Origin: Thioalkalivibrio halophilus
GTDB lineage: Bacteria; Pseudomonadota; Gammaproteobacteria; Ectothiorhodospirales; Ectothiorhodospiraceae
NCBI RefSeq assembly: GCF_001995255.1
Contig: NZ_MUZR01000016.1
Span: 1 to 59,848 of the forward strand
Length of the DNA stretch: 59,848 bases
Direction of reading: 5' to 3'
Shown: in pieces, positions 1-59,848 of the stretch
Numbering within the stretch: the stretch's first letter is position 1
Layout of the letters: each line of letters starts with the position of its first letter
Made by a program: the position numbers and the translations under genes
Notes under the pieces: model-generated
Told to the model about the DNA's origin: nothing
The model's database searches: none
The model's input: the letters and a program-made list of their open reading frames with translations, nothing else

Positions 1-74
1 TCATCGACGGCATCGAGCAGACCGAACCGACCAACGACGAGGAATCCTCCATCACCGACCGGAGCGCCGCCTGA
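1..74 (+). CDS. 3' end of an unidentified gene
   Basis: An open frame enters from the left edge and stops at the TGA at 72-74, giving an acidic tail of about 23 residues that ends ITDRSAA. It converges with the diguanylate cyclase gene ending at 134, leaving a 59-base gap. The tail is too short to name a family, and a chance open frame cannot be excluded. I see no obvious terminator hairpin in the gap. Confidence 0.35.
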   Translation, partial: IDGIEQTEPTNDEESSITDRSAA

Positions 75-133
75 ACCAGCGATCACTCATACACCAGACT
101 TGACCATAACTCCGCCGGGGCCCGCCTGCCCCC

Positions 134-1552
134 CTATGCCGGATCGGGCGCACAGCGGACCTGGTTCCGCCCGCCTTCTTTCGCCTCGTACAGGGCCTCG
201 TCCGCGCGCAGGAGCAGCTGACGGCGCCGGTCGTCCGCCTCGTCACCCCCCGTGACCGGCCGCTCCCCGGCGACGCCCACGCTCAGGGTCACGTGCGCGG
301 CGGCCTCGGACTGGCTGTGTTCCAGACCCAGGGCCTCCACGGATGTACGCAGGCGCTCGGCGAAATCGCGGGCATCGCTCTGTTCGGCTCCCGGGAGAAC
401 CGCCACGAATTCCTCGCCGCCGTAGCGGGCGACCAGGTCGGAACTGCGGCGCGGGGTCTCGTCCAGGGCACGCCCGACTTCCTTGAGCACCCGGTCACCG
501 GCCTCGTGGCCGTAGTGGTCGTTGAAGGGCTTGAAGTAGTCGATGTCCATCAGGACCACGGCGATGGGCAGCGACTCCCGACTCGCCCGGTCCCACTCGC
601 GGGAATAGTGTTCGTCGAAATGACGCCGATTTGGGATCCCGGTCAGACCATCCATGTAGGAATACCGGAACAGCCGCTCGTTGGCCGCAGCCAGATCACG
701 CGCCAGTTCGCCCAGCTGGAGATGCGTGCGGATGCGCGCCAGGGCCACGGGGAAGTCCACCGGTTTGGTAACGTAGTCATTGGCCCCGGCATTGAGCGCC
801 TGAACGATGCTGTCGCTGTTGTACAGTCCGGTCACCATGATCACCGGCAATTCGGTCGGGCCGTACTTGCGGCGCACCCGGTCCAGCACCTCCTGGCCAT
901 CCATGTCCGGCATGACCACGTCCAGCAGGATCAGGTCGAAGTTTTCATCACCCAGCCGGGCCAGGGCGTGGAAGCCGCTGGTCACCGCCGACACGCGATA
1001 CCCCTCGCGCTCCAGACGCCGGGCGAGAATCTCGAGGTTGGAACGATTGTCGTCGACCACCAGGATCCGCGGCGCGTCTTCCGGCGCTTCCCCGGGCGGG
1101 GCGTCGGATGAAGCGCCCGTGGCATCGCCGGGCCCGGAGGCCTCGGGGCCGGGATCGGGATCGGCAAGACGCGTACGACTGCCGGCACGCACCATATCGG
1201 CCAGATGGTTGATGGCGTCTCCGATCTTGTCGAGATCTCCGTGCAGGCTCCCGGCCCCGGCCTCCGGAACTGCGGCGCGGACATCGGAATGCAGCCGGGT
1301 CAGATCGGACAGCACGTCGGTCCATTCGGCAAACTGGTCTTCCAGCGGCGGCCCGCCTTCCTCCGGAGTGCGAATGCGATTGACCTGCTCGAGGAGCTCG
1401 TGGGCCTTCTGCACCAGGGCGCTCAGCTGCTGCCCCGAACCACCATCGATGCCCGCATCCTCCAGGTCTTCCTGGACCATCTCGGCGTAACCGATGATGT
1501 GGTTCACCGGCGTGCGCAGGTCATGGCGGATATTGGTGTTCGCCGCGTTCAT
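134..1552 (-). CDS. DHp-receiver-GGDEF response regulator (diguanylate cyclase)
   Basis: Likely makes cyclic-di-GMP from two GTP under phosphorelay control and is the probable output of the operon. About 472 residues. An N-terminal segment (about 5-60) keeps a kinase H-box, HDLRTP with His10, and a second helix like the DHp domains of the two kinases in this operon, but no ATPase domain follows. A receiver spans about 162-280 with phospho-acceptor Asp211 (LLDVVMPDMDG) and Lys263. A GGDEF domain spans about 297-465 with intact GGEEF at 378-382 and an RxxD inhibition site at 369-372, so product feedback is likely. Its ATG overlaps the TGA of the preceding kinase gene (ATGA), which implies translational coupling. 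No TM segment. The domain calls are firm; the role of the orphan DHp is inference. Confidence 0.93.
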   Translation of the reverse strand: MNAANTNIRHDLRTPVNHIIGYAEMVQEDLEDAGIDGGSGQQLSALVQKAHELLEQVNRIRTPEEGGPPLEDQFAEWTDVLSDLTRLHSDVRAAVPEAGAGSLHGDLDKIGDAINHLADMVRAGSRTRLADPDPGPEASGPGDATGASSDAPPGEAPEDAPRILVVDDNRSNLEILARRLEREGYRVSAVTSGFHALARLGDENFDLILLDVVMPDMDGQEVLDRVRRKYGPTELPVIMVTGLYNSDSIVQALNAGANDYVTKPVDFPVALARIRTHLQLGELARDLAAANERLFRYSYMDGLTGIPNRRHFDEHYSREWDRASRESLPIAVVLMDIDYFKPFNDHYGHEAGDRVLKEVGRALDETPRRSSDLVARYGGEEFVAVLPGAEQSDARDFAERLRTSVEALGLEHSQSEAAAHVTLSVGVAGERPVTGGDEADDRRRQLLLRADEALYEAKEGGRNQVRCAPDPA

Positions 1553-3741
1553 TGCCCGAGATCCGTGTTGCTGGCGGAGGCATGGCGGTCAACGTGGGAA
1601 TGGATGGCCGCCAGCAGGTCGTCACGACTGACGGCCCCCTTCTGGAAGATATCTTCTACCCGCTCGAGAAGCCGGCCGCGTTCCGCGGCGGAAAGATCCC
1701 GGGCAGTAAGCACCAGCACCGGAATCTCGCCCCAGCGCTCGTGACGCTGCAGCTGGTCGAGAAAGGCGAAACCATCCATGCCCGGGAGCATCAGGTCGAG
1801 CAGGATGAGATCGACCCGGCCGTCCCGTTCCTCGAGACGGCGCAGCCCCGCCTGGCCGTCCTCGGCCTCGATCACCCGGCTGCCCTCGCAGTCGAGCTGG
1901 CGGCGGATCATTTCGCGGGTCTCGGCATCGTCCTCGACCACCAGGACCGTGCAGGTACAGCCGCAGCCCGGCGATCGTTCGCAGGTCTCCGGGGTTGCGC
2001 CCCAGGCGCAGGGCGGGGGCATCTGCCGACCGACGGCCTCGAGCAGGTAATGCCGTTCTACGGGCTTGGTGACATAGTCGGCCGCCCCCAGCATGAACCC
2101 CATATCCCGGTCGCGCAGCATGCTCAGCATGATGACCGGGATGTCGCGGGTGTCGGGGTCGTTTTTCAGCGCGGTCATCACCGCCCAGCCGTCCATGGCG
2201 GGCATCATCACGTCCAGGGTGATCAGGTCCGGGCGCTGCTCGCGGGCCAGGCGCAGCCCCTCCTCGCCTCCGGTGGCCAGCGTCACTTCGTAGCCTTCCG
2301 TGGCAAGGCTGCGCCGGATCAGGTCGCGCACGCTGGCATCGTCGTCGATCACCAGCACATGCCCGGGGCGGCAGCTTCGCGCGGACGGTGGTGCCACCGC
2401 GGCGGAGCCGGAGGCATCCCGGCCGGCGTCGGGTACCTCACCCTGCAGCGGCAGGCGCACCACGAAGGTCGAGCCCTCACCGGGTTCGCTGCTGACCTCG
2501 ATGTCACCGCCCATCATCCGGGCGAAATGCCGGCTGAGGGAGAGTCCGAGGCCCGTACCGCCGTACTTGCGCGTGGTGGACGCATCGGCCTGGGTGAACG
2601 GCTGGAACAGGCGCGCGAGCTGCTCCTCGGTAATGCCGATCCCGGTATCCCGGATTTCGAACTCGAGCGCAGCATCCTCGCCGTCCCGGACGGCCAGGCG
2701 GATCTCGCCATGGTCGGTGAACTTGGCGGCATTCGACAGCAGGTTGAACAGGATCTGCCGCAGCTTGGTCAGGTCCGCATGGATGGTCTCGTGTCGCGTC
2801 CCGTTCTCGAGCCTCAGCTCGTTGCCCCGCGACTCGACCAGGGGGCGTACGGTCGCGAGCACCTGGTCAATCTCGGGGGCCAGACTGAAATCCTCGAGAT
2901 AGAGATCCATGCGCCCGGCCTCGATCTTGGAGATGTCGAGGATGTCGTTGATCAGGGACAGCAGATGGCGACCGGCACTGATGATCTTGTCCGCGTCACC
3001 GGCGAGCTCGCCGACACCCGCATCCCCGGCCTCCTCGCTGAGGATTTCGGCGTAACCGATGATGGCGTTCAGCGGGGTGCGCAATTCATGGCTCATGTTG
3101 GCGAGGAAGGCGCTCTTGGCCTGATTGGCGGCCTCGGCGGCCTCCCGCGCCTGGCGGATCTGTTCCACCGCCTCGTGCTGACGGGTCACGTCGGCCATGG
3201 TGCCGATGGTCCCCACCGTGTTCCCGTCGCGGTCGGTCGACCGCGCCATGCGCACGTCCATCCAGCGCACGCTGCCGTCCTCACAGGTGATGCGCAGGGT
3301 CTCGGCGCAGTCCGCGGTGCTGCCTTCCATGAACGGCGCGCAGCGGGCCAGCCCCTTGTCGCGGTCCTCGGAATGCAGGATCTCGATCCAGTCGCGGCCC
3401 AGACAGCGGGCGGCGGGAATCCCCGTAATGCGCTCCCAGGCCGGGTTAAGCATCACGATCCGGCGCTCCCCGTCGGTCTCGAAGAGGATCTCCTGGACGT
3501 TGTCGAAGACCCGGCGCAGCCGTTCCTCCGAATCCGTCAGCCGGTGATTGGCCTGTTCCAGCTGCACCATGCGCTCGCGCGCAGTGGATTCCAGAGCGGC
3601 GTTGCGCTCGAACAGCGAGAAGCTGTCGCCCGCATCGTCCACCGCCCGTTCCACCCGGCGCATCAGTGCGGCGATGATGCGGTCCTTGCGCTCGAGCTCC
3701 GCTTCCAGCTCCCGGATGCGGTGTTCCTGATCAGCTTTCAT
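1549..3741 (-). CDS. soluble PAS hybrid histidine kinase with two receivers
   Basis: Cytoplasmic hybrid kinase of about 730 residues with no TM segment. Order: N-terminal coiled coil (1-70), PAS (about 72-190), HisKA with His218 in SHELRTP, HATPase (about 320-432, N-box [10 protein letters not shown]-boxes DTGIGI and GGTGLGL), receiver 1 (about 460-575, Asp510), receiver 2 (about 597-712, Asp649). The linker between receivers is cysteine-rich (Cys578, 587, 593, 595, 597), which is unusual. It overlaps the upstream FIST gene by 11 bases and the downstream GGDEF gene by ATGA. Co-occurrence with a FIST protein recalls the NosP/NahK nitric-oxide pair of Pseudomonas, so the FIST protein may regulate this kinase. 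The signal is inferred only from context. Confidence 0.94.
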   Translation of the reverse strand: MKADQEHRIRELEAELERKDRIIAALMRRVERAVDDAGDSFSLFERNAALESTARERMVQLEQANHRLTDSEERLRRVFDNVQEILFETDGERRIVMLNPAWERITGIPAARCLGRDWIEILHSEDRDKGLARCAPFMEGSTADCAETLRITCEDGSVRWMDVRMARSTDRDGNTVGTIGTMADVTRQHEAVEQIRQAREAAEAANQAKSAFLANMSHELRTPLNAIIGYAEILSEEAGDAGVGELAGDADKIISAGRHLLSLINDILDISKIEAGRMDLYLEDFSLAPEIDQVLATVRPLVESRGNELRLENGTRHETIHADLTKLRQILFNLLSNAAKFTDHGEIRLAVRDGEDAALEFEIRDTGIGITEEQLARLFQPFTQADASTTRKYGGTGLGLSLSRHFARMMGGDIEVSSEPGEGSTFVVRLPLQGEVPDAGRDASGSAAVAPPSARSCRPGHVLVIDDDASVRDLIRRSLATEGYEVTLATGGEEGLRLAREQRPDLITLDVMMPAMDGWAVMTALKNDPDTRDIPVIMLSMLRDRDMGFMLGAADYVTKPVERHYLLEAVGRQMPPPCAWGATPETCERSPGCGCTCTVLVVEDDAETREMIRRQLDCEGSRVIEAEDGQAGLRRLEERDGRVDLILLDLMLPGMDGFAFLDQLQRHERWGEIPVLVLTARDLSAAERGRLLERVEDIFQKGAVSRDDLLAAIHSHVDRHASASNTDLGQ

Positions 3742-4879
3742 CGTTCCCCAGCATGACCCCGGTCAGGGTCTGGTTGACGTGCAGTCCGCGGAACTGCTCG
3801 CCGTAGGTATTGAATCCGATCAACGGCAGGCCGCGCAGCGCCTCCGAACCGGCCTCCAGGGCATCGAGGCCGGTCAGTTCCAGGCGCCGGAAGATGCAGT
3901 CGCAGGCCAGCAGGAAGCGGGGCTCGCCATGGGTGTCGCGCAGCCGGTCGAAGCTCTCGCGGATGCTCCGGGCCAGATCCACTCCCCTCCCGAGCGCCAG
4001 CACCAGACCATCGTCGATCGCGCAGTAGAAGGTGAGACTGCCATCGGGGAGAGCCTGCTGAATGGAGCGCACATACCATTCCCCGCCGACCCGCAGCATC
4101 ACCGGGTGGCGCGCGAACACATGGCCGTCCAGCTCGGCGGGATCCACCCCCACCGCACGCGCGTAGGCCTCGGCCGCGGGCATGCCGTCGATTTCGTGGA
4201 CCTTGCGTGACGCCGGATCGGCGGCGGTCGTGACCATGCGGATGTCGGTGGGCTCGAAATGCTGAAACCGGAACAGATGGAACGGATGGCCGGAATCGAA
4301 CATCGCAACGACCGCCGCGCCCTCGTGGAAGGCCCCGTCGTGATACACCGCGGTACCCTCGAAGTGCATTTCGTCACCCGCCGAACCGCCGAACAACCCC
4401 ACTCCGTGAAGACTGCCATGCAGCGTGGCGGCCACCGCCTCCTCCTGCATGGACAGGCCGTCGATCAGCAGCAGTGCGAACTGGCGTTCCGGGTCAAGGC
4501 CGTCCGTGGCCACCTCGTCCACCAGCGTCTGAACGGTTTCCGTGGACCGGGTCGCGTCAAAATCGTCCAGCGGCGCGATCAGGCGGGTGGCCACCCGCAG
4601 ACGCGGCGAGCGGATCGAAGCCCCGGTCACGCTGCCGGCCACGTAGCCCGTGGAGCCGCTCAGCTCGCCGGCCGTGGTGCAGGCCACCACCGGGCGGCCA
4701 GCGAACGCCCGGGCAATGGCCCGGCCCAGGGCGTTGCGGTCATAGCGCGCGGAACAGAAGAGAAAGACCACCGAGGCGTCGGCGGCATCGAGTCCGGCGG
4801 CCACCTCGGCAATCGCTTCGTGCGGGTCGTCGGCGTGGCTGGAGGCCTGGCGGACGTCCGGCCCGACACCCGTGCTCAT
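3731..4879 (-). CDS. FIST-domain sensory protein (NosP-like candidate)
   Basis: A 382-residue soluble protein matching FIST_N (about 35-230) followed by FIST_C (about 235-365). The end of FIST_C is recognisable as GFNTYGEQF. FIST proteins bind small ligands; the Pseudomonas member NosP binds haem and senses nitric oxide, controlling an adjacent hybrid kinase. Here a hybrid kinase gene follows with an 11-base overlap, and a one-domain receiver gene precedes with an ATGA overlap, so a ligand-sensing partner for the kinase is a reasonable inference. Histidines are frequent (for example FHLFRFQHF near residue 207), but I cannot assign a haem ligand from sequence alone. No signal peptide, so a cytoplasmic location is expected. 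Confidence 0.88.
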   Translation of the reverse strand: MSTGVGPDVRQASSHADDPHEAIAEVAAGLDAADASVVFLFCSARYDRNALGRAIARAFAGRPVVACTTAGELSGSTGYVAGSVTGASIRSPRLRVATRLIAPLDDFDATRSTETVQTLVDEVATDGLDPERQFALLLIDGLSMQEEAVAATLHGSLHGVGLFGGSAGDEMHFEGTAVYHDGAFHEGAAVVAMFDSGHPFHLFRFQHFEPTDIRMVTTAADPASRKVHEIDGMPAAEAYARAVGVDPAELDGHVFARHPVMLRVGGEWYVRSIQQALPDGSLTFYCAIDDGLVLALGRGVDLARSIRESFDRLRDTHGEPRFLLACDCIFRRLELTGLDALEAGSEALRGLPLIGFNTYGEQFRGLHVNQTLTGVMLGNDES

Positions 4880-5259
4880 GCGGAGGCTCCGGCGCCATCC
4901 AGGTATGCATGGATCTTTTCCAGCAACCGCGGCATCTCCACCGGTTTGGTGTCGAAGTCATCGCATCCCGCCTCGAGGGCCTTCTCGCGATCACCCGTCA
5001 TCGCATGCGCCGTGAGGGCGATGATCGGGATGACGGCCGTATCCGCCTCCCCCTTGAGCGTCCGGCTGGCTTCCCAGCCATCCATCACCGGCAGGCTCAT
5101 GTCCATCAGGATCAGATCGGGGCGTTCGTCCCGCGCCAGCTGCACCCCCGTCGCACCATCCTCGGCAGTGGTCACCTCGAAGCCCTTGCGGGTCAGGCGC
5201 CGCGACAGCATGTCGCGGTTCATCTCGTTGTCTTCGACCAGAAGGATCCGGTTGCCCAT
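4876..5259 (-). CDS. single-domain response regulator (CheY/DivK-like)
   Basis: The 127-residue protein is a receiver domain only. It has the acidic pocket (VEDN near residue 8-11), phospho-acceptor Asp53 in LMDMSLPVMDG, Thr82 in IALTAHAM and a Lys in TKPV. With no output domain it is likely a phosphate shuttle or sink between the kinases of this operon. The start at 5259 lies 14 bases after the TonB receptor stop, and its stop overlaps the FIST start (ATGA). The sequence resembles the receivers attached to hybrid kinases, particularly the TALTAHAM-type family that works with hybrid sensors. Confidence 0.93.
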   Translation of the reverse strand: MGNRILLVEDNEMNRDMLSRRLTRKGFEVTTAEDGATGVQLARDERPDLILMDMSLPVMDGWEASRTLKGEADTAVIPIIALTAHAMTGDREKALEAGCDDFDTKPVEMPRLLEKIHAYLDGAGASA

Positions 5260-5273
5260 GGCTGCTCTCGCTC

Positions 5274-7373
5274 TCAGTAATTGACCGACAGGGTCATCTG
5301 CACGCGGCGCTCGACTTCGGGCGCGGCGCTTTCGCGGTGGCTGGAAGTGTTGAAGCCCTGCGCCGACAGTGCAAGCGAAGCGTTGTCGGTGAACTGGTAC
5401 CCGATCCGCCCGCTGAACAGGGTGTAGCTCGGAACATCCACTTCACGCATCTCGAACGGGCTTCCACCGCTTTCCAGCAGGGAGTATCCACTCACGTAGT
5501 TGCCGTAGAGATCAAACTCCCACGGGCCGGTAGCGTAACCCAGACGGGCGTTGATCTTGTGCCGCGAGCTGCTGTCCTCGTAGTCGATGGCCTTGACCGG
5601 GCTCCCGTCCGGCCCGTAGACGGAATCGTCGAGGTCATCGTTGACGCGCAGGTATGCATAGCTACCCTCCATGATCCAGTTGCGCGTGGTCCGGCTCAGA
5701 CCGACCTCGAAGCCGCTGGCGGAGGAATCGCCCACGTTGGTGAACATCACGTAGGGGACCTGATCGACCATTGTGTCGGGGTAAATCCCCGGGACGCTCT
5801 TGAGGTCCTTGTTGCGGGTGTGAAAGACCGAGGTCTTGAGGCTGGCATCCCATTGCGGGATTTCCCGATCCCAGGTCAGCGCCACATTGGTGACACGGGT
5901 GGGCTCCACCTCGGGGCTGCCGGCACCCCCGGCGAGGTTGCCCATCTGGGTGATGCCGTAATCGTTGGGATCGAGCAGGAACATGAAGCTCCCCTCGATC
6001 ATCGACGGCAGCTGGACCCCGCTGCCCGCCAGCAGACGGAAGGTGTCGTTGTCCGTGGCGCGGAAGACCAGACCGCTGTTCCAGCTGACCTCGTTGAGCG
6101 TAACGTCGTAGTCATCCTGCTCGTACAGCCAGGTATCGGGCAGCCTGCCACTGCGTCCCGAACTCAGTCGGTCGTAGCGCACGGCATTGTTCAGGGTCAG
6201 GCGCGGGGTCATCTGCCAGTCCCACATGCCGCCCGCAGCCCAGACGTCGTAACTCACCTTGCCGCCCTCGAACGGCAGGCTGTAGAGGACGTTGCGGCGG
6301 AACTCGCCGGTCATGCGAAAGGTGTGATCGCTGGCGGGCTTGATCAGGTTCTGGACGCGCGCAACGGTAATGCGGTTGTCGATCTGGGTGTCGCCGATGA
6401 ACGCATTGTTCATGTCCACGTGGGTGACGTTCTGATAGGCCGTCGCCTCGATCAGGCCGAAGTCGGTGTCGGCTCCCAGGTTGACCCGCAGCGACTGGTT
6501 GTCGTACTTCGCCTGGGTCAGACCATAGAACGGCAGCAGGTTGGTCTGGTCCGTACGAACGGTAGTGGCTTCGATGCCCACCTGGGTCCGATCACTGACC
6601 TGGAAGAGGGTATCGACGGCCGCGTGCCGGCGGCGCGAACGATCGAGCCGAAAGGGTTCGTCCACCGGGTGCGCATCGGTGTCGAACTCGTCGGCACCGT
6701 AGCCGCCCAGCGAGACCCGGGCCCCGCCGACGTCCCCGAATTGCGCCGTGTGCGTGAGCGAAACCTCCTGATACCCGTGATTGCCGGCGCGCACGGTCAC
6801 GTTGTTGTGATCGTCATAGAGCGGGCTGTAGGTGATGATGTTGACCACGCCGCCGACCGCGTTGAAACCGAACAGCGCCGCGTTGGGGCCCTTGACCACC
6901 TCGATCTGACGGATCTCGGAGAGATTGACCGGCAGTGCGCCCCAGCTGGTATAGCCGCAGTAGTCCTTGTAAACCTGGCGACCGTTGATCAGCACCAGCA
7001 GGCGCTGGGAATACGGGCGGTTATACCCGCGCACGGTGGCGTCTACCGCGGCGAAGCTGTGCCGCCAGACATCCACCCCCTGGACCTGGCGCAGCAGTTC
7101 CGGGATATCGGTCGCGCCGGAACGGCGGATATCTTCGGCGGAGATGATCTCCATGTCCGCCGGCACCTCGGTGCTGCGCTGAGGGGAGCCGGTCGCGCTG
7201 GTGGTCACCGGCTCCTGGAACAGATCTTCCAGCGCACCGTAGTCGATGGCCTGGGCCAGCGCCGGCGCGGGGACCATTCCCGCAGACAGCAGGGCAACGC
7301 CAACGGCGAGCGGGCGAACGCGAAAGTCGAAACCGGAAGGCAGGGGATTAAGGTTCATAACGGCGGCCATCAT
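5274..7373 (-). CDS. TonB-dependent outer-membrane receptor
   Basis: About 699 residues. A signal peptide (hydrophobic stretch about 20-40, cleavage after APALAQA) is followed by a plug domain (about 60-190, with RGYNRPYSQRLLVLINGR and GGVVNIITYS) and a beta-barrel ending in aromatic Tyr (LSVNY). A stretch EPVTTSAT just after the signal peptide may be the TonB box. There is no N-terminal STN signalling domain. The start at 7373 makes an ATGA overlap with the YfiR-like gene; a longer frame to 7505 lacks a signal peptide, and ATGs at 7370 and 7358 are alternatives. Placement inside a phosphorelay operon suggests substrate uptake or surface sensing feeding the kinases. The substrate is unknown. 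Confidence 0.92.
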   Translation of the reverse strand: MMAAVMNLNPLPSGFDFRVRPLAVGVALLSAGMVPAPALAQAIDYGALEDLFQEPVTTSATGSPQRSTEVPADMEIISAEDIRRSGATDIPELLRQVQGVDVWRHSFAAVDATVRGYNRPYSQRLLVLINGRQVYKDYCGYTSWGALPVNLSEIRQIEVVKGPNAALFGFNAVGGVVNIITYSPLYDDHNNVTVRAGNHGYQEVSLTHTAQFGDVGGARVSLGGYGADEFDTDAHPVDEPFRLDRSRRRHAAVDTLFQVSDRTQVGIEATTVRTDQTNLLPFYGLTQAKYDNQSLRVNLGADTDFGLIEATAYQNVTHVDMNNAFIGDTQIDNRITVARVQNLIKPASDHTFRMTGEFRRNVLYSLPFEGGKVSYDVWAAGGMWDWQMTPRLTLNNAVRYDRLSSGRSGRLPDTWLYEQDDYDVTLNEVSWNSGLVFRATDNDTFRLLAGSGVQLPSMIEGSFMFLLDPNDYGITQMGNLAGGAGSPEVEPTRVTNVALTWDREIPQWDASLKTSVFHTRNKDLKSVPGIYPDTMVDQVPYVMFTNVGDSSASGFEVGLSRTTRNWIMEGSYAYLRVNDDLDDSVYGPDGSPVKAIDYEDSSSRHKINARLGYATGPWEFDLYGNYVSGYSLLESGGSPFEMREVDVPSYTLFSGRIGYQFTDNASLALSAQGFNTSSHRESAAPEVERRVQMTLSVNY

Positions 7374-7933
7374 CGTTCGGTGATCATCATGCGGAAGGAG
7401 GATGCAAAGCCCACATCGCTTTCCCGGGCCGCCTCGCGGCTGACCACGATCTGGACCCGCGGCTGGCTCGCCACCGCCATCACGCAATAGCCCGCATCCA
7501 CGCATGCCATGTCCGAAGCGATGGTGATCAGGCCGCGACGGCTCGCCGCACTGTAAACATCCGTGGCCTGGTCTCCGGCGAGTCCGTCGGCCAGCAGGAC
7601 GGCTTCCTGGCGGTCCAGGGCCCCCAGCTCGTCGGCCGCCATCAGGGTCGGCACGAGACGGATCCGTCCCTGCGGACCACCGCCGCCCATGGCATCGGCC
7701 ATGCGACGCGCATGAGCCTCGGAAGCGGAATCGCCGGCGGCGTAAACCACGGCTACGGGCATGTCACCCCTGGGTCGATGGTCCAGGAAGCTCAGGGCTC
7801 GGGTGGCCACGCGCAGGTCCCGGTCGGGATCGGCGACAGCAAGGGCCGGATATCCGAGTGCCAGTATCACGCCGCAGCAACAGGCGGCGGCCGTCAGTGT
7901 CAGGCGCCTTCTGCGCGCGTCTCTTGCTGCCAC
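7370..7933 (-). CDS. YfiR-like periplasmic protein (DUF4154)
   Basis: About 187 residues from a GTG at 7933 that has a good ribosome site (GGGAGGT) a few bases upstream. This start gives a clean signal peptide (Arg-rich start, CCCGVILALG core, cleavage near AVAD). A longer ATG frame to 8005 would overlap the kinase gene by 50 bases and bury the signal. The C-terminal half matches YfiR/DUF4154: the segment SRRGLITIASDMACVDAGYC followed by VQIVVSREAARESDVGFASS. The paired Cys in CVDAGYC recalls a structural disulfide of YfiR. In Pseudomonas, YfiR represses the diguanylate cyclase YfiN from the periplasm; here the natural partner is the membrane kinase encoded just upstream, or the TonB receptor. 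Confidence 0.82.
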   Translation of the reverse strand: MAARDARRRRLTLTAAACCCGVILALGYPALAVADPDRDLRVATRALSFLDHRPRGDMPVAVVYAAGDSASEAHARRMADAMGGGGPQGRIRLVPTLMAADELGALDRQEAVLLADGLAGDQATDVYSAASRRGLITIASDMACVDAGYCVMAVASQPRVQIVVSREAARESDVGFASSFRMMITER

Positions 7934-7955
7934 GTGACCTCCCGAGAGCGAGTCT

Positions 7956-10955
7956 TCATGCGTCGGTTCCGGCGGTTTCGGTTTCGGTTTCGGCGACGGC
8001 CGCACCGGCGGGAGCCTGCTCGCGGGCCAGCCGGTTCTTGATCATCTCCAGCAGGGTCCGCCGGTCGTACTGCCCCTTGCGCAGGACCCGGAGCGTTCGT
8101 TCCTGAAGCTGACGCGCCTCGTCCGGCTCCAGGTCCTTGGCGGTGATGACGACCACCGGCACATCACGCAGCTCGGGGTCCCCCTGCATGGCCTCGAGGA
8201 CGCCGAAGCCGTCCAGGTTCGGCATCATCAGATCCAGCAGGAGCATCGAGGGGCGTTTTTTCCCCATGGACCCCAGCGCCTCGATGCCATCCCCCGCCGG
8301 TGCGGTCGCGATCCCTTCGCGGTCCAGGAGCCGTTCCAGGACGGCCCGGGCGTCGGGGTCGTCATCCACAACCAGAACGTGGTCACCATCGCCCGGTTTG
8401 CCATGACGGTTGATGATCTGCATCAAGTGACGCGTATCCACCGGCTTTGTGACCACGTTGCCCAGGGGCAGTGCATGGGCGGAGTCGCCGTCCTCGCGCT
8501 GACCCACCATGATCAGCGGGATCTCGGAAGCCCCGGGCATCTGCTTGAGCGTGGTCACCAGTGTCCAGCCGTTGCCCTGCTCCATCTGGCAGCCCACCGC
8601 GATCAGGTCCGGGTGCACCTCCTCGACCTTTTTCAGCGCCTCGTCCACGGTGCTGGCGAACACCACCGAGTAGCCTTCCTCCTCCAGCCCGCCACCGATC
8701 ATGCGGTAGAGGTTCTCGTCCTGATCGAACAGCAGGAGGGTGCCGGTGCCCTCGCTCGGCTCCGGCGTCGACTCGCTGGAAACGCGCGGCAGTTCCACGG
8801 TGAAGGTGGATCCCGCACCCGGCTCGCTGCTGACGGTGACGTCGCCGCCCATCATCCGGGCGAAGTGACGGGTGATGGCGAGCCCCAGACCGGTGCCCCC
8901 GTACTTGCGGGTGGTGGAGGCATCGGCCTGGGAAAACGAACGGAACAGCCGGGCCATCTGATCCTCGCTGAGGCCGATCCCGGTGTCGCTCACGTGAAAA
9001 CACAACCGGTCGGCCTCGGGGTCCGAGTCGTCCGGGTACGTCTCGATCTCCAGGCGGACCTCCCCGTTCTCGGTGAACTTGGCGGCGTTGGAGAGCAGGT
9101 TGAACAGGCACTGCCGCAGCTTGGTGACATCGGTATGCATGGTGCCGGCCCCCTCGGCACCCTCGACGACCAGCCGGTTCCCGTTCTTGCCCACCAGCGG
9201 CGTGACCATCGCCTCGACCTCGGAGGCGATCTGGCTGACTTCCTGGTCCTCCAGGTACAGCTGCATGCGGCCCGCCTCGATCTTGGAAATATCGAGGATG
9301 TCGTTGATAAGCATCAGCAGGTGGCGCCCCGCGGAGCGGATCTTGTCGAGGTCATCATCGAAGTCGCTGAAGCCCATGTCCTCGGCTTCCTCGAGGAGCA
9401 TGTCGCTGTAGCCGATGATGGCATTAAGGGGAGTGCGCAGTTCATGGCTCATGTTGGCCAGGAATTCGGACTTCGCCCGCGTGGCGTCTTCGGCGCGTTC
9501 CTTGGCCTCGCGCATCGCGGCTTCGGCCTGCTTGCGGGCCGAGATGTCCAGCGCACTGAGCAGCAGGAGTTCACGCTCGCCCAGGGTGATCCGGCGTGCG
9601 GAGATCAGGGCCCAGAACGGGCTGCCGTCGGCCCGCCGCAGCTGCAGCTCGTGATGATCCAGGAAGGCCCCGCCGGCCAGGTTCTCCCGCAGCTCTTCCC
9701 AGTCCCGAGCGCTTTCGAACAGCATCCCGACATTCTCGATATCAGGCCCGAACAGATCGGTCAGGCGCCGATTGTGGCGCTCGATGACCCCCATGGCCGG
9801 TTCGCACAGCACCAGCGGGAGGGGTGTGGCATCGAACAGCTTCTCCAGCATCTCCTCGCGTCGGCGCACGGAGTCGATGAAGTAGTTCGCGGCCCGTCCG
9901 ATGTCGCCGATCTCGTCGTTGCCCTCGACCGGAACCGAGGTGTTTTCGCCCCCGACACATCCGTTCATGCCGTGGTGCAGGAACTGCAGCCGGCGGACGA
10001 CCCGACGGTTAACGTAATGGATGATCATCCCTGCCAGCAGGAGGCCGACGGCCATGGTGGTGGCGAGGACCGTCATGCGCTGATCCGAGAGCTCCTGCAC
10101 CTCCTCCTGCCGCGTGATCACGCTGGTTTCCAGCTCGAAGGTGAGCATCGACAGCTCGCTGACCAGACGGCCGGCGCGGGCTCGCACCGTACCGAGCTCG
10201 GCCTGCACCGCCTCCGCCTGACGCAGTTGGCCTTCGCGCGTGGCCAGCAGTCCCGTGTCGCCGTGGACCAGCCGGCGCAGATCCGCGGTCAGCTGCCGGG
10301 CCTGCGGGCGCAGTGCCGGCGGCAGGTCTTCCGTCGCGCGGACGAGGATCTCGACGCGGTCCCTGGCCTGTTCGCGCAGCGGGGCCAGGTCTTCACGCGA
10401 GTCCACCGTCGCGGCCATGGCCAGACTCATGATCACCATGCCGGCGCGCCCCAGCCAGCTCGCCGGATAATCCGGGTCATCGCGCAGACGGCCAAGCCCG
10501 GTGCGCGCCTCGCGCAGATCGGCCAGGACCGACCGCGTGCGCTCCTCGTGGGCGGCATGTTCGTCCATTACCGCCTCCAGGGCACGCACCGAGCCCATCA
10601 TGTCTTCGCGCAGGAAATCGAGTTCCTCGAGGGTTGCCGGGTCCACCTGGTTGCGCGGCATCTGTTCCAGCAGGGCACCGATATCGGCGTTGTAACGCTC
10701 GATTTCGGCAAAACCGGAAGCCCGCTCGGCCGGGTCTCCGGCCGTGAGCAGGCCAACCGACGTGGAGACGATCGCCTCGCTGCGCTGGACCAGATTCCCG
10801 GTCCCCATGAGCACCGGCACCTGTTCCGCCGCCAGCTCGTCAAAACTGCTCGCGAAGCGTTCGAAGGAAACGAGGGAAACGATACTCGCAACGACCGTGA
10901 CGAGAGCGAGCCCGATCAGGCCGCCACGCAGGCGACTGGCAACTCCGAAGCGCAT
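7956..10955 (-). CDS. membrane hybrid sensor kinase with a pseudo-receiver
   Basis: First gene of the operon, about 999 residues from the ATG at 10955, chosen because AGAGGG lies 8 bases upstream; an ATG at 10979 is the alternative. Order: TM1 (about 15-33), a long helical periplasmic sensor (about 34-293), TM2 (about 296-314), HAMP (about 315-365), PAS (about 370-475), HisKA with His504 (SHELRTP), HATPase (about 605-723, DTGIGL, GGTGLGL), receiver 1 (about 738-850) and receiver 2 (about 859-972, Asp908 in [12 protein letters not shown]). Receiver 1 lacks the phospho-acceptor: Gly788 sits at the Asp position ([14 protein letters not shown]), so it is a pseudo-receiver. The periplasmic domain probably senses the YfiR-like/TonB module. 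Confidence 0.94.
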
Positions 10956-11186
10956 TGAAGCATCCCTCTGGATATCCATATGGCCCGTCCGGAACCATTC
11001 CCTGATCCGGAACGGGCGCTAATGCTGGCATGTTCCATGCGGGATTACACCCCCGAAGCGTGAGCCAGGCGTTAGCCGAGGTCAGAAACTGCGTTAAAAA
11101 GGACTCGCCGGGGCGGAGAACGGCAGGCGCGGTGCGGCGTGATAGGCTTCACAAAAACACGGTGAAAGCGGCGGGAAGAGAAAGCG

Positions 11187-11870
11187 ATGAGCGAAATCAT
11201 CTATCGCCTGGAACGCAGTGACGGCAGCGAGTGGTGCTATCGGGTGGATATCCACCGCTCGCGGGACCCGGCGCGCCACAATGACGAGGCCCATCCGGAC
11301 TGGACCCGCCTGGAATGCCGACAGTGCGAAAACTGTCCGCTGAATGCGCGCACCGTGGAATACTGCCCGGCGGCCATCGAGTTCGCCGATATCGCCCGGC
11401 ATTTCGCCGACAGCCCGTCGGTGGAACGCATCCGGGGCCGCGTGGACACCCCCGCACGCAGCTATCTGAAGGAATGTGATGTCCAGGAATTCCTGCGCTC
11501 GCTGTTCGGGCTGATCATGGCCTCGGGCGCCTGCCCGATCCTGTCGCGGCTGCGCCCGCTGGCGGAATTCCACCTGCCGTTCGCCACCCTCGAAGAAACG
11601 CTGTACCGCATGGCGGGGACGTATCTGGTCCGTCAGTATCTCGACCGCCGGGAGGGTGAAGCACCGGACTGGGACATGGAAGGGCTGCAGGAACTGCATC
11701 GCGAGCTGAATACGGTCAACCGTGCCCTGATGGAGCGGGTACGCCTGGCGTCGCGGCGCGACGCCAACATCAATGCCATGCAGAACTTTGTATCCATCAC
11801 CACGATCGTCGAGATGGACATCGACGCGAGCATGAACCAGCTCCTGGGTACCCTGCGCCAGGGGCTCTGA
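11187..11870 (+). CDS. conserved-looking protein with N-terminal Cys cluster, unknown function
   Basis: A 227-residue protein I do not recognise. Near residues 44-60 it has CRQCENCPLNARTVEYC, a CxxCxxC plus Cys pattern that could bind zinc or an iron-sulfur cluster. The rest is predicted mostly helical, with no signal peptide or TM segment. GAAGAGAAAGCG precedes the ATG as a ribosome site. It is transcribed divergently from the signalling operon across a 231-base gap and converges on the cyclase gene with only 11 bases between stops. Coding bias matches its neighbours. Function cannot be assigned. Confidence 0.72.
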   Translation: MSEIIYRLERSDGSEWCYRVDIHRSRDPARHNDEAHPDWTRLECRQCENCPLNARTVEYCPAAIEFADIARHFADSPSVERIRGRVDTPARSYLKECDVQEFLRSLFGLIMASGACPILSRLRPLAEFHLPFATLEETLYRMAGTYLVRQYLDRREGEAPDWDMEGLQELHRELNTVNRALMERVRLASRRDANINAMQNFVSITTIVEMDIDASMNQLLGTLRQGL

Positions 11871-11881
11871 ACGCCGCGGGA

Positions 11882-14044
11882 CTACTTCGCGTCGAGTTCC
11901 CAGACGCCGTCGCCGGCCTCACCCTGTTCCAGCAATCGCGTGCAGCGTTCGACGTAGCGTGCCGCGGGCGGGTCCCGGTCGGCAATGGTCGCGAACAGCG
12001 CTCGCGCCTGCTCCACCCGGCCCTGGCGCAGGGTCTGCAGCGCCCGGGCGAAGACCTCATAGCGCTCGGGAGCCGCATCCAGGGCCAAGCGCGCGACCGG
12101 CTCATAGACCCGCACCGGCCGCGCCCGGCCGACCACGCGAATCTCGCCCAACTCGCGGCAGTAAAGCGTTTCGGGGAGCTTCCCTACGGTGCTCTCCGCG
12201 ATCAGGGTGTACGTGCCGAAGACCTTGTTCGCCCCCTCCAGCCGCGCGGCCAGATTGACCGCGTCGCCGAGCATGGTGTAGTCGAAACGGGTACGCGACC
12301 CCATATTGCCGACCACTGCCTCGCCGGTGTTCACGCCGATACGCATCGCGAGATCGCGTCCGGCCCGCCCGCGCAGGCGCGGCGCCATGGCCGCCAGCCG
12401 GCGCTGACATTCGAGCGCCGCCTCCACCGCCCGCCGCGGATGGTCGGGGACATCCACCGGCGCGTTCCAGAAGGCGATGATCGCATCGCCCTCGTACTTG
12501 TCGATGGTGGCTCCACAGGCCGTGAGGATGTCGGTCATCTCCGTCAGGTACTCGTTGAGCAGCCGCGTGAGATCATCCGGTGACAGCCGCTCGCTGAGGC
12601 TGGTGAAGCCCTCCAGATCACTGAAGAAGATGGTGAGTTCGCGGCGCTCGCCCCCCAGTTTCAGGCGGTCGGGCTCCTCCAGCAGGCGTTCGATCACCTG
12701 CGGGCTGAGATACTGCGCGAAGGCCGCCTTGATGAAGCGGCGTTCACGGCCCTCGCGGGCATAGTTGTAGACCGCGGCCCCCACGGTCCCCGTCAGCCCG
12801 GCCACCAGCGGCACGGCCAGCGGCAGCCAGACCCCGCCGGCATGCGCAAAGCCGGACAGCAGCACCGGCGCCACCAGGGCAAATGCAATGGCCAGGGCCG
12901 TACTCGCACTGCTGCGCCCCAGCCCGGCGAGGAAGGCCGGCAGAAAGGCCAGCAGACCGACCAGCACCAGCGCCCGGGTGGCGTCGACCTCGCGCATGAA
13001 ATTCTGCGTGGTCAGATTCTCCAGCATGGTCGCGTGGAACTCCACGCCGGGCGCACGCGGATCCAGCGGCAGCGGTCGCAGGTCGAACAGCCCGGCCGCC
13101 GACAGCCCCACCATCACATGCCGCCCTTCGAGTTCTGCAGGGTCGACCGGCGTGTCGGTGCCGGGGTCGGCGTCGGGGTCCGCCGCCAGCCGCAGTTCGC
13201 TCTGGATGACCGCGGCCGCCCGCAGCCGGGTACGTTCCGCACCCGGCCGCTCGAAGCGCAGGATCAGGCGGCCATCCGGGTCCAGCGGCACATGCCGTTC
13301 ACCCACCCGCAGCGCCCGCCCGTCGTCCTCCAGCCGCAAACCGGGCGGCTCCTCCGATCCCGCGAGAAAGGCCGCCAGCCCCAGTCCGGGTACCAGCTCC
13401 CCGTCGAAGCGGGTCACCGGCGGGAGCCGGCGGTAGACCCCGTCGGGATCCGGGGTAACGTGCACGTTGCCCATGCGCGCCGCCGACTGCGCAAGCTCGG
13501 TCACCGGGAAGGTCGCGCGGGAAAACGCGGGGAAGGGGTCGCCCCCGGTCCCTTCCACTTCCACCGTCGCGGACGACACGGGCGCGTCCTGCGGGAACCG
13601 GTCGTGGCGGGCAGCCTCCTCGCCGTACAGCGCGGCGAACACCGTCGGACCAAAATCCGCGGCGGCCCGTGCGAACCGGCGATCATCATGCACTCCGAAG
13701 CGGGAATCGTCGGTATACAGGACATCAAAGGTCAGCGAGGCGGCCCCCGCACGACGGGCGAAATCGGCGATCACCGCCGGGTACTCGCGCGGCCATGGCC
13801 AGCCCTGGCCCTGGGTATCCAGCGCCCACTCGAGGCTCTGCTCGTCGACCAGGATCAGCACGACCTCGTCGTCCGCGTCCGGAGCCATGAGCCCGGCCAG
13901 CAGACGCGCCTGCAGGTCGTAGGCGGCCCGCTCCGGACCGTCGAGCCAGCCCGACTGCTCCGCCACCAGGGCCAGCAGGACCGCCAGCAGCCCGATCATC
14001 AGGGCCCGCCGGAAACGGCCTCCGGAGCGGGAGTTTGCGGCCAT
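11882..14044 (-). CDS. CHASE2-domain adenylate/guanylate cyclase
   Basis: About 720 residues. TM1 (about 13-30), an extracytoplasmic CHASE2 sensor (about 31-340), a block of three hydrophobic segments (about 358-440), then a class III cyclase catalytic domain (about 470-655) and a C-terminal helical tail with a degenerate TPR-like look. Catalytic features are present: metal Asp in FFSDLEGFT, Lys and Asp in DKYEGDAI, and DYTMLGDAVNLAARLEG with the transition-state Asn/Arg. The Lys/Asp base-recognition pair favours ATP, hence cAMP. It is the last gene of an operon after the SH3 protein and M48 lipoprotein, 12 bases after the protease stop. The CHASE2 signal is unknown. Confidence 0.93.
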   Translation of the reverse strand: MAANSRSGGRFRRALMIGLLAVLLALVAEQSGWLDGPERAAYDLQARLLAGLMAPDADDEVVLILVDEQSLEWALDTQGQGWPWPREYPAVIADFARRAGAASLTFDVLYTDDSRFGVHDDRRFARAAADFGPTVFAALYGEEAARHDRFPQDAPVSSATVEVEGTGGDPFPAFSRATFPVTELAQSAARMGNVHVTPDPDGVYRRLPPVTRFDGELVPGLGLAAFLAGSEEPPGLRLEDDGRALRVGERHVPLDPDGRLILRFERPGAERTRLRAAAVIQSELRLAADPDADPGTDTPVDPAELEGRHVMVGLSAAGLFDLRPLPLDPRAPGVEFHATMLENLTTQNFMREVDATRALVLVGLLAFLPAFLAGLGRSSASTALAIAFALVAPVLLSGFAHAGGVWLPLAVPLVAGLTGTVGAAVYNYAREGRERRFIKAAFAQYLSPQVIERLLEEPDRLKLGGERRELTIFFSDLEGFTSLSERLSPDDLTRLLNEYLTEMTDILTACGATIDKYEGDAIIAFWNAPVDVPDHPRRAVEAALECQRRLAAMAPRLRGRAGRDLAMRIGVNTGEAVVGNMGSRTRFDYTMLGDAVNLAARLEGANKVFGTYTLIAESTVGKLPETLYCRELGEIRVVGRARPVRVYEPVARLALDAAPERYEVFARALQTLRQGRVEQARALFATIADRDPPAARYVERCTRLLEQGEAGDGVWELDAK

Positions 14045-14056
14045 CCGGGGAAGCGG

Positions 14057-14962
14057 TCAGAGGGCCGCGCGGAAACGCGAGAACCGTTCGGCCCGGGCCT
14101 CGCTGCGCGAGTCCGCCGGCTCCAGCCCCAGCTCCGCGATGCGACTGGAGGGCGATGGATGGGTGCGGGCGAAGCCGGGACCCTGCGGATCCCATTCGTC
14201 ATCCATGCGCTCCAGTACGCGGCTCAGCGCCTCGGGGCGATAGCCGGTGCGCTCGAGGATGGCCACCGCCCCGTCGTCCGCCTCGCGCTCGAACTCGCGC
14301 GAATAGCCGTTCACGAACAGGGTCCGGGTGATGTCATCGATGGAATCCTCGAAGATGTCCGTCAGCTCGCGCAGATCATCGTCCCCCGCCAGCTGCGCCC
14401 CGGTCAGCGCCGCACTGGTGAGCGCCGCGGTCACGCGCGAGCTGCGGATCGCCTGCAGGCCGTGGCGCTCCTGCACATGCGCGATCTCGTGCGCGAGGAT
14501 GGCCGCCAGTTCGTCCTCGGTCTGCGCCAGCCGGGCCATGCCGCGGGTGATGAAGATATGCCCGCCCGGGGTGGCGAAGGCATTAAGCTCGTCGGAATCC
14601 AGCAGGCGGAAGGAATACCCCTGGTAGAGGCTCGGGCGCTCCGAGTGCAGGGCCAGGACCCCGCCCAGGTTGTTCAGGTACGCCTGTGCCGCAGGATCAT
14701 CAAGGACCGCGTAGTCCTCCAGCACCCGGGCCGCCACGGCGCGGCCGATGAAATATTCCTGCTCCGGGGTGAAATCCTCCATGCTGCGCTCCGCCAGCTC
14801 ACCGGTCTGGCGCAGGCTTTCGGCCTGCCGCGCATCCAGCACGCCGGTCCGGGTCCCCAGCTCGGCACCTACCGAAGCAACCCCGCGACAACCCGCCAGC
14901 AGCGCCAGCGACAGCACCAGGAACACCGGCAGCAGCAGGCAGGATCCATTGCGTACTCGCAT
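14057..14962 (-). CDS. M48-family metalloprotease lipoprotein (BepA/Loip-like)
   Basis: A 301-residue lipoprotein: signal peptide with lipobox LLAGC (Cys25), then a peptidase M48 domain with zinc motif HEIAH at 158-162 and the downstream EREAD segment that supplies the third ligand. Such proteins act in the periplasm on outer-membrane or envelope proteins. The ATG at 14962 overlaps the TGA of the SH3 gene (TGATG) and follows GGGGGGTGAG, a good ribosome site; a GTG at 14965 is possible. It lacks the C-terminal TPR of BepA, so it is closer to short M48 lipoproteins. Linkage to an SH3 protein and a CHASE2 cyclase suggests envelope monitoring. Confidence 0.92.
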   Translation of the reverse strand: MRVRNGSCLLLPVFLVLSLALLAGCRGVASVGAELGTRTGVLDARQAESLRQTGELAERSMEDFTPEQEYFIGRAVAARVLEDYAVLDDPAAQAYLNNLGGVLALHSERPSLYQGYSFRLLDSDELNAFATPGGHIFITRGMARLAQTEDELAAILAHEIAHVQERHGLQAIRSSRVTAALTSAALTGAQLAGDDDLRELTDIFEDSIDDITRTLFVNGYSREFEREADDGAVAILERTGYRPEALSRVLERMDDEWDPQGPGFARTHPSPSSRIAELGLEPADSRSEARAERFSRFRAAL

Positions 14963-15459
14963 CACTCACCCCCCGGCAGATGCAGCTCGCCCTGCTCGAG
15001 GAACGCCCTCAGATCCTCGGGATCCGCTCCCCCGGCTTCCATCCGGTCGACCGGGGCAAAGGACAGGCCGCGCTCACTGCGATAGCGCTCTTCCACCTCC
15101 TCGTTGAATCCGCGCCCGGCCAGCGCGATCTCGTCGCGGTCCGCGTCGCGTTCAACGTCGTCCCCGTCCCCCGTCAGGATCACCGGATCCCGGCTCAGCG
15201 CGGACGGGTGCAGCCAGCCCTCCTCGCCGGCCTCGCTGCGCACCCGCAGGAATCCCTCGCGGCGGTCACGCACCTCGACCCGGGTCCCGTAATCAAGATG
15301 CCCGCGTATCGCGGTCAGATGTCCGGGCGCCTCGCGCAGCTCGGCCGAGCGCACGGCCACGTCCCCGGGATCGCCGCGCTCGAAGGCCAGCGCGACGGAG
15401 CCGGCACCGGCGACGGCCAGGACGAGAAACAGCACCGGGAGGGTTCGGATTCGCAACAT
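14962..15459 (-). CDS. exported SH3-domain protein
   Basis: A 165-residue protein with a signal peptide (residues 1-25, ALA cleavage) and one bacterial SH3 domain (about 34-90: VRSAELREAPG to EGWLHPSAL), then an acidic linker and short helical tail. Bacterial SH3 domains often bind peptidoglycan or partner proteins in the periplasm. The ATG at 15459 is preceded by GAGG at a suitable distance. The same frame stays open far upstream, antisense to thiC, but that part is not protein-like. First gene of the SH3-M48-cyclase operon. The exact ligand is unknown. Confidence 0.82.
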   Translation of the reverse strand: MLRIRTLPVLFLVLAVAGAGSVALAFERGDPGDVAVRSAELREAPGHLTAIRGHLDYGTRVEVRDRREGFLRVRSEAGEEGWLHPSALSRDPVILTGDGDDVERDADRDEIALAGRGFNEEVEERYRSERGLSFAPVDRMEAGGADPEDLRAFLEQGELHLPGGE

Positions 15460-15626
15460 GGAAGGACCTCGGCCGTGAGTGATTGCCCGCATCGGAAAAC
15501 CCGACGGACAATGGACATTCTTCCTACCGAAGCGGCCCCGCGGCGTCAAGCCGCCAGTACACGCCGGCAGGGGCGCCCGACGATGCCCCGGTACGGCGAT
15601 GCGGACGCGGTGGGGGGATCGGTGAC

Positions 15627-17703
<2,077 letters not shown>

Positions 17704-17785
17704 CGAGTGTAACGCAGAGCCGTCCAGTAAGCACGGCGGGGCCGTTTGCGCTAGATTAATGGTCTGTGACACTCTTCGCGCCGCC

Positions 17786-18466
17786 ATGAGCCCCAAGAAC
17801 TTTGTCTTCGAACTGTTCGGCCGGTCCCCGGTGCGCCCGCTGCAGGCGCACATGGACAAGGTTCGTTCCTGCATCGCCGAACTGCCGCCCTTTATCGAGG
17901 CGGTCGGACGGGATGACTGGGAGGCCGCCCGCAGCCACCAGGAACGCATCGTCCAGCTCGAACACGACGCCGACCGCCTGAAGAAGGATCTGCGTCTGCA
18001 CCTCCCCAAGGGGCTGATGCTGGCCATGTCTCGCCGCGACGTCCTCGACACCCTCCTCATCCAGGACCAGGTCGCCAACAAGGCCAAGGACATCGCCGGA
18101 CTGATGCTGGGCCGGCAGATGCGCTTTCCCGACGACATGCAGGAGCCCGTGCAGCGGTTCCTGCAGCGCAGCGTGGATACCGTCGATCAGGCGGGGCGTG
18201 CGGTCAACGAGCTGGACGAACTGGTGGAAGCGGGCTTCCGCGGCCACGAAGTCGAGGTCGTGAACCGCATCCTGCAGAAGCTGGACGCCCTGGAACACGA
18301 AGCCGACGACGCGCAGCGCGAAGTCCGCGAGATGCTGTTCGCCCGGGAGACGGAGCTGCCGCCGGTGAGCGTCATGTTCATGTATCGCGTGATCGACTCC
18401 ATTGGCGATCTCGCCGACCTGGCACAGCGCGTGGGCAGCCGCCTGCAGCTGATGCTGGCCAAGTAA
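17786..18466 (+). CDS. DUF47-family phosphate-transport regulator (PitR-like)
   Basis: A 226-residue helical protein of the DUF47/PhoU-like (TIGR00153) family, which accompanies PiT phosphate transporters and is thought to regulate them. Typical signs are repeated acidic helices and a C-terminal RVIDSIGDLADLAQRVGSR. The ATG at 17786 starts MSPKNFVFELFGRSPV, the conserved beginning of the family; the frame is open upstream but that part overlaps the thiC riboswitch. The transporter gene follows after 33 bases, so the two form an operon. Confidence 0.9.
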   Translation: MSPKNFVFELFGRSPVRPLQAHMDKVRSCIAELPPFIEAVGRDDWEAARSHQERIVQLEHDADRLKKDLRLHLPKGLMLAMSRRDVLDTLLIQDQVANKAKDIAGLMLGRQMRFPDDMQEPVQRFLQRSVDTVDQAGRAVNELDELVEAGFRGHEVEVVNRILQKLDALEHEADDAQREVREMLFARETELPPVSVMFMYRVIDSIGDLADLAQRVGSRLQLMLAK

Positions 18467-18499
18467 CCACCCGACACAAGACGAGGCTCGGGAGACGGC

Positions 18500-19756
18500 A
18501 TGGAATACGGCATTGTGCTGCTCGCCCTCGCGGTTTTCTTTGGCCTGTTCATGGCCTGGGGCATCGGCGCCAACGACGTGGCCAATGCCATGGGGACCTC
18601 GGTGGGGTCACGGGCCCTGACCATTCGTCAGGCGGTGGTGGTCGCCGGAATCTTCGTGTTTGCCGGGGCCTGGCTGGCCGGGGGCGAGGTCACCCAGACC
18701 ATCCGCAGCGGAATGGTCGATTCCGAGCTTCTCGCGGACAGTCCGGACTTGCTGGTATTCGGGATGCTGGCGGCCCTGGCGGCCGCCGGAACCTGGCTGA
18801 TGGTTGCGTCGTATTTCGGCTGGCCGGTTTCGACCACGCATTCCATCATCGGCGCCATCATCGGTTTTGCCGTGGTCGGCCTGGGCTTCGAGGTAGTGCG
18901 CTGGGAACGGGTGGGCACTATCGCGATGTCCTGGGTGCTGTCGCCGATGATCGGCGGCGCGATCGCCTTTGCCCTGTTTCGCAGCATCCAGCTGCTGATC
19001 CTGGATACCGCCCAGCCGCTGAAAAACGCCCGACGCTGGGCACCGCTGTACATCTTCCTGACGGCCTTCGTCACCGCCCTGGTGACCATGTTCAAGGGCC
19101 TCACCCATGTCGGCCTGAACCTGACCACGGTACAGAGCTACAGCCTGGCGATCCTGATCAGCCTGGGCGTGGTGGCGGCCGGCATGCTGGCCATCCGCCG
19201 GCTGCGCTTCGAGGAGATCCCGGCAGACGAAAACGGCTCGCACTTCAGTGACGTCGAGAAGGTCTTCGGGGTGCTGATGGTGGTCACCGGCTGCGCCATG
19301 GCCTTTGCCCTGGGGTCCAACGACGTGGCCAACGCCGTGGGCCCGCTGGCCGCAGTGGTGGACGTCATCCAGACCGGCGAGGTGGACCCGGAGACGCTGG
19401 TCCCGATGTGGGTCCTGCTGCTGGGCGGGTTCGGGATCGTGTTCGGCCTGTTCACCTACGGCCACAAGGTGATCGCCACGGTCGGCACCGGGATCACTCA
19501 GCTCACCCCCAGTCGCGGCTATGCGGCCACCGCGGCCGCCGCCGCCACCGTAGTGCTGGCTTCCGGCACCGGCCTGCCGATCTCGACCACCCATACCCTG
19601 GTGGGCGCGATCCTCGGCGTGGGCCTGGCCCGCGGGATCGCCGCCATCGATCTGCGCCTGGTCCGCATGATCTTCATGTCCTGGATCGTGACTCTGCCGG
19701 CCGGCGCGATCCTGGCGATCGTGTTCTTCTTCGTGCTGCGCGGCCTGCTCGGCTGA
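18500..19756 (+). CDS. inorganic phosphate transporter, PiT family
   Basis: A 418-residue integral membrane protein with about ten hydrophobic segments. The two PiT signature repeats are clear: GANDVANAMGT near residue 24 and GSNDVANAVGPLAAVV near 275. These proteins import phosphate (with a metal) coupled to H+ or Na+. It follows the DUF47 gene. In a haloalkaliphile Na+ coupling is plausible, but the sequence does not decide this. It converges with ubiB, with a 37-base gap. Confidence 0.95.
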   Translation: MEYGIVLLALAVFFGLFMAWGIGANDVANAMGTSVGSRALTIRQAVVVAGIFVFAGAWLAGGEVTQTIRSGMVDSELLADSPDLLVFGMLAALAAAGTWLMVASYFGWPVSTTHSIIGAIIGFAVVGLGFEVVRWERVGTIAMSWVLSPMIGGAIAFALFRSIQLLILDTAQPLKNARRWAPLYIFLTAFVTALVTMFKGLTHVGLNLTTVQSYSLAILISLGVVAAGMLAIRRLRFEEIPADENGSHFSDVEKVFGVLMVVTGCAMAFALGSNDVANAVGPLAAVVDVIQTGEVDPETLVPMWVLLLGGFGIVFGLFTYGHKVIATVGTGITQLTPSRGYAATAAAAATVVLASGTGLPISTTHTLVGAILGVGLARGIAAIDLRLVRMIFMSWIVTLPAGAILAIVFFFVLRGLLG

Positions 19757-19793
19757 AGCCCGGGCCGGGGGCGGGGACCGGAGCCGGCCGGTG

Positions 19794-21470
19794 TCAGTTC
19801 TGCGGCCGCGGCGGCAACGGCCGCAGGCTGAACAGCAGCAGCCCCAGCCCCAGGACGCCGGCGGGCCACGCCGGCCAGGCGATCCCCAGCCATTGCGGCA
19901 CGTCGAGCTGGAAAGTCAGGCCCGCCACCACCAGCAGCCCCAGCGCGGCCAGGCCTTCGCGGCGCCGGCGGTCCTGCTGGCCGAGCCCCTCCTCCAGTTC
20001 CCGGATCTGCTGGCGCAGCGCGGCATCACGTTCGGCCCGCTGCTCTTCCACCGTCAGGGCCTTCTCCAGATGCAGCGGGAGCTCCGGCAAGTGGGCCAGC
20101 AGCCGCGGCAGATGCTCGCGGGCACTGCGCAGGAACGCCCGCGTGCCCATGCGTTCGTGCATCCACTCTTCGATGAACGGCTTGGCCGTGGTCCACAGAT
20201 CCAGCTGCGGATACAACTGGCGCCCCAGCCCCTCGATGTTGAGCAGGGTCTTCTGCAGCAGCACCAGTTGCGGCTGCACCTCCATGTTGAAGCGTCGCGC
20301 GGTCTGGAACAGGCGCATCAGCACCTGGCCGAAGGAGATCTCGTCCAGCGGTTTCTGGAAGATCGGCTCGCACACCGAACGGATGGCCGCCTCGAACTCG
20401 TCGACGCGGGTGTCCTTCGGCACCCAGCCGGATTCCACGTGCAGCTCCGCCACCCGGCGGTAGTCGCGGTTGAAGAAGGCGTAGAAGTTCTCCGCCAGAT
20501 AGCGCTGATCGGAATCCAGCAGCGACCCGACGATGCCGAAGTCCACCGCCAGATAGGTGGGGTCCTCCGGGTCGGTGGCGTCCACGAAGATATTGCCCGG
20601 ATGCATGTCGGCATGGAAGAAATTGTGCTGGAACACCTGGGTGAAGAAGATCTCCACCCCGCGTTCCGCCAGCAGACGCAGATCCACACCGCGTTCGCGC
20701 AGGGCAGCCACATCCGCCACCGGGATCCCGCCGATGCGCTCCATTACCAGCACGCTGCGTCGGGTGTGGTCCCAGATGATCTCGGGGATGTGGAGCAGAT
20801 GGCTGTCGTCGAAATTGCGCCGGATCGCGGTCGCGTTGGCGCCTTCGCGGATCAGGTCCAGCTCGTCGGTGACGGTCTTCTCGTATTCGTTGACCACCTC
20901 GCGCGGGCGCAGGCGGCGGGCCTCGCTCCAGTAGCGATCCGCCAGCGCGGCGATGGTGTGCATCACCTCGAGATCGGCGCGAATGGTCTTCAGGATCCCC
21001 GGACGGACCACCTTCACCACCACCTCGCGGCCGTCCTGCAGCCGCGCCTGGTGCACCTGGGCGATGGAGGCCGAGGCCAGCGGCGTGTCGGAAAACTCGG
21101 CGAAGGCGATATCCACCGGGCGTTCCAGTTCGGCCTCGATCACCGCTCGCGCCTGATCGGCGGGGAACGGCGGGACCCGGTCCTGCAGGCGCGCCAGCTC
21201 CACTGCGATATCGTCCGGCAGGAGGTCGCGGCGGGTCGACAGCATCTGTCCGAACTTGATGAAGATCGGCCCCAGATCCTCCAGCGCGCGACGGATGCGT
21301 TCGCCACGCGTGCCCCGGGTGCGGCGGAACCAGTTCCACGGGGCGAGATAGAGCAGGAAACTGAGCGGGCGCAGCGGCTTCAGCGTGAACAGGATAACGT
21401 CCAGCCGGTAGCGCACCAGGACGCGGGCGATGGTCCACAGCCGCAGACCCTGGTAGAAACTGCGTCGCAT
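19794..21470 (-). CDS. ubiB: UbiB, atypical kinase-like ubiquinone biosynthesis protein
   Basis: A 558-residue protein of the ABC1/ADCK/UbiB family needed for ubiquinone synthesis. The family KxGQ motif is seen in [11 protein letters not shown] (about 75), the Ala-rich loop in [10 protein letters not shown], the kinase-like HADMHPGN and DFG (VDFGIVGSL) follow, and two C-terminal hydrophobic segments (about 505-545) anchor it in the membrane. It lies 5 bases after ubiJ and near ubiE, the usual gammaproteobacterial ubiE-ubiJ-ubiB order. Confidence 0.97.
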
Positions 21471-21475
21471 GGGCG

Positions 21476-22075
21476 TCAGGCGTCTCCGGATTCGAGACGG
21501 CGCAGACGCGCCTCCAGCCGGGCAGAGTCGTCACGCAGGCGGGCCACGTCCTCGCTGAAGGCCTCGAAAGCCCCGGACGGCGGCAGCCAGCCTGCCTCGT
21601 CGCGGGCATAATCGGCCAGGTCCTCCGCCGAGCGCGTGGTGGCGTGGCGAAAGCCGGTTACCGCCCGCCGGAACAGGTCCTGCAGCGGACCCGCGGACCC
21701 GGCGCCGGCGACCCGTTCGAACAGCGCCGCCCAGTCATGCTCGGCCTCGCCCAGCGCGCGCTGCAGATCGGAGAGTGCCGTGGCATCCCCCTCGATCGTC
21801 AGCCCGCTGCGGTCGTCCCGTGCCATCGCGGCGCCCAGCGACAACGGCGAGCCGGCCACGCGAGCATCCACCGGTTCTTCCACACCCCCGATGACCTGCA
21901 GGCGGTCGGCGGCACCCACCAGGCTGAACGCGACCCCCGGCGGCTCCACCACGATCGCCACCGCGCGACCGGCCAGACGCTCGCGCGCCTGCGGGGGCGC
22001 GGCCTGCAGGATCTCGTTCAGAAGGGTTTCCACCAGGGCGTTGACAGGGCCTGGCAGGGCTTTCGGCTCGGCCAT
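21476..22075 (-). CDS. ubiJ: UbiJ, SCP2-like ubiquinone assembly factor
   Basis: A 199-residue soluble protein with an N-terminal SCP2-like lipid-binding domain (about 1-120) and a C-terminal coiled coil (about 165-197: [16 protein letters not shown]). UbiJ, with UbiK, scaffolds the soluble ubiquinone-synthesis complex. The position between ubiE and ubiB is the classic one. The assignment rests on domain layout and synteny because UbiJ sequences diverge widely. Confidence 0.88.
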
Positions 22076-22092
22076 CGCGGTTCCTCGCGGAG

Positions 22093-22845
22093 TTACAGGC
22101 GGGTGGCGCGGTGCAACGCGACGATGCCGCCGGTAAGGTTGTCGTATTCGACGCGCTCGAGGCCGGCATCGCGCATCAGCCCGGCGAGGGTTTCCTGATC
22201 CGGGTGCATGCGGATGGACTCGGCCAGGTAGCGGTAGGAGTCGGCGTCGTTGGCCACCAGCTTGCCCATCAGCGGCAGCAGCTTGAATGAGTAGACGTCG
22301 TAGGCCGGGCGCAGCGGCGCGACGGGCTGCGAGAATTCCAGGATCAGAACTCGGCCGCCGGGCTTGAGAACCCGGCGCATCTCCGCCAGCGCGTTTTCCT
22401 TGCGGGTCACGTTACGCAGACCGAAGGCCATGGTGATGCGGTCGAAGGCCTCGTCGGGATACGGCAGGACTTCGGCATCCGCCTGCACGTAGTCGATGTT
22501 GCCGACCCGGCCCTCGTCGATCAGCCGGTCGCGCCCGGCCTGCAGCATGGAGGCGTTGATGTCGCAGACCACGACCTGCCCCTTCGGCCCGACCCGCGGC
22601 GCGAACGCGCTGGCGAGGTCGCCGGTCCCGCCGGCCAGGTCGAGGATGCGCATGCCGGGCCGCACCCCGGCGCGTTCCACGGTGTAGCGCTTCCATACGC
22701 GGTGGATGCCCATGGACATCAGGTCGTTCATCACGTCGTAGCGGGAAGCCACGGAGTGGAACACCTGTCCGACCCGCTCGGTCTTCTCGGATTCGGAAAC
22801 GGTCTGATAACCGAAGTGGGTCTTGCCGGGGTCGTCGTCGTTCAT
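22093..22845 (-). CDS. ubiE: UbiE, C-methyltransferase for ubiquinone/menaquinone
   Basis: A 250-residue class I methyltransferase that methylates the benzoquinone ring. SAM-binding motif I is [12 protein letters not shown] (about 69-80); family signatures are [16 protein letters not shown] near residue 30 and a YDVYSF segment. The ATG at 22845 ([12 protein letters not shown]) gives the family length; the open frame further upstream is not homologous. ubiJ follows after 17 bases. Confidence 0.97.
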
Positions 22846-22858
22846 GAGTCTTCTTGCG

Positions 22859-23224
22859 TCAGTGGGTGCGGCGTTCGTGACCGGCCTGATGCAGCCGTTC
22901 CAGGTAATCCTGCCACAGACGCTCCTGTTCCGTACCCAGCTTATAGAGATAATCCCAGTCGTAGATACCGGTATCGTGGCCGTCGGAGAACACCAGCTTG
23001 ACCGCATAGTTGCCGACCGGCTCGATCGCGGTGATATTCACGTCCTCCTTGCCGACCTGCAGGACCTCCTGCCCGGGGCCGTGCCCGCGCACCTCGGCCG
23101 ACGGCGAATACACCCGCAGGAACTCGCAGGGCAGCTCGAAATGCGAGCCGTCGGCATAGCGCAGCTCGAGGATGCGCGACTTCTGGTGCAGCTGGATGTC
23201 CGTGGGTCGTTGCGTACTGCTCAT
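22859..23224 (-). CDS. DUF971-domain protein
   Basis: A 121-residue protein with the DUF971 (gamma-butyrobetaine hydroxylase-like N-terminal) fold. It includes an ILELRYADG start and an [27 protein letters not shown] segment. Such single-domain proteins commonly lie between hslU and ubiE in Gammaproteobacteria, as here. The eukaryotic version binds zinc. The bacterial function is not settled; a role in iron-sulfur metabolism has been proposed for relatives fused to Mrp. It ends 13 bases before ubiE. Confidence 0.92.
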
Positions 23225-23359
23225 GCGGCCTCCGCTTGCCGGTCGCGGGAATGGCGACTCCGGGCGGGGTTCAGCCCGGGGTTCCGAGAGGCGAGGATAT
23301 CAGTCTCCCGGACGTCGGTGCGCAGAACCCGGCCACCGGGGCCGGATTCCGTGCGCGGA

Positions 23360-23770
23360 TCAGCCCGCTGCGCCTTCCAGGACCTGCGCCAGCTCGCGGC
23401 AGGCATCGGTGGAGGTAAAGATGCCCAGTGGGCTCCCGTCCTCGCCGCACACCAGCGCCGAGCCGATGTGCCGCTCGGCCATGCCGCGCAGCACCTCCGG
23501 CAGCGGTGTGTCCGGAGAGACACAATACGCGTCCAGGGCACACACGTCCCCGATCTTCAGGCTGGAATGATCGGAAAGATCGACATGCGCGACCTCCGCC
23601 AGCAGGATATCCCGGTCGGAGGCAACGCCCAGCAGTTCCTCGCCATTCATCACCGGCAAGTGGCGCAGGTTGCGCTGCATCATCATTTCCAGAGCCTCGC
23701 CCAGCCGGGTGTTGGCGGCAATGGTGAGGGGATCGCGGATCATGATCGATTCAATCGTGGGTACGGGCAC
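23360..23770 (-). CDS. two-CBS-domain protein
   Basis: About 136 residues from a GTG at 23770, chosen because AGGAGG lies 7 bases upstream; the longer ATG frame to 23857 adds a tail that is not family-like. Two CBS repeats are visible: IMIRDPLTI...LRHLPVM...LLGVASDRDIL, and a second from about residue 75 to 130 ending GIFTSTDACRELA. CBS pairs bind adenosyl ligands and act as energy sensors. With no catalytic domain its target is unknown. It lies between hslU and the DUF971 gene. Confidence 0.88.
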   Translation of the reverse strand: MPVPTIESIMIRDPLTIAANTRLGEALEMMMQRNLRHLPVMNGEELLGVASDRDILLAEVAHVDLSDHSSLKIGDVCALDAYCVSPDTPLPEVLRGMAERHIGSALVCGEDGSPLGIFTSTDACRELAQVLEGAAG

Positions 23771-23853
23771 GGCAACGCCTCCTGACAGGTTCGGAACCCC
23801 GAACCCTACAATCTCCGGAACCCGCGCGCCAGCTACGGTTTCTGTACACGGAG

Positions 23854-25185
23854 TCACAGGATGTAGCGGGACAGGTCCTCGTCCTCGGCCAGGTCGCTCA
23901 GGCGTTCGTCGACGAACGCGCGGTCGATCACGACCGGTTCCGGGATGTCGGGGGCGCGGAAGGCGACGTCCTGCAGCAGGCGCTCGAGCACGGTATGCAG
24001 CCGCCGGGCACCGATGTTCTCGGTGCGCGCGTTGACGTCGTGGGCGATCTCGGCCAGGCGGTGCACGCCCTCGTCGCGGAATTCCACGCTGACGCCTTCG
24101 GTCTTCATCAGCTCCACGTACTGCTCGGTCAGCGAGGCCGTGGGCTCGGTCAGGATGCGCACGAAGGCCTCCACCGACAGCGGTTCCAGTTCCACCCGGA
24201 TCGGCAGCCGGCCCTGGAGCTCGGGGACCATGTCCGACGGCTTGCTCAGGTGGAACGCACCGGAGGCGATGAACAGGATATGGTCGGTGCGCACCATGCC
24301 CAGCTTGGTCGACACGGTAGTGCCCTCGATCAGCGGCAGCAGGTCGCGCTGCACGCCCTCGCGGGAGACATCCGAGCCGCTCTTTTCGCTGCCCTTGGCG
24401 ACCTTGTCGATCTCGTCGAGGAACACGATGCCGCTCTGCTCGACCCGCTCGATCGCCTTGACCTTGAGTTCCTCCTCGTTGACCAGGCGCGCGGCTTCCT
24501 CGTCCACCAGCAGGCGCCGGGCATCGGCGATCTTGAGCCGCCGCTGCTGGCTCTTCTGGCCGCCCATGTTCTGGAACATCGACTGCAGCTGGCTGGCCAT
24601 CTCTTCCATGCCGGGCGGTGTCATCAGTTCGACGTTCTGCCCCTGCTGCTGGAGCTCGATGTCGATCTCGCGCTCGTCCAGGCTGCCCTCGCGCAGGCGC
24701 TTGCGCAGCTTCTGCCGGGTCTCGTTGTTGGCCGCGTCGTCGCCGGACTCGGTGAAACCGGCGTTGCGCGGTCGCGGCAGCAGGGCATCGAGGATGCGCT
24801 CCTCGGCGGCGTCCTCGGCCTGGCCGCGGTGCTGCTGCATCTCTTCCTCGCGCAGCTGCTTGATCGCGTTTTCGGCCAGATCACGAATGATCGACTCCAC
24901 ATCGCGCCCGACATAGCCCACCTCGGTGAACTTGGTCGCCTCGACCTTGATGAACGGGGCCTTGGCCAGCTTCGCCAGGCGGCGGGCGATCTCGGTCTTG
25001 CCGACGCCGGTGGGGCCGATCATCAGGATGTTCTTGGGCGTGACCTCGGGCTGCAGGGCCTCGGGCAGCTGGCGCCGGCGCCAGCGGTTGCGCAGGGCGA
25101 CGGCCACGGAACGCTTGGCGTCGTCCTGGCCAATGATGTAGCGATCCAGTTCCTGGACGATCTCGCGGGGGGTCATGTCGCTCAT
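23854..25185 (-). CDS. hslU: HslU, ATPase of the HslVU protease
   Basis: A 443-residue AAA+ unfoldase that feeds the HslV peptidase. Walker A is GPTGVGKT (about 60), Walker B is IVFLDEID (about 250), an intermediate domain with charged helices separates them, and the C-terminus ends DLSRYIL, the tail that docks into HslV. The ATG at 25185 ([10 protein letters not shown]) is the conserved start with AGGA upstream. It lies downstream of hslV. Such pairs are often heat-shock controlled, but I see no clear promoter here. Confidence 0.98.
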
Positions 25186-25240
25186 GGCTTGCGGTCCTGA
25201 AGGGTCGCGGCCGGGGAGCCTTGCGGGCGACGCCGGGGCG

Positions 25241-25783
25241 TCACTCGGCGTCGAGGCTCTCCAGCGTGATGTTGTGATTGGTGTAGACGCAGATGTCGGC
25301 GGCGGTATGGAGGCTCTTCTCCACCACATCGCGCGCCGGCAGATCGGTGTTCTGCAGCAGGGCCTGGGCCGAGGCCTGGGCGTAGGGGCCGCCGGAGCCG
25401 ATCGCGATCAGCGCGTTCTCGGGCTCGATCACGTCGCCATTGCCCGAGATCACGAACGAGTTCTCGCGATCGGACACCGCCAGCAGGGCCTCCAGCTTGC
25501 GCAGCGCGCGGTCGGTGCGCCAGTCCTTGGCCAGCTCGACCGCGGCCCGGGTGACGTTGCCGGAGTGCTTCTCCAGCATGCCCTCGAAGCGCTCGAACAG
25601 GGTGAAGGCGTCGGCGGTGCCGCCGGCGAAACCGGCGAGGATGCGGTCATGGTAGACGCGGCGCACCTTGCGCGCGTTGCCCTTCATCACGGTGTTGCCC
25701 AGCGATACCTGGCCGTCGCCGCCCAGGGTCACGGCGCCATTGCGGCGCACACAGACGATGGTGGTGCCACGAAACTGCTCCAC
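25241..25783 (-). CDS. hslV: HslV, peptidase subunit of HslVU
   Basis: A 180-residue N-terminal-threonine peptidase. The GTG at 25783 has AGGAG 6 bases upstream. The product begins with about six residues (EQFRG after the start) before the catalytic TTIVCVRR, so the active threonine must be exposed by removing a short propeptide; many HslV proteins begin directly Met-Thr-Thr. Other signatures are [14 protein letters not shown] and a central [10 protein letters not shown]. The hslU gene follows after 55 bases. Confidence 0.97.
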
Positions 25784-25842
25784 GGTGGTCTCCTGCAATC
25801 GGTAGTCGGATCCGGAGCGGGATTGTACGCGGTTGCGGCCGC

Positions 25843-26820
25843 CTACGAACCCGTCTCGTCGGCCGGATCGTGACGCCGCGCGCGGGGATGGGCGGCATCG
25901 TAGACCTCGGCCAGGTGCTGATAGTCCAGATGGGTGTAGATCTGGGTAGTGGACAGATCGGCATGCCCCAGCAGTTCCTGCACCGCGCGCAGGTCGCCGC
26001 TGGATTCCAGCAGGTGGCTGGCGAAGGCGTGGCGCAGGCGATGCGGGTGCAGATGCACGTCGAGCCCGCCCCGGCGCCCCGCCTCGGCGACCCGTCGCTG
26101 GACCGAACGGTTGCTGATGCGCTGCCCGCGCCGGGTCACGAACAGCGCGGGCTCGTCGACATCCGCCCACTGGCCGCGCACCGCCAGCCAGTCGCGCAGG
26201 GCGGCCAGCGCCATGCGTCCGGCGGGCACCCGCCGCTCGCGGCGGCCCTTGCCGAGTACTCGCACCATGCCGGCGTCCCGGTCCACGTCCGGCAGATCCA
26301 GCCCGGTCAGTTCCGCCAGCCGCAGTCCGGAGCCGTACAGCAGCTCCAGCATCGCGCGGTCGCGGCGCGCCAGGGGCGAATCGGGATCGGCCGCTTCCCC
26401 GTCCGGCGCGGAGGCGGTGGCGGGTGGGGCATCCAGCGCCTGCTGCGCCTGATCGACATCCAGCCCGCGGGGCAGCGGACGGTCGGTCTTCGGGCCGCGC
26501 AGCCCGGCGGCCGGGTTGGCGGCGCGCTCGCCGCGCTCCACCTGAAAATCGAGGAAACCGCGCACTGCAGCGAGGAACCGGCGGACCGAGCGCGGATGCC
26601 GCCCGCCCCGGGCCAGGCCGGCCACGATGCGGCGCAGCGCGGCGGCATCCAGCTCCGTCCAGGGCGCGCCCCAGGCCCGGCGCAGTTCGCGCAGATCGCG
26701 ACCGTACGCGGCCACGGTGTGCAACGACAGGCCGCGCACATCACGCAGATGGGCGAGATAGGCCTCGATGGCGGGATCGGGTTGCGACTCGGACTCAGGC
26801 GGCCTGTTTGCGGTCGGCAT
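25843..26820 (-). CDS. xerC: XerC tyrosine recombinase
   Basis: A 325-residue site-specific recombinase that resolves chromosome dimers at dif with XerD. The catalytic set is visible: Arg in [10 protein letters not shown], Lys in the [10 protein letters not shown] loop, [14 protein letters not shown] (HxxR), [15 protein letters not shown] and a C-terminal nucleophilic Tyr in the THLDY region. N-terminal SAM-like core-binding domain spans about 15-110. It overlaps the DUF484 gene by 26 bases. The dapF-DUF484-xerC neighbourhood distinguishes XerC from XerD. Confidence 0.95.
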
Positions 26821-27502
26821 GGCAGCGGATGGACTCGGCCAGGAGCTCGCCGATATGGGTGACGAAGTAGGTCCCCATGTCCGGCTGGAAGCGATCCGGC
26901 GAGGCGCTGGCCAGACCCAGCACGCCCACGCGTTCGTCGTCGGCCAGAAGCGGCATCAGGATCGCCGAACCCACCGTGTGGTCCGCATCGTCGAACAGCA
27001 CCTTCAGCATGTCCGGGGGCACCCGGCCACACTGCGCCCGGCCGCGGGCGAACAGTGGTTCCAGCACGGCCAGCTGGGCGGTATCCAGGGCGTGCAGGTC
27101 CTGCACCTCGCGCTCCGCCAGACGGATGCTCACCCGCTCGGCGCCAAGTTCGTCGCGCAGGGCGTCCTGGGTCAGCGCCAGCACCGCATCCAGATTCTCC
27201 GCGCGCATCAGGGTGCGGGCCAGATCGTGCAGCTGGCGGCCGACCCGTTCGTTGTCGCGGGCACGCTCCACCAGCTCGTGCATGCGCTGCTCCAGCTGGC
27301 GGTTCTGTTCGCGCAGGCGCTTGAGCTGGCGTTCGACGAGGGACTCGGCACCACCGGCCGGATGCGGGATGCGCAGCACGTCCAGCAGGGCCTGGTGGTC
27401 CAGGAAGAAATCCGGGTGCTCGCGCAGCCAGGCCTCGACCTCGGCCGCCGAGAGCTCGGCGCCATCCCCCGCCGGGGAGGCACTGGAGGGGTCTGTACTC
27501 AT
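26795..27502 (-). CDS. DUF484 (YigA-like) GAF-fold protein
   Basis: A 235-residue cytoplasmic protein of the DUF484 family found between dapF and xerC in many Gammaproteobacteria. Features: an N-terminal helix [13 protein letters not shown] (about 20-32), a coiled coil (about 58-90) and a GAF-like C-terminal domain. No ligand is known. The start forms an ATGA overlap with dapF, and it overlaps xerC by 26 bases, so the trio is translationally coupled. Confidence 0.92.
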
Positions 27503-28338
27503 AGATCGATCCTGCCGTTGAATACCGTGGTTGCGGGGCCGGTCAGCCGCACCGGCGACTCCGCGCTGCCATCCCAGCTTAGCACAAGGACCCCGCCCGG
27601 CAGCGAAACCCGTACACGCGCGTCGACCCGTCCCTGAAGGCGGGCCACGACCATGGCCGCGGCCGCGCCGGAGCCACAGGCGAGCGTCTCGCCGGCGCCG
27701 CGCTCGTATACCCGCAGATCCAGATGCCCGCGATCGCGCACCGCGGCAAAACCGGCGTTCACGCGGCGCGGAAAGCGGGGATGCGCCTCGATCGCGGGCC
27801 CCAGGGTCGCCACCGGTGCGTGCGCCACGTCGTCCACAAAGGTCACGGCATGCGGGTTGCCCATGGACACCGCGCCGATCGTCAGGGCCGTGTCGCCGAC
27901 CTCCAGGCGGTACTCCGGTGCCTCAAGGTCGGCCTCGAACGGGATGCGCGCCGGCTCCAGTACCGGGCGGCCCATGTCGACGGTGACCTGTTCGTCCGCC
28001 TCCACCCGCAGCACCAGCGGACCGCCCAGGGTCTCCACCGGGATCTCGCGGGCATCGGTCAGACCCTGCTCGCGCACGAACCGGGCGAAGCAGCGCGCGC
28101 CGTTGCCGCACTGCTCCACCTCGCCGCCGTCGGCGTTGAAGATGCGATAGCGAAACAGCGCAGCCGCGGGATCGGCGGGCGGCTCCACCAGCAGGATCTG
28201 GTCGCAGCCCACGCCGAAATGGCGATCGGCCAGCAGGCGCAGCTGATCCGTGCTCAGCGCGACCGCCTGACGCACACCGTCGAACACCACAAAGTCGTTG
28301 CCCAGGCCGTGCATCTTGGTGAAGGCGAGCGCACTCAT
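27499..28338 (-). CDS. dapF: diaminopimelate epimerase DapF
   Basis: A 279-residue PLP-independent racemase that converts LL- to meso-diaminopimelate for lysine and peptidoglycan. Both catalytic cysteines are present: QCGNGARC (about 80) and [12 protein letters not shown] (about 220), in the two mirror half-domains. The N-terminal [10 protein letters not shown] is the family start. ATGA overlaps join it to the methyltransferase upstream and to DUF484 downstream. lysA, the next enzyme of the pathway, is two genes upstream in the same operon. Confidence 0.98.
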
Positions 28339-29012
28339 CCCCGGCGCTCCGGCAGCCGCCCGTGGATGACCATGTGGCGATCGCTGGTCACCCGCACGCG
28401 GAAGCCTTCGAGACCGACGGCGGCCAGCTGGCCCTGGGCCTCCTCGGGGGTAAACGCCGCATGCAGCGAGTGCTCGAAGTCGCGCCGCAGGACCTCCGGG
28501 GCGTCGGCCGCGTGCTCCGCCACCAGGCGTTTCACTTCGGCCTCCGAATCGGGGCGACGCAGATCCATCACGAACACCCGCGCCCCGGGGGCGCCGTCAC
28601 GACGGATCACCTGCCACAGCACTCCCGGATCATGCAGGTGATGCAGCAACGAGTTGCAGATGATGGTGGCGTAGGGCGCGCGCGGGCCCCGCGCATCGGG
28701 CAGGCAACCCTCGGCCAGATGCACGCGATCGGCGGCCGGATGCCCCGCGCACAGCGCATCCCCGGCCGCCAGCATCGCGGGAGCCCCGTCCAGCCCGTCG
28801 ACCTCGCAGTCGGGATGGCGCGCGGCAAAGCGCAGGCTGACATCCCCCGGGCCGCAGCCCGGATCCAGCACGGGGCCGCGCACCGGCTCCGGGAACACCT
28901 CGGTGAAGGCGTCGACGAAACCCTCGTGGGGCTGCGCGAAATCCGCCTCGGCATAGGCCCGGGCCTGCCCGGGCTCCAGCATCAACTCGGGCTCGGGCCG
29001 CCGCGGGATCAC
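28335..29012 (-). CDS. class I SAM-dependent methyltransferase, unknown substrate
   Basis: A 225-residue methyltransferase (methyltransferase 11/25 type). Motif I is [13 protein letters not shown] (about 48-60), motif II has an acidic residue in VDGLDGAP, and a motif-IV-like [10 protein letters not shown] follows. It lies between lysA and dapF with ATGA overlaps on both sides, an insertion relative to the common lptM-lysA-dapF order. The substrate cannot be read from sequence; small-molecule or cofactor methylation is a guess. Confidence 0.85.
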
Positions 29013-30298
29013 GGATCGACCCTCCCGGGCGGATCCTCGTCGTCGGGATCGCGCGGCAGCATGCTCTCGCGCATCATCAGGTGATCGACCTGCTCGCGGC
29101 GGTTGACGATCTGATAATGATCACCATCCACCATGACCTCGGGCGGGCGCGGGCGGCTGTTGTAATTGCCCGCCATCACGTAACCGTAGGCACCGGCGGA
29201 GCGCACCGCCAGCACGTCGTCGGGGGCCAGCGCGAGATCGCGTTCGCGCCCGAGGAAATCCCCGGTCTCGCATACGGGTCCGACCACGTCGTAACTGCGG
29301 GTCTCGGTGTCGTCGCGCGGCACGATCGGATCGATCGCCTGCCACGCGCCGTACAGCGCCGGGCGCAGCAGGTCGTTCATCGCCCCGTCGACGATCGCGA
29401 AATCGCGGTGCTCCGAGTGCTTGAGGTATTCCACCCGGGTCAGAAACACCCCGGCGTTGGCGGCGATCGCACGGCCCGGCTCCAGCAGCACCTTCAGCGG
29501 CCGCTGGCCCAGGGTCTCGCGCAGGGCCGCCGCCCAGACGTCGGGCTCCGGAGGGGTCTCGTCGCGGTAGCGCACGCCCAGGCCGCCACCGACATCGATG
29601 TGCGACAGCTCGATGCCGTCCTCAGCAAGCCGGTCCACCAGCCCCAGTACCCGCTCCAGCGCGTCGACGAACGGCTCGGTGCTGGTCAACTGCGAGCCGA
29701 TGTGGAAATCCACGCCGATCGCGTCGAGGTGCGCCGATGCCTGGATACGGCGGTACAGCGCCGGGGCGTCCTCGATCGCCACGCCGAACTTGTTGTCGCG
29801 CAGCCCGGTGGCAATGTAGGGATGGGTCTCGGCGTCGACGTCCGGGTTCACCCGCAGGGACACCGGGGCGACCTCGCCGCGCTCGGCGGCGACCGCTTCC
29901 AGGCGTTCCAGCTCGGCCTCCGACTCCACGTTGAAGCAGTGGATGCCCACGTCCAGCGCGCGCTGCATCTCCGCCGCGGTCTTGCCGACCCCGGAGAACA
30001 CCACCCGCGCGGGATCGCCGCCGGCACGCAGCACCCGCTCCAGTTCGCCGCCGGAGACGATGTCGAACCCGGAGCCCATGCGCGCCAGCACGTTCAGGAC
30101 CGCCAGGCTGGAGTTGGCCTTGACCGCGAAGCAGACCTGATGCGGCATCCCGATCAGGGCCTCGGCGAACGCGCGGTAATGGCGCTCCAGGGTGGCGCGG
30201 GAGTAGACGTAGGCCGGGGTCCCCACCCGGCGGGCCAGGGCGTGGAGGTCAACGCTCTCGCAATGCAGCGTGCCCCCGCGGTAATCGAAATAGTCCAT
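29009..30298 (-). CDS. lysA: diaminopimelate decarboxylase LysA
   Basis: A 429-residue PLP-dependent fold-type III enzyme that makes lysine from meso-diaminopimelate. The PLP lysine is in CFAVKANSS (about 60), the glycine-rich phosphate loop in VGGGLG (about 240), and the C-terminal barrel has CETGDFL and GAYGYVMAGNYNSRPRP. It starts immediately after the lptM stop codon and overlaps the methyltransferase by ATGA, so it belongs to the lptM-lysA-dapF operon. Confidence 0.98.
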   Translation of the reverse strand: MDYFDYRGGTLHCESVDLHALARRVGTPAYVYSRATLERHYRAFAEALIGMPHQVCFAVKANSSLAVLNVLARMGSGFDIVSGGELERVLRAGGDPARVVFSGVGKTAAEMQRALDVGIHCFNVESEAELERLEAVAAERGEVAPVSLRVNPDVDAETHPYIATGLRDNKFGVAIEDAPALYRRIQASAHLDAIGVDFHIGSQLTSTEPFVDALERVLGLVDRLAEDGIELSHIDVGGGLGVRYRDETPPEPDVWAAALRETLGQRPLKVLLEPGRAIAANAGVFLTRVEYLKHSEHRDFAIVDGAMNDLLRPALYGAWQAIDPIVPRDDTETRSYDVVGPVCETGDFLGRERDLALAPDDVLAVRSAGAYGYVMAGNYNSRPRPPEVMVDGDHYQIVNRREQVDHLMMRESMLPRDPDDEDPPGRVDP

Positions 30299-30430
30299 CT
30301 AGCGGGATTCCTCCTGCTCGTCCTCGGGGAGGTAGAGATCGCCCTTCTGCCCGCAGCTGGCCAGCATCTGCGCGCCTCCGAGAACGATAACCACGATCAG
30401 CAGCAGCAGGTGGGCCTTGCAGAAGGGCAT
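30299..30430 (-). CDS. lptM: LptM-like small lipoprotein (YifL type)
   Basis: A 43-residue lipoprotein: hydrophobic signal (about 8-20), lipobox LASC with Cys26, then GQKGDLYLPE, the signature of LptM/YifL. LptM helps the LptD-LptE lipopolysaccharide translocon assemble in the outer membrane. It lies directly upstream of lysA with the stop abutting the lysA start, the standard order lptM-lysA-dapF. Few bases resemble a ribosome site before the ATG. Confidence 0.9.
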   Translation of the reverse strand: MPFCKAHLLLLIVVIVLGGAQMLASCGQKGDLYLPEDEQEESR

Positions 30431-30744
30431 GGGTGCGGTATCCGGGAATGATTGCATCGGGAGGGCATAGTGTGCCATTGATACGGGGCTGGCTTCACTC
30501 GGATCAGGGGCGTTGCGGCCCGGAGCCGCTCGATGACGGATCCGTTCATGAAGCGTTCAGCCGTATTCTGAGACTCTGGAGTTGCAGGATCAGCAAAGGG
30601 CCCGACACCAAAGGGGGCTGATCCGGGGACGGGGAATAGAACCGAACGGTACCTCGTCACAACGCACAGGCGCCGGCATCCGAAAGGATCGCTTGCGCCC
30701 CGGGAAAGTCCGGATTTGATCCAAAAAGATGAGAGGAGATCTCC
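30431..30744. other. divergent intergenic region, lptM / soxY
   Basis: About 314 bases with no supported gene. It must carry promoters for lptM-lysA (minus) and soxYZ (plus). Just before soxY is the ribosome site AGAGGAGATCTCC. I see no convincing -35/-10 pair, tRNA or repeat. Short AT-rich patches occur near 30720-30735 (GATCCAAAAAGATG). Confidence 0.5.
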
Positions 30745-31218
30745 ATGATTAGCACCAAGCGTCGTGTCTTCCTGAAAGGCACTCTCGCCGCCGGTACCGT
30801 GGGCGCCGCCGTGGGCGCCGGCCTGCTGGCCCCGAGCAAGCTGCTCGCCGCCTGGTCCGACGACATGTTCCGCACCGAGGGCATGGCCGAGGCGATGAAC
30901 GCGGTTGCCGGTACCACCGACATGCAGCAGTCCGACGACATCGACCTGAGCGCCCCGGAAATCGCCGAGAACGGCGCCGTGGTCCCGGTCTCGGTCGAGG
31001 CCCACATGGACAACGTCGAGGAGATCGCGGTCTTCGCCGAGGCCAACGAGCGCTCCCTCACCGGCCGTTATGTCTTCGCCTCCGGCGCCAAGCCGAAGGC
31101 TTCGATGCGCATCCGCCTGGGTGATACCTCGGACGTGGTCGCCGCCGTCAAGGCCGACGGCAACTGGTACATGACGTCCCGCAACGTCGAAGTGACGGTG
31201 GGTGGCTGCGGCGGCTAA
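30745..31218 (+). CDS. soxY: SoxY, sulfur-carrier subunit
   Basis: A 157-residue periplasmic protein that carries sulfur intermediates on a C-terminal cysteine during thiosulfate oxidation. The twin-arginine signal KRRVFLKG (residues 5-12) is followed by a hydrophobic stretch and cleavage near LLAAW, so export is by Tat, in step with the tatABC genes downstream. The C-terminus is GGCGG, the swinging arm with the carrier Cys. A strong AGGAG precedes the ATG. soxZ follows after 46 bases. No soxXAB is in the window. Confidence 0.98.
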   Translation: MISTKRRVFLKGTLAAGTVGAAVGAGLLAPSKLLAAWSDDMFRTEGMAEAMNAVAGTTDMQQSDDIDLSAPEIAENGAVVPVSVEAHMDNVEEIAVFAEANERSLTGRYVFASGAKPKASMRIRLGDTSDVVAAVKADGNWYMTSRNVEVTVGGCGG

Positions 31219-31264
31219 GCCGGCACCCTCACCGATCCGATCAACAGTCTGGAGGTAAAGAACT

Positions 31265-31567
31265 ATGTCCATCCGTATTCGCGCCCAGGAACAGGACGGG
31301 ATGATCAACGTCCGCACCCTGCTGAGCCACCCGATGCATACCGGGGATCAGACCGATGATGCCGGCGAAACCATCCCCGAGCATTTCATTCAGACCGTCG
31401 AAGCCAAGCGCAACGGCGAAACCATGGTCACCGCCTACTGGAACGTGACCATCTCGCAGAACCCCTTCCTCGAGCTGGAATTCGAAGGTTCGTCCGGCGA
31501 TACCGTCGAGATCAGCTGGGAAGACAACCAGGGCGACACCGATTCCGAGTCGGTTTCCGTCCGGTAA
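31265..31567 (+). CDS. soxZ: SoxZ, partner of SoxY
   Basis: A 100-residue protein with an immunoglobulin-like fold that forms the SoxYZ heterodimer. It has the typical start [20 protein letters not shown] and a WEDNQGD near the end. No signal peptide, as usual: it is exported with SoxY. CTGGAGGTAAAG is a good ribosome site. A strong intrinsic terminator follows at 31592-31620, so soxYZ is a two-gene unit. Confidence 0.98.
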
Positions 31568-31591
31568 ATCCATCTCCATTGATGGATACGG

Positions 31592-31620
31592 AAAGGCCGG
31601 GGTTCACCCCGGCCTTTTTT
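31592..31620 (+). terminator. intrinsic terminator after soxYZ
   Basis: AAAGGCCGGGG TTCA CCCCGGCCTTT forms an 11-bp stem with a 4-base loop and is followed by T residues (six T in all at the end of the stem and tail). It lies 25 bases after the soxZ stop. Confidence 0.95.
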
Positions 31621-31714
31621 GTGGGTATCCGTATCCGACCCGCCGATGGGGCGGACAGACGTCGTGCTGCATGTCCCGGGCCGCGAGTACGGCATACCGG
31701 CCGGGCGCCAGCCT

Positions 31715-31723
31715 TGCTACACT
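31715..31723 (+). promoter_or_regulatory. possible extended -10 promoter for hisB
   Basis: TGC followed by TACACT resembles an extended -10 element, about 30 bases upstream of the hisB start. No good -35 is seen, so confidence is low. Confidence 0.35.
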
Positions 31724-31751
31724 GGAGCTTTCTGCGTCGAAGCCAGCCAAG

Positions 31752-32345
31752 ATGAACCAGCGTACCGCCTCCGTCCGCCGCGACACCCTCGAGACCCGGA
31801 TCTCCGTCGAACTGAACCTCGACGGCACCGGCCAGTGCCACACCGAGACCGGCATCCCGTTCCTCGACCACATGCTCGACCAGATCGCGCGTCACGGGAT
31901 GGTCGATCTGGACGTGCGCGCCGAAGGCGACCTGCACATCGACGACCACCACACGGTGGAAGACATCGGCATCACCCTGGGCCAGGCACTGGCGCAGGCG
32001 ATCGGCGACAAGAAGGGCATCCGCCGCTATGGCCATGCCTATGTTCCGCTGGACGAGGCCCTGTCACGGGTGGTGATCGACTTCTCCGGCCGCCCGGGCC
32101 TGGAGATGCACGCCGATTTCCGCCGTTCGCACATCGGCCAGTTCGATGTCGACCTGTTCCACGAATTCTTCCAGGGCCTGGTGAACCATGCGTGGATCAC
32201 CCTGCACGTGGACTGCCTGCGCGGGGACAATGCCCATCACGTAGCGGAGACCATCTTCAAGGCCTTCGGCCGCGCGCTGCGCGAGGCCGCGGAGGAAGAC
32301 CCCCGCGGCGCCGGCATCACGCCCTCCACCAAGGGCAGCCTGTAA
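31752..32345 (+). CDS. hisB: imidazoleglycerol-phosphate dehydratase HisB
   Basis: A 197-residue monofunctional dehydratase, without the N-terminal HisN-like phosphatase of E. coli HisB. Metal motifs are [11 protein letters not shown] (about 40-50), DDHHTVED (about 66-73) and DNAHHVAE (about 166-173). The start at 31752 gives [12 protein letters not shown], the family start; the open frame upstream is not family-like. First gene of hisBHAFE. Confidence 0.98.
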
Positions 32346-32369
32346 GGCCCGCCGCAACAGGGAAGCCAC

Positions 32370-33035
32370 ATGGAAACCGTCGCCGTCATCGACTACGGCA
32401 TGGGCAACCTCCACTCGGTGGAGCGTGCCCTGACGCACGAGGCCGCACCCGGCCAGCGCATCCTGCGTACCGACGACCCGGAGATTCTGCGCGAGGCCGA
32501 CCGGCTGGTGTTTCCCGGCCAGGGGGCGGCCGGCGACGCGATGCAGGCCCTCGCCCGGCGCGGTCTCAACCGCCTGCTGCCGGAACTGGCCGGTTCACGC
32601 CCGTTCCTCGGGCTGTGCCTGGGGCAGCAGATCCTGATGGAGCACTCGGACGAAAGCGGTGGCGTCGACCTGCTGGGGGTGATCCCCGGCGGGGTCGCCC
32701 GCTTTCCGGAACGCAGCGATGCGCAGGGGCGTCGCCTCAAGGTGCCACACATGGGCTGGAACCGCGTGCAGCCCACCGGCGAGCACCCGCTGTGGCACGG
32801 CCTGCCGGAGACGCCGTGGTTCTATTTCGTGCACAGCTTCCGGGTGCAGCCGCGCGACGCGGCCAGCGTGGCTGCGCACACGGATTATGGCGAAACCTTC
32901 GCCTCGGCCCTCGCCCGCGGCTCGCTGTTCACCATGCAGTGTCACCCGGAAAAGAGCGCGGCCTGCGGGTTGCGCCTGCTGAACAACTTTCTGCGCTGGG
33001 ACGGCGACGCCCCGGACGCCCCGCAAACGCCGTAA
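32370..33035 (+). CDS. hisH: imidazole glycerol phosphate synthase glutaminase subunit HisH
   Basis: A 221-residue class I glutamine amidotransferase that supplies ammonia to HisF. The nucleophile is in GLCLGQQ (about 90), with the His/Glu pair in CHPEKS (about 196). YGMGNLHSV is the N-terminal family motif. AGGGAAG precedes the ATG. hisA follows after 15 bases. Confidence 0.98.
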   Translation: METVAVIDYGMGNLHSVERALTHEAAPGQRILRTDDPEILREADRLVFPGQGAAGDAMQALARRGLNRLLPELAGSRPFLGLCLGQQILMEHSDESGGVDLLGVIPGGVARFPERSDAQGRRLKVPHMGWNRVQPTGEHPLWHGLPETPWFYFVHSFRVQPRDAASVAAHTDYGETFASALARGSLFTMQCHPEKSAACGLRLLNNFLRWDGDAPDAPQTP

Positions 33036-33050
33036 CTGGAGGCGGAGAAG

Positions 33051-33788
33051 ATGCTGGTCATTCCCGCGATCGACCTGAAGGAAGGCAAGTGCGTGCGCCT
33101 GCGCCAGGGGCGCATGGAGGATTCGACGGTATTCGGCGAAGAGCCAGTGGAAATGGCCCGACGCTGGGTCGAGGCCGGGGCCGAACGCCTGCACATCGTG
33201 GACCTTGACGGCGCGTTCGCCGGCCGCCCGCGCAACGCCGAGGCGATCCACGCGATCGTCGAGGCCTTCCCCGACCTGACCATCCAGATCGGCGGCGGCA
33301 TCCGCGACGATGACACCGTGCAGGCCTACCTCGATGCCGGCGTGCAGTACGTGATCATCGGCACACGGGCGGTCAGCGCGCCGCATTTCGTCAACGACCT
33401 GTGCCTGGAATTCCCGGGTCACATCATCGTCGGCCTGGATGCCCGCGACGGCAAGATCGCGGTGGACGGCTGGTCCAAGCTCTCGCGTCACGACGTGATC
33501 GACCTCGCCCAGCACTTCGAGTCCGACGGCGTCGCCGCGATCATCTATACCGACATCGCGCGCGACGGGATGATGGAAGGCCCCAACGTGGAGGCCACCG
33601 CGAAGCTCGCGGAGAACGTTCGCGTACCGGTGATCGCCTCCGGCGGCGTCAGCTCGCTGGACGACATCCGCAGCCTCGCCCGCGGGGCCGACGCCGGCAT
33701 CGACGGCGTGATCGTCGGCCGCGCCCTGTACGAGGACGCCTTCACCCTGGAGCAGGCGCGCGCAGCCGCCCGGGGCGAGGACACCTGA
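33051..33788 (+). CDS. hisA: ProFAR isomerase HisA
   Basis: A 245-residue (beta/alpha)8 barrel that isomerises ProFAR to PRFAR. The catalytic Asp8 is in [12 protein letters not shown] and the second Asp in [12 protein letters not shown] (about 170); the phosphate loop is [20 protein letters not shown] is a good ribosome site. hisF starts one base after the stop. Confidence 0.98.
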
Positions 33789-33789
33789 G

Positions 33790-34578
33790 ATGCTGGCACG
33801 CCGCATCATCCCCTGCCTGGACGTGGACGCCGGCCGCGTGGTCAAGGGCGTGAACTTCGTCGGCATCCGCGACGCCGGTGACCCGGTGGAGATCGCCCGG
33901 CGCTACGACGCCCAGGGGGCCGACGAGCTGACGTTCCTCGACATCACCGCCTCCTCCGACGACCGCAGCACCATCCTGCACGTGGTCGAAGAAGTCGCCT
34001 CGCAGGTCTTCATCCCGCTGACCGTGGGCGGCGGCGTGCGCGCGGTGGACGACATCCGCCGTCTGCTGAACGCCGGGGCGGACAAGGTGTCCATCAACAC
34101 TGCGGCGGTTCACCGGCCCGAACTGGTACGCGAAGCCGCCGACTGGGTCGGCTCGCAGTGCATCGTGGTGGCCATCGACGCGCGCCGCACCAGCGCCGAG
34201 GGCGAACCCCCACGCTGGGAGATCTTCACCCACGGCGGGCGCCGCGAGACCGGCCTGGATGCGATCGAATGGGCGCAATACATGGCCGAACTGGGTGCCG
34301 GGGAGATCCTGCTGACCAGCATGGACCGCGACGGCACCCGCAGCGGCTTCGACCTGGAACTGACGCGTGCGGTGAGCGACGCGGTGAACATCCCGGTGAT
34401 CGCCTCGGGCGGCGTGGGCAGCCTGGAACACCTGGTCGAGGGCGTGACCACCGGGCACGCGGATGCCGTGCTGGCGGCCAGCATCTTCCACTTCGGCGAG
34501 CACACGGTCGGCGAGGCCAAGGCCGCGATGGAAGCCGCGGGGGTGCCCGTGCGTCCTCTGCAGGAGGTGACGGCGTGA
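33790..34578 (+). CDS. hisF: imidazole glycerol phosphate synthase cyclase subunit HisF
   Basis: A 262-residue barrel that makes imidazole glycerol phosphate and AICAR from PRFAR and the ammonia channelled from HisH. Asp11 is in [15 protein letters not shown] and Asp about 135 in [21 protein letters not shown] is the family phosphate region. The stop overlaps the hisE GTG (GTGA). Confidence 0.98.
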
Positions 34579-34937
34579 ACGATCCCTCCGCAACCCCGCG
34601 CGAGCACCTGCTGGCGGCGCTGGCCGAGGTCATCGACGAGCGACGCTCCGCGGACCCCGAACGCTCCTACGTCGCGAAGCTGCAGGCACGCGGCCTGGAT
34701 GCCATGCTCAAGAAGGTGGGCGAAGAAGCCACCGAGGCGGTGCTGGCGGCCAAGGACGACGACGCCGATGCGCTGGTGTCGGAAATGGCCGACCTGTGGT
34801 TTCATACCCTCATTGTCCTGCGGGCGCGCGACCGGCACCCCGACGACGTCCTCGACGAACTGGCCCGGCGTTTCGGCCTGTCCGGCGTGGAGGAAAAGGC
34901 CGGCCGCGAAGTCGCAGGACAGCGTTCGGACAAATAG
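34575..34937 (+). CDS. hisE: phosphoribosyl-ATP pyrophosphatase HisE
   Basis: A 120-residue MazG-like enzyme removing pyrophosphate from PR-ATP. The GTG at 34575 has a near-perfect ribosome site AGGAGGTGA. The metal-binding helix motif is KKVGEEATE (about 46) with later acidic residues EMADLWFH. It is separate from HisI, which is not found here: in many relatives hisI lies between hisF and hisE. The tat genes follow 69 bases later. Confidence 0.95.
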
Positions 34938-35006
34938 GCAGCCTGTTGATTCGGGAACCCTCCCCGGTCAGGCTGTCCGGCAAGGAACTTATTTCGGAGA
35001 CACTCC

Positions 35007-35315
35007 ATGGGTATTGGTGGTATCAGCATCTGGCAGCTCCTGATCATCCTTCTGATCGTGGTCCTGCTGTTCGGCACGAAGAAACTGCGCAACATGGGCG
35101 GTGACGTCGGCTCCGCGCTGAAGAACTTCCGGCAGGCGGTCAAGGACCCCGACGGCGAGAACCAGAAGAAGGAAGAAGGCGAGGAAGGCGCGGAAGGCGA
35201 AAAGCCGGGCGTCGAGAACCAGAGCGAGGACGACGAAGGTCGCGTGGTCGACGCCGAGGTGAAAAAGCGCAGCGAGAAGTCCGGCGACAACGACTCGTCG
35301 GACAAGAACGCCTGA
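35007..35315 (+). CDS. tatA: TatA, twin-arginine translocase pore subunit
   Basis: A 102-residue protein with one N-terminal TM helix (about 7-23), hinge [10 protein letters not shown] and an amphipathic helix, then a strongly acidic, unstructured tail ([15 protein letters not shown] and onward). The tail is acid-rich, consistent with a halophilic lifestyle. GGAG precedes the ATG. It forms the operon tatA-tatB-tatC, and the Tat substrate SoxY is encoded 4 kb upstream. Confidence 0.97.
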
Positions 35316-35359
35316 TCCGGTTCCGGTCCGCAACGACCGGCCGGCAGCGGCGCTAAACC

Positions 35360-36139
35360 ATGTTCGACATCGGCTTCTGGGAAATCCTGATCATCGTCGT
35401 GGTGGCTCTCCTGGTCGTGGGACCGGAGCGCCTGCCCGGCCTTGCGCGCGAGATCGGCCGGTTCGTCGGCAAGACCCGACGTTTCGTCCAGAGCGTGCGC
35501 TCGGACGTGGAGCGGGAATTCCAGACCGAGGAGCTGCGCGAGATGGTCAAGAGCCAGGACCGCGAGATCCGCGAGCTCAAGCACATGGTCGAGGATACCG
35601 AGACCAGCCTGCGCGAGGATCTGGAGCAGACCGAACGCGAGATCAACCGCGAGCTGCGCGACACCGACGACACCCCGGCGGATGCGGATGCCAGCGAGGC
35701 GGCCGACAGGGACACGCAACCGGCGAAGCCGGCGCGTCCCGCGGTTCGCGAACGTCGCACCCCTCCGGAACCGGCCGGTCGCGAAACCGACACCTCCCGC
35801 ACCGATTCGGTGGAAGATGCCGGCACGCAGGACGCCGAGGCGGGACCCGCGCCGGAGGGACCGGCCTGGGACGCGGACGGCGGCGACCTCGAACGCGTAC
35901 CCGTCAGCCACGACATGGGCCCGGACCTGGCCACCGAAGATCCCGCTCTGGCGGCCGAACGCGAACAGCGCAGCACGCGGGAAGACGCTCGGGAAGAAAC
36001 GCCCCGGCGGCGCACCGCCGGCCGCCGGCCGCAGCGCCGCAACCAGCAGGCGCCGGAATCTCCGGAAGAACAGGGCGGCGACGGGCCGCAGGAAACCGAC
36101 ACCGACCACTCACCCCGCACGCCTGACGAACGCCCATGA
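35360..36139 (+). CDS. tatB: TatB, Tat receptor subunit
   Basis: A 259-residue protein starting MFDIGFWEILIIVVVALLVV, with conserved Glu8 and hinge GPERLPGLAREIGRF that mark TatB. A long coiled coil (about 45-100) and a 150-residue acidic/disordered tail follow, longer than E. coli TatB (about 171). Its stop overlaps tatC by ATGA. Confidence 0.97.
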   Translation: MFDIGFWEILIIVVVALLVVGPERLPGLAREIGRFVGKTRRFVQSVRSDVEREFQTEELREMVKSQDREIRELKHMVEDTETSLREDLEQTEREINRELRDTDDTPADADASEAADRDTQPAKPARPAVRERRTPPEPAGRETDTSRTDSVEDAGTQDAEAGPAPEGPAWDADGGDLERVPVSHDMGPDLATEDPALAAEREQRSTREDAREETPRRRTAGRRPQRRNQQAPESPEEQGGDGPQETDTDHSPRTPDERP

Positions 36140-37263
36140 GCAAGACCAGCCCGGGGGTCGAACCCACGGAAGAGGCCACCGAGACCCTGCTCTCCCACCT
36201 GATCGAGCTGCGCGACCGGGTCCTGCGGATGTTCATCGCCGTGCTGGTGGTGTTCCTGATCCTGTTCCCGTTCGCCAACCAGCTCTATACCTTCCTGGCC
36301 GATCCGCTGATGGCGCATCTGCCGGAAGGCACCAGCATGATCGCGATCGAGGTGGCCGCGCCGTTTCTGATCCCGTTCAAGCTCACCCTGCTGCTGGCGG
36401 TGGCGATCAGCATCCCGTACCTGCTCTATCAGCTGTGGGCGTTCATCGCGCCGGGGCTTTATCGGCACGAGAAGAGCCTGGCCGGGCCGCTGGTCGCGTC
36501 ATCGACGATCCTGTTCTACCTCGGGATGGCGTTCGCCTATTTCGTGGTCTTTCCGCTGATCTTCGCGTTCTTCACCGCGGCCGCGCCCGAAGGCGTGGAC
36601 GTGATGACGGACATCTCGCGCTACCTGGATTTCGTCATCCTGCTGTTCATCGCCTTCGGCATCGCCTTCGAGATGCCGGTGGCGACCATCCTCCTGGTGA
36701 CCATGGGGGCCACTACCACCGAGAAGCTGGCCGCCAAGCGCCCGTACGTGATCGTCGGGGTGTTCCTGGTGGGCATGGTCCTGACCCCGCCGGACATTAT
36801 TTCGCAGACCCTGCTGGCCCTGCCGATGTGGCTGCTGTTCGAGGTCGGTCTGATCCTTGCGCGCATCATGGAACGGCGCAAGGCCGAACGGGAGACCACG
36901 GCCGATGACGACCCGGACGGGCCCGATGACCCCGAGGGCGGACCGGGGGGCGGCCCGGGCGCGGGGCCGCAGAGCGGACCGGATTCCGGCCCCGCACCGC
37001 GATCCGGCACCGGCACCGCCGGGCCTGAACCCGCAGGCAGGGCGCCGGCCGACACCGCGGGCGAGACGCGTCCGTCCCCCGCGGCCCGCACCGGCTACAC
37101 CCCGCTTTCCGAGGCGGAAATGGATGCCGAACTCGATCGCATCGAGGCCGAAGACGCCCGACGCGGAACCGCATCCGCGGGCAACCGCACAGATGGGCCG
37201 GACGATGCGGCGGACGACACGCCGGACGAATCCGGGGGCCGCCCCGAGCGCGATCCCCGCTGA
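36136..37263 (+). CDS. tatC: TatC, Tat receptor, with long C-terminal extension
   Basis: A 375-residue protein. The first 250 residues are TatC with six TM helices, starting around LLSHLIELRDRVLR and including EKSLAGP and the signature region VATILLVTMGATTTEKLAAKRPY. About 125 further residues are Gly/Pro/Asp/Glu-rich and predicted unstructured (GGPGGGPGAGPQSGP region), which E. coli TatC lacks. The core reads signal peptides with TatB. The extension has no known function and could be a low-complexity halophile feature. Confidence 0.96.
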   Translation: MSKTSPGVEPTEEATETLLSHLIELRDRVLRMFIAVLVVFLILFPFANQLYTFLADPLMAHLPEGTSMIAIEVAAPFLIPFKLTLLLAVAISIPYLLYQLWAFIAPGLYRHEKSLAGPLVASSTILFYLGMAFAYFVVFPLIFAFFTAAAPEGVDVMTDISRYLDFVILLFIAFGIAFEMPVATILLVTMGATTTEKLAAKRPYVIVGVFLVGMVLTPPDIISQTLLALPMWLLFEVGLILARIMERRKAERETTADDDPDGPDDPEGGPGGGPGAGPQSGPDSGPAPRSGTGTAGPEPAGRAPADTAGETRPSPAARTGYTPLSEAEMDAELDRIEAEDARRGTASAGNRTDGPDDAADDTPDESGGRPERDPR

Positions 37264-37301
37264 TTCGCGACGGTCGCGGACCTCCAAACCGCGTGCGGAG
37301 C

Positions 37302-37310
37302 TGGTAAAAT
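37302..37310 (+). promoter_or_regulatory. possible extended -10 promoter for gpmI
   Basis: TGG followed by TAAAAT is a good extended -10, about 55 bases before the gpmI start. No clear -35 is seen 17 bases upstream. Confidence 0.4.
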
Positions 37311-37363
37311 TCAGCCTTCACTGATGATTCGTCCCACCCACGCACCCAGGTACCGAGACCGCG

Positions 37364-38914
37364 ATGGCTGATCCACGCACCACCCCTCGCCGCCCCGTCC
37401 TCCTCATCGTCATGGATGGGGTGGGCGTGAACCCCAGCAAGCTCAACAACGCCTACGCCGAGGCGGACACCCCCAACCTCGACCGTTATCTGTCGACCCG
37501 CACGCACACCACCCTGGATGCCTGCGGACGCGCGGTTGGCCTGCCCGACGGGCAGATGGGCAACTCGGAGGTCGGCCACCTGACGCTGGGAGCGGGGACG
37601 GTGGTCAATCAGGATCTCGTGCGCATCGACGATGCCATCGCCGATGGGAGTTTCTTCGAGAACGATGCCCTGGTGAGCGCGGCGCGGGCCGCGGCCTCCA
37701 AGGACCAGCCCCTGCACCTGATCGGACTGGTGTCCGACGGCGGCGTGCATTCGCATATCCGGCACCTGGTGGCCCTGATCGGCATCTGCCGCCAGGAAGG
37801 CGCCCGGCCGATCGTGCACATGATCACCGACGGCCGTGATACCGCGCCTCGCTCGGCGCTGAACTATCTCGAGGTCCTGGAACAGGAGCTGAAACAGGCC
37901 GGCGGATTTATCGCCACGGTCTGCGGCCGCTACTACGCCATGGACCGTGACAAGCGCTGGAACCGCACGGAGAAGGCCTTCCGCGCGATGGCCTATGCCG
38001 AGGGCGAGCCGGTTGGCAGCGCGCGCGAGGCGATCGAGGGTGCCTGGGCCGCGGGCGAGGATGACGAATTCATCAAGCCCCGCATCATCAATGGCGGGGC
38101 GCCGATGGGCACCGAAGTGGAATGCGTGCTGTTCAACTTCCGCAACGACCGGCCGCGCCAGCTGACCGCCGCTCTCGGCATGGATGACTTCGACGGGTTC
38201 GATCGCGGGGATTTCCACCCGGTCTCCGAGACCTGCCTGACCGAATACGACCCGCGCTTTCTGTCGCCGATCGCGTTTCCCCCGGAACGCCCGTCCACCA
38301 CCCTGGGTTCCACCATCGCCTCCGCCGGGATCCCGCAGTTCCACTGCGCGGAGACCGAGAAGTACGCCCACGTGACCTTCTTCTTCAACGGCGGCAAGGA
38401 GGAACCCTATGCGGGCGAGAAGCGGGTGATGGTGCCCTCGCCCGCGGTGGACACCTATGACGAGCAGCCGGAGATGAGCGCGCGCGAGGTGGCCGACGAG
38501 ACCATCAAGGCGATGGAAAGCGGGCGTTACGGCTTCATCCTGGTGAATTTCGCCAACGGCGACATGGTGGGCCATACCGCCCGTCGCGAGGCCCTGATCG
38601 AAGCCGTTCACACCCTCGACCGCGAGGTCGGGCGGGTGCTGGATGCGGCCGAGGCCCAGGAGTACTCGGTGATCGTCACCGCCGACCACGGCAACTGCGA
38701 CGAATACGTCGACCCGGTCACCGGGGCACCGCACACCCAGCACACCATTTACCCGGTGATGTGCATGATCCTCGACAGCCAGCGCTGGCGCCTGCGTACC
38801 GGCGGCGGACTCGCCGACGTCGCCCCCACGGTGCTCGAACTGATGGGCGTGCCCAAGCCGAGTGCGATGGGCGGACGCAGCCTGCTGCTGGAAGAGGTCC
38901 CCGACTCGGCCTGA
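37364..38914 (+). CDS. gpmI: phosphoglycerate mutase, cofactor-independent
   Basis: A 516-residue Mn-dependent enzyme interconverting 3- and 2-phosphoglycerate. Alkaline-phosphatase fold signs are IVMDGVG near the start, the catalytic Ser in GQMGNSEVGH (about 66), HMITDGRDT, NFRNDRPRQL and the C-terminal TADHGNCDE. Length fits the family. It has its own candidate promoter and converges with selO over a 19-base gap. Confidence 0.98.
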   Translation: MADPRTTPRRPVLLIVMDGVGVNPSKLNNAYAEADTPNLDRYLSTRTHTTLDACGRAVGLPDGQMGNSEVGHLTLGAGTVVNQDLVRIDDAIADGSFFENDALVSAARAAASKDQPLHLIGLVSDGGVHSHIRHLVALIGICRQEGARPIVHMITDGRDTAPRSALNYLEVLEQELKQAGGFIATVCGRYYAMDRDKRWNRTEKAFRAMAYAEGEPVGSAREAIEGAWAAGEDDEFIKPRIINGGAPMGTEVECVLFNFRNDRPRQLTAALGMDDFDGFDRGDFHPVSETCLTEYDPRFLSPIAFPPERPSTTLGSTIASAGIPQFHCAETEKYAHVTFFFNGGKEEPYAGEKRVMVPSPAVDTYDEQPEMSAREVADETIKAMESGRYGFILVNFANGDMVGHTARREALIEAVHTLDREVGRVLDAAEAQEYSVIVTADHGNCDEYVDPVTGAPHTQHTIYPVMCMILDSQRWRLRTGGGLADVAPTVLELMGVPKPSAMGGRSLLLEEVPDSA

Positions 38915-38933
38915 AGCCGGGCAGCGCCTCCCC

Positions 38934-40457
38934 TCAGGACGAGCAGCTGAGCTGGATGCCGCTGGCCCAGGCCGGCGGCAGCCCGGCGAGGTCCTCGTCC
39001 TCCGGCTGTTCGTCGAATGGCCGGCTCAGCACGCGCTGCAGTCGCTCGACCTCCGACAGGTCACCCTCCTCGGCGCGTTCGATGGCAGCCTGCGCCAGGT
39101 GGTTGCGCAGGATATATTTCGGGTTGACCGCCCGCATCGCCGCATGGCGCTCCGCGGTCGGTCGCGTCTCGTGGCCCAGACGGGCACGCCAGCGATCCTC
39201 CCAGGCCGCCCAGGCACGCGGGTCTTCCAGCTCCTCGAGGAATCCCTGACGCGCGTCCCCGTCTTCCAGCGCCGGCAACTGACGGAAGAAACGGGTGTAG
39301 TCGACGCCTTCGGCCGCCATCCGGGCGAGCAGATCCTGGATCAGGGCCTCGTCCTCGTCACGTCCGAGCTGCAGGCCCAGCTTGGCGCGCATGCGCCGCA
39401 ACCAGGCCGCGCGGAACTGCTCCTGGTACGCCTCGAGGACGGGCTTCGCCTGCTCCACCGCGGTGTCGATGTCGGGGGCACGGAACTGCCCCACCAGGGT
39501 CTCCGCCAGACGGATCAGGTTCCACTGAGCCACGCCCGGCTGACGGCCGAAGGCGTAACGGCCCCCCTGGTCGGTGTGGTTGCAGATGTAATCGGGGTCG
39601 TAGGCGTCCATGAACGCAAACGGGCCGTAGTCGATGGTGAGCCCGGTCAGGCTCATGTTGTCGGTGTTCATGACCCCGTGGCTGAAGCCCACTGCCTGCC
39701 AGTCGGCCATCAGCTCGGCGGTGCGGGCGGTCACGGTCTCCAGCATCGCGCGCACCGGGTCCTCGGCCTCGCGGTGCTCGGGGAAGTCATGGTCCAGCGC
39801 GTAGTCGATCAGCTGGCGCAGCCGCTCCGGATAACCGGCATAGTGGAAGTATTCGAAATGCCCGAAACGCAGGAAGCTGGGCGCCGCGCGCAGTACCACC
39901 GCGCCACTCTCGATGCGCTCACGGAACACCCGCAGCGAGGACCCGTAGAGGGCCACCGCGCGCGTGGTGGGGATACCCAGCGCCGCCATGTGCTCGGAAA
40001 CCAGGTATTCGCGGATCGACGAGCGCAGCACCGCGCGTCCGTCGGCATGACGCGAGAACGCGGTCGGACCGGAGCCCTTGCTCTGCAGTTCCCAGTGCTC
40101 GCCGGCGGGCGTGCGCACCTCGCCCAGCAACTTGGCCCGGCCGTCGCCCAGCTGCGGCACGTAGACCCCGAACTGGTGACCCGCATACACGCTGGCGACC
40201 TGCGGCGTGCCCGCCACCGGCTCGCCGCGGGTAATCATGCCGAGCCACGGTTCCGCGGCGAGATCCTCGGGCGTCAGACCCAGACGCTCGCGCATCGCCG
40301 GACTGCTGGCGAGCAGCCGGGCCCCGGGGAACGGGGCCGGCTCCGGGCGGTGATGGAAGGCGTCCGGCAGCGCGGCGAAACGGTTGATCCATTCCAGCCC
40401 GGCGCCCGACGGCGGTGTCTCCGGAGGACGTTCGCGGTTCGGCTCGGCGGCGGACAT
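38934..40457 (-). CDS. selO: SelO-type protein adenylyltransferase (YdiU)
   Basis: A 507-residue pseudokinase-like enzyme that AMPylates proteins. It has the family beginnings (ASVYAGHQFGVYVPQLGDGRA), the kinase Lys in QSKGSGPTAFSR, and HGVMNTDNMS with IDYGPFAFMD. The C-terminus is SCSS: cysteine takes the place of the selenocysteine found at this position in eukaryotic SelO. The ATG at 40457 (MSAAEPNRE) has GAGG 9 bases upstream; 40484 is the alternative. E. coli SelO modifies redox enzymes. Confidence 0.95.
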   Translation of the reverse strand: MSAAEPNRERPPETPPSGAGLEWINRFAALPDAFHHRPEPAPFPGARLLASSPAMRERLGLTPEDLAAEPWLGMITRGEPVAGTPQVASVYAGHQFGVYVPQLGDGRAKLLGEVRTPAGEHWELQSKGSGPTAFSRHADGRAVLRSSIREYLVSEHMAALGIPTTRAVALYGSSLRVFRERIESGAVVLRAAPSFLRFGHFEYFHYAGYPERLRQLIDYALDHDFPEHREAEDPVRAMLETVTARTAELMADWQAVGFSHGVMNTDNMSLTGLTIDYGPFAFMDAYDPDYICNHTDQGGRYAFGRQPGVAQWNLIRLAETLVGQFRAPDIDTAVEQAKPVLEAYQEQFRAAWLRRMRAKLGLQLGRDEDEALIQDLLARMAAEGVDYTRFFRQLPALEDGDARQGFLEELEDPRAWAAWEDRWRARLGHETRPTAERHAAMRAVNPKYILRNHLAQAAIERAEEGDLSEVERLQRVLSRPFDEQPEDEDLAGLPPAWASGIQLSCSS

Positions 40458-40575
40458 GAGGCGGCACCTCGGCAGCGGGAACATTGCGGGTTATCATGCG
40501 CCACATGTCGAGGGTACGTCCCATGGGCCCACTCGGCCCGGGACTACCGCCCGCCCGCAACCGAGGAGAACCGCC

Positions 40576-41100
40576 GTGTCCCAGGATGATGAAAACCGCA
40601 ACCCCGAGACCGACAACGAGGATCCGGGTCGCCTGCGTACCCGTGAACGCCTGATGTGGCTGGGGCTGATGGCGTTCTTCGTCATCATCCTGGCGATCTA
40701 CATCGCGCGCGCCGAAGGCCTGGAGCACGACGTCACCGAGGCCAACCGCGAGCTGCTGGAGGCCCAGATGCAGCTGGCCGAATACACCCGCGAGGAGGTG
40801 CCGCGCCCGGTGGAGATCGGCCTGCGCAACGCCGACATCCAGCAGCTGCAGCGTCTGGGGATGACCAACCCGGAGCGCCGGCTGTCCGAGGATCTGGTCG
40901 AGAATCCGCAACTGGTTCCCGAGGTCCTGCGCGACGGTGACACCGCCGAGTTCCGCGAAGACGGGATCTACGTACTCAACGCGCGCTGGGTGCTCGCCCA
41001 TTTCGAGAGCGGCGACCGCTTCGGCCAGCTGCTACTGGAATACGAGGTCATCCACGGCAACGTGATGTGGGACGTGGTCGACGGCTACGTCGAGGACTGA
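40576..41100 (+). CDS. single-TM membrane-anchored protein, unknown function
   Basis: A 174-residue protein from a GTG at 40576, chosen because AGGAG lies about 7 bases upstream. One TM helix (about 28-44, [17 protein letters not shown]) is followed by a coiled coil (about 50-75) and a compact C-terminal domain. It begins acidic ([17 protein letters not shown]) and has no domain I recognise. Its last 16 bases overlap the end of argH on the other strand. No function is proposed. Confidence 0.75.
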
Positions 41101-42518
41101 TCCCCGGCTGCGGCCAGACGCGCGCGCGCAGCCGCGACCTGGCGCCGGACCTGTTCCGGCGCCGTCCCGCCGGTCACCCGGCGGGCGGCCACCGAGCCCT
41201 CGGCGGTCAGCACCCCGTGGACATCCTCGCCCACCGCGGCACTCAGCTGCTGCAGTTCCCCCAGTGACAGCTGTGCCAGGTCCACACCCCGCTCCTGCGC
41301 CAGGCGCACCGCACGGCCCACCACCTCGTGGGCGTCGCGGAAGGCCACGCCCCGCTCCACCAGGTAGTCGGCGAGATCGGTGGCGGTGGCAAAACCGCGG
41401 GTAGTGGCCGCCAGGGTGTTCGCACGACGCACGGCCAGGTTGGGGACCATGTCGGCGAACGCCCGCAGGGAGCCCAGCAGGGTGTCCACGGTATCGAACA
41501 ACGGTTCCTTGTCCTCCTGGTTGTCCTTGTTGTAGGCCAGCGGCTGGCTCTTCATCAGGGTCAGGAGGCTGGTCAGATGGCCATACACCCGGCCGGTCTT
41601 CCCGCGCACCAGCTCGGGCACGTCGGGGTTCTTCTTCTGCGGCATGATGGAGGATCCGGTGCAGTAACGATCCGGCAGCTCGATGAAGTCGAACTGGGCG
41701 CTGGTCCACAGCACCAGCTCCTCGGCCTGACGCGACAGATGCATCATCAGGGTCGAGGCCGCCGCGGTGAATTCGATCGCGAAATCGCGATCCGACACCG
41801 CATCCAGCGAGTTGCGCGTGACCCCGTCGAATCCGAGCTGTTCCGCCACGTATTCCCGGTCCAGGGGGTACGGGGTACCCGCCAGGGCAGCGGCGCCCAG
41901 CGGCAGGACGTTCACCCGGCGCCGGCAGTCGCGCAGCCGTTCGGCATCGCGCTCGAGCATCTCGTACCACGCCAGCATGTGGTGGCCGAAGGTCACCGGC
42001 TGGGCCGTCTGCAGATGGGTGAACCCGGGCATGATGGTGTCGGCCTCGCGCTCGGCCAGATCCACCAGGCCGCTCTGGTAGGAACGAATCAGTTCGATGA
42101 TCTCGTCGATCGCGGCGCGCAGCCACAGGCGGATGTCGGTGGCGATCTGGTCGTTGCGCGAGCGGCCGGTGTGCAGCTTCTTGCCGACATCGCCGATGCG
42201 CTCGATCAGGCGCGCCTCGATGTTCATGTGGACATCCTCGCGGCCCACCTGCCAGTCGAACTCCCCGGCGGCGATCTCGTCGCGGATGACGTCCAGCCCG
42301 TCGACGATCCGGCGCGCCTCGTCCTCGCTCAGGACCCCCACCCTGGCCAGCATGTGCGCGTGGGCCTGCGAGCCCCGGATGTCCTCGCGGTAGAGGCGGC
42401 GGTCGAAGTCCACCGAGGCGGTAAATCGCTCCACGAAGGCATCGGTGGGCTCGGAGAAGCGGCCACCCCAGAGCTTGGCTTCGGAGGCCGGCTTGTCCTG
42501 CGGGGAATCCTGCGTCAT
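41085..42518 (-). CDS. argH: argininosuccinate lyase ArgH
   Basis: A 477-residue fumarase-superfamily lyase that releases arginine and fumarate from argininosuccinate. The signature [12 protein letters not shown] (about 285) and [23 protein letters not shown] are all present. The start MTQDSPQDK is followed by the conserved LWGGRF. It is divergent from algZ across 57 bases, as in many Gammaproteobacteria (argH-algZ-algR-hemC). Confidence 0.98.
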
Positions 42519-42575
42519 GGTGCACTCTGAACGGGGTTTTGAACGACAGGGAAGTATACAGGGAGAGCGACTGCC

Positions 42576-43670
42576 ATGCGCCCGGAACCGGGGTCGTCCA
42601 GCGGGAACGAGCGGGTTGACGAGGGCCGCGCGGACCGCGTCTCGCCGCTACCGGATTTCTGTGGCGCGGAGACCCTGCTGCGCGTGCTCATGCTGGCGGT
42701 ACTTCTGGCCCTGGCGATTACCCTGCTGCGACCCGGCACCGGGGACTGGCTGGGGACCCTGGCACTGTATGCACTGTTCATCTTCTGGGTCGCACTCACC
42801 AGTCTGCTGATCCTGTGTCTGCTGCAGCGCCTGCTGCGGCGTGGCCCGCTGACCCTGCAGATCGTGCTGCCGCCGCTGGTCCCCATCGTCAATACCGCGC
42901 TGGTGCAGCACGCCGCCGAGTCGGTGCAGCTGGCGGATCCCGAGCTGCGTCTGCCGGTGCTGGGCATCGCGGTGATCCTGAGCCTGGTCGCGATGCATTA
43001 CCTCTACCTGCAGACCGCCTGGGAACGCGAGACCCGGGCCGTGGCGCGAGCCCGCGAGCAGGCCATGCGGGCACGGCTTCGGCCGCATTTCCTCTACAAC
43101 AGCATGAACACCATCGCCGGGCTGTGCCGGACGGATCCCGCGCGCGCGGAAGAGGTCACCCTGGATCTTGCCGATCTGTTTCGCGCCGCGTTCAACGGCG
43201 CCGACCACCATACCCTGCGCGAGGAGCTGGAACTGGTCGAGGGCTATCTGCGGGTGGAGCAGACGCGCCTGGGCGATCGCTTCCGGATTGATCGGGAGTG
43301 GCCCGAGGACCCGTCGCTGGAACAGGAAATGCCGTCACTGGTTCTGCTGCCGCTGGTGGAGAACGCGATCCAGCACGGCATCGCACCGGCCCGCGGGCGG
43401 GGCCATCTCGGAATCCGGATCCACCGGGAACGGGATACGCTTAGCGTCGAGATCCGCAACAGCCTGCCGGAGGTGGCCGCCCCGGCCGGTACCGGAACCG
43501 CCAGCGACGCGGTCCGGCTGCGCCTGCGCCACGCCTTTGGGGATCGGGCATCGCTTCACGCGCAACGTGACGGAGACGAATTCGTCGTCCGGCTGCAGAT
43601 ACCGCGCACGCTGCCGGATCGACCGGATTCGGAGAGAGGGGAGGGAAACACTGATCCATGGAACTGCTGA
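42576..43670 (+). CDS. algZ: AlgZ/FimS-type histidine kinase (LytS family)
   Basis: A 364-residue sensor kinase with a His_kinase (LytS) domain. Four or so TM helices (about 35-155) precede [16 protein letters not shown] (about 170), where the His is phosphorylated; the ATPase region has [15 protein letters not shown] (about 250). It pairs with the LytTR regulator AlgR encoded next (13-base overlap). In Pseudomonas the pair controls alginate, pili and virulence; here the outputs are unknown. Confidence 0.9.
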
Positions 43671-44374
43671 TCGCGGATGACGAACCGGTCGCGCGCGAGC
43701 GGCTGCGCGACCTGGTGACCGAGCTGGGCCACCGGGTGGTGGCGGAAGCCGCGGACGCCGGCCAGGTCCGCACGGCCCTGGAGACCCACCGGCCCCGGGT
43801 GTTGCTGCTGGACATCGAGATGCCCGGCGAGCGGGGCATCGAACTGGCGGGCGAACTCGCGCGGAGCCACCCCGAAGTGGTCGTGATCCTGGTCACCGCA
43901 CACGAGGATTTCGGCCTGCAGGCCTTCGAAGCGGGGGTTCGCGACTACGTGCTCAAGCCCGTACGCCGGGAGCGACTGGAGCAGGCACTGGAACGGGCCC
44001 GGCACTCAATGGATGGATCCGGGCAGCCGGACGAGCCGCCAGCCATACGCCTGCGCATCGGCCGCCGCGAAGAGTCGGTGCACCTGGATGCGATCGACTG
44101 TTTCGTCACCGAGGATGGCTGCGTAGTCGCACGCGGGCGGGAACTCGAGGGCTTCGTCGAGGCTCGGCTGCAGGATCTGGAGCGGGCGCTGGGGGACGAG
44201 GTGCTGCGCGTGCACCGCGGGGCCCTGGCGGTGGCCCGGAACGTGGCGGGCCTGGAGACCCGCAACGCCGGGGACCATCGTCTGCGGTTTCGTGACGGGC
44301 ACGAACCGGTACCGGTCAGCCGGCGGCAGCTGGCCCGGGTGCGCGAGTTCCTGCGGCGGCACACCCGGGTCTGA
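43658..44374 (+). CDS. algR: AlgR-type LytTR response regulator
   Basis: A 238-residue regulator: receiver (about 1-118, phospho-acceptor Asp in LLLDIEMPGERG) and LytTR DNA-binding domain (about 135-235). It overlaps algZ by 13 bases. The argH-algZ-algR-hemC-hemD order matches Pseudomonas. LytTR proteins bind direct repeats at target promoters, which cannot be found without its regulon. Confidence 0.93.
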   Translation: MELLIADDEPVARERLRDLVTELGHRVVAEAADAGQVRTALETHRPRVLLLDIEMPGERGIELAGELARSHPEVVVILVTAHEDFGLQAFEAGVRDYVLKPVRRERLEQALERARHSMDGSGQPDEPPAIRLRIGRREESVHLDAIDCFVTEDGCVVARGRELEGFVEARLQDLERALGDEVLRVHRGALAVARNVAGLETRNAGDHRLRFRDGHEPVPVSRRQLARVREFLRRHTRV

Positions 44375-44425
44375 TTCGAGCGGGTCTGATCCGGGCGGGT
44401 CCGGTCCGGCGGGACGTGGCTCGGG

Positions 44426-44896
44426 TCAGCTGCCCTCGCGTGCGGCGTTGATGCGCATGCGCACCTGACTGCGGTAGAGCTCCTCGTTGGGAATGCCCAC
44501 CAGCGGGCGCCCGACCGGATTGCCCTCGGCATCGAACGCCACCAGGGTGGGGGTCACGCGGGCCCCGTACCGGTTCCCCAGCTCGGAGCCACGCATGGTA
44601 TCGCCATCGAAATCACGGACTTCTTCGCCGTTCATCTCCACCATGAGGATATTGACGTCGGAATGGGCCTCGTCACGGCTCATCGGGCCCAGATGGGCCT
44701 CCTTCGCGAGCTCGCAGTAGGGGCAATTCTCGGCGGTGAACATCACCACGGTGGGCTTGCGCTCGCCGTTGTCCTTGAGCGCCTGCAGGTCGGTCACCCG
44801 TTCCAGCTCCGCCTGAGCCGGACCGGCAAACAGCATGGCCGCGGCCAGGCCGAAGGCCGCGAGAATCGGGTTGCGTATCATCATGAACTTGTCCAT
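44426..44896 (-). CDS. periplasmic thioredoxin-fold protein (SoxW/DsbE-like candidate)
   Basis: A 156-residue protein: signal peptide (about 7-28, cleavage AQA), then a thioredoxin fold with CxxC (NCPYC, about 58-61) and cis-Pro in VTPTLVAFD (about 118). A periplasmic reductant is suggested. With soxYZ in the same window it may be a SoxW-type partner keeping sulfur proteins reduced, but cytochrome c maturation or general disulfide roles are equally possible. It sits between algR (convergent) and hemC (divergent). Confidence 0.85.
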
Positions 44897-44925
44897 CGGT
44901 TTTTCGGCTGCGGGTTGCGAGCCGT

Positions 44926-44931
44926 TATACT
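44926..44931 (+). promoter_or_regulatory. possible -10 (TATACT) for hemC
   Basis: TATACT lies about 56 bases upstream of the hemC start, followed by a T-rich leader. A clear -35 is not seen (TTCGGC at about 17 bases spacing is weak). Confidence 0.4.
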
Positions 44932-44986
44932 ACGTCGTTTTTATGGACCCGGGACAAACCACCGGGTTCCCCGAACGGGACACTGC

Positions 44987-45916
44987 ATGAAACCGCTACG
45001 CATCGCCACCCGCAAGAGTCCGCTGGCCATGTGGCAGGCCGAACACGTCGCCGAGCGCCTGCGCGCGGCACATCCGGACCGGTCGGTCGAACTGGTGGGC
45101 ATGACCACTCAGGGCGACCGCGTGCTCGACTCGCCTTTGGCGAAAATCGGCGGCAAGGGCCTGTTCGTGAAGGAGCTGGAGAACGCGCTGCTGGAAGATC
45201 GCGCGGATATTGCGGTGCATTCGGTCAAGGATGTCCCGATGGAGCTTCCGGAAGGCCTGGCCCTGCCCGTCATCCTCGATCGCGAGGATCCGCTGGATGC
45301 GTTCGTGTCGAATCACTACGGACACGTGGACGAGCTTCCGCAGGGCGCGCGGGTGGGTTCCTCCAGCCTGCGTCGCCAGTGTCAGCTGCGCGCCCGCCGG
45401 CCCGATCTGGAGGTCCATGACCTGCGCGGCAACGTGAACACGCGGCTGGGCAAGCTGGATGCCGGCGAATACGACGCGATCCTGCTGGCCGCGGCGGGAC
45501 TCAAGCGCCTCGGCTTCGATGCGCGCATTCGCAACTGCCTGGAACCCGAGGTCAGCCTGCCCGCCGTCGGTCAGGGGGCCATCGCGATCGAATGCCGCGA
45601 CGGGGACAACGAGGTGGAAGCACGGATCGCCAGCCTGAATGATCCGGATACCAGCGATCGGGTACGCGCGGAACGCGCGTTCAACCGCCGGCTCGAGGGG
45701 GGTTGTCAGGTACCGCTGGCCGCCCATGCGATCCTCGAGGCCGACGGTGGCCTGTGGCTGCGCGGGCTGGTGGGCGCGGTCGATGGCAGCCAGCTGCTGC
45801 AGCGCGAGGTACGCGGGCCACGTGCCGAGGCCGAGGCACTGGGCATCCGCCTGGCGGACGAGCTGCTGGAACTGGGCGCCGGGGAACTTCTGCGCGCCGC
45901 AATGAACGATCACTGA
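44987..45916 (+). CDS. hemC: hydroxymethylbilane synthase HemC
   Basis: A 309-residue porphobilinogen deaminase that makes hydroxymethylbilane for haem. N-terminal [12 protein letters not shown], Asp loop of [14 protein letters not shown], Arg-rich [10 protein letters not shown] and the dipyrromethane Cys in EGGCQVPLA (about 243) are all present. The ATG at 44987 is correct; the open frame upstream is not family-like. hemD starts 10 bases after its stop. Confidence 0.98.
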
Positions 45917-45926
45917 GGACCGCATC

Positions 45927-46748
45927 ATGGCCGATGCCGAAACCGCCGCCCAGAGCCGGGCCCCGACCCTCGCCGACCGGGGCATTCTGGTGACCCGGCC
46001 CGCCGCTCAGGCGGAACCGTTCTGTGAGGCGCTGGAGAGTGAAGGGGCCCGGGTGATCCGCTTCCCGGTGCTGGAGATCCTCGCACCCAGCGATCCCACC
46101 AATCTGCGCGCGGTGCTGGACGAGCTGGATCAGTTCGATATTGCGGTGTTCATCAGCCCCAACGCCGTTCAGCGCGTGATGAACCTGGCGCTGGCGGATC
46201 GTGAGTGGCCCGCCGGGACCGCCATCGCCGCAATCGGCAACCGGACGGCCCAGGAATTGCGCAGTTTCGGCCACGCGCCCGACATCGCCCCGCCCCGCCG
46301 CTTTGACAGCGAGGCGCTGCTGGCGGAGCCGGCGATGCAGGAGGTGGGCGGCAAGCGGGTGGTGATCTTCCGCGGGGACGGCGGGCGCGAGCTGCTGGGA
46401 GATACTCTGCGCGAACGCGGCGCCACGGTGACCTTCGCCGAGGCCTACCGGCGCGGCCGCCCGGAGGGGGACACCGGGGATCTGATGTATGCGTTCTCGC
46501 GCGGGCAGATCGACATCATCACCATTACCTCGGGCGAGGGCCTGCGCAATCTCTACGAGATGGTCGGCAAGCTGGGACGCATGTGGCTGCGCAAGACCCC
46601 GCTGGTGGTCGGCAGCGAGCGCATCGCCGAAATCGCGCAGGAGCTCGGCTTCAAGGCCGCGGTGGAGACGGCCGAAGATCCCACCGACGCGTCCATGCTG
46701 GCGGCCGCACGCCGTCTCGCGGCGCGCCTGGACGGCAGCGACGGCTGA
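45927..46748 (+). CDS. hemD: uroporphyrinogen-III synthase HemD
   Basis: A 273-residue enzyme that closes hydroxymethylbilane with inversion of ring D. Two Rossmann-like halves are visible, beginning ILVTRPAAQAEPFCEAL and with AIGNRTAQELRSFG, ITITSGEGLRNL and AAVETAEDPTDASMLAA. It follows hemC closely. No hemX/hemY lies downstream, unlike enterics or Pseudomonas; the operon ends in a palindrome shared with the convergent reductase gene. Confidence 0.95.
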   Translation: MADAETAAQSRAPTLADRGILVTRPAAQAEPFCEALESEGARVIRFPVLEILAPSDPTNLRAVLDELDQFDIAVFISPNAVQRVMNLALADREWPAGTAIAAIGNRTAQELRSFGHAPDIAPPRRFDSEALLAEPAMQEVGGKRVVIFRGDGGRELLGDTLRERGATVTFAEAYRRGRPEGDTGDLMYAFSRGQIDIITITSGEGLRNLYEMVGKLGRMWLRKTPLVVGSERIAEIAQELGFKAAVETAEDPTDASMLAAARRLAARLDGSDG

Positions 46749-46765
46749 GACAGGGTCTGTCCCGC

Positions 46766-46800
46766 TCCCACGAAACCGGCAGGAGCCTGCTCGCAGGCGA
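46766..46800. repeat. REP-like short hairpin
   Basis: The stretch CGAAACCGGCAGGAGCCTGC followed by TCGCAGGCGAACC contains the stem GCCTGC/GCAGGC with a 2-base loop and an AGGAGC...GCGAA frame like the REP elements of Pseudomonas and relatives. Only one copy was seen in this window, so it may be a degenerate or chance match. Confidence 0.4.
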
Positions 46801-46820
46801 ACCGGGGCACGTGCCCCGGT
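46801..46820. terminator. palindrome between hemD and the reductase (terminator candidate)
   Basis: ACCGGGGCACGTGCCCCGGT is a perfect 20-base palindrome located between two convergent genes and touching the reductase stop codon. There is no clear T-tract, so it could be a bidirectional stem acting with Rho or protecting mRNA 3' ends. Confidence 0.45.
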
Positions 46821-47845
46821 CAGGATCCGCCCGCCGGCTCGAAGCTGTCGTAGTAGAGCTGCTCGGGGGGGAGACCCGCCGCACGGAAAGCCTCGCGGGC
46901 CGCATGCACCATGGGTGGCGGCCCCGCCATGTAGACATCGAAGCCGGACAGATCCGGATATTCGGCCAGCACCGCCTCGTGGGGCAGTCCCGCCCGCGCG
47001 GCGAAGCCCGCCGCCTCGTCCTGCGGATGATCGGACAGCACCGGGGTAAAACGGAAGTGCTCCGGTTCCGCAGCCGCCATGGCCTGCAGCCACTCGGGAG
47101 CATAGATTCCCGCCGCGTCGCGCGCGCCCCAGAACAGGTGGTGCCGCCGGTCCAGGCCCTCGTTCGCGAGGTGGTCCAGCATCCCCTTCAGCGGACCGAA
47201 ACCGGTCCCCCCGCCCACGAACAGGCGCGGGCGCGGCGATTCCTCGTCCACGAAGAACTGCCCCAGCGGGCCCTCGATACGCAGCAGGGCCCTGGGCTGC
47301 ATCTCTTCGAACACATGGGCCGAGAAGCGTCCGCCCTCGACGTATTTCACGTGCAGGATCAGCTGTTCGTCGTCGTGCGGAGCGTTGGCCAGGGAATAGC
47401 TGCGGCGTTCACCCCCCTTCAGCAACACGTCGAGGTACTGCCCGGCGAGGAACTGCAGGCGTTCCCGCGCGGGGAGCTGGATACGCAGTTCCATCACGTC
47501 ATCGGCCAGGCGGTTGAGGGCCGCCACGCGGCACGGCAGCGTCTTGACCTCGATATCACGGGCGGCGCCGATCTCGCGCACCTCGATCTCCAGATCATCC
47601 ACCGGGACCGCCTGGCAGAACAGCGCCAGGCCGTCGGCCAGCTCGGCCTCGGTAATGCCCGGTGGCAGTTTGGGACCATGATCCACCTCGCCCGACAGCA
47701 CCCGACCCTTGCAGGAACCACAGGCACCGTTGCGGCACCCGTAAGGGAACGCGTATCCCTGACGCAGGCCGGCCTCGAGGACGGTCTCGTCGTCCTCGAC
47801 TTCGAACTGGTGGCCGCTGGGCTGGATGGTGACGTCAAAGGCCAT
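46820..47845 (-). CDS. 2Fe-2S / FAD ferredoxin-NAD(P)H reductase-like protein
   Basis: A 341-residue electron-transfer reductase. The N-terminal plant-type ferredoxin domain (about 1-95) has its cluster ligands in CRNGACGSC (about 37-45) and a later Cys in FCQAV; the FAD-binding domain (about 100-195) has RSYSLANAP; the NAD-binding domain has GGGTGFGPLKGM and a C-terminal end typical of the family. This is the layout called CDP-6-deoxy-delta-3,4-glucoseen reductase. In some gammaproteobacteria such genes lie near ubiD (here about 0.9 kb away, across one plus-strand gene), so a ring-hydroxylation or sugar role is possible. The start at 47845 (MAFDVTIQ) fits the domain best. Confidence 0.9.
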   Translation of the reverse strand: MAFDVTIQPSGHQFEVEDDETVLEAGLRQGYAFPYGCRNGACGSCKGRVLSGEVDHGPKLPPGITEAELADGLALFCQAVPVDDLEIEVREIGAARDIEVKTLPCRVAALNRLADDVMELRIQLPARERLQFLAGQYLDVLLKGGERRSYSLANAPHDDEQLILHVKYVEGGRFSAHVFEEMQPRALLRIEGPLGQFFVDEESPRPRLFVGGGTGFGPLKGMLDHLANEGLDRRHHLFWGARDAAGIYAPEWLQAMAAAEPEHFRFTPVLSDHPQDEAAGFAARAGLPHEAVLAEYPDLSGFDVYMAGPPPMVHAAREAFRAAGLPPEQLYYDSFEPAGGS

Positions 47846-48026
47846 TGGGGAATGCTCCATGCAGGAAAGGCGTTCATTGTGGTCAGAGAACCGGGGAACG
47901 CAAGCAACCGCAAGGATTCCGGAACGACCGCCCGGATTCGCCGCGCCCCCCCGATTCGGGGGGTGCATGAAGGGTGGGTTCTGGGGCAGACTTCGCGAGA
48001 CCACAATGGGCAAAGGGGAGAAAGCC

Positions 48027-48593
48027 ATGCAAAAGAAGCAATACCTGAGCGTGCTGGCCGCAGCGGGCGTCCTGGCACTGGGTGGCTGTGCCGCGAACGA
48101 GACCCGGGATTCGGGCGGGGAGGCGCAGGCGGCGCCGGCGGTCAGTGATCCGGCGGTCACCATCGTGATGCCCGAGCGCTTCGCCTACAGCGATGATGCG
48201 GTGGTGACGCAGGCCATCCGCAATGAATGCGAGCTGGAAGAACGCTTTCCGGAGTTCGTGCAGGAGTTCGGTGCACGGCATGACATTCGCTTCGAGGAGC
48301 GCGGTGACGCGAGCCCGGCGGACGGCGGCCAGGTCCTGATGGTGGAAATCACCCAGGCGCGCAACGACGGGAATGCCTGGTCCGGGCACCGTGCCTTCAG
48401 CGAAGCCGAAGGGACACTGTACGAGGACGGTGAAGCCGTCGCGGACTTCACCTCTCGTCGCATCTCCGGTGGCGGCGCCTTCGGCGGATTCAAGGGTACC
48501 TGTTCGGTGATGGGACGCACGATCCGCGCGATGGGCTCGGATATCGCCGCATGGTCGCGGGTGCCGGAAGACGGCGCCCATCTGGGCAACTGA
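48027..48593 (+). CDS. small lipoprotein, unknown function
   Basis: A 188-residue lipoprotein: positive start MQKKQY, hydrophobic core, lipobox LGGC (Cys21), then an acidic mature region with a conserved-looking MVEITQARNDGNAWSGHRAF and RRISGGGAFGGFKGTCSVMG near the end. GGGGAG precedes the ATG by 6 bases. It stands alone between the divergent reductase gene and the convergent ubiD. No family named. Confidence 0.78.
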   Translation: MQKKQYLSVLAAAGVLALGGCAANETRDSGGEAQAAPAVSDPAVTIVMPERFAYSDDAVVTQAIRNECELEERFPEFVQEFGARHDIRFEERGDASPADGGQVLMVEITQARNDGNAWSGHRAFSEAEGTLYEDGEAVADFTSRRISGGGAFGGFKGTCSVMGRTIRAMGSDIAAWSRVPEDGAHLGN

Positions 48594-48606
48594 GCCCCCG
48601 ACCAAC

Positions 48607-48645
48607 GGAGCGGGCCCGGATGTCCCCGGTCCCGCTCCCTTTCCT
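48607..48645 (+). terminator. terminator-like hairpin after the lipoprotein gene
   Basis: GGAGCGGG and CCCGCTCC form an 8-bp GC stem with a 16-base loop region, followed by CTTTCC. It lies 14 bases after the stop at 48593. It is plausible but the T-tract is weak. Confidence 0.55.
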
Positions 48646-48702
48646 GCGGAGGGGATCGGCTGGAGCCCCGGGGGGGGGCAGCCCGACAGCCGGGTCGCGG
48701 GT

Positions 48703-50166
48703 TCAGAGCCCCAGTTCGTCCCAGATGGCGTCCACCCGTTCCTTCACGGCCGGATCCATGCTGATGGGTCGGCCCCATTCGCGGTCGGTCTCGCCGGGCC
48801 ATTTGGATGTCGCATCCATCCCCATCTTGGATCCCAGACCGGATACCGGCGAGGCAAAATCCAGATAATCTATAGGTGTATTCTCGACCAGCGTGGTATC
48901 GCGCACCGGATCCATGCGGGTGGTGATCGCCCAGATCACGTCCTTCCAGTCGCGGGTGTTCACGTCTTCGTCGACCACGATGACGAACTTGGTGTACATG
49001 AACTGCCGCAGGAAACTCCAGACCCCCATCATCACCCGCTTGGCATGGCCGGGGTACTGCTTGCGCATGGAGACCACCGCGAGGCGGTAGGAACAGCCTT
49101 CGGGAGGAAGGTAGAAATCCACGATCTCCGGGAACTGCTTCTGCAGGATCGGGACGAAGACCTCGTTGAGCGCGACCCCGAGAATGGCCGGCTCGTCGGG
49201 CGGGCGGCCGGTGTAGGTCGAGTGATAGATCGGCTGGTCGCGGTGGGTAATCCGGTCGACGGTGAAGACCGGGAATTCGTCGACCTCGTTGTAGTATCCG
49301 GTGTGATCGCCGAAGGGTCCTTCCGGCGCGTTATCGCCTGGATGGATATGGCCCTCGAGGACGAATTCCGCGGAGGCGGGCACCTGCAGATCGGAGCCGA
49401 TACAGGTGGCCAGTTCGGTCCGGCGCCCGCGCAGCAGGCCGGCGAAGGCATACTCCGACAGGGTATCCGGTACCGGGGTGACCGCCCCCAGGATCGTCGC
49501 CGGATCTGCACCCAGGGTCACGGCCACCGGGAACGGCTCGCCCGGGTGAGCCCGGCACCATTCCTGATAATCCAGAGCGCCACCCCGGTGTGACAGCCAG
49601 CGCATGATCACGCGGTTGCGTCCGATGACCTGCTGGCGATAGATGCCCAGGTTCTGTCGGGTCTTCTCCGGGCCGCGGGTCACGACCAGGCCCCAGGTGA
49701 TCAGGGGCCCGGCATCGCCCGGCCAGCAGGTCTGCACCGGCAGTTGGTTCAGGTCGACGTCATCACCCTCGAGCACGTGTCGCTGGCAGTCCGGACTGCG
49801 CACCTTCTTCGGCGCCATGTCGAGGACCTTGCGGAACACCGGGAGCTGCTCCCAGGCCGCCTTCAGACCCTTGGGCGGATCGGGCTGCTTGAGAAAGGCC
49901 AGCAGGCGGCCGACCTCGCGCAACGCCTCCACCGAATCCTCGCCCATGCCGAGGGCCACCCGTTCCGGCGTGCCGAACAGATTGGCCAGCACCGGGATGT
50001 CGGAACCGGTCGGGTTCTCGAACAGCAGGGCGGGACCGCCGGCACGCAGTACGCGGTCGCTGATCTCGGTCATCTCCAGATCGGGGCTGACCTCGCGCTG
50101 GATGCGGCGGAGCTCTCCCCGCTGTTCCAGGCCGTCGATGAAATCGCGCAGATCCTTGTACTGCAT
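48703..50166 (-). CDS. ubiD: UbiD, 4-hydroxy-3-polyprenylbenzoate decarboxylase
   Basis: A 487-residue prenylated-FMN-dependent decarboxylase of ubiquinone synthesis. UbiD marks are NVNQ-like region [33 protein letters not shown], the Glu-bearing [11 protein letters not shown] and a C-terminal [11 protein letters not shown]. The ATG at 50166 has GGGAGG upstream. Other ubi genes (ubiE, ubiJ, ubiB) lie elsewhere in this window. Its cofactor partner UbiX is not seen here. Confidence 0.98.
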
Positions 50167-50213
50167 GGGTCCTCCCGTGACGGGTGGTGGTACCGGTGGC
50201 GGGTCAGACGGGG

Positions 50214-50984
50214 TCAGTCGTCGGTGAATTCCGCCCATACCGGGGCATGGTCGGAGGGGCGTTCCCAGGCGCGGGGTTCGCGGTCGATACCGGCCCCCGC
50301 CAGCCGGCTGGCGAGGGCCGCCGACGCGAGGATCAGATCGATGCGCAACCCGCGATTGCGGCGGTAGGACGCGGCTCGGTAGTCGAACCAGGAGAATTCA
50401 CCTTCGGACTGATCAAACGCGCGGAACGTATCCGCCAGCCCCAGGGCCTGCAGGGACTGCAACGCTTCGCGTTCGGGTGCCGAACACAGGACCTTGCCCT
50501 CCCAGGCCTCCGGATCGTGAACGTCGCGGTCGTCCGGCGCGATATTGAAATCGCCGAGGACCACGAGCCTGTCGTGGTGCCGGGCCTCTTCTTCCAGCCA
50601 GCGCCGGACCCGCGACAGCCAGTCGAGCTTGTAGGCGTATTTTTCCGAATCCACGGCCTCGCCATTGACCACGTACAGGTTCACCACCCGCACGCCGGCG
50701 ATGGTCGCGGCGAGGATGCGGCGCTGGGCGTCGTCGAGCCCGGGCGGATCGGTCACCACGTCGGTGGCCTCGGTGCGCGACAGGATGGCGACCCCGTTAT
50801 AGGTTTTCTGGCCGGAATGGACCACCTGATAGCCGGCCTCGTGGATGGCGGCCACGGGGAAGGCTTCGTCGGTCAGTTTGGTCTCCTGCAGGGCGAGGAT
50901 GTCGGTATGCGACGTCCCCAGCCATGACAGGACCTGGGGCAGGCGCACCTTCAGGGAATTGACGTTCCAGCTGGCGATCTTCAC
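50214..50984 (-). CDS. xthA: exodeoxyribonuclease III XthA
   Basis: A 256-residue AP endonuclease/3' exonuclease. The GTG start at 50984 gives [13 protein letters not shown] (metal Asn), then ILALQETKL (metal Glu), [19 protein letters not shown] (Asp/Asn pair), and catalytic [12 protein letters not shown] and PSDHAPVW. It overlaps the prlC stop by GTGA, so the two are co-transcribed and coupled. Confidence 0.97.
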
Positions 50985-53035
50985 GCGGCCTTCTCCTCCA
51001 GTCCACTGTGGCGCAGCAGCGCATCGATCTGCGGGTCGCGGCCGCGGAACGCTCGAAAGGAATCCGCGGCAGGGCGGGATGCCCCCGCCTCGAGGATCTC
51101 GTGCAGGTAGTCGGCGCCGGCCTCGCGCGAGAACAGGCCCTCCTCCTCGAACCGGGCAAAGGCATCCGCCGAGAGCACCTCGGCCCACTTGTAGGAGTAG
51201 TAACCCGCGGCGTAGCCCCCCGCGAAGATATGGGCAAAGCCGTGGGGAAAGCGGTTATACGACGGCGGAATGAAGACCGCGACCTCCTGCCGCACCGTGT
51301 CCAGCAGGTCCTGGATCTCTGCGGGATCCGTCGGGGCCGGACGGTCGTGCAGGCGCATGTCGAACATGGAGAATTCCACCTGGCGCAGCAGCTGCAGGGC
51401 AGCATGAAAATGACGCGTGCCCTGCAGGCGTTCGTACAGGTCCTCCGGCATTGGTTCGCCGGTCTCGTGATGCCTGGCGAAGAGGTCCAGCGGTTCCCGC
51501 TCCCAGCACCAGTTTTCCATGAACTGGCTGGGCAGTTCGACCGCATCCCATTCCACACCGTTGATGCCGGCAATCTCGGGCTCGTCGACCCGCGTCAGCA
51601 TGTGGTGCAGGCCGTGGCCGAATTCATGAAAGAGCGTGATCACCTCGTCGTGGGTGAACAGCGCGGGCTGGTCATCCACCGGCGGCGTGGAATTGCAGGT
51701 CATGTAGGCGACGGGCAGCTGCAATCCGTCAGCCCGCGCATAGCGCTGGCGGCAGACATCCATCCAGGCGCCTCCGCGCTTGTTGCGGCGGGCGTAGAGA
51801 TCCAGATAGAAGCCGGCGCGTTCATCGCCCTCGGGTCCGAAGATGCGGTAGAAGGTCACGTCGTCGTGCCAGGTCTCGATCGCGGGATCGGCCTCGAAGC
51901 GGACCCCGAACAGGCGTTCGACCAGACGGAACAGACCGTCAACGGCCCGGGTGGCGGGGAAATACGGTTTCAGCATCTCCTGCGAGAGTCCGAGCCGGCG
52001 CTCGCGCATCTTCTCCGCGGCCCAGGCCACATCCCAGGATTCGAGTTGCTCGAGGTCCAGTTCCTCGCGGGCGAAGCGCTCCAGCTCGGCGCGGTCGCGT
52101 TCGGCCCGGGGGCGGGCCCGGCGGGCGAGATCGGCGAGAAACTGCTCCACCTGCTCCGGCGTCTCGGCCATCTTCGTCGCCAGCGAACGATGGGCGTAAC
52201 GGGGAAAACCGGTGAGTTCGGCCTTTTCCTGGCGCAGCTGCAGGATTTCGACCATGTTGGCGGAGTTGTCGTAGGCAAGTTCGTGCGGGCCGGTCTCCGA
52301 GGCTCGGGTGACGAAGGCGTGATACACGCGTTCGCGCAACGCCCGATCGTCGGCGTGAGTGAGTACGGCGTGCACGCTGGGGAAGTCGAGGGTGGCGGCC
52401 CAGGGTGCGTCCAGTTCGTGGTCACGGGCGTTCCGGGCCAGCAGGGCGCGGTCGGAATCGGACAGGCCGGCGAGTTCGCCCTCCTCGTGTAGCGGATAGG
52501 CCCAGGCCTGAGTGGCGTCCAGCACATTCTCCTCGAAGCTCGCGGTCAGCTCGGAGAGCCGCCCGTCGATCTGCCGCAGGCGGTCGCGCGCCTCGGCGGG
52601 GAGATCGACACCGCTCAGATGAAAGTCACGCAGGGCATCGTCGATGACCTTGCGCCGCTGCGGCGAAAGGCGCGGGTATTCATCGCTATCGGCCAGCGCG
52701 CGGAAAGCCTGGTACAGGCCCTGGTGCTGGGACAGCCAGGAACCGTAATCCGACAGCCTGGGCAGGCACGCATTGTAGGCCTCGCGCAGGGCCGGCGAAT
52801 TCATCACCGAATTCAGATGGCTGACCGGCGACCAGGCGGTCTCCAGGCGATTTTCGAGGTGCTGGAGAGGGGCGACCAGGTTGTCCCAGGTGGGCCGGTC
52901 ACCGGCGCGGGCGACGAGTTCATCGATCTCGCGGCGATTGTCGGCGAGCAACTGATCAATGGCCGGGATCACATGATCCGGCTCGATGGACCGGAACGCG
53001 GGCAGGGAATCCACGTTCAGCAACGGATTGGACAC
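50981..53035 (-). CDS. prlC: oligopeptidase A PrlC (M3 family)
   Basis: A 684-residue zinc metallopeptidase that degrades cytoplasmic oligopeptides and signal peptides. The zinc motif HEFGHGLHH lies at about 475-483 and the third ligand region in EIAGINGVEWDAVE. Length fits E. coli PrlC (680). The GTG at 53035 has GGGAG upstream. xthA follows by GTGA overlap. Confidence 0.97.
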   Translation of the reverse strand: MSNPLLNVDSLPAFRSIEPDHVIPAIDQLLADNRREIDELVARAGDRPTWDNLVAPLQHLENRLETAWSPVSHLNSVMNSPALREAYNACLPRLSDYGSWLSQHQGLYQAFRALADSDEYPRLSPQRRKVIDDALRDFHLSGVDLPAEARDRLRQIDGRLSELTASFEENVLDATQAWAYPLHEEGELAGLSDSDRALLARNARDHELDAPWAATLDFPSVHAVLTHADDRALRERVYHAFVTRASETGPHELAYDNSANMVEILQLRQEKAELTGFPRYAHRSLATKMAETPEQVEQFLADLARRARPRAERDRAELERFAREELDLEQLESWDVAWAAEKMRERRLGLSQEMLKPYFPATRAVDGLFRLVERLFGVRFEADPAIETWHDDVTFYRIFGPEGDERAGFYLDLYARRNKRGGAWMDVCRQRYARADGLQLPVAYMTCNSTPPVDDQPALFTHDEVITLFHEFGHGLHHMLTRVDEPEIAGINGVEWDAVELPSQFMENWCWEREPLDLFARHHETGEPMPEDLYERLQGTRHFHAALQLLRQVEFSMFDMRLHDRPAPTDPAEIQDLLDTVRQEVAVFIPPSYNRFPHGFAHIFAGGYAAGYYSYKWAEVLSADAFARFEEEGLFSREAGADYLHEILEAGASRPAADSFRAFRGRDPQIDALLRHSGLEEKAA

Positions 53036-53094
53036 GACGGCTCCCGGGGTCGGTGTTTGGGAACAGGATTATGCCACTGTCAGGGAAACACGGA

Positions 53095-53610
53095 TCAATG
53101 TGCACGCTCGCGCTGGTGGGACGGCTCCAGGGGGGCGTAGGGACCACGGACGGTCAGGCGCGCGATCAGTACGCCCGAAGGGGTTCGGCACAGCGAGCGA
53201 TAGGCGCCAAGGGCCGCATTGTAACGACGAATGGCATCCGTGATGGCTACATCCAGGGCCTCGATGCGACGGACGCCGGAGTGATCGCGGGTGGATTCAT
53301 CGAATTCCTCGGCGAGCAGGTCCCAGTTCTTGCGCAGGTCTCGCTCGGCCGCCGCAAGTTGCGGTGGATTGCCGTGGCGGCGTGCGGATTCATGTGCTTC
53401 CAGGGCGGTGTCCAGGCCGGCGCGGCGGGCCGGCGGGACCGCGAGTTCGGTCAGAGCCCGCGGCAAAAGCGCATTACGCTGGCACACCAGGACATCGAAC
53501 TGTTCCCAGGCGCGGGTGACCTGGCGGTGACAGTGGGCGAGACGGGCCGCCGTCCGCCCCAGCCAGACGAGGCCGGTCACGGCGACAAGGGCCAGCAGCA
53601 GAGCGAGCAC
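53095..53610 (-). CDS. LemA-like membrane-anchored protein
   Basis: A 171-residue protein: one N-terminal hydrophobic segment (about 1-20), then a helical domain resembling LemA. The match is QVTRAWEQFDVLVCQRNALL near residue 29, corresponding to the VDNAWSQIDVQLKRR region, and RYNAALGAYRSL with PSGVLIARL near the end, like the LemA YN...P..LIA tail. It starts with GTG at 53610, 17 bases after gyrB, and has a weak ribosome site. LemA-family function is poorly known. Divergent at about 171 residues, so moderate confidence. Confidence 0.7.
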   Translation of the reverse strand: MLALLLALVAVTGLVWLGRTAARLAHCHRQVTRAWEQFDVLVCQRNALLPRALTELAVPPARRAGLDTALEAHESARRHGNPPQLAAAERDLRKNWDLLAEEFDESTRDHSGVRRIEALDVAITDAIRRYNAALGAYRSLCRTPSGVLIARLTVRGPYAPLEPSHQRERAH

Positions 53611-53626
53611 GGGCGACGCGCGCGGC

Positions 53627-57245
<3,619 letters not shown>

Positions 57246-57259
57246 CCCGGAGTCCGCAG

Positions 57260-58363
57260 CTACAGACGCATCGGCATGACCACGTAGCGCGCGCCGCCAG
57301 GCGGTTCCGCCTGGATCAGGATCGAGGAGTTACCGTCCCGAAGCCCGATCCGCACTGAATCCGTTTCGATCACGTTCAGTACGTCCTGCAGGTACCCGAG
57401 GTTAAAGCCGATCTCCATTTCCGGCCCGTCATAGGATGCTTCCACCGCCTCCTGCGCTTCCTCGCGATCGGCGTTATGGGTCATCACCTGGCAGCCCGCC
57501 GGTCCCAGGACCATCCGCACCCCCCGGTACTTGTCACTCGCGACGATGGACACACGTGCCAGCGCCCTTTTGAGGACTTCCCGTTCCACCACCAGGGTCG
57601 CCGGAAGATCCGCGGGGATCACCCGTTCGTAATCCGGAAACCGCCCTTCAATGACCTTGGACCGCAGAATCGCCGATCCCAGCTCGAACACCATCTGATC
57701 CTCGGCGAACCCGATACGCACCGCCTGGTCATCGTCGGTGAGGTTGCGCTTCAGTTCGGCCACCGCCTTGCGTGGCACGATCCGTTCGATGCGGTTATCC
57801 ACCGCCTGATCGAGCTCGATCTCGGCCAGAGCGAGACGGTGGCCATCGGTCGCGACAGCGCGCAGGGTGTGTCCGGTGGCCACGAGCAGCAACCCCTGGA
57901 GGTAGTAACGCACATCCTGCTGCGCCATGGAGAACATGGTCGCCTCCAGCAACCGCCGCAACCGGTTCTGCGGCACATCCACGGCGGCCACGATTCCGCC
58001 GGCCTCCCAGTCGGGGAAATCCGCACCCGGCAGGGTAGCGAGCGAAAACCGTGAACCGCCAAAACCGACACTCATGCGTTCCGCATCCAGGCTCGCCCGG
58101 ATCTCGCTCTCGCCGGGTGCGGCCTTTACCACATCCAGCAGCTTGCGCACGGACACGGTGGTGTCGCATTCCGCCGGAATGTTGCCGGCTGCATGTGCAC
58201 TCCAGGCCAGTTCCAGGTCCGTAGTCTCCAGCCGCATGCCCCCGGTATCGTCCGGCCGCACGCGGACGTTCCCGAGGATCGGCATGGTCAGCCTTTTCTC
58301 GGCCGCCCCCACGATCCGCTGCAGGGCCTCGGTCATCGCTTCCCGGTTGAATGAGAGTTCCAT
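57260..58363 (-). CDS. dnaN: DNA polymerase III beta clamp DnaN
   Basis: A 367-residue sliding clamp made of three similar domains. Family signs are the start ELSFNREAMTEALQRIVGA, the central ATDGHRLALAEIELD and EGRFPDYERVIP, and the C-terminal YVVMPMRL. The ATG at 58363 is followed by a 260-base gap to dnaA that carries DnaA boxes. Confidence 0.99.
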   Translation of the reverse strand: MELSFNREAMTEALQRIVGAAEKRLTMPILGNVRVRPDDTGGMRLETTDLELAWSAHAAGNIPAECDTTVSVRKLLDVVKAAPGESEIRASLDAERMSVGFGGSRFSLATLPGADFPDWEAGGIVAAVDVPQNRLRRLLEATMFSMAQQDVRYYLQGLLLVATGHTLRAVATDGHRLALAEIELDQAVDNRIERIVPRKAVAELKRNLTDDDQAVRIGFAEDQMVFELGSAILRSKVIEGRFPDYERVIPADLPATLVVEREVLKRALARVSIVASDKYRGVRMVLGPAGCQVMTHNADREEAQEAVEASYDGPEMEIGFNLGYLQDVLNVIETDSVRIGLRDGNSSILIQAEPPGGARYVVMPMRL

Positions 58364-58412
58364 GGCTTGTCCTGTTGTAAGAGCTTTCTAAATGAATACT
58401 TGTAGTAATAAC

Positions 58413-58424
58413 TGACGCGTCAGC
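58413..58424. promoter_or_regulatory. 12-base dyad in the dnaA-dnaN spacer
   Basis: CTGACGCGTCAG is a perfect palindrome about 50 bases upstream of dnaN and next to a DnaA box. It may bind a regulator or be part of the origin architecture. Confidence 0.35.
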
Positions 58425-58426
58425 CT

Positions 58427-58435
58427 GTGGAAAAA
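58427..58435 (-). promoter_or_regulatory. DnaA box (TTTTCCACA)
   Basis: The plus-strand TGTGGAAAA reads TTTTCCACA on the minus strand, a match to TTWTNCACA. It lies upstream of dnaN. Confidence 0.65.
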
Positions 58436-58500
58436 AGACCGTTTTACATTTCAAAACAGCAATTTATGACTATAAATCTTTCCCGTCAGCCCTTGGGGAT
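58436..58500. other. AT-rich stretch in the dnaA-dnaN spacer
   Basis: About 65 bases, notably AT-rich compared with the GC-rich neighbourhood (TTTTACATTTCAAAACAGCA and onward), flanked by DnaA boxes. It resembles an unwinding element, but origins in Gammaproteobacteria are often upstream of dnaA, outside this window. Confidence 0.4.
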
Positions 58501-58549
58501 AGCTGTGCGTGGCCTGTGGACAGATTTCGCCTCCTCACTCACCCACGGT

Positions 58550-58558
58550 TTTTGCACC
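58550..58558 (+). promoter_or_regulatory. weak DnaA box (TTTTGCACC)
   Basis: TTTTGCACC differs from TTWTNCACA at one position only. It lies between the two stronger boxes; a further weak site, TGTGGACAG (58515-58523), is at two mismatches. Confidence 0.4.
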
Positions 58559-58584
58559 GCCACAGGGACAGCTTGTCCACCGTT

Positions 58585-58593
58585 TTATCCACA
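58585..58593 (+). promoter_or_regulatory. DnaA box (TTATCCACA)
   Basis: TTATCCACA at 58585-58593 is the perfect consensus DnaA box on the plus strand, 31 bases from the dnaA stop. Confidence 0.8.
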
Positions 58594-58623
58594 GCCCCGG
58601 GCGGGCGTTCTCCCATCCGCCGT

Positions 58624-59848
58624 TCAACTGCTCAGCGTGCGGAGCAGGTTGGAATAGTCCTCGTCGAGGCTCGCGTCCGACTCGCGCAGTTCCGCGATCT
58701 TGCGGCAGGCATGCATGACCGTCGTGTGATCGCGCCCGCCAAAGGCCTGACCGATCTCCGGCAGGCTGTGCTGGGTCAGCTCCTTGGCCAGAGCCATCGC
58801 TACCTGACGTGGCCGCGCGATCGAGCGGCTGCGGCGCGTGGACAGCAGATCCGCGACCTTGATCCGGTAATAATCGGCCACCGTCTTCTGGATGTTCTCC
58901 AGCGTAATCAGCTTGTTCTGCACCGCCAGCAGGTCGCGCAGCGCCTCCTTGGCGAAGTCCACCGTGATCGGCTTGCCGGTGAAGTGGGCGTTTGCCAGGA
59001 CCCGGCGCAGCGAACCTTCCAGTTCGCGGATGTTCGAGCGGATTCGCTTGCCCATGAAGAAGGCCACCTCGCTGGGCAGTTCGATCCCCGCCTGTTCCGC
59101 CTTGCGCTGCAGGATGGCGACACGGGTCTCCAGTTCCGGCGGTTCGATCGCGATGGTCAGTCCCCAGCCGAACCGGGACTTCAGGCGTTCCTCCAGCCCC
59201 TCGACTTCCTTGGGGTAACGGTCGGAGGTCAGGATGATCTGCTGCTGGCCTTCCAGGAGCGCGTTGAAGGTGTGGAAGAATTCCTCCTGCGAGCGTTCCT
59301 TTCCGGCAAAGAACTGGATGTCATCGATCAGCAGCGCATCCGCACTCCGGTAGTGCTGTTTGAAGTCGTCGATCGCGTTGTGCTGCAGCGCCTTGATCAT
59401 GTCCGCCACGAAGCGCTCGGAATGGAGATAGATGATCCGGCCTTCCGGCTGACGCGCCAGGATGCTGTTGCCGATCGCATGCATCAGATGGGTCTTGCCC
59501 AGGCCGACACCGCCGTAAATGAACAGCGGGTTGTAGCCCACCCCGGGGTTTTCGGCTACCTGCAGACTGGCGGCCTTGGCCAGCTGGTTGGACTTCCCCT
59601 CGACGAAGGTCTCGAAAGTGAACGCCGGATTCAGGTTGCTGACCGGTCCGGATGCGCGAGGCGGCGTGCCGGCCCCTTCGGCCGGCCGTGTCCCGGTGGC
59701 GCCCGCCCCGTCGCCTGCCGCTGCCGGCGCCGGTTCCTCGCCGCCGATCCCGAGACGGACGGCCGGTGTCTCACCCCCGGAACCGGCGCCGGCAGCGGCA
59801 GGCGACGGGGCGGGCGCCACCGGGACACGGCCGGCCGAAGGGGCCGGC
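58624..59848 (-). CDS. dnaA: chromosomal replication initiator DnaA (5' truncated)
   Basis: The AAA+ and DNA-binding parts of DnaA are complete: [10 protein letters not shown], Walker [11 protein letters not shown], Walker B LLIDDIQF, sensor region, and the domain IV signature [15 protein letters not shown] near the C-terminus. The frame runs off the right edge, so domain I (the first 80 residues or so) is missing. The Gly/Ala/Pro-rich segment upstream of FTFETF is domain II-like, but part of it lies inside a perfect 70-base inverted repeat that reaches the window end, so this part may be an assembly artefact. A GTG at 59820 should not be taken as the start. Confidence 0.97.
59668..59848. repeat. 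perfect 70-base inverted repeat at the window end
   Basis: 59668-59737 and 59779-59848 are exact reverse complements (70 of 70 bases) with a 41-base loop between them. The right arm ends exactly at the window edge. Inside a coding gene this is unusual and suggests a fold-back or chimeric end in the assembly. Confidence 0.92.

Follow-up and report, generated by a model that had tools for sequence, protein, structure and literature searches.

The perfect inverted repeat at the dnaA edge of the window (the whole stretch of 59,848 nucleotides of Thioalkalivibrio halophilus DNA that was analysed) is almost certainly a fold-back artefact of library preparation that was built into the assembly, and it is taken not to be a biological feature. 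Its arms (59668-59737 and 59779-59848) are complementary at 70 of 70 positions (100%; direct sequence comparison, rechecked) and enclose a loop of 41 nt, and the second arm ends at 59848, the last base of the window. A perfect 70-base inverted repeat reaching the window edge had been reported in the first-pass annotation, and this was exact on recomputation; its placement inside dnaA holds as well, the minus-strand dnaA frame covering both arms. The frames that adjoin dnaA are, as we take them to be from their translations, recF, dnaN and gyrB-like. No other perfect inverted repeat with arms of at least 20 nt and a loop of at most 100 nt is present in the window, and the longest perfect repeat touching any of 20,000 random internal positions of the genome was 16 nt; the 70-nt repeat is well beyond chance. 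GC content is 86% in the arms and 67% in the window, a difference that would be consistent with poor coverage at this place. The parts of the dnaA region and the reading given to each are collected in Table 1.

Table 1. Parts of the dnaA region at the edge of the window and the observations on which their reading is based.
Feature	Position	Strand	Basis
3' portion of dnaA, genuine: 347 codons plus the stop, encoding domains III-IV and the linker's end	58624..59667	-	98% protein match over residues 2-347 to the best relative, G012
Arm 1 (24 residues), most likely true dnaA sequence of the domain II linker	59668..59737	-	Preceded by LGIGG, as in relatives; 42/70 bases shared with G012
Loop, genuine dnaA with VRLGIGG at the domain I/II border	59738..59778	-	30/41 identical to G012; LGIGG in 26/26 same-genus loci
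Innermost bases of arm 2, probably genuine; one side of the short natural inverted repeat at which the strand would have folded back	59779..59790	-	Inferred length, about 8-12 nt
Outer arm 2, false reverse-complement copy of arm 1 in place of domain I	59791..59848	-	Arm 2 18/70 identical to G012 (ungapped); ends at the NN gap

The window stops at 59848 because a gap of 2 N follows at 59849-59850 of the scaffold (G000:C16, 60,147 bp, of which the window is positions 1-59848). Beyond the gap the scaffold continues for 297 bases, which on the minus strand contain the dnaA start VASDSLWRACLDR and its upstream region; arm 2 abuts the gap, and the start of dnaA therefore lies on the gap's other side. 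Exactly 2 N were found in 10 of the 19 gaps inside the fetched stretches, so that this gap length looks like a default and not a measurement. The earlier suggestion of a fold-back at a contig end is supported by the position of arm 2 at the gap, by its mismatch to the dnaA of relatives and by 14 similar edges, but the edge in question is an internal 2-N scaffold gap and not the end of the scaffold. The spacing from LW..C to LGIGG is 40 residues here, against 71-75 in 26 same-genus loci and 75 in G012, which makes the scaffold about 105 nt short; together with about 58 false bases, the true dnaA sequence that is missing would come to an estimated 160 nt and represent most of domain I. The open frame runs across the 2-N gap (463 residues), and annotation could consequently show a seemingly intact DnaA without domain I.

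The genuine part of dnaA was searched in 58 genomes, its own included, and 57 of them matched at the cut-off of E 0.001 or better; G013, G023 and G028 gave only a weak match each (E 1e-15 to 6e-9), possibly to a different DnaA-like protein. The best 29 loci of relatives, 26 from the same genus and 3 from the same family, were examined. All 29 carry the domain I core LNTW[LI]RP, which is missing in the own sequence, and from the DnaA start to the Walker A motif their longest inverted repeat is 7-10 nt at most, against 70 nt here, so that the repeat is not common to the relatives. Immediately before VR-LGIGG, the end of domain I (e.g., SIEEAVSEV) was found in all 15 same-genus loci laid out codon by codon, and the own sequence has arm 2 residues instead; in a genuine coding inverted repeat both arms encode conserved protein, which is not found here. 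Identity to the closest relative was 167 of 200 bases in the flank and fell to the values of Table 1 in the repeat, the reference for arms and loop being relatives and not the strain itself. Arm 1 occupies a stretch that is variable among relatives. The comparison with relatives' dnaA, which the first-pass annotation had proposed, thus left arm 2 unmatched while loop and arm 1 still matched the closest relative, the pattern of a hairpin-primed palindromic artefact, in which the outer arm does not match the reference and the inner arm and loop do. The same annotation had considered the DnaA residues upstream of the loop wrong; this fits, as relatives have domain I there, except that the innermost 8-12 or so bases of arm 2 are probably genuine.

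Domain I was also sought elsewhere in the strain's genome. A Pfam search gave no match to DnaA_N (PF11638) in this genome, of which 24 of 97 contigs consist of N only and could carry domain I; the control search matched 11 of 14 known genomes and exceeded the cut-off in 8 of these. With G012 DNA from before the dnaA start into the linker as the query, domain I was not found elsewhere in the genome, other matches being short and weak (E 0.09 or worse), and the known 5' flank of dnaA was recovered (173 bases, E 1.1e-46). A second dnaA copy was considered at the third own-genome match (C10:59-109) and rejected, since this match (some 50 bases at 78%) has the look of chance similarity in GC-rich DNA. 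The last 249 bases of the window had no match among plasmid records. Named genomes supplied 80 dnaA loci, used as a control only; the best identities reached 78%, and none of the matches listed was from the genus.

The dnaA edge is not the only one of its kind. A survey took in the terminal 20 kb at either end of each contig, together with the window. It yielded 232 edges, 194 of them contig ends and the rest the two flanks of each of 19 gaps; removing the 48 edges that belong to the 24 all-N contigs left 184 readable ones. (These N-only contigs, 24 of 97, are all shorter than 3 kb, e.g., C12, C25, and C31.) A perfect terminal fold-back, with arms of at least 20 nt and the outer arm at the very edge, was detected at 15 of the 184 edges (12 of 146 contig ends and 3 of 38 gap sides) versus 0 of 20,000 random internal positions. 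The arm lengths were 70, 34, 26, 24, and 23 nt and, in ten cases, exactly 20 nt, the loops of these ten ranging from 1 to 75 nt. When all perfect repeats (arms of at least 20 nt, loops of at most 100 nt) were listed in the 1.95 Mb of fetched stretches without the window, 13 of 16 touched an edge; one of the other three is the inner part of a hairpin at the start of C40, itself at an edge, and two are pairings of a dispersed repeat in C30, away from any edge. By the same criteria, no perfect repeat was found in the 111,110 bases of the 29 relatives' loci or in the 538,113 bases of the 80 named-genome dnaA loci; finished genomes of the genus would be a stronger control than these conserved gene neighbourhoods.

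That the domain II linker of dnaA underwent a real and recent inverted duplication is extremely improbable against these observations. Such a duplication would have broken the assembly and left domain I in the unsequenced gap, with a longer Ala/Pro/Gly linker, and a true repeat could likewise stop an assembler; the same pattern, however, occurs at 14 other edges of this assembly, and the 13 of 16 perfect repeats that touch an edge speak against it too. The linker does vary among relatives, but none of their 29 loci holds a repeat longer than 10 nt there. Arm 2 keeps the frame open, although 23 stop-free codons can be reasoned to be common in a GC-rich stretch. Perfect coding inverted repeats do exist in the mitochondria of Nematomorpha (PMC6649704), and the dnaA repeat resembles them in lying inside a protein-coding frame; in those genomes both arms encode conserved protein, whereas here arm 2 replaces the relatives' domain I, and does so at an assembly gap. 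If it were true, a linker duplication in one strain would give a long hairpin in the dnaA gene and message and might affect initiator levels.

The point at which the false copy begins was sought by aligning 6 of the 15 fold-backs with relatives, namely dnaA and the edges in C6, C84, C51, C63, and C54. In C6 the first 9 bases of the outer arm agree with the closest relative and the remainder copies the inner arm, with 3 of the last 11 bases still matching the relative; in C84 the agreement lasts for 8 bases, after which 4 of 12 match, and in C51 9 of the first 10 bases match and then 2 of 10. Since these three switch after 8-10 genuine bases, a short natural inverted repeat lies at the switch in them. 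Against L268 and L274, which are more distant, no leading bases matched (0), because their own sequence differs there. The border is less clear in C63, where the outer arm had 9 of 34 and 19 of 34 matches with two relatives, and in C54, where only 51 of 67 loop bases matched; the C79 edge had no match in 4 relatives' genomes. In dnaA, a stretch containing GGCGCC near the innermost position of arm 2 is, by eye, also present in G012 if the alignment may include a small gap. Because the relative has that gap, it is no more than likely that the dnaA switch point, too, has a short genuine inverted repeat.

For the enzymatic step and the part played by the assembler we infer the following course. 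A short natural inverted repeat would let a single strand of very GC-rich DNA fold onto itself, and a polymerase, copying that strand from its own 3' end, would add a false reverse-complement sequence. The assembler would then extend the contig end with such molecules and halt at the gap. The k-mers common in assembly are longer than the roughly 8-10 nt of genuine complementarity, which suggests that chimeric molecules existed in the library. The exact 20-nt arms in 10 of the 15 fold-backs are unaccounted for by library chemistry and count against a library origin alone; ten arms of one fixed length suggest that some assembler rule cut the tails to 20 nt. These arms also look like the mark of software in the case of a pure assembler error, in which a contig end was joined to its own reverse strand and no chimeric molecules existed, but a junction with complementarity shorter than common k-mers should need read support, and such an error is very improbable as the whole explanation.

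A fold-back of library molecules has counterparts in the literature. According to Star et al. (2014; PMC3946424), hairpins arise in Illumina reads from short natural reverse complements, the 3' end being extended by a polymerase on the same strand, so that the inner part of the resulting palindrome is genuine and the outer part artificial. The dnaA repeat is like these artefacts in being an interrupted perfect palindrome with a genuine inner and an artificial outer part; a switch at short natural reverse complements is clear at three sister edges and likely in dnaA. It differs in that those were single reads of historic DNA with an average palindrome of 11 bp, whereas the present cases are GC-rich edges of assembled contigs with arms of 20-70 nt. 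In the same paper, libraries made from modern DNA seldom contained palindromes of more than 3 bp, and the reads with palindromes were rich in AT, unlike the GC-rich DNA here; both points speak in part against a simple transfer of the published mechanism. Foldback artefacts of long reads (PMC12870357) are similar in that a technical fold-back can be mistaken for a structural variant, but they were described in Nanopore and PacBio reads, and the reads behind the present assembly may be of another kind. A paper on Thioalkalivibrio genomes names an Illumina 270-bp library, Velvet, wgsim pseudo-reads, and ALLPATHS-LG (PMC4624188), a procedure that may not apply to the present assembly. Fold-backs at contig ends were absent from the matches listed in a broad literature search, and the artefact papers were found separately.

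The value of the dnaA fold-back is that of a quality warning and not of new biology. Similar tails at the 14 other edges can mislead the calling of gene ends and surveys of terminators, hairpins, and inverted repeats made from draft genomes. They could be flagged simply, by testing each contig edge for reverse complementarity to nearby sequence.

Two features met in the survey are described here in their own right. The hairpin at the start of C40 (positions 1-131) has arms of 62 nt with one mismatch (61 of 62 paired) and a loop of 7, is about 90% GC, and is the second longest fold-back of the assembly. Between the tRNA-Ser and tRNA-Val genes of C30 (11923-12055), the element GGCCAGAGGGCTGGCCTCC occurs several times in both orientations; the exact 19-mer gave 18 matches at 17 distinct places in the fetched stretches, and the element is a dispersed REP-like repeat.
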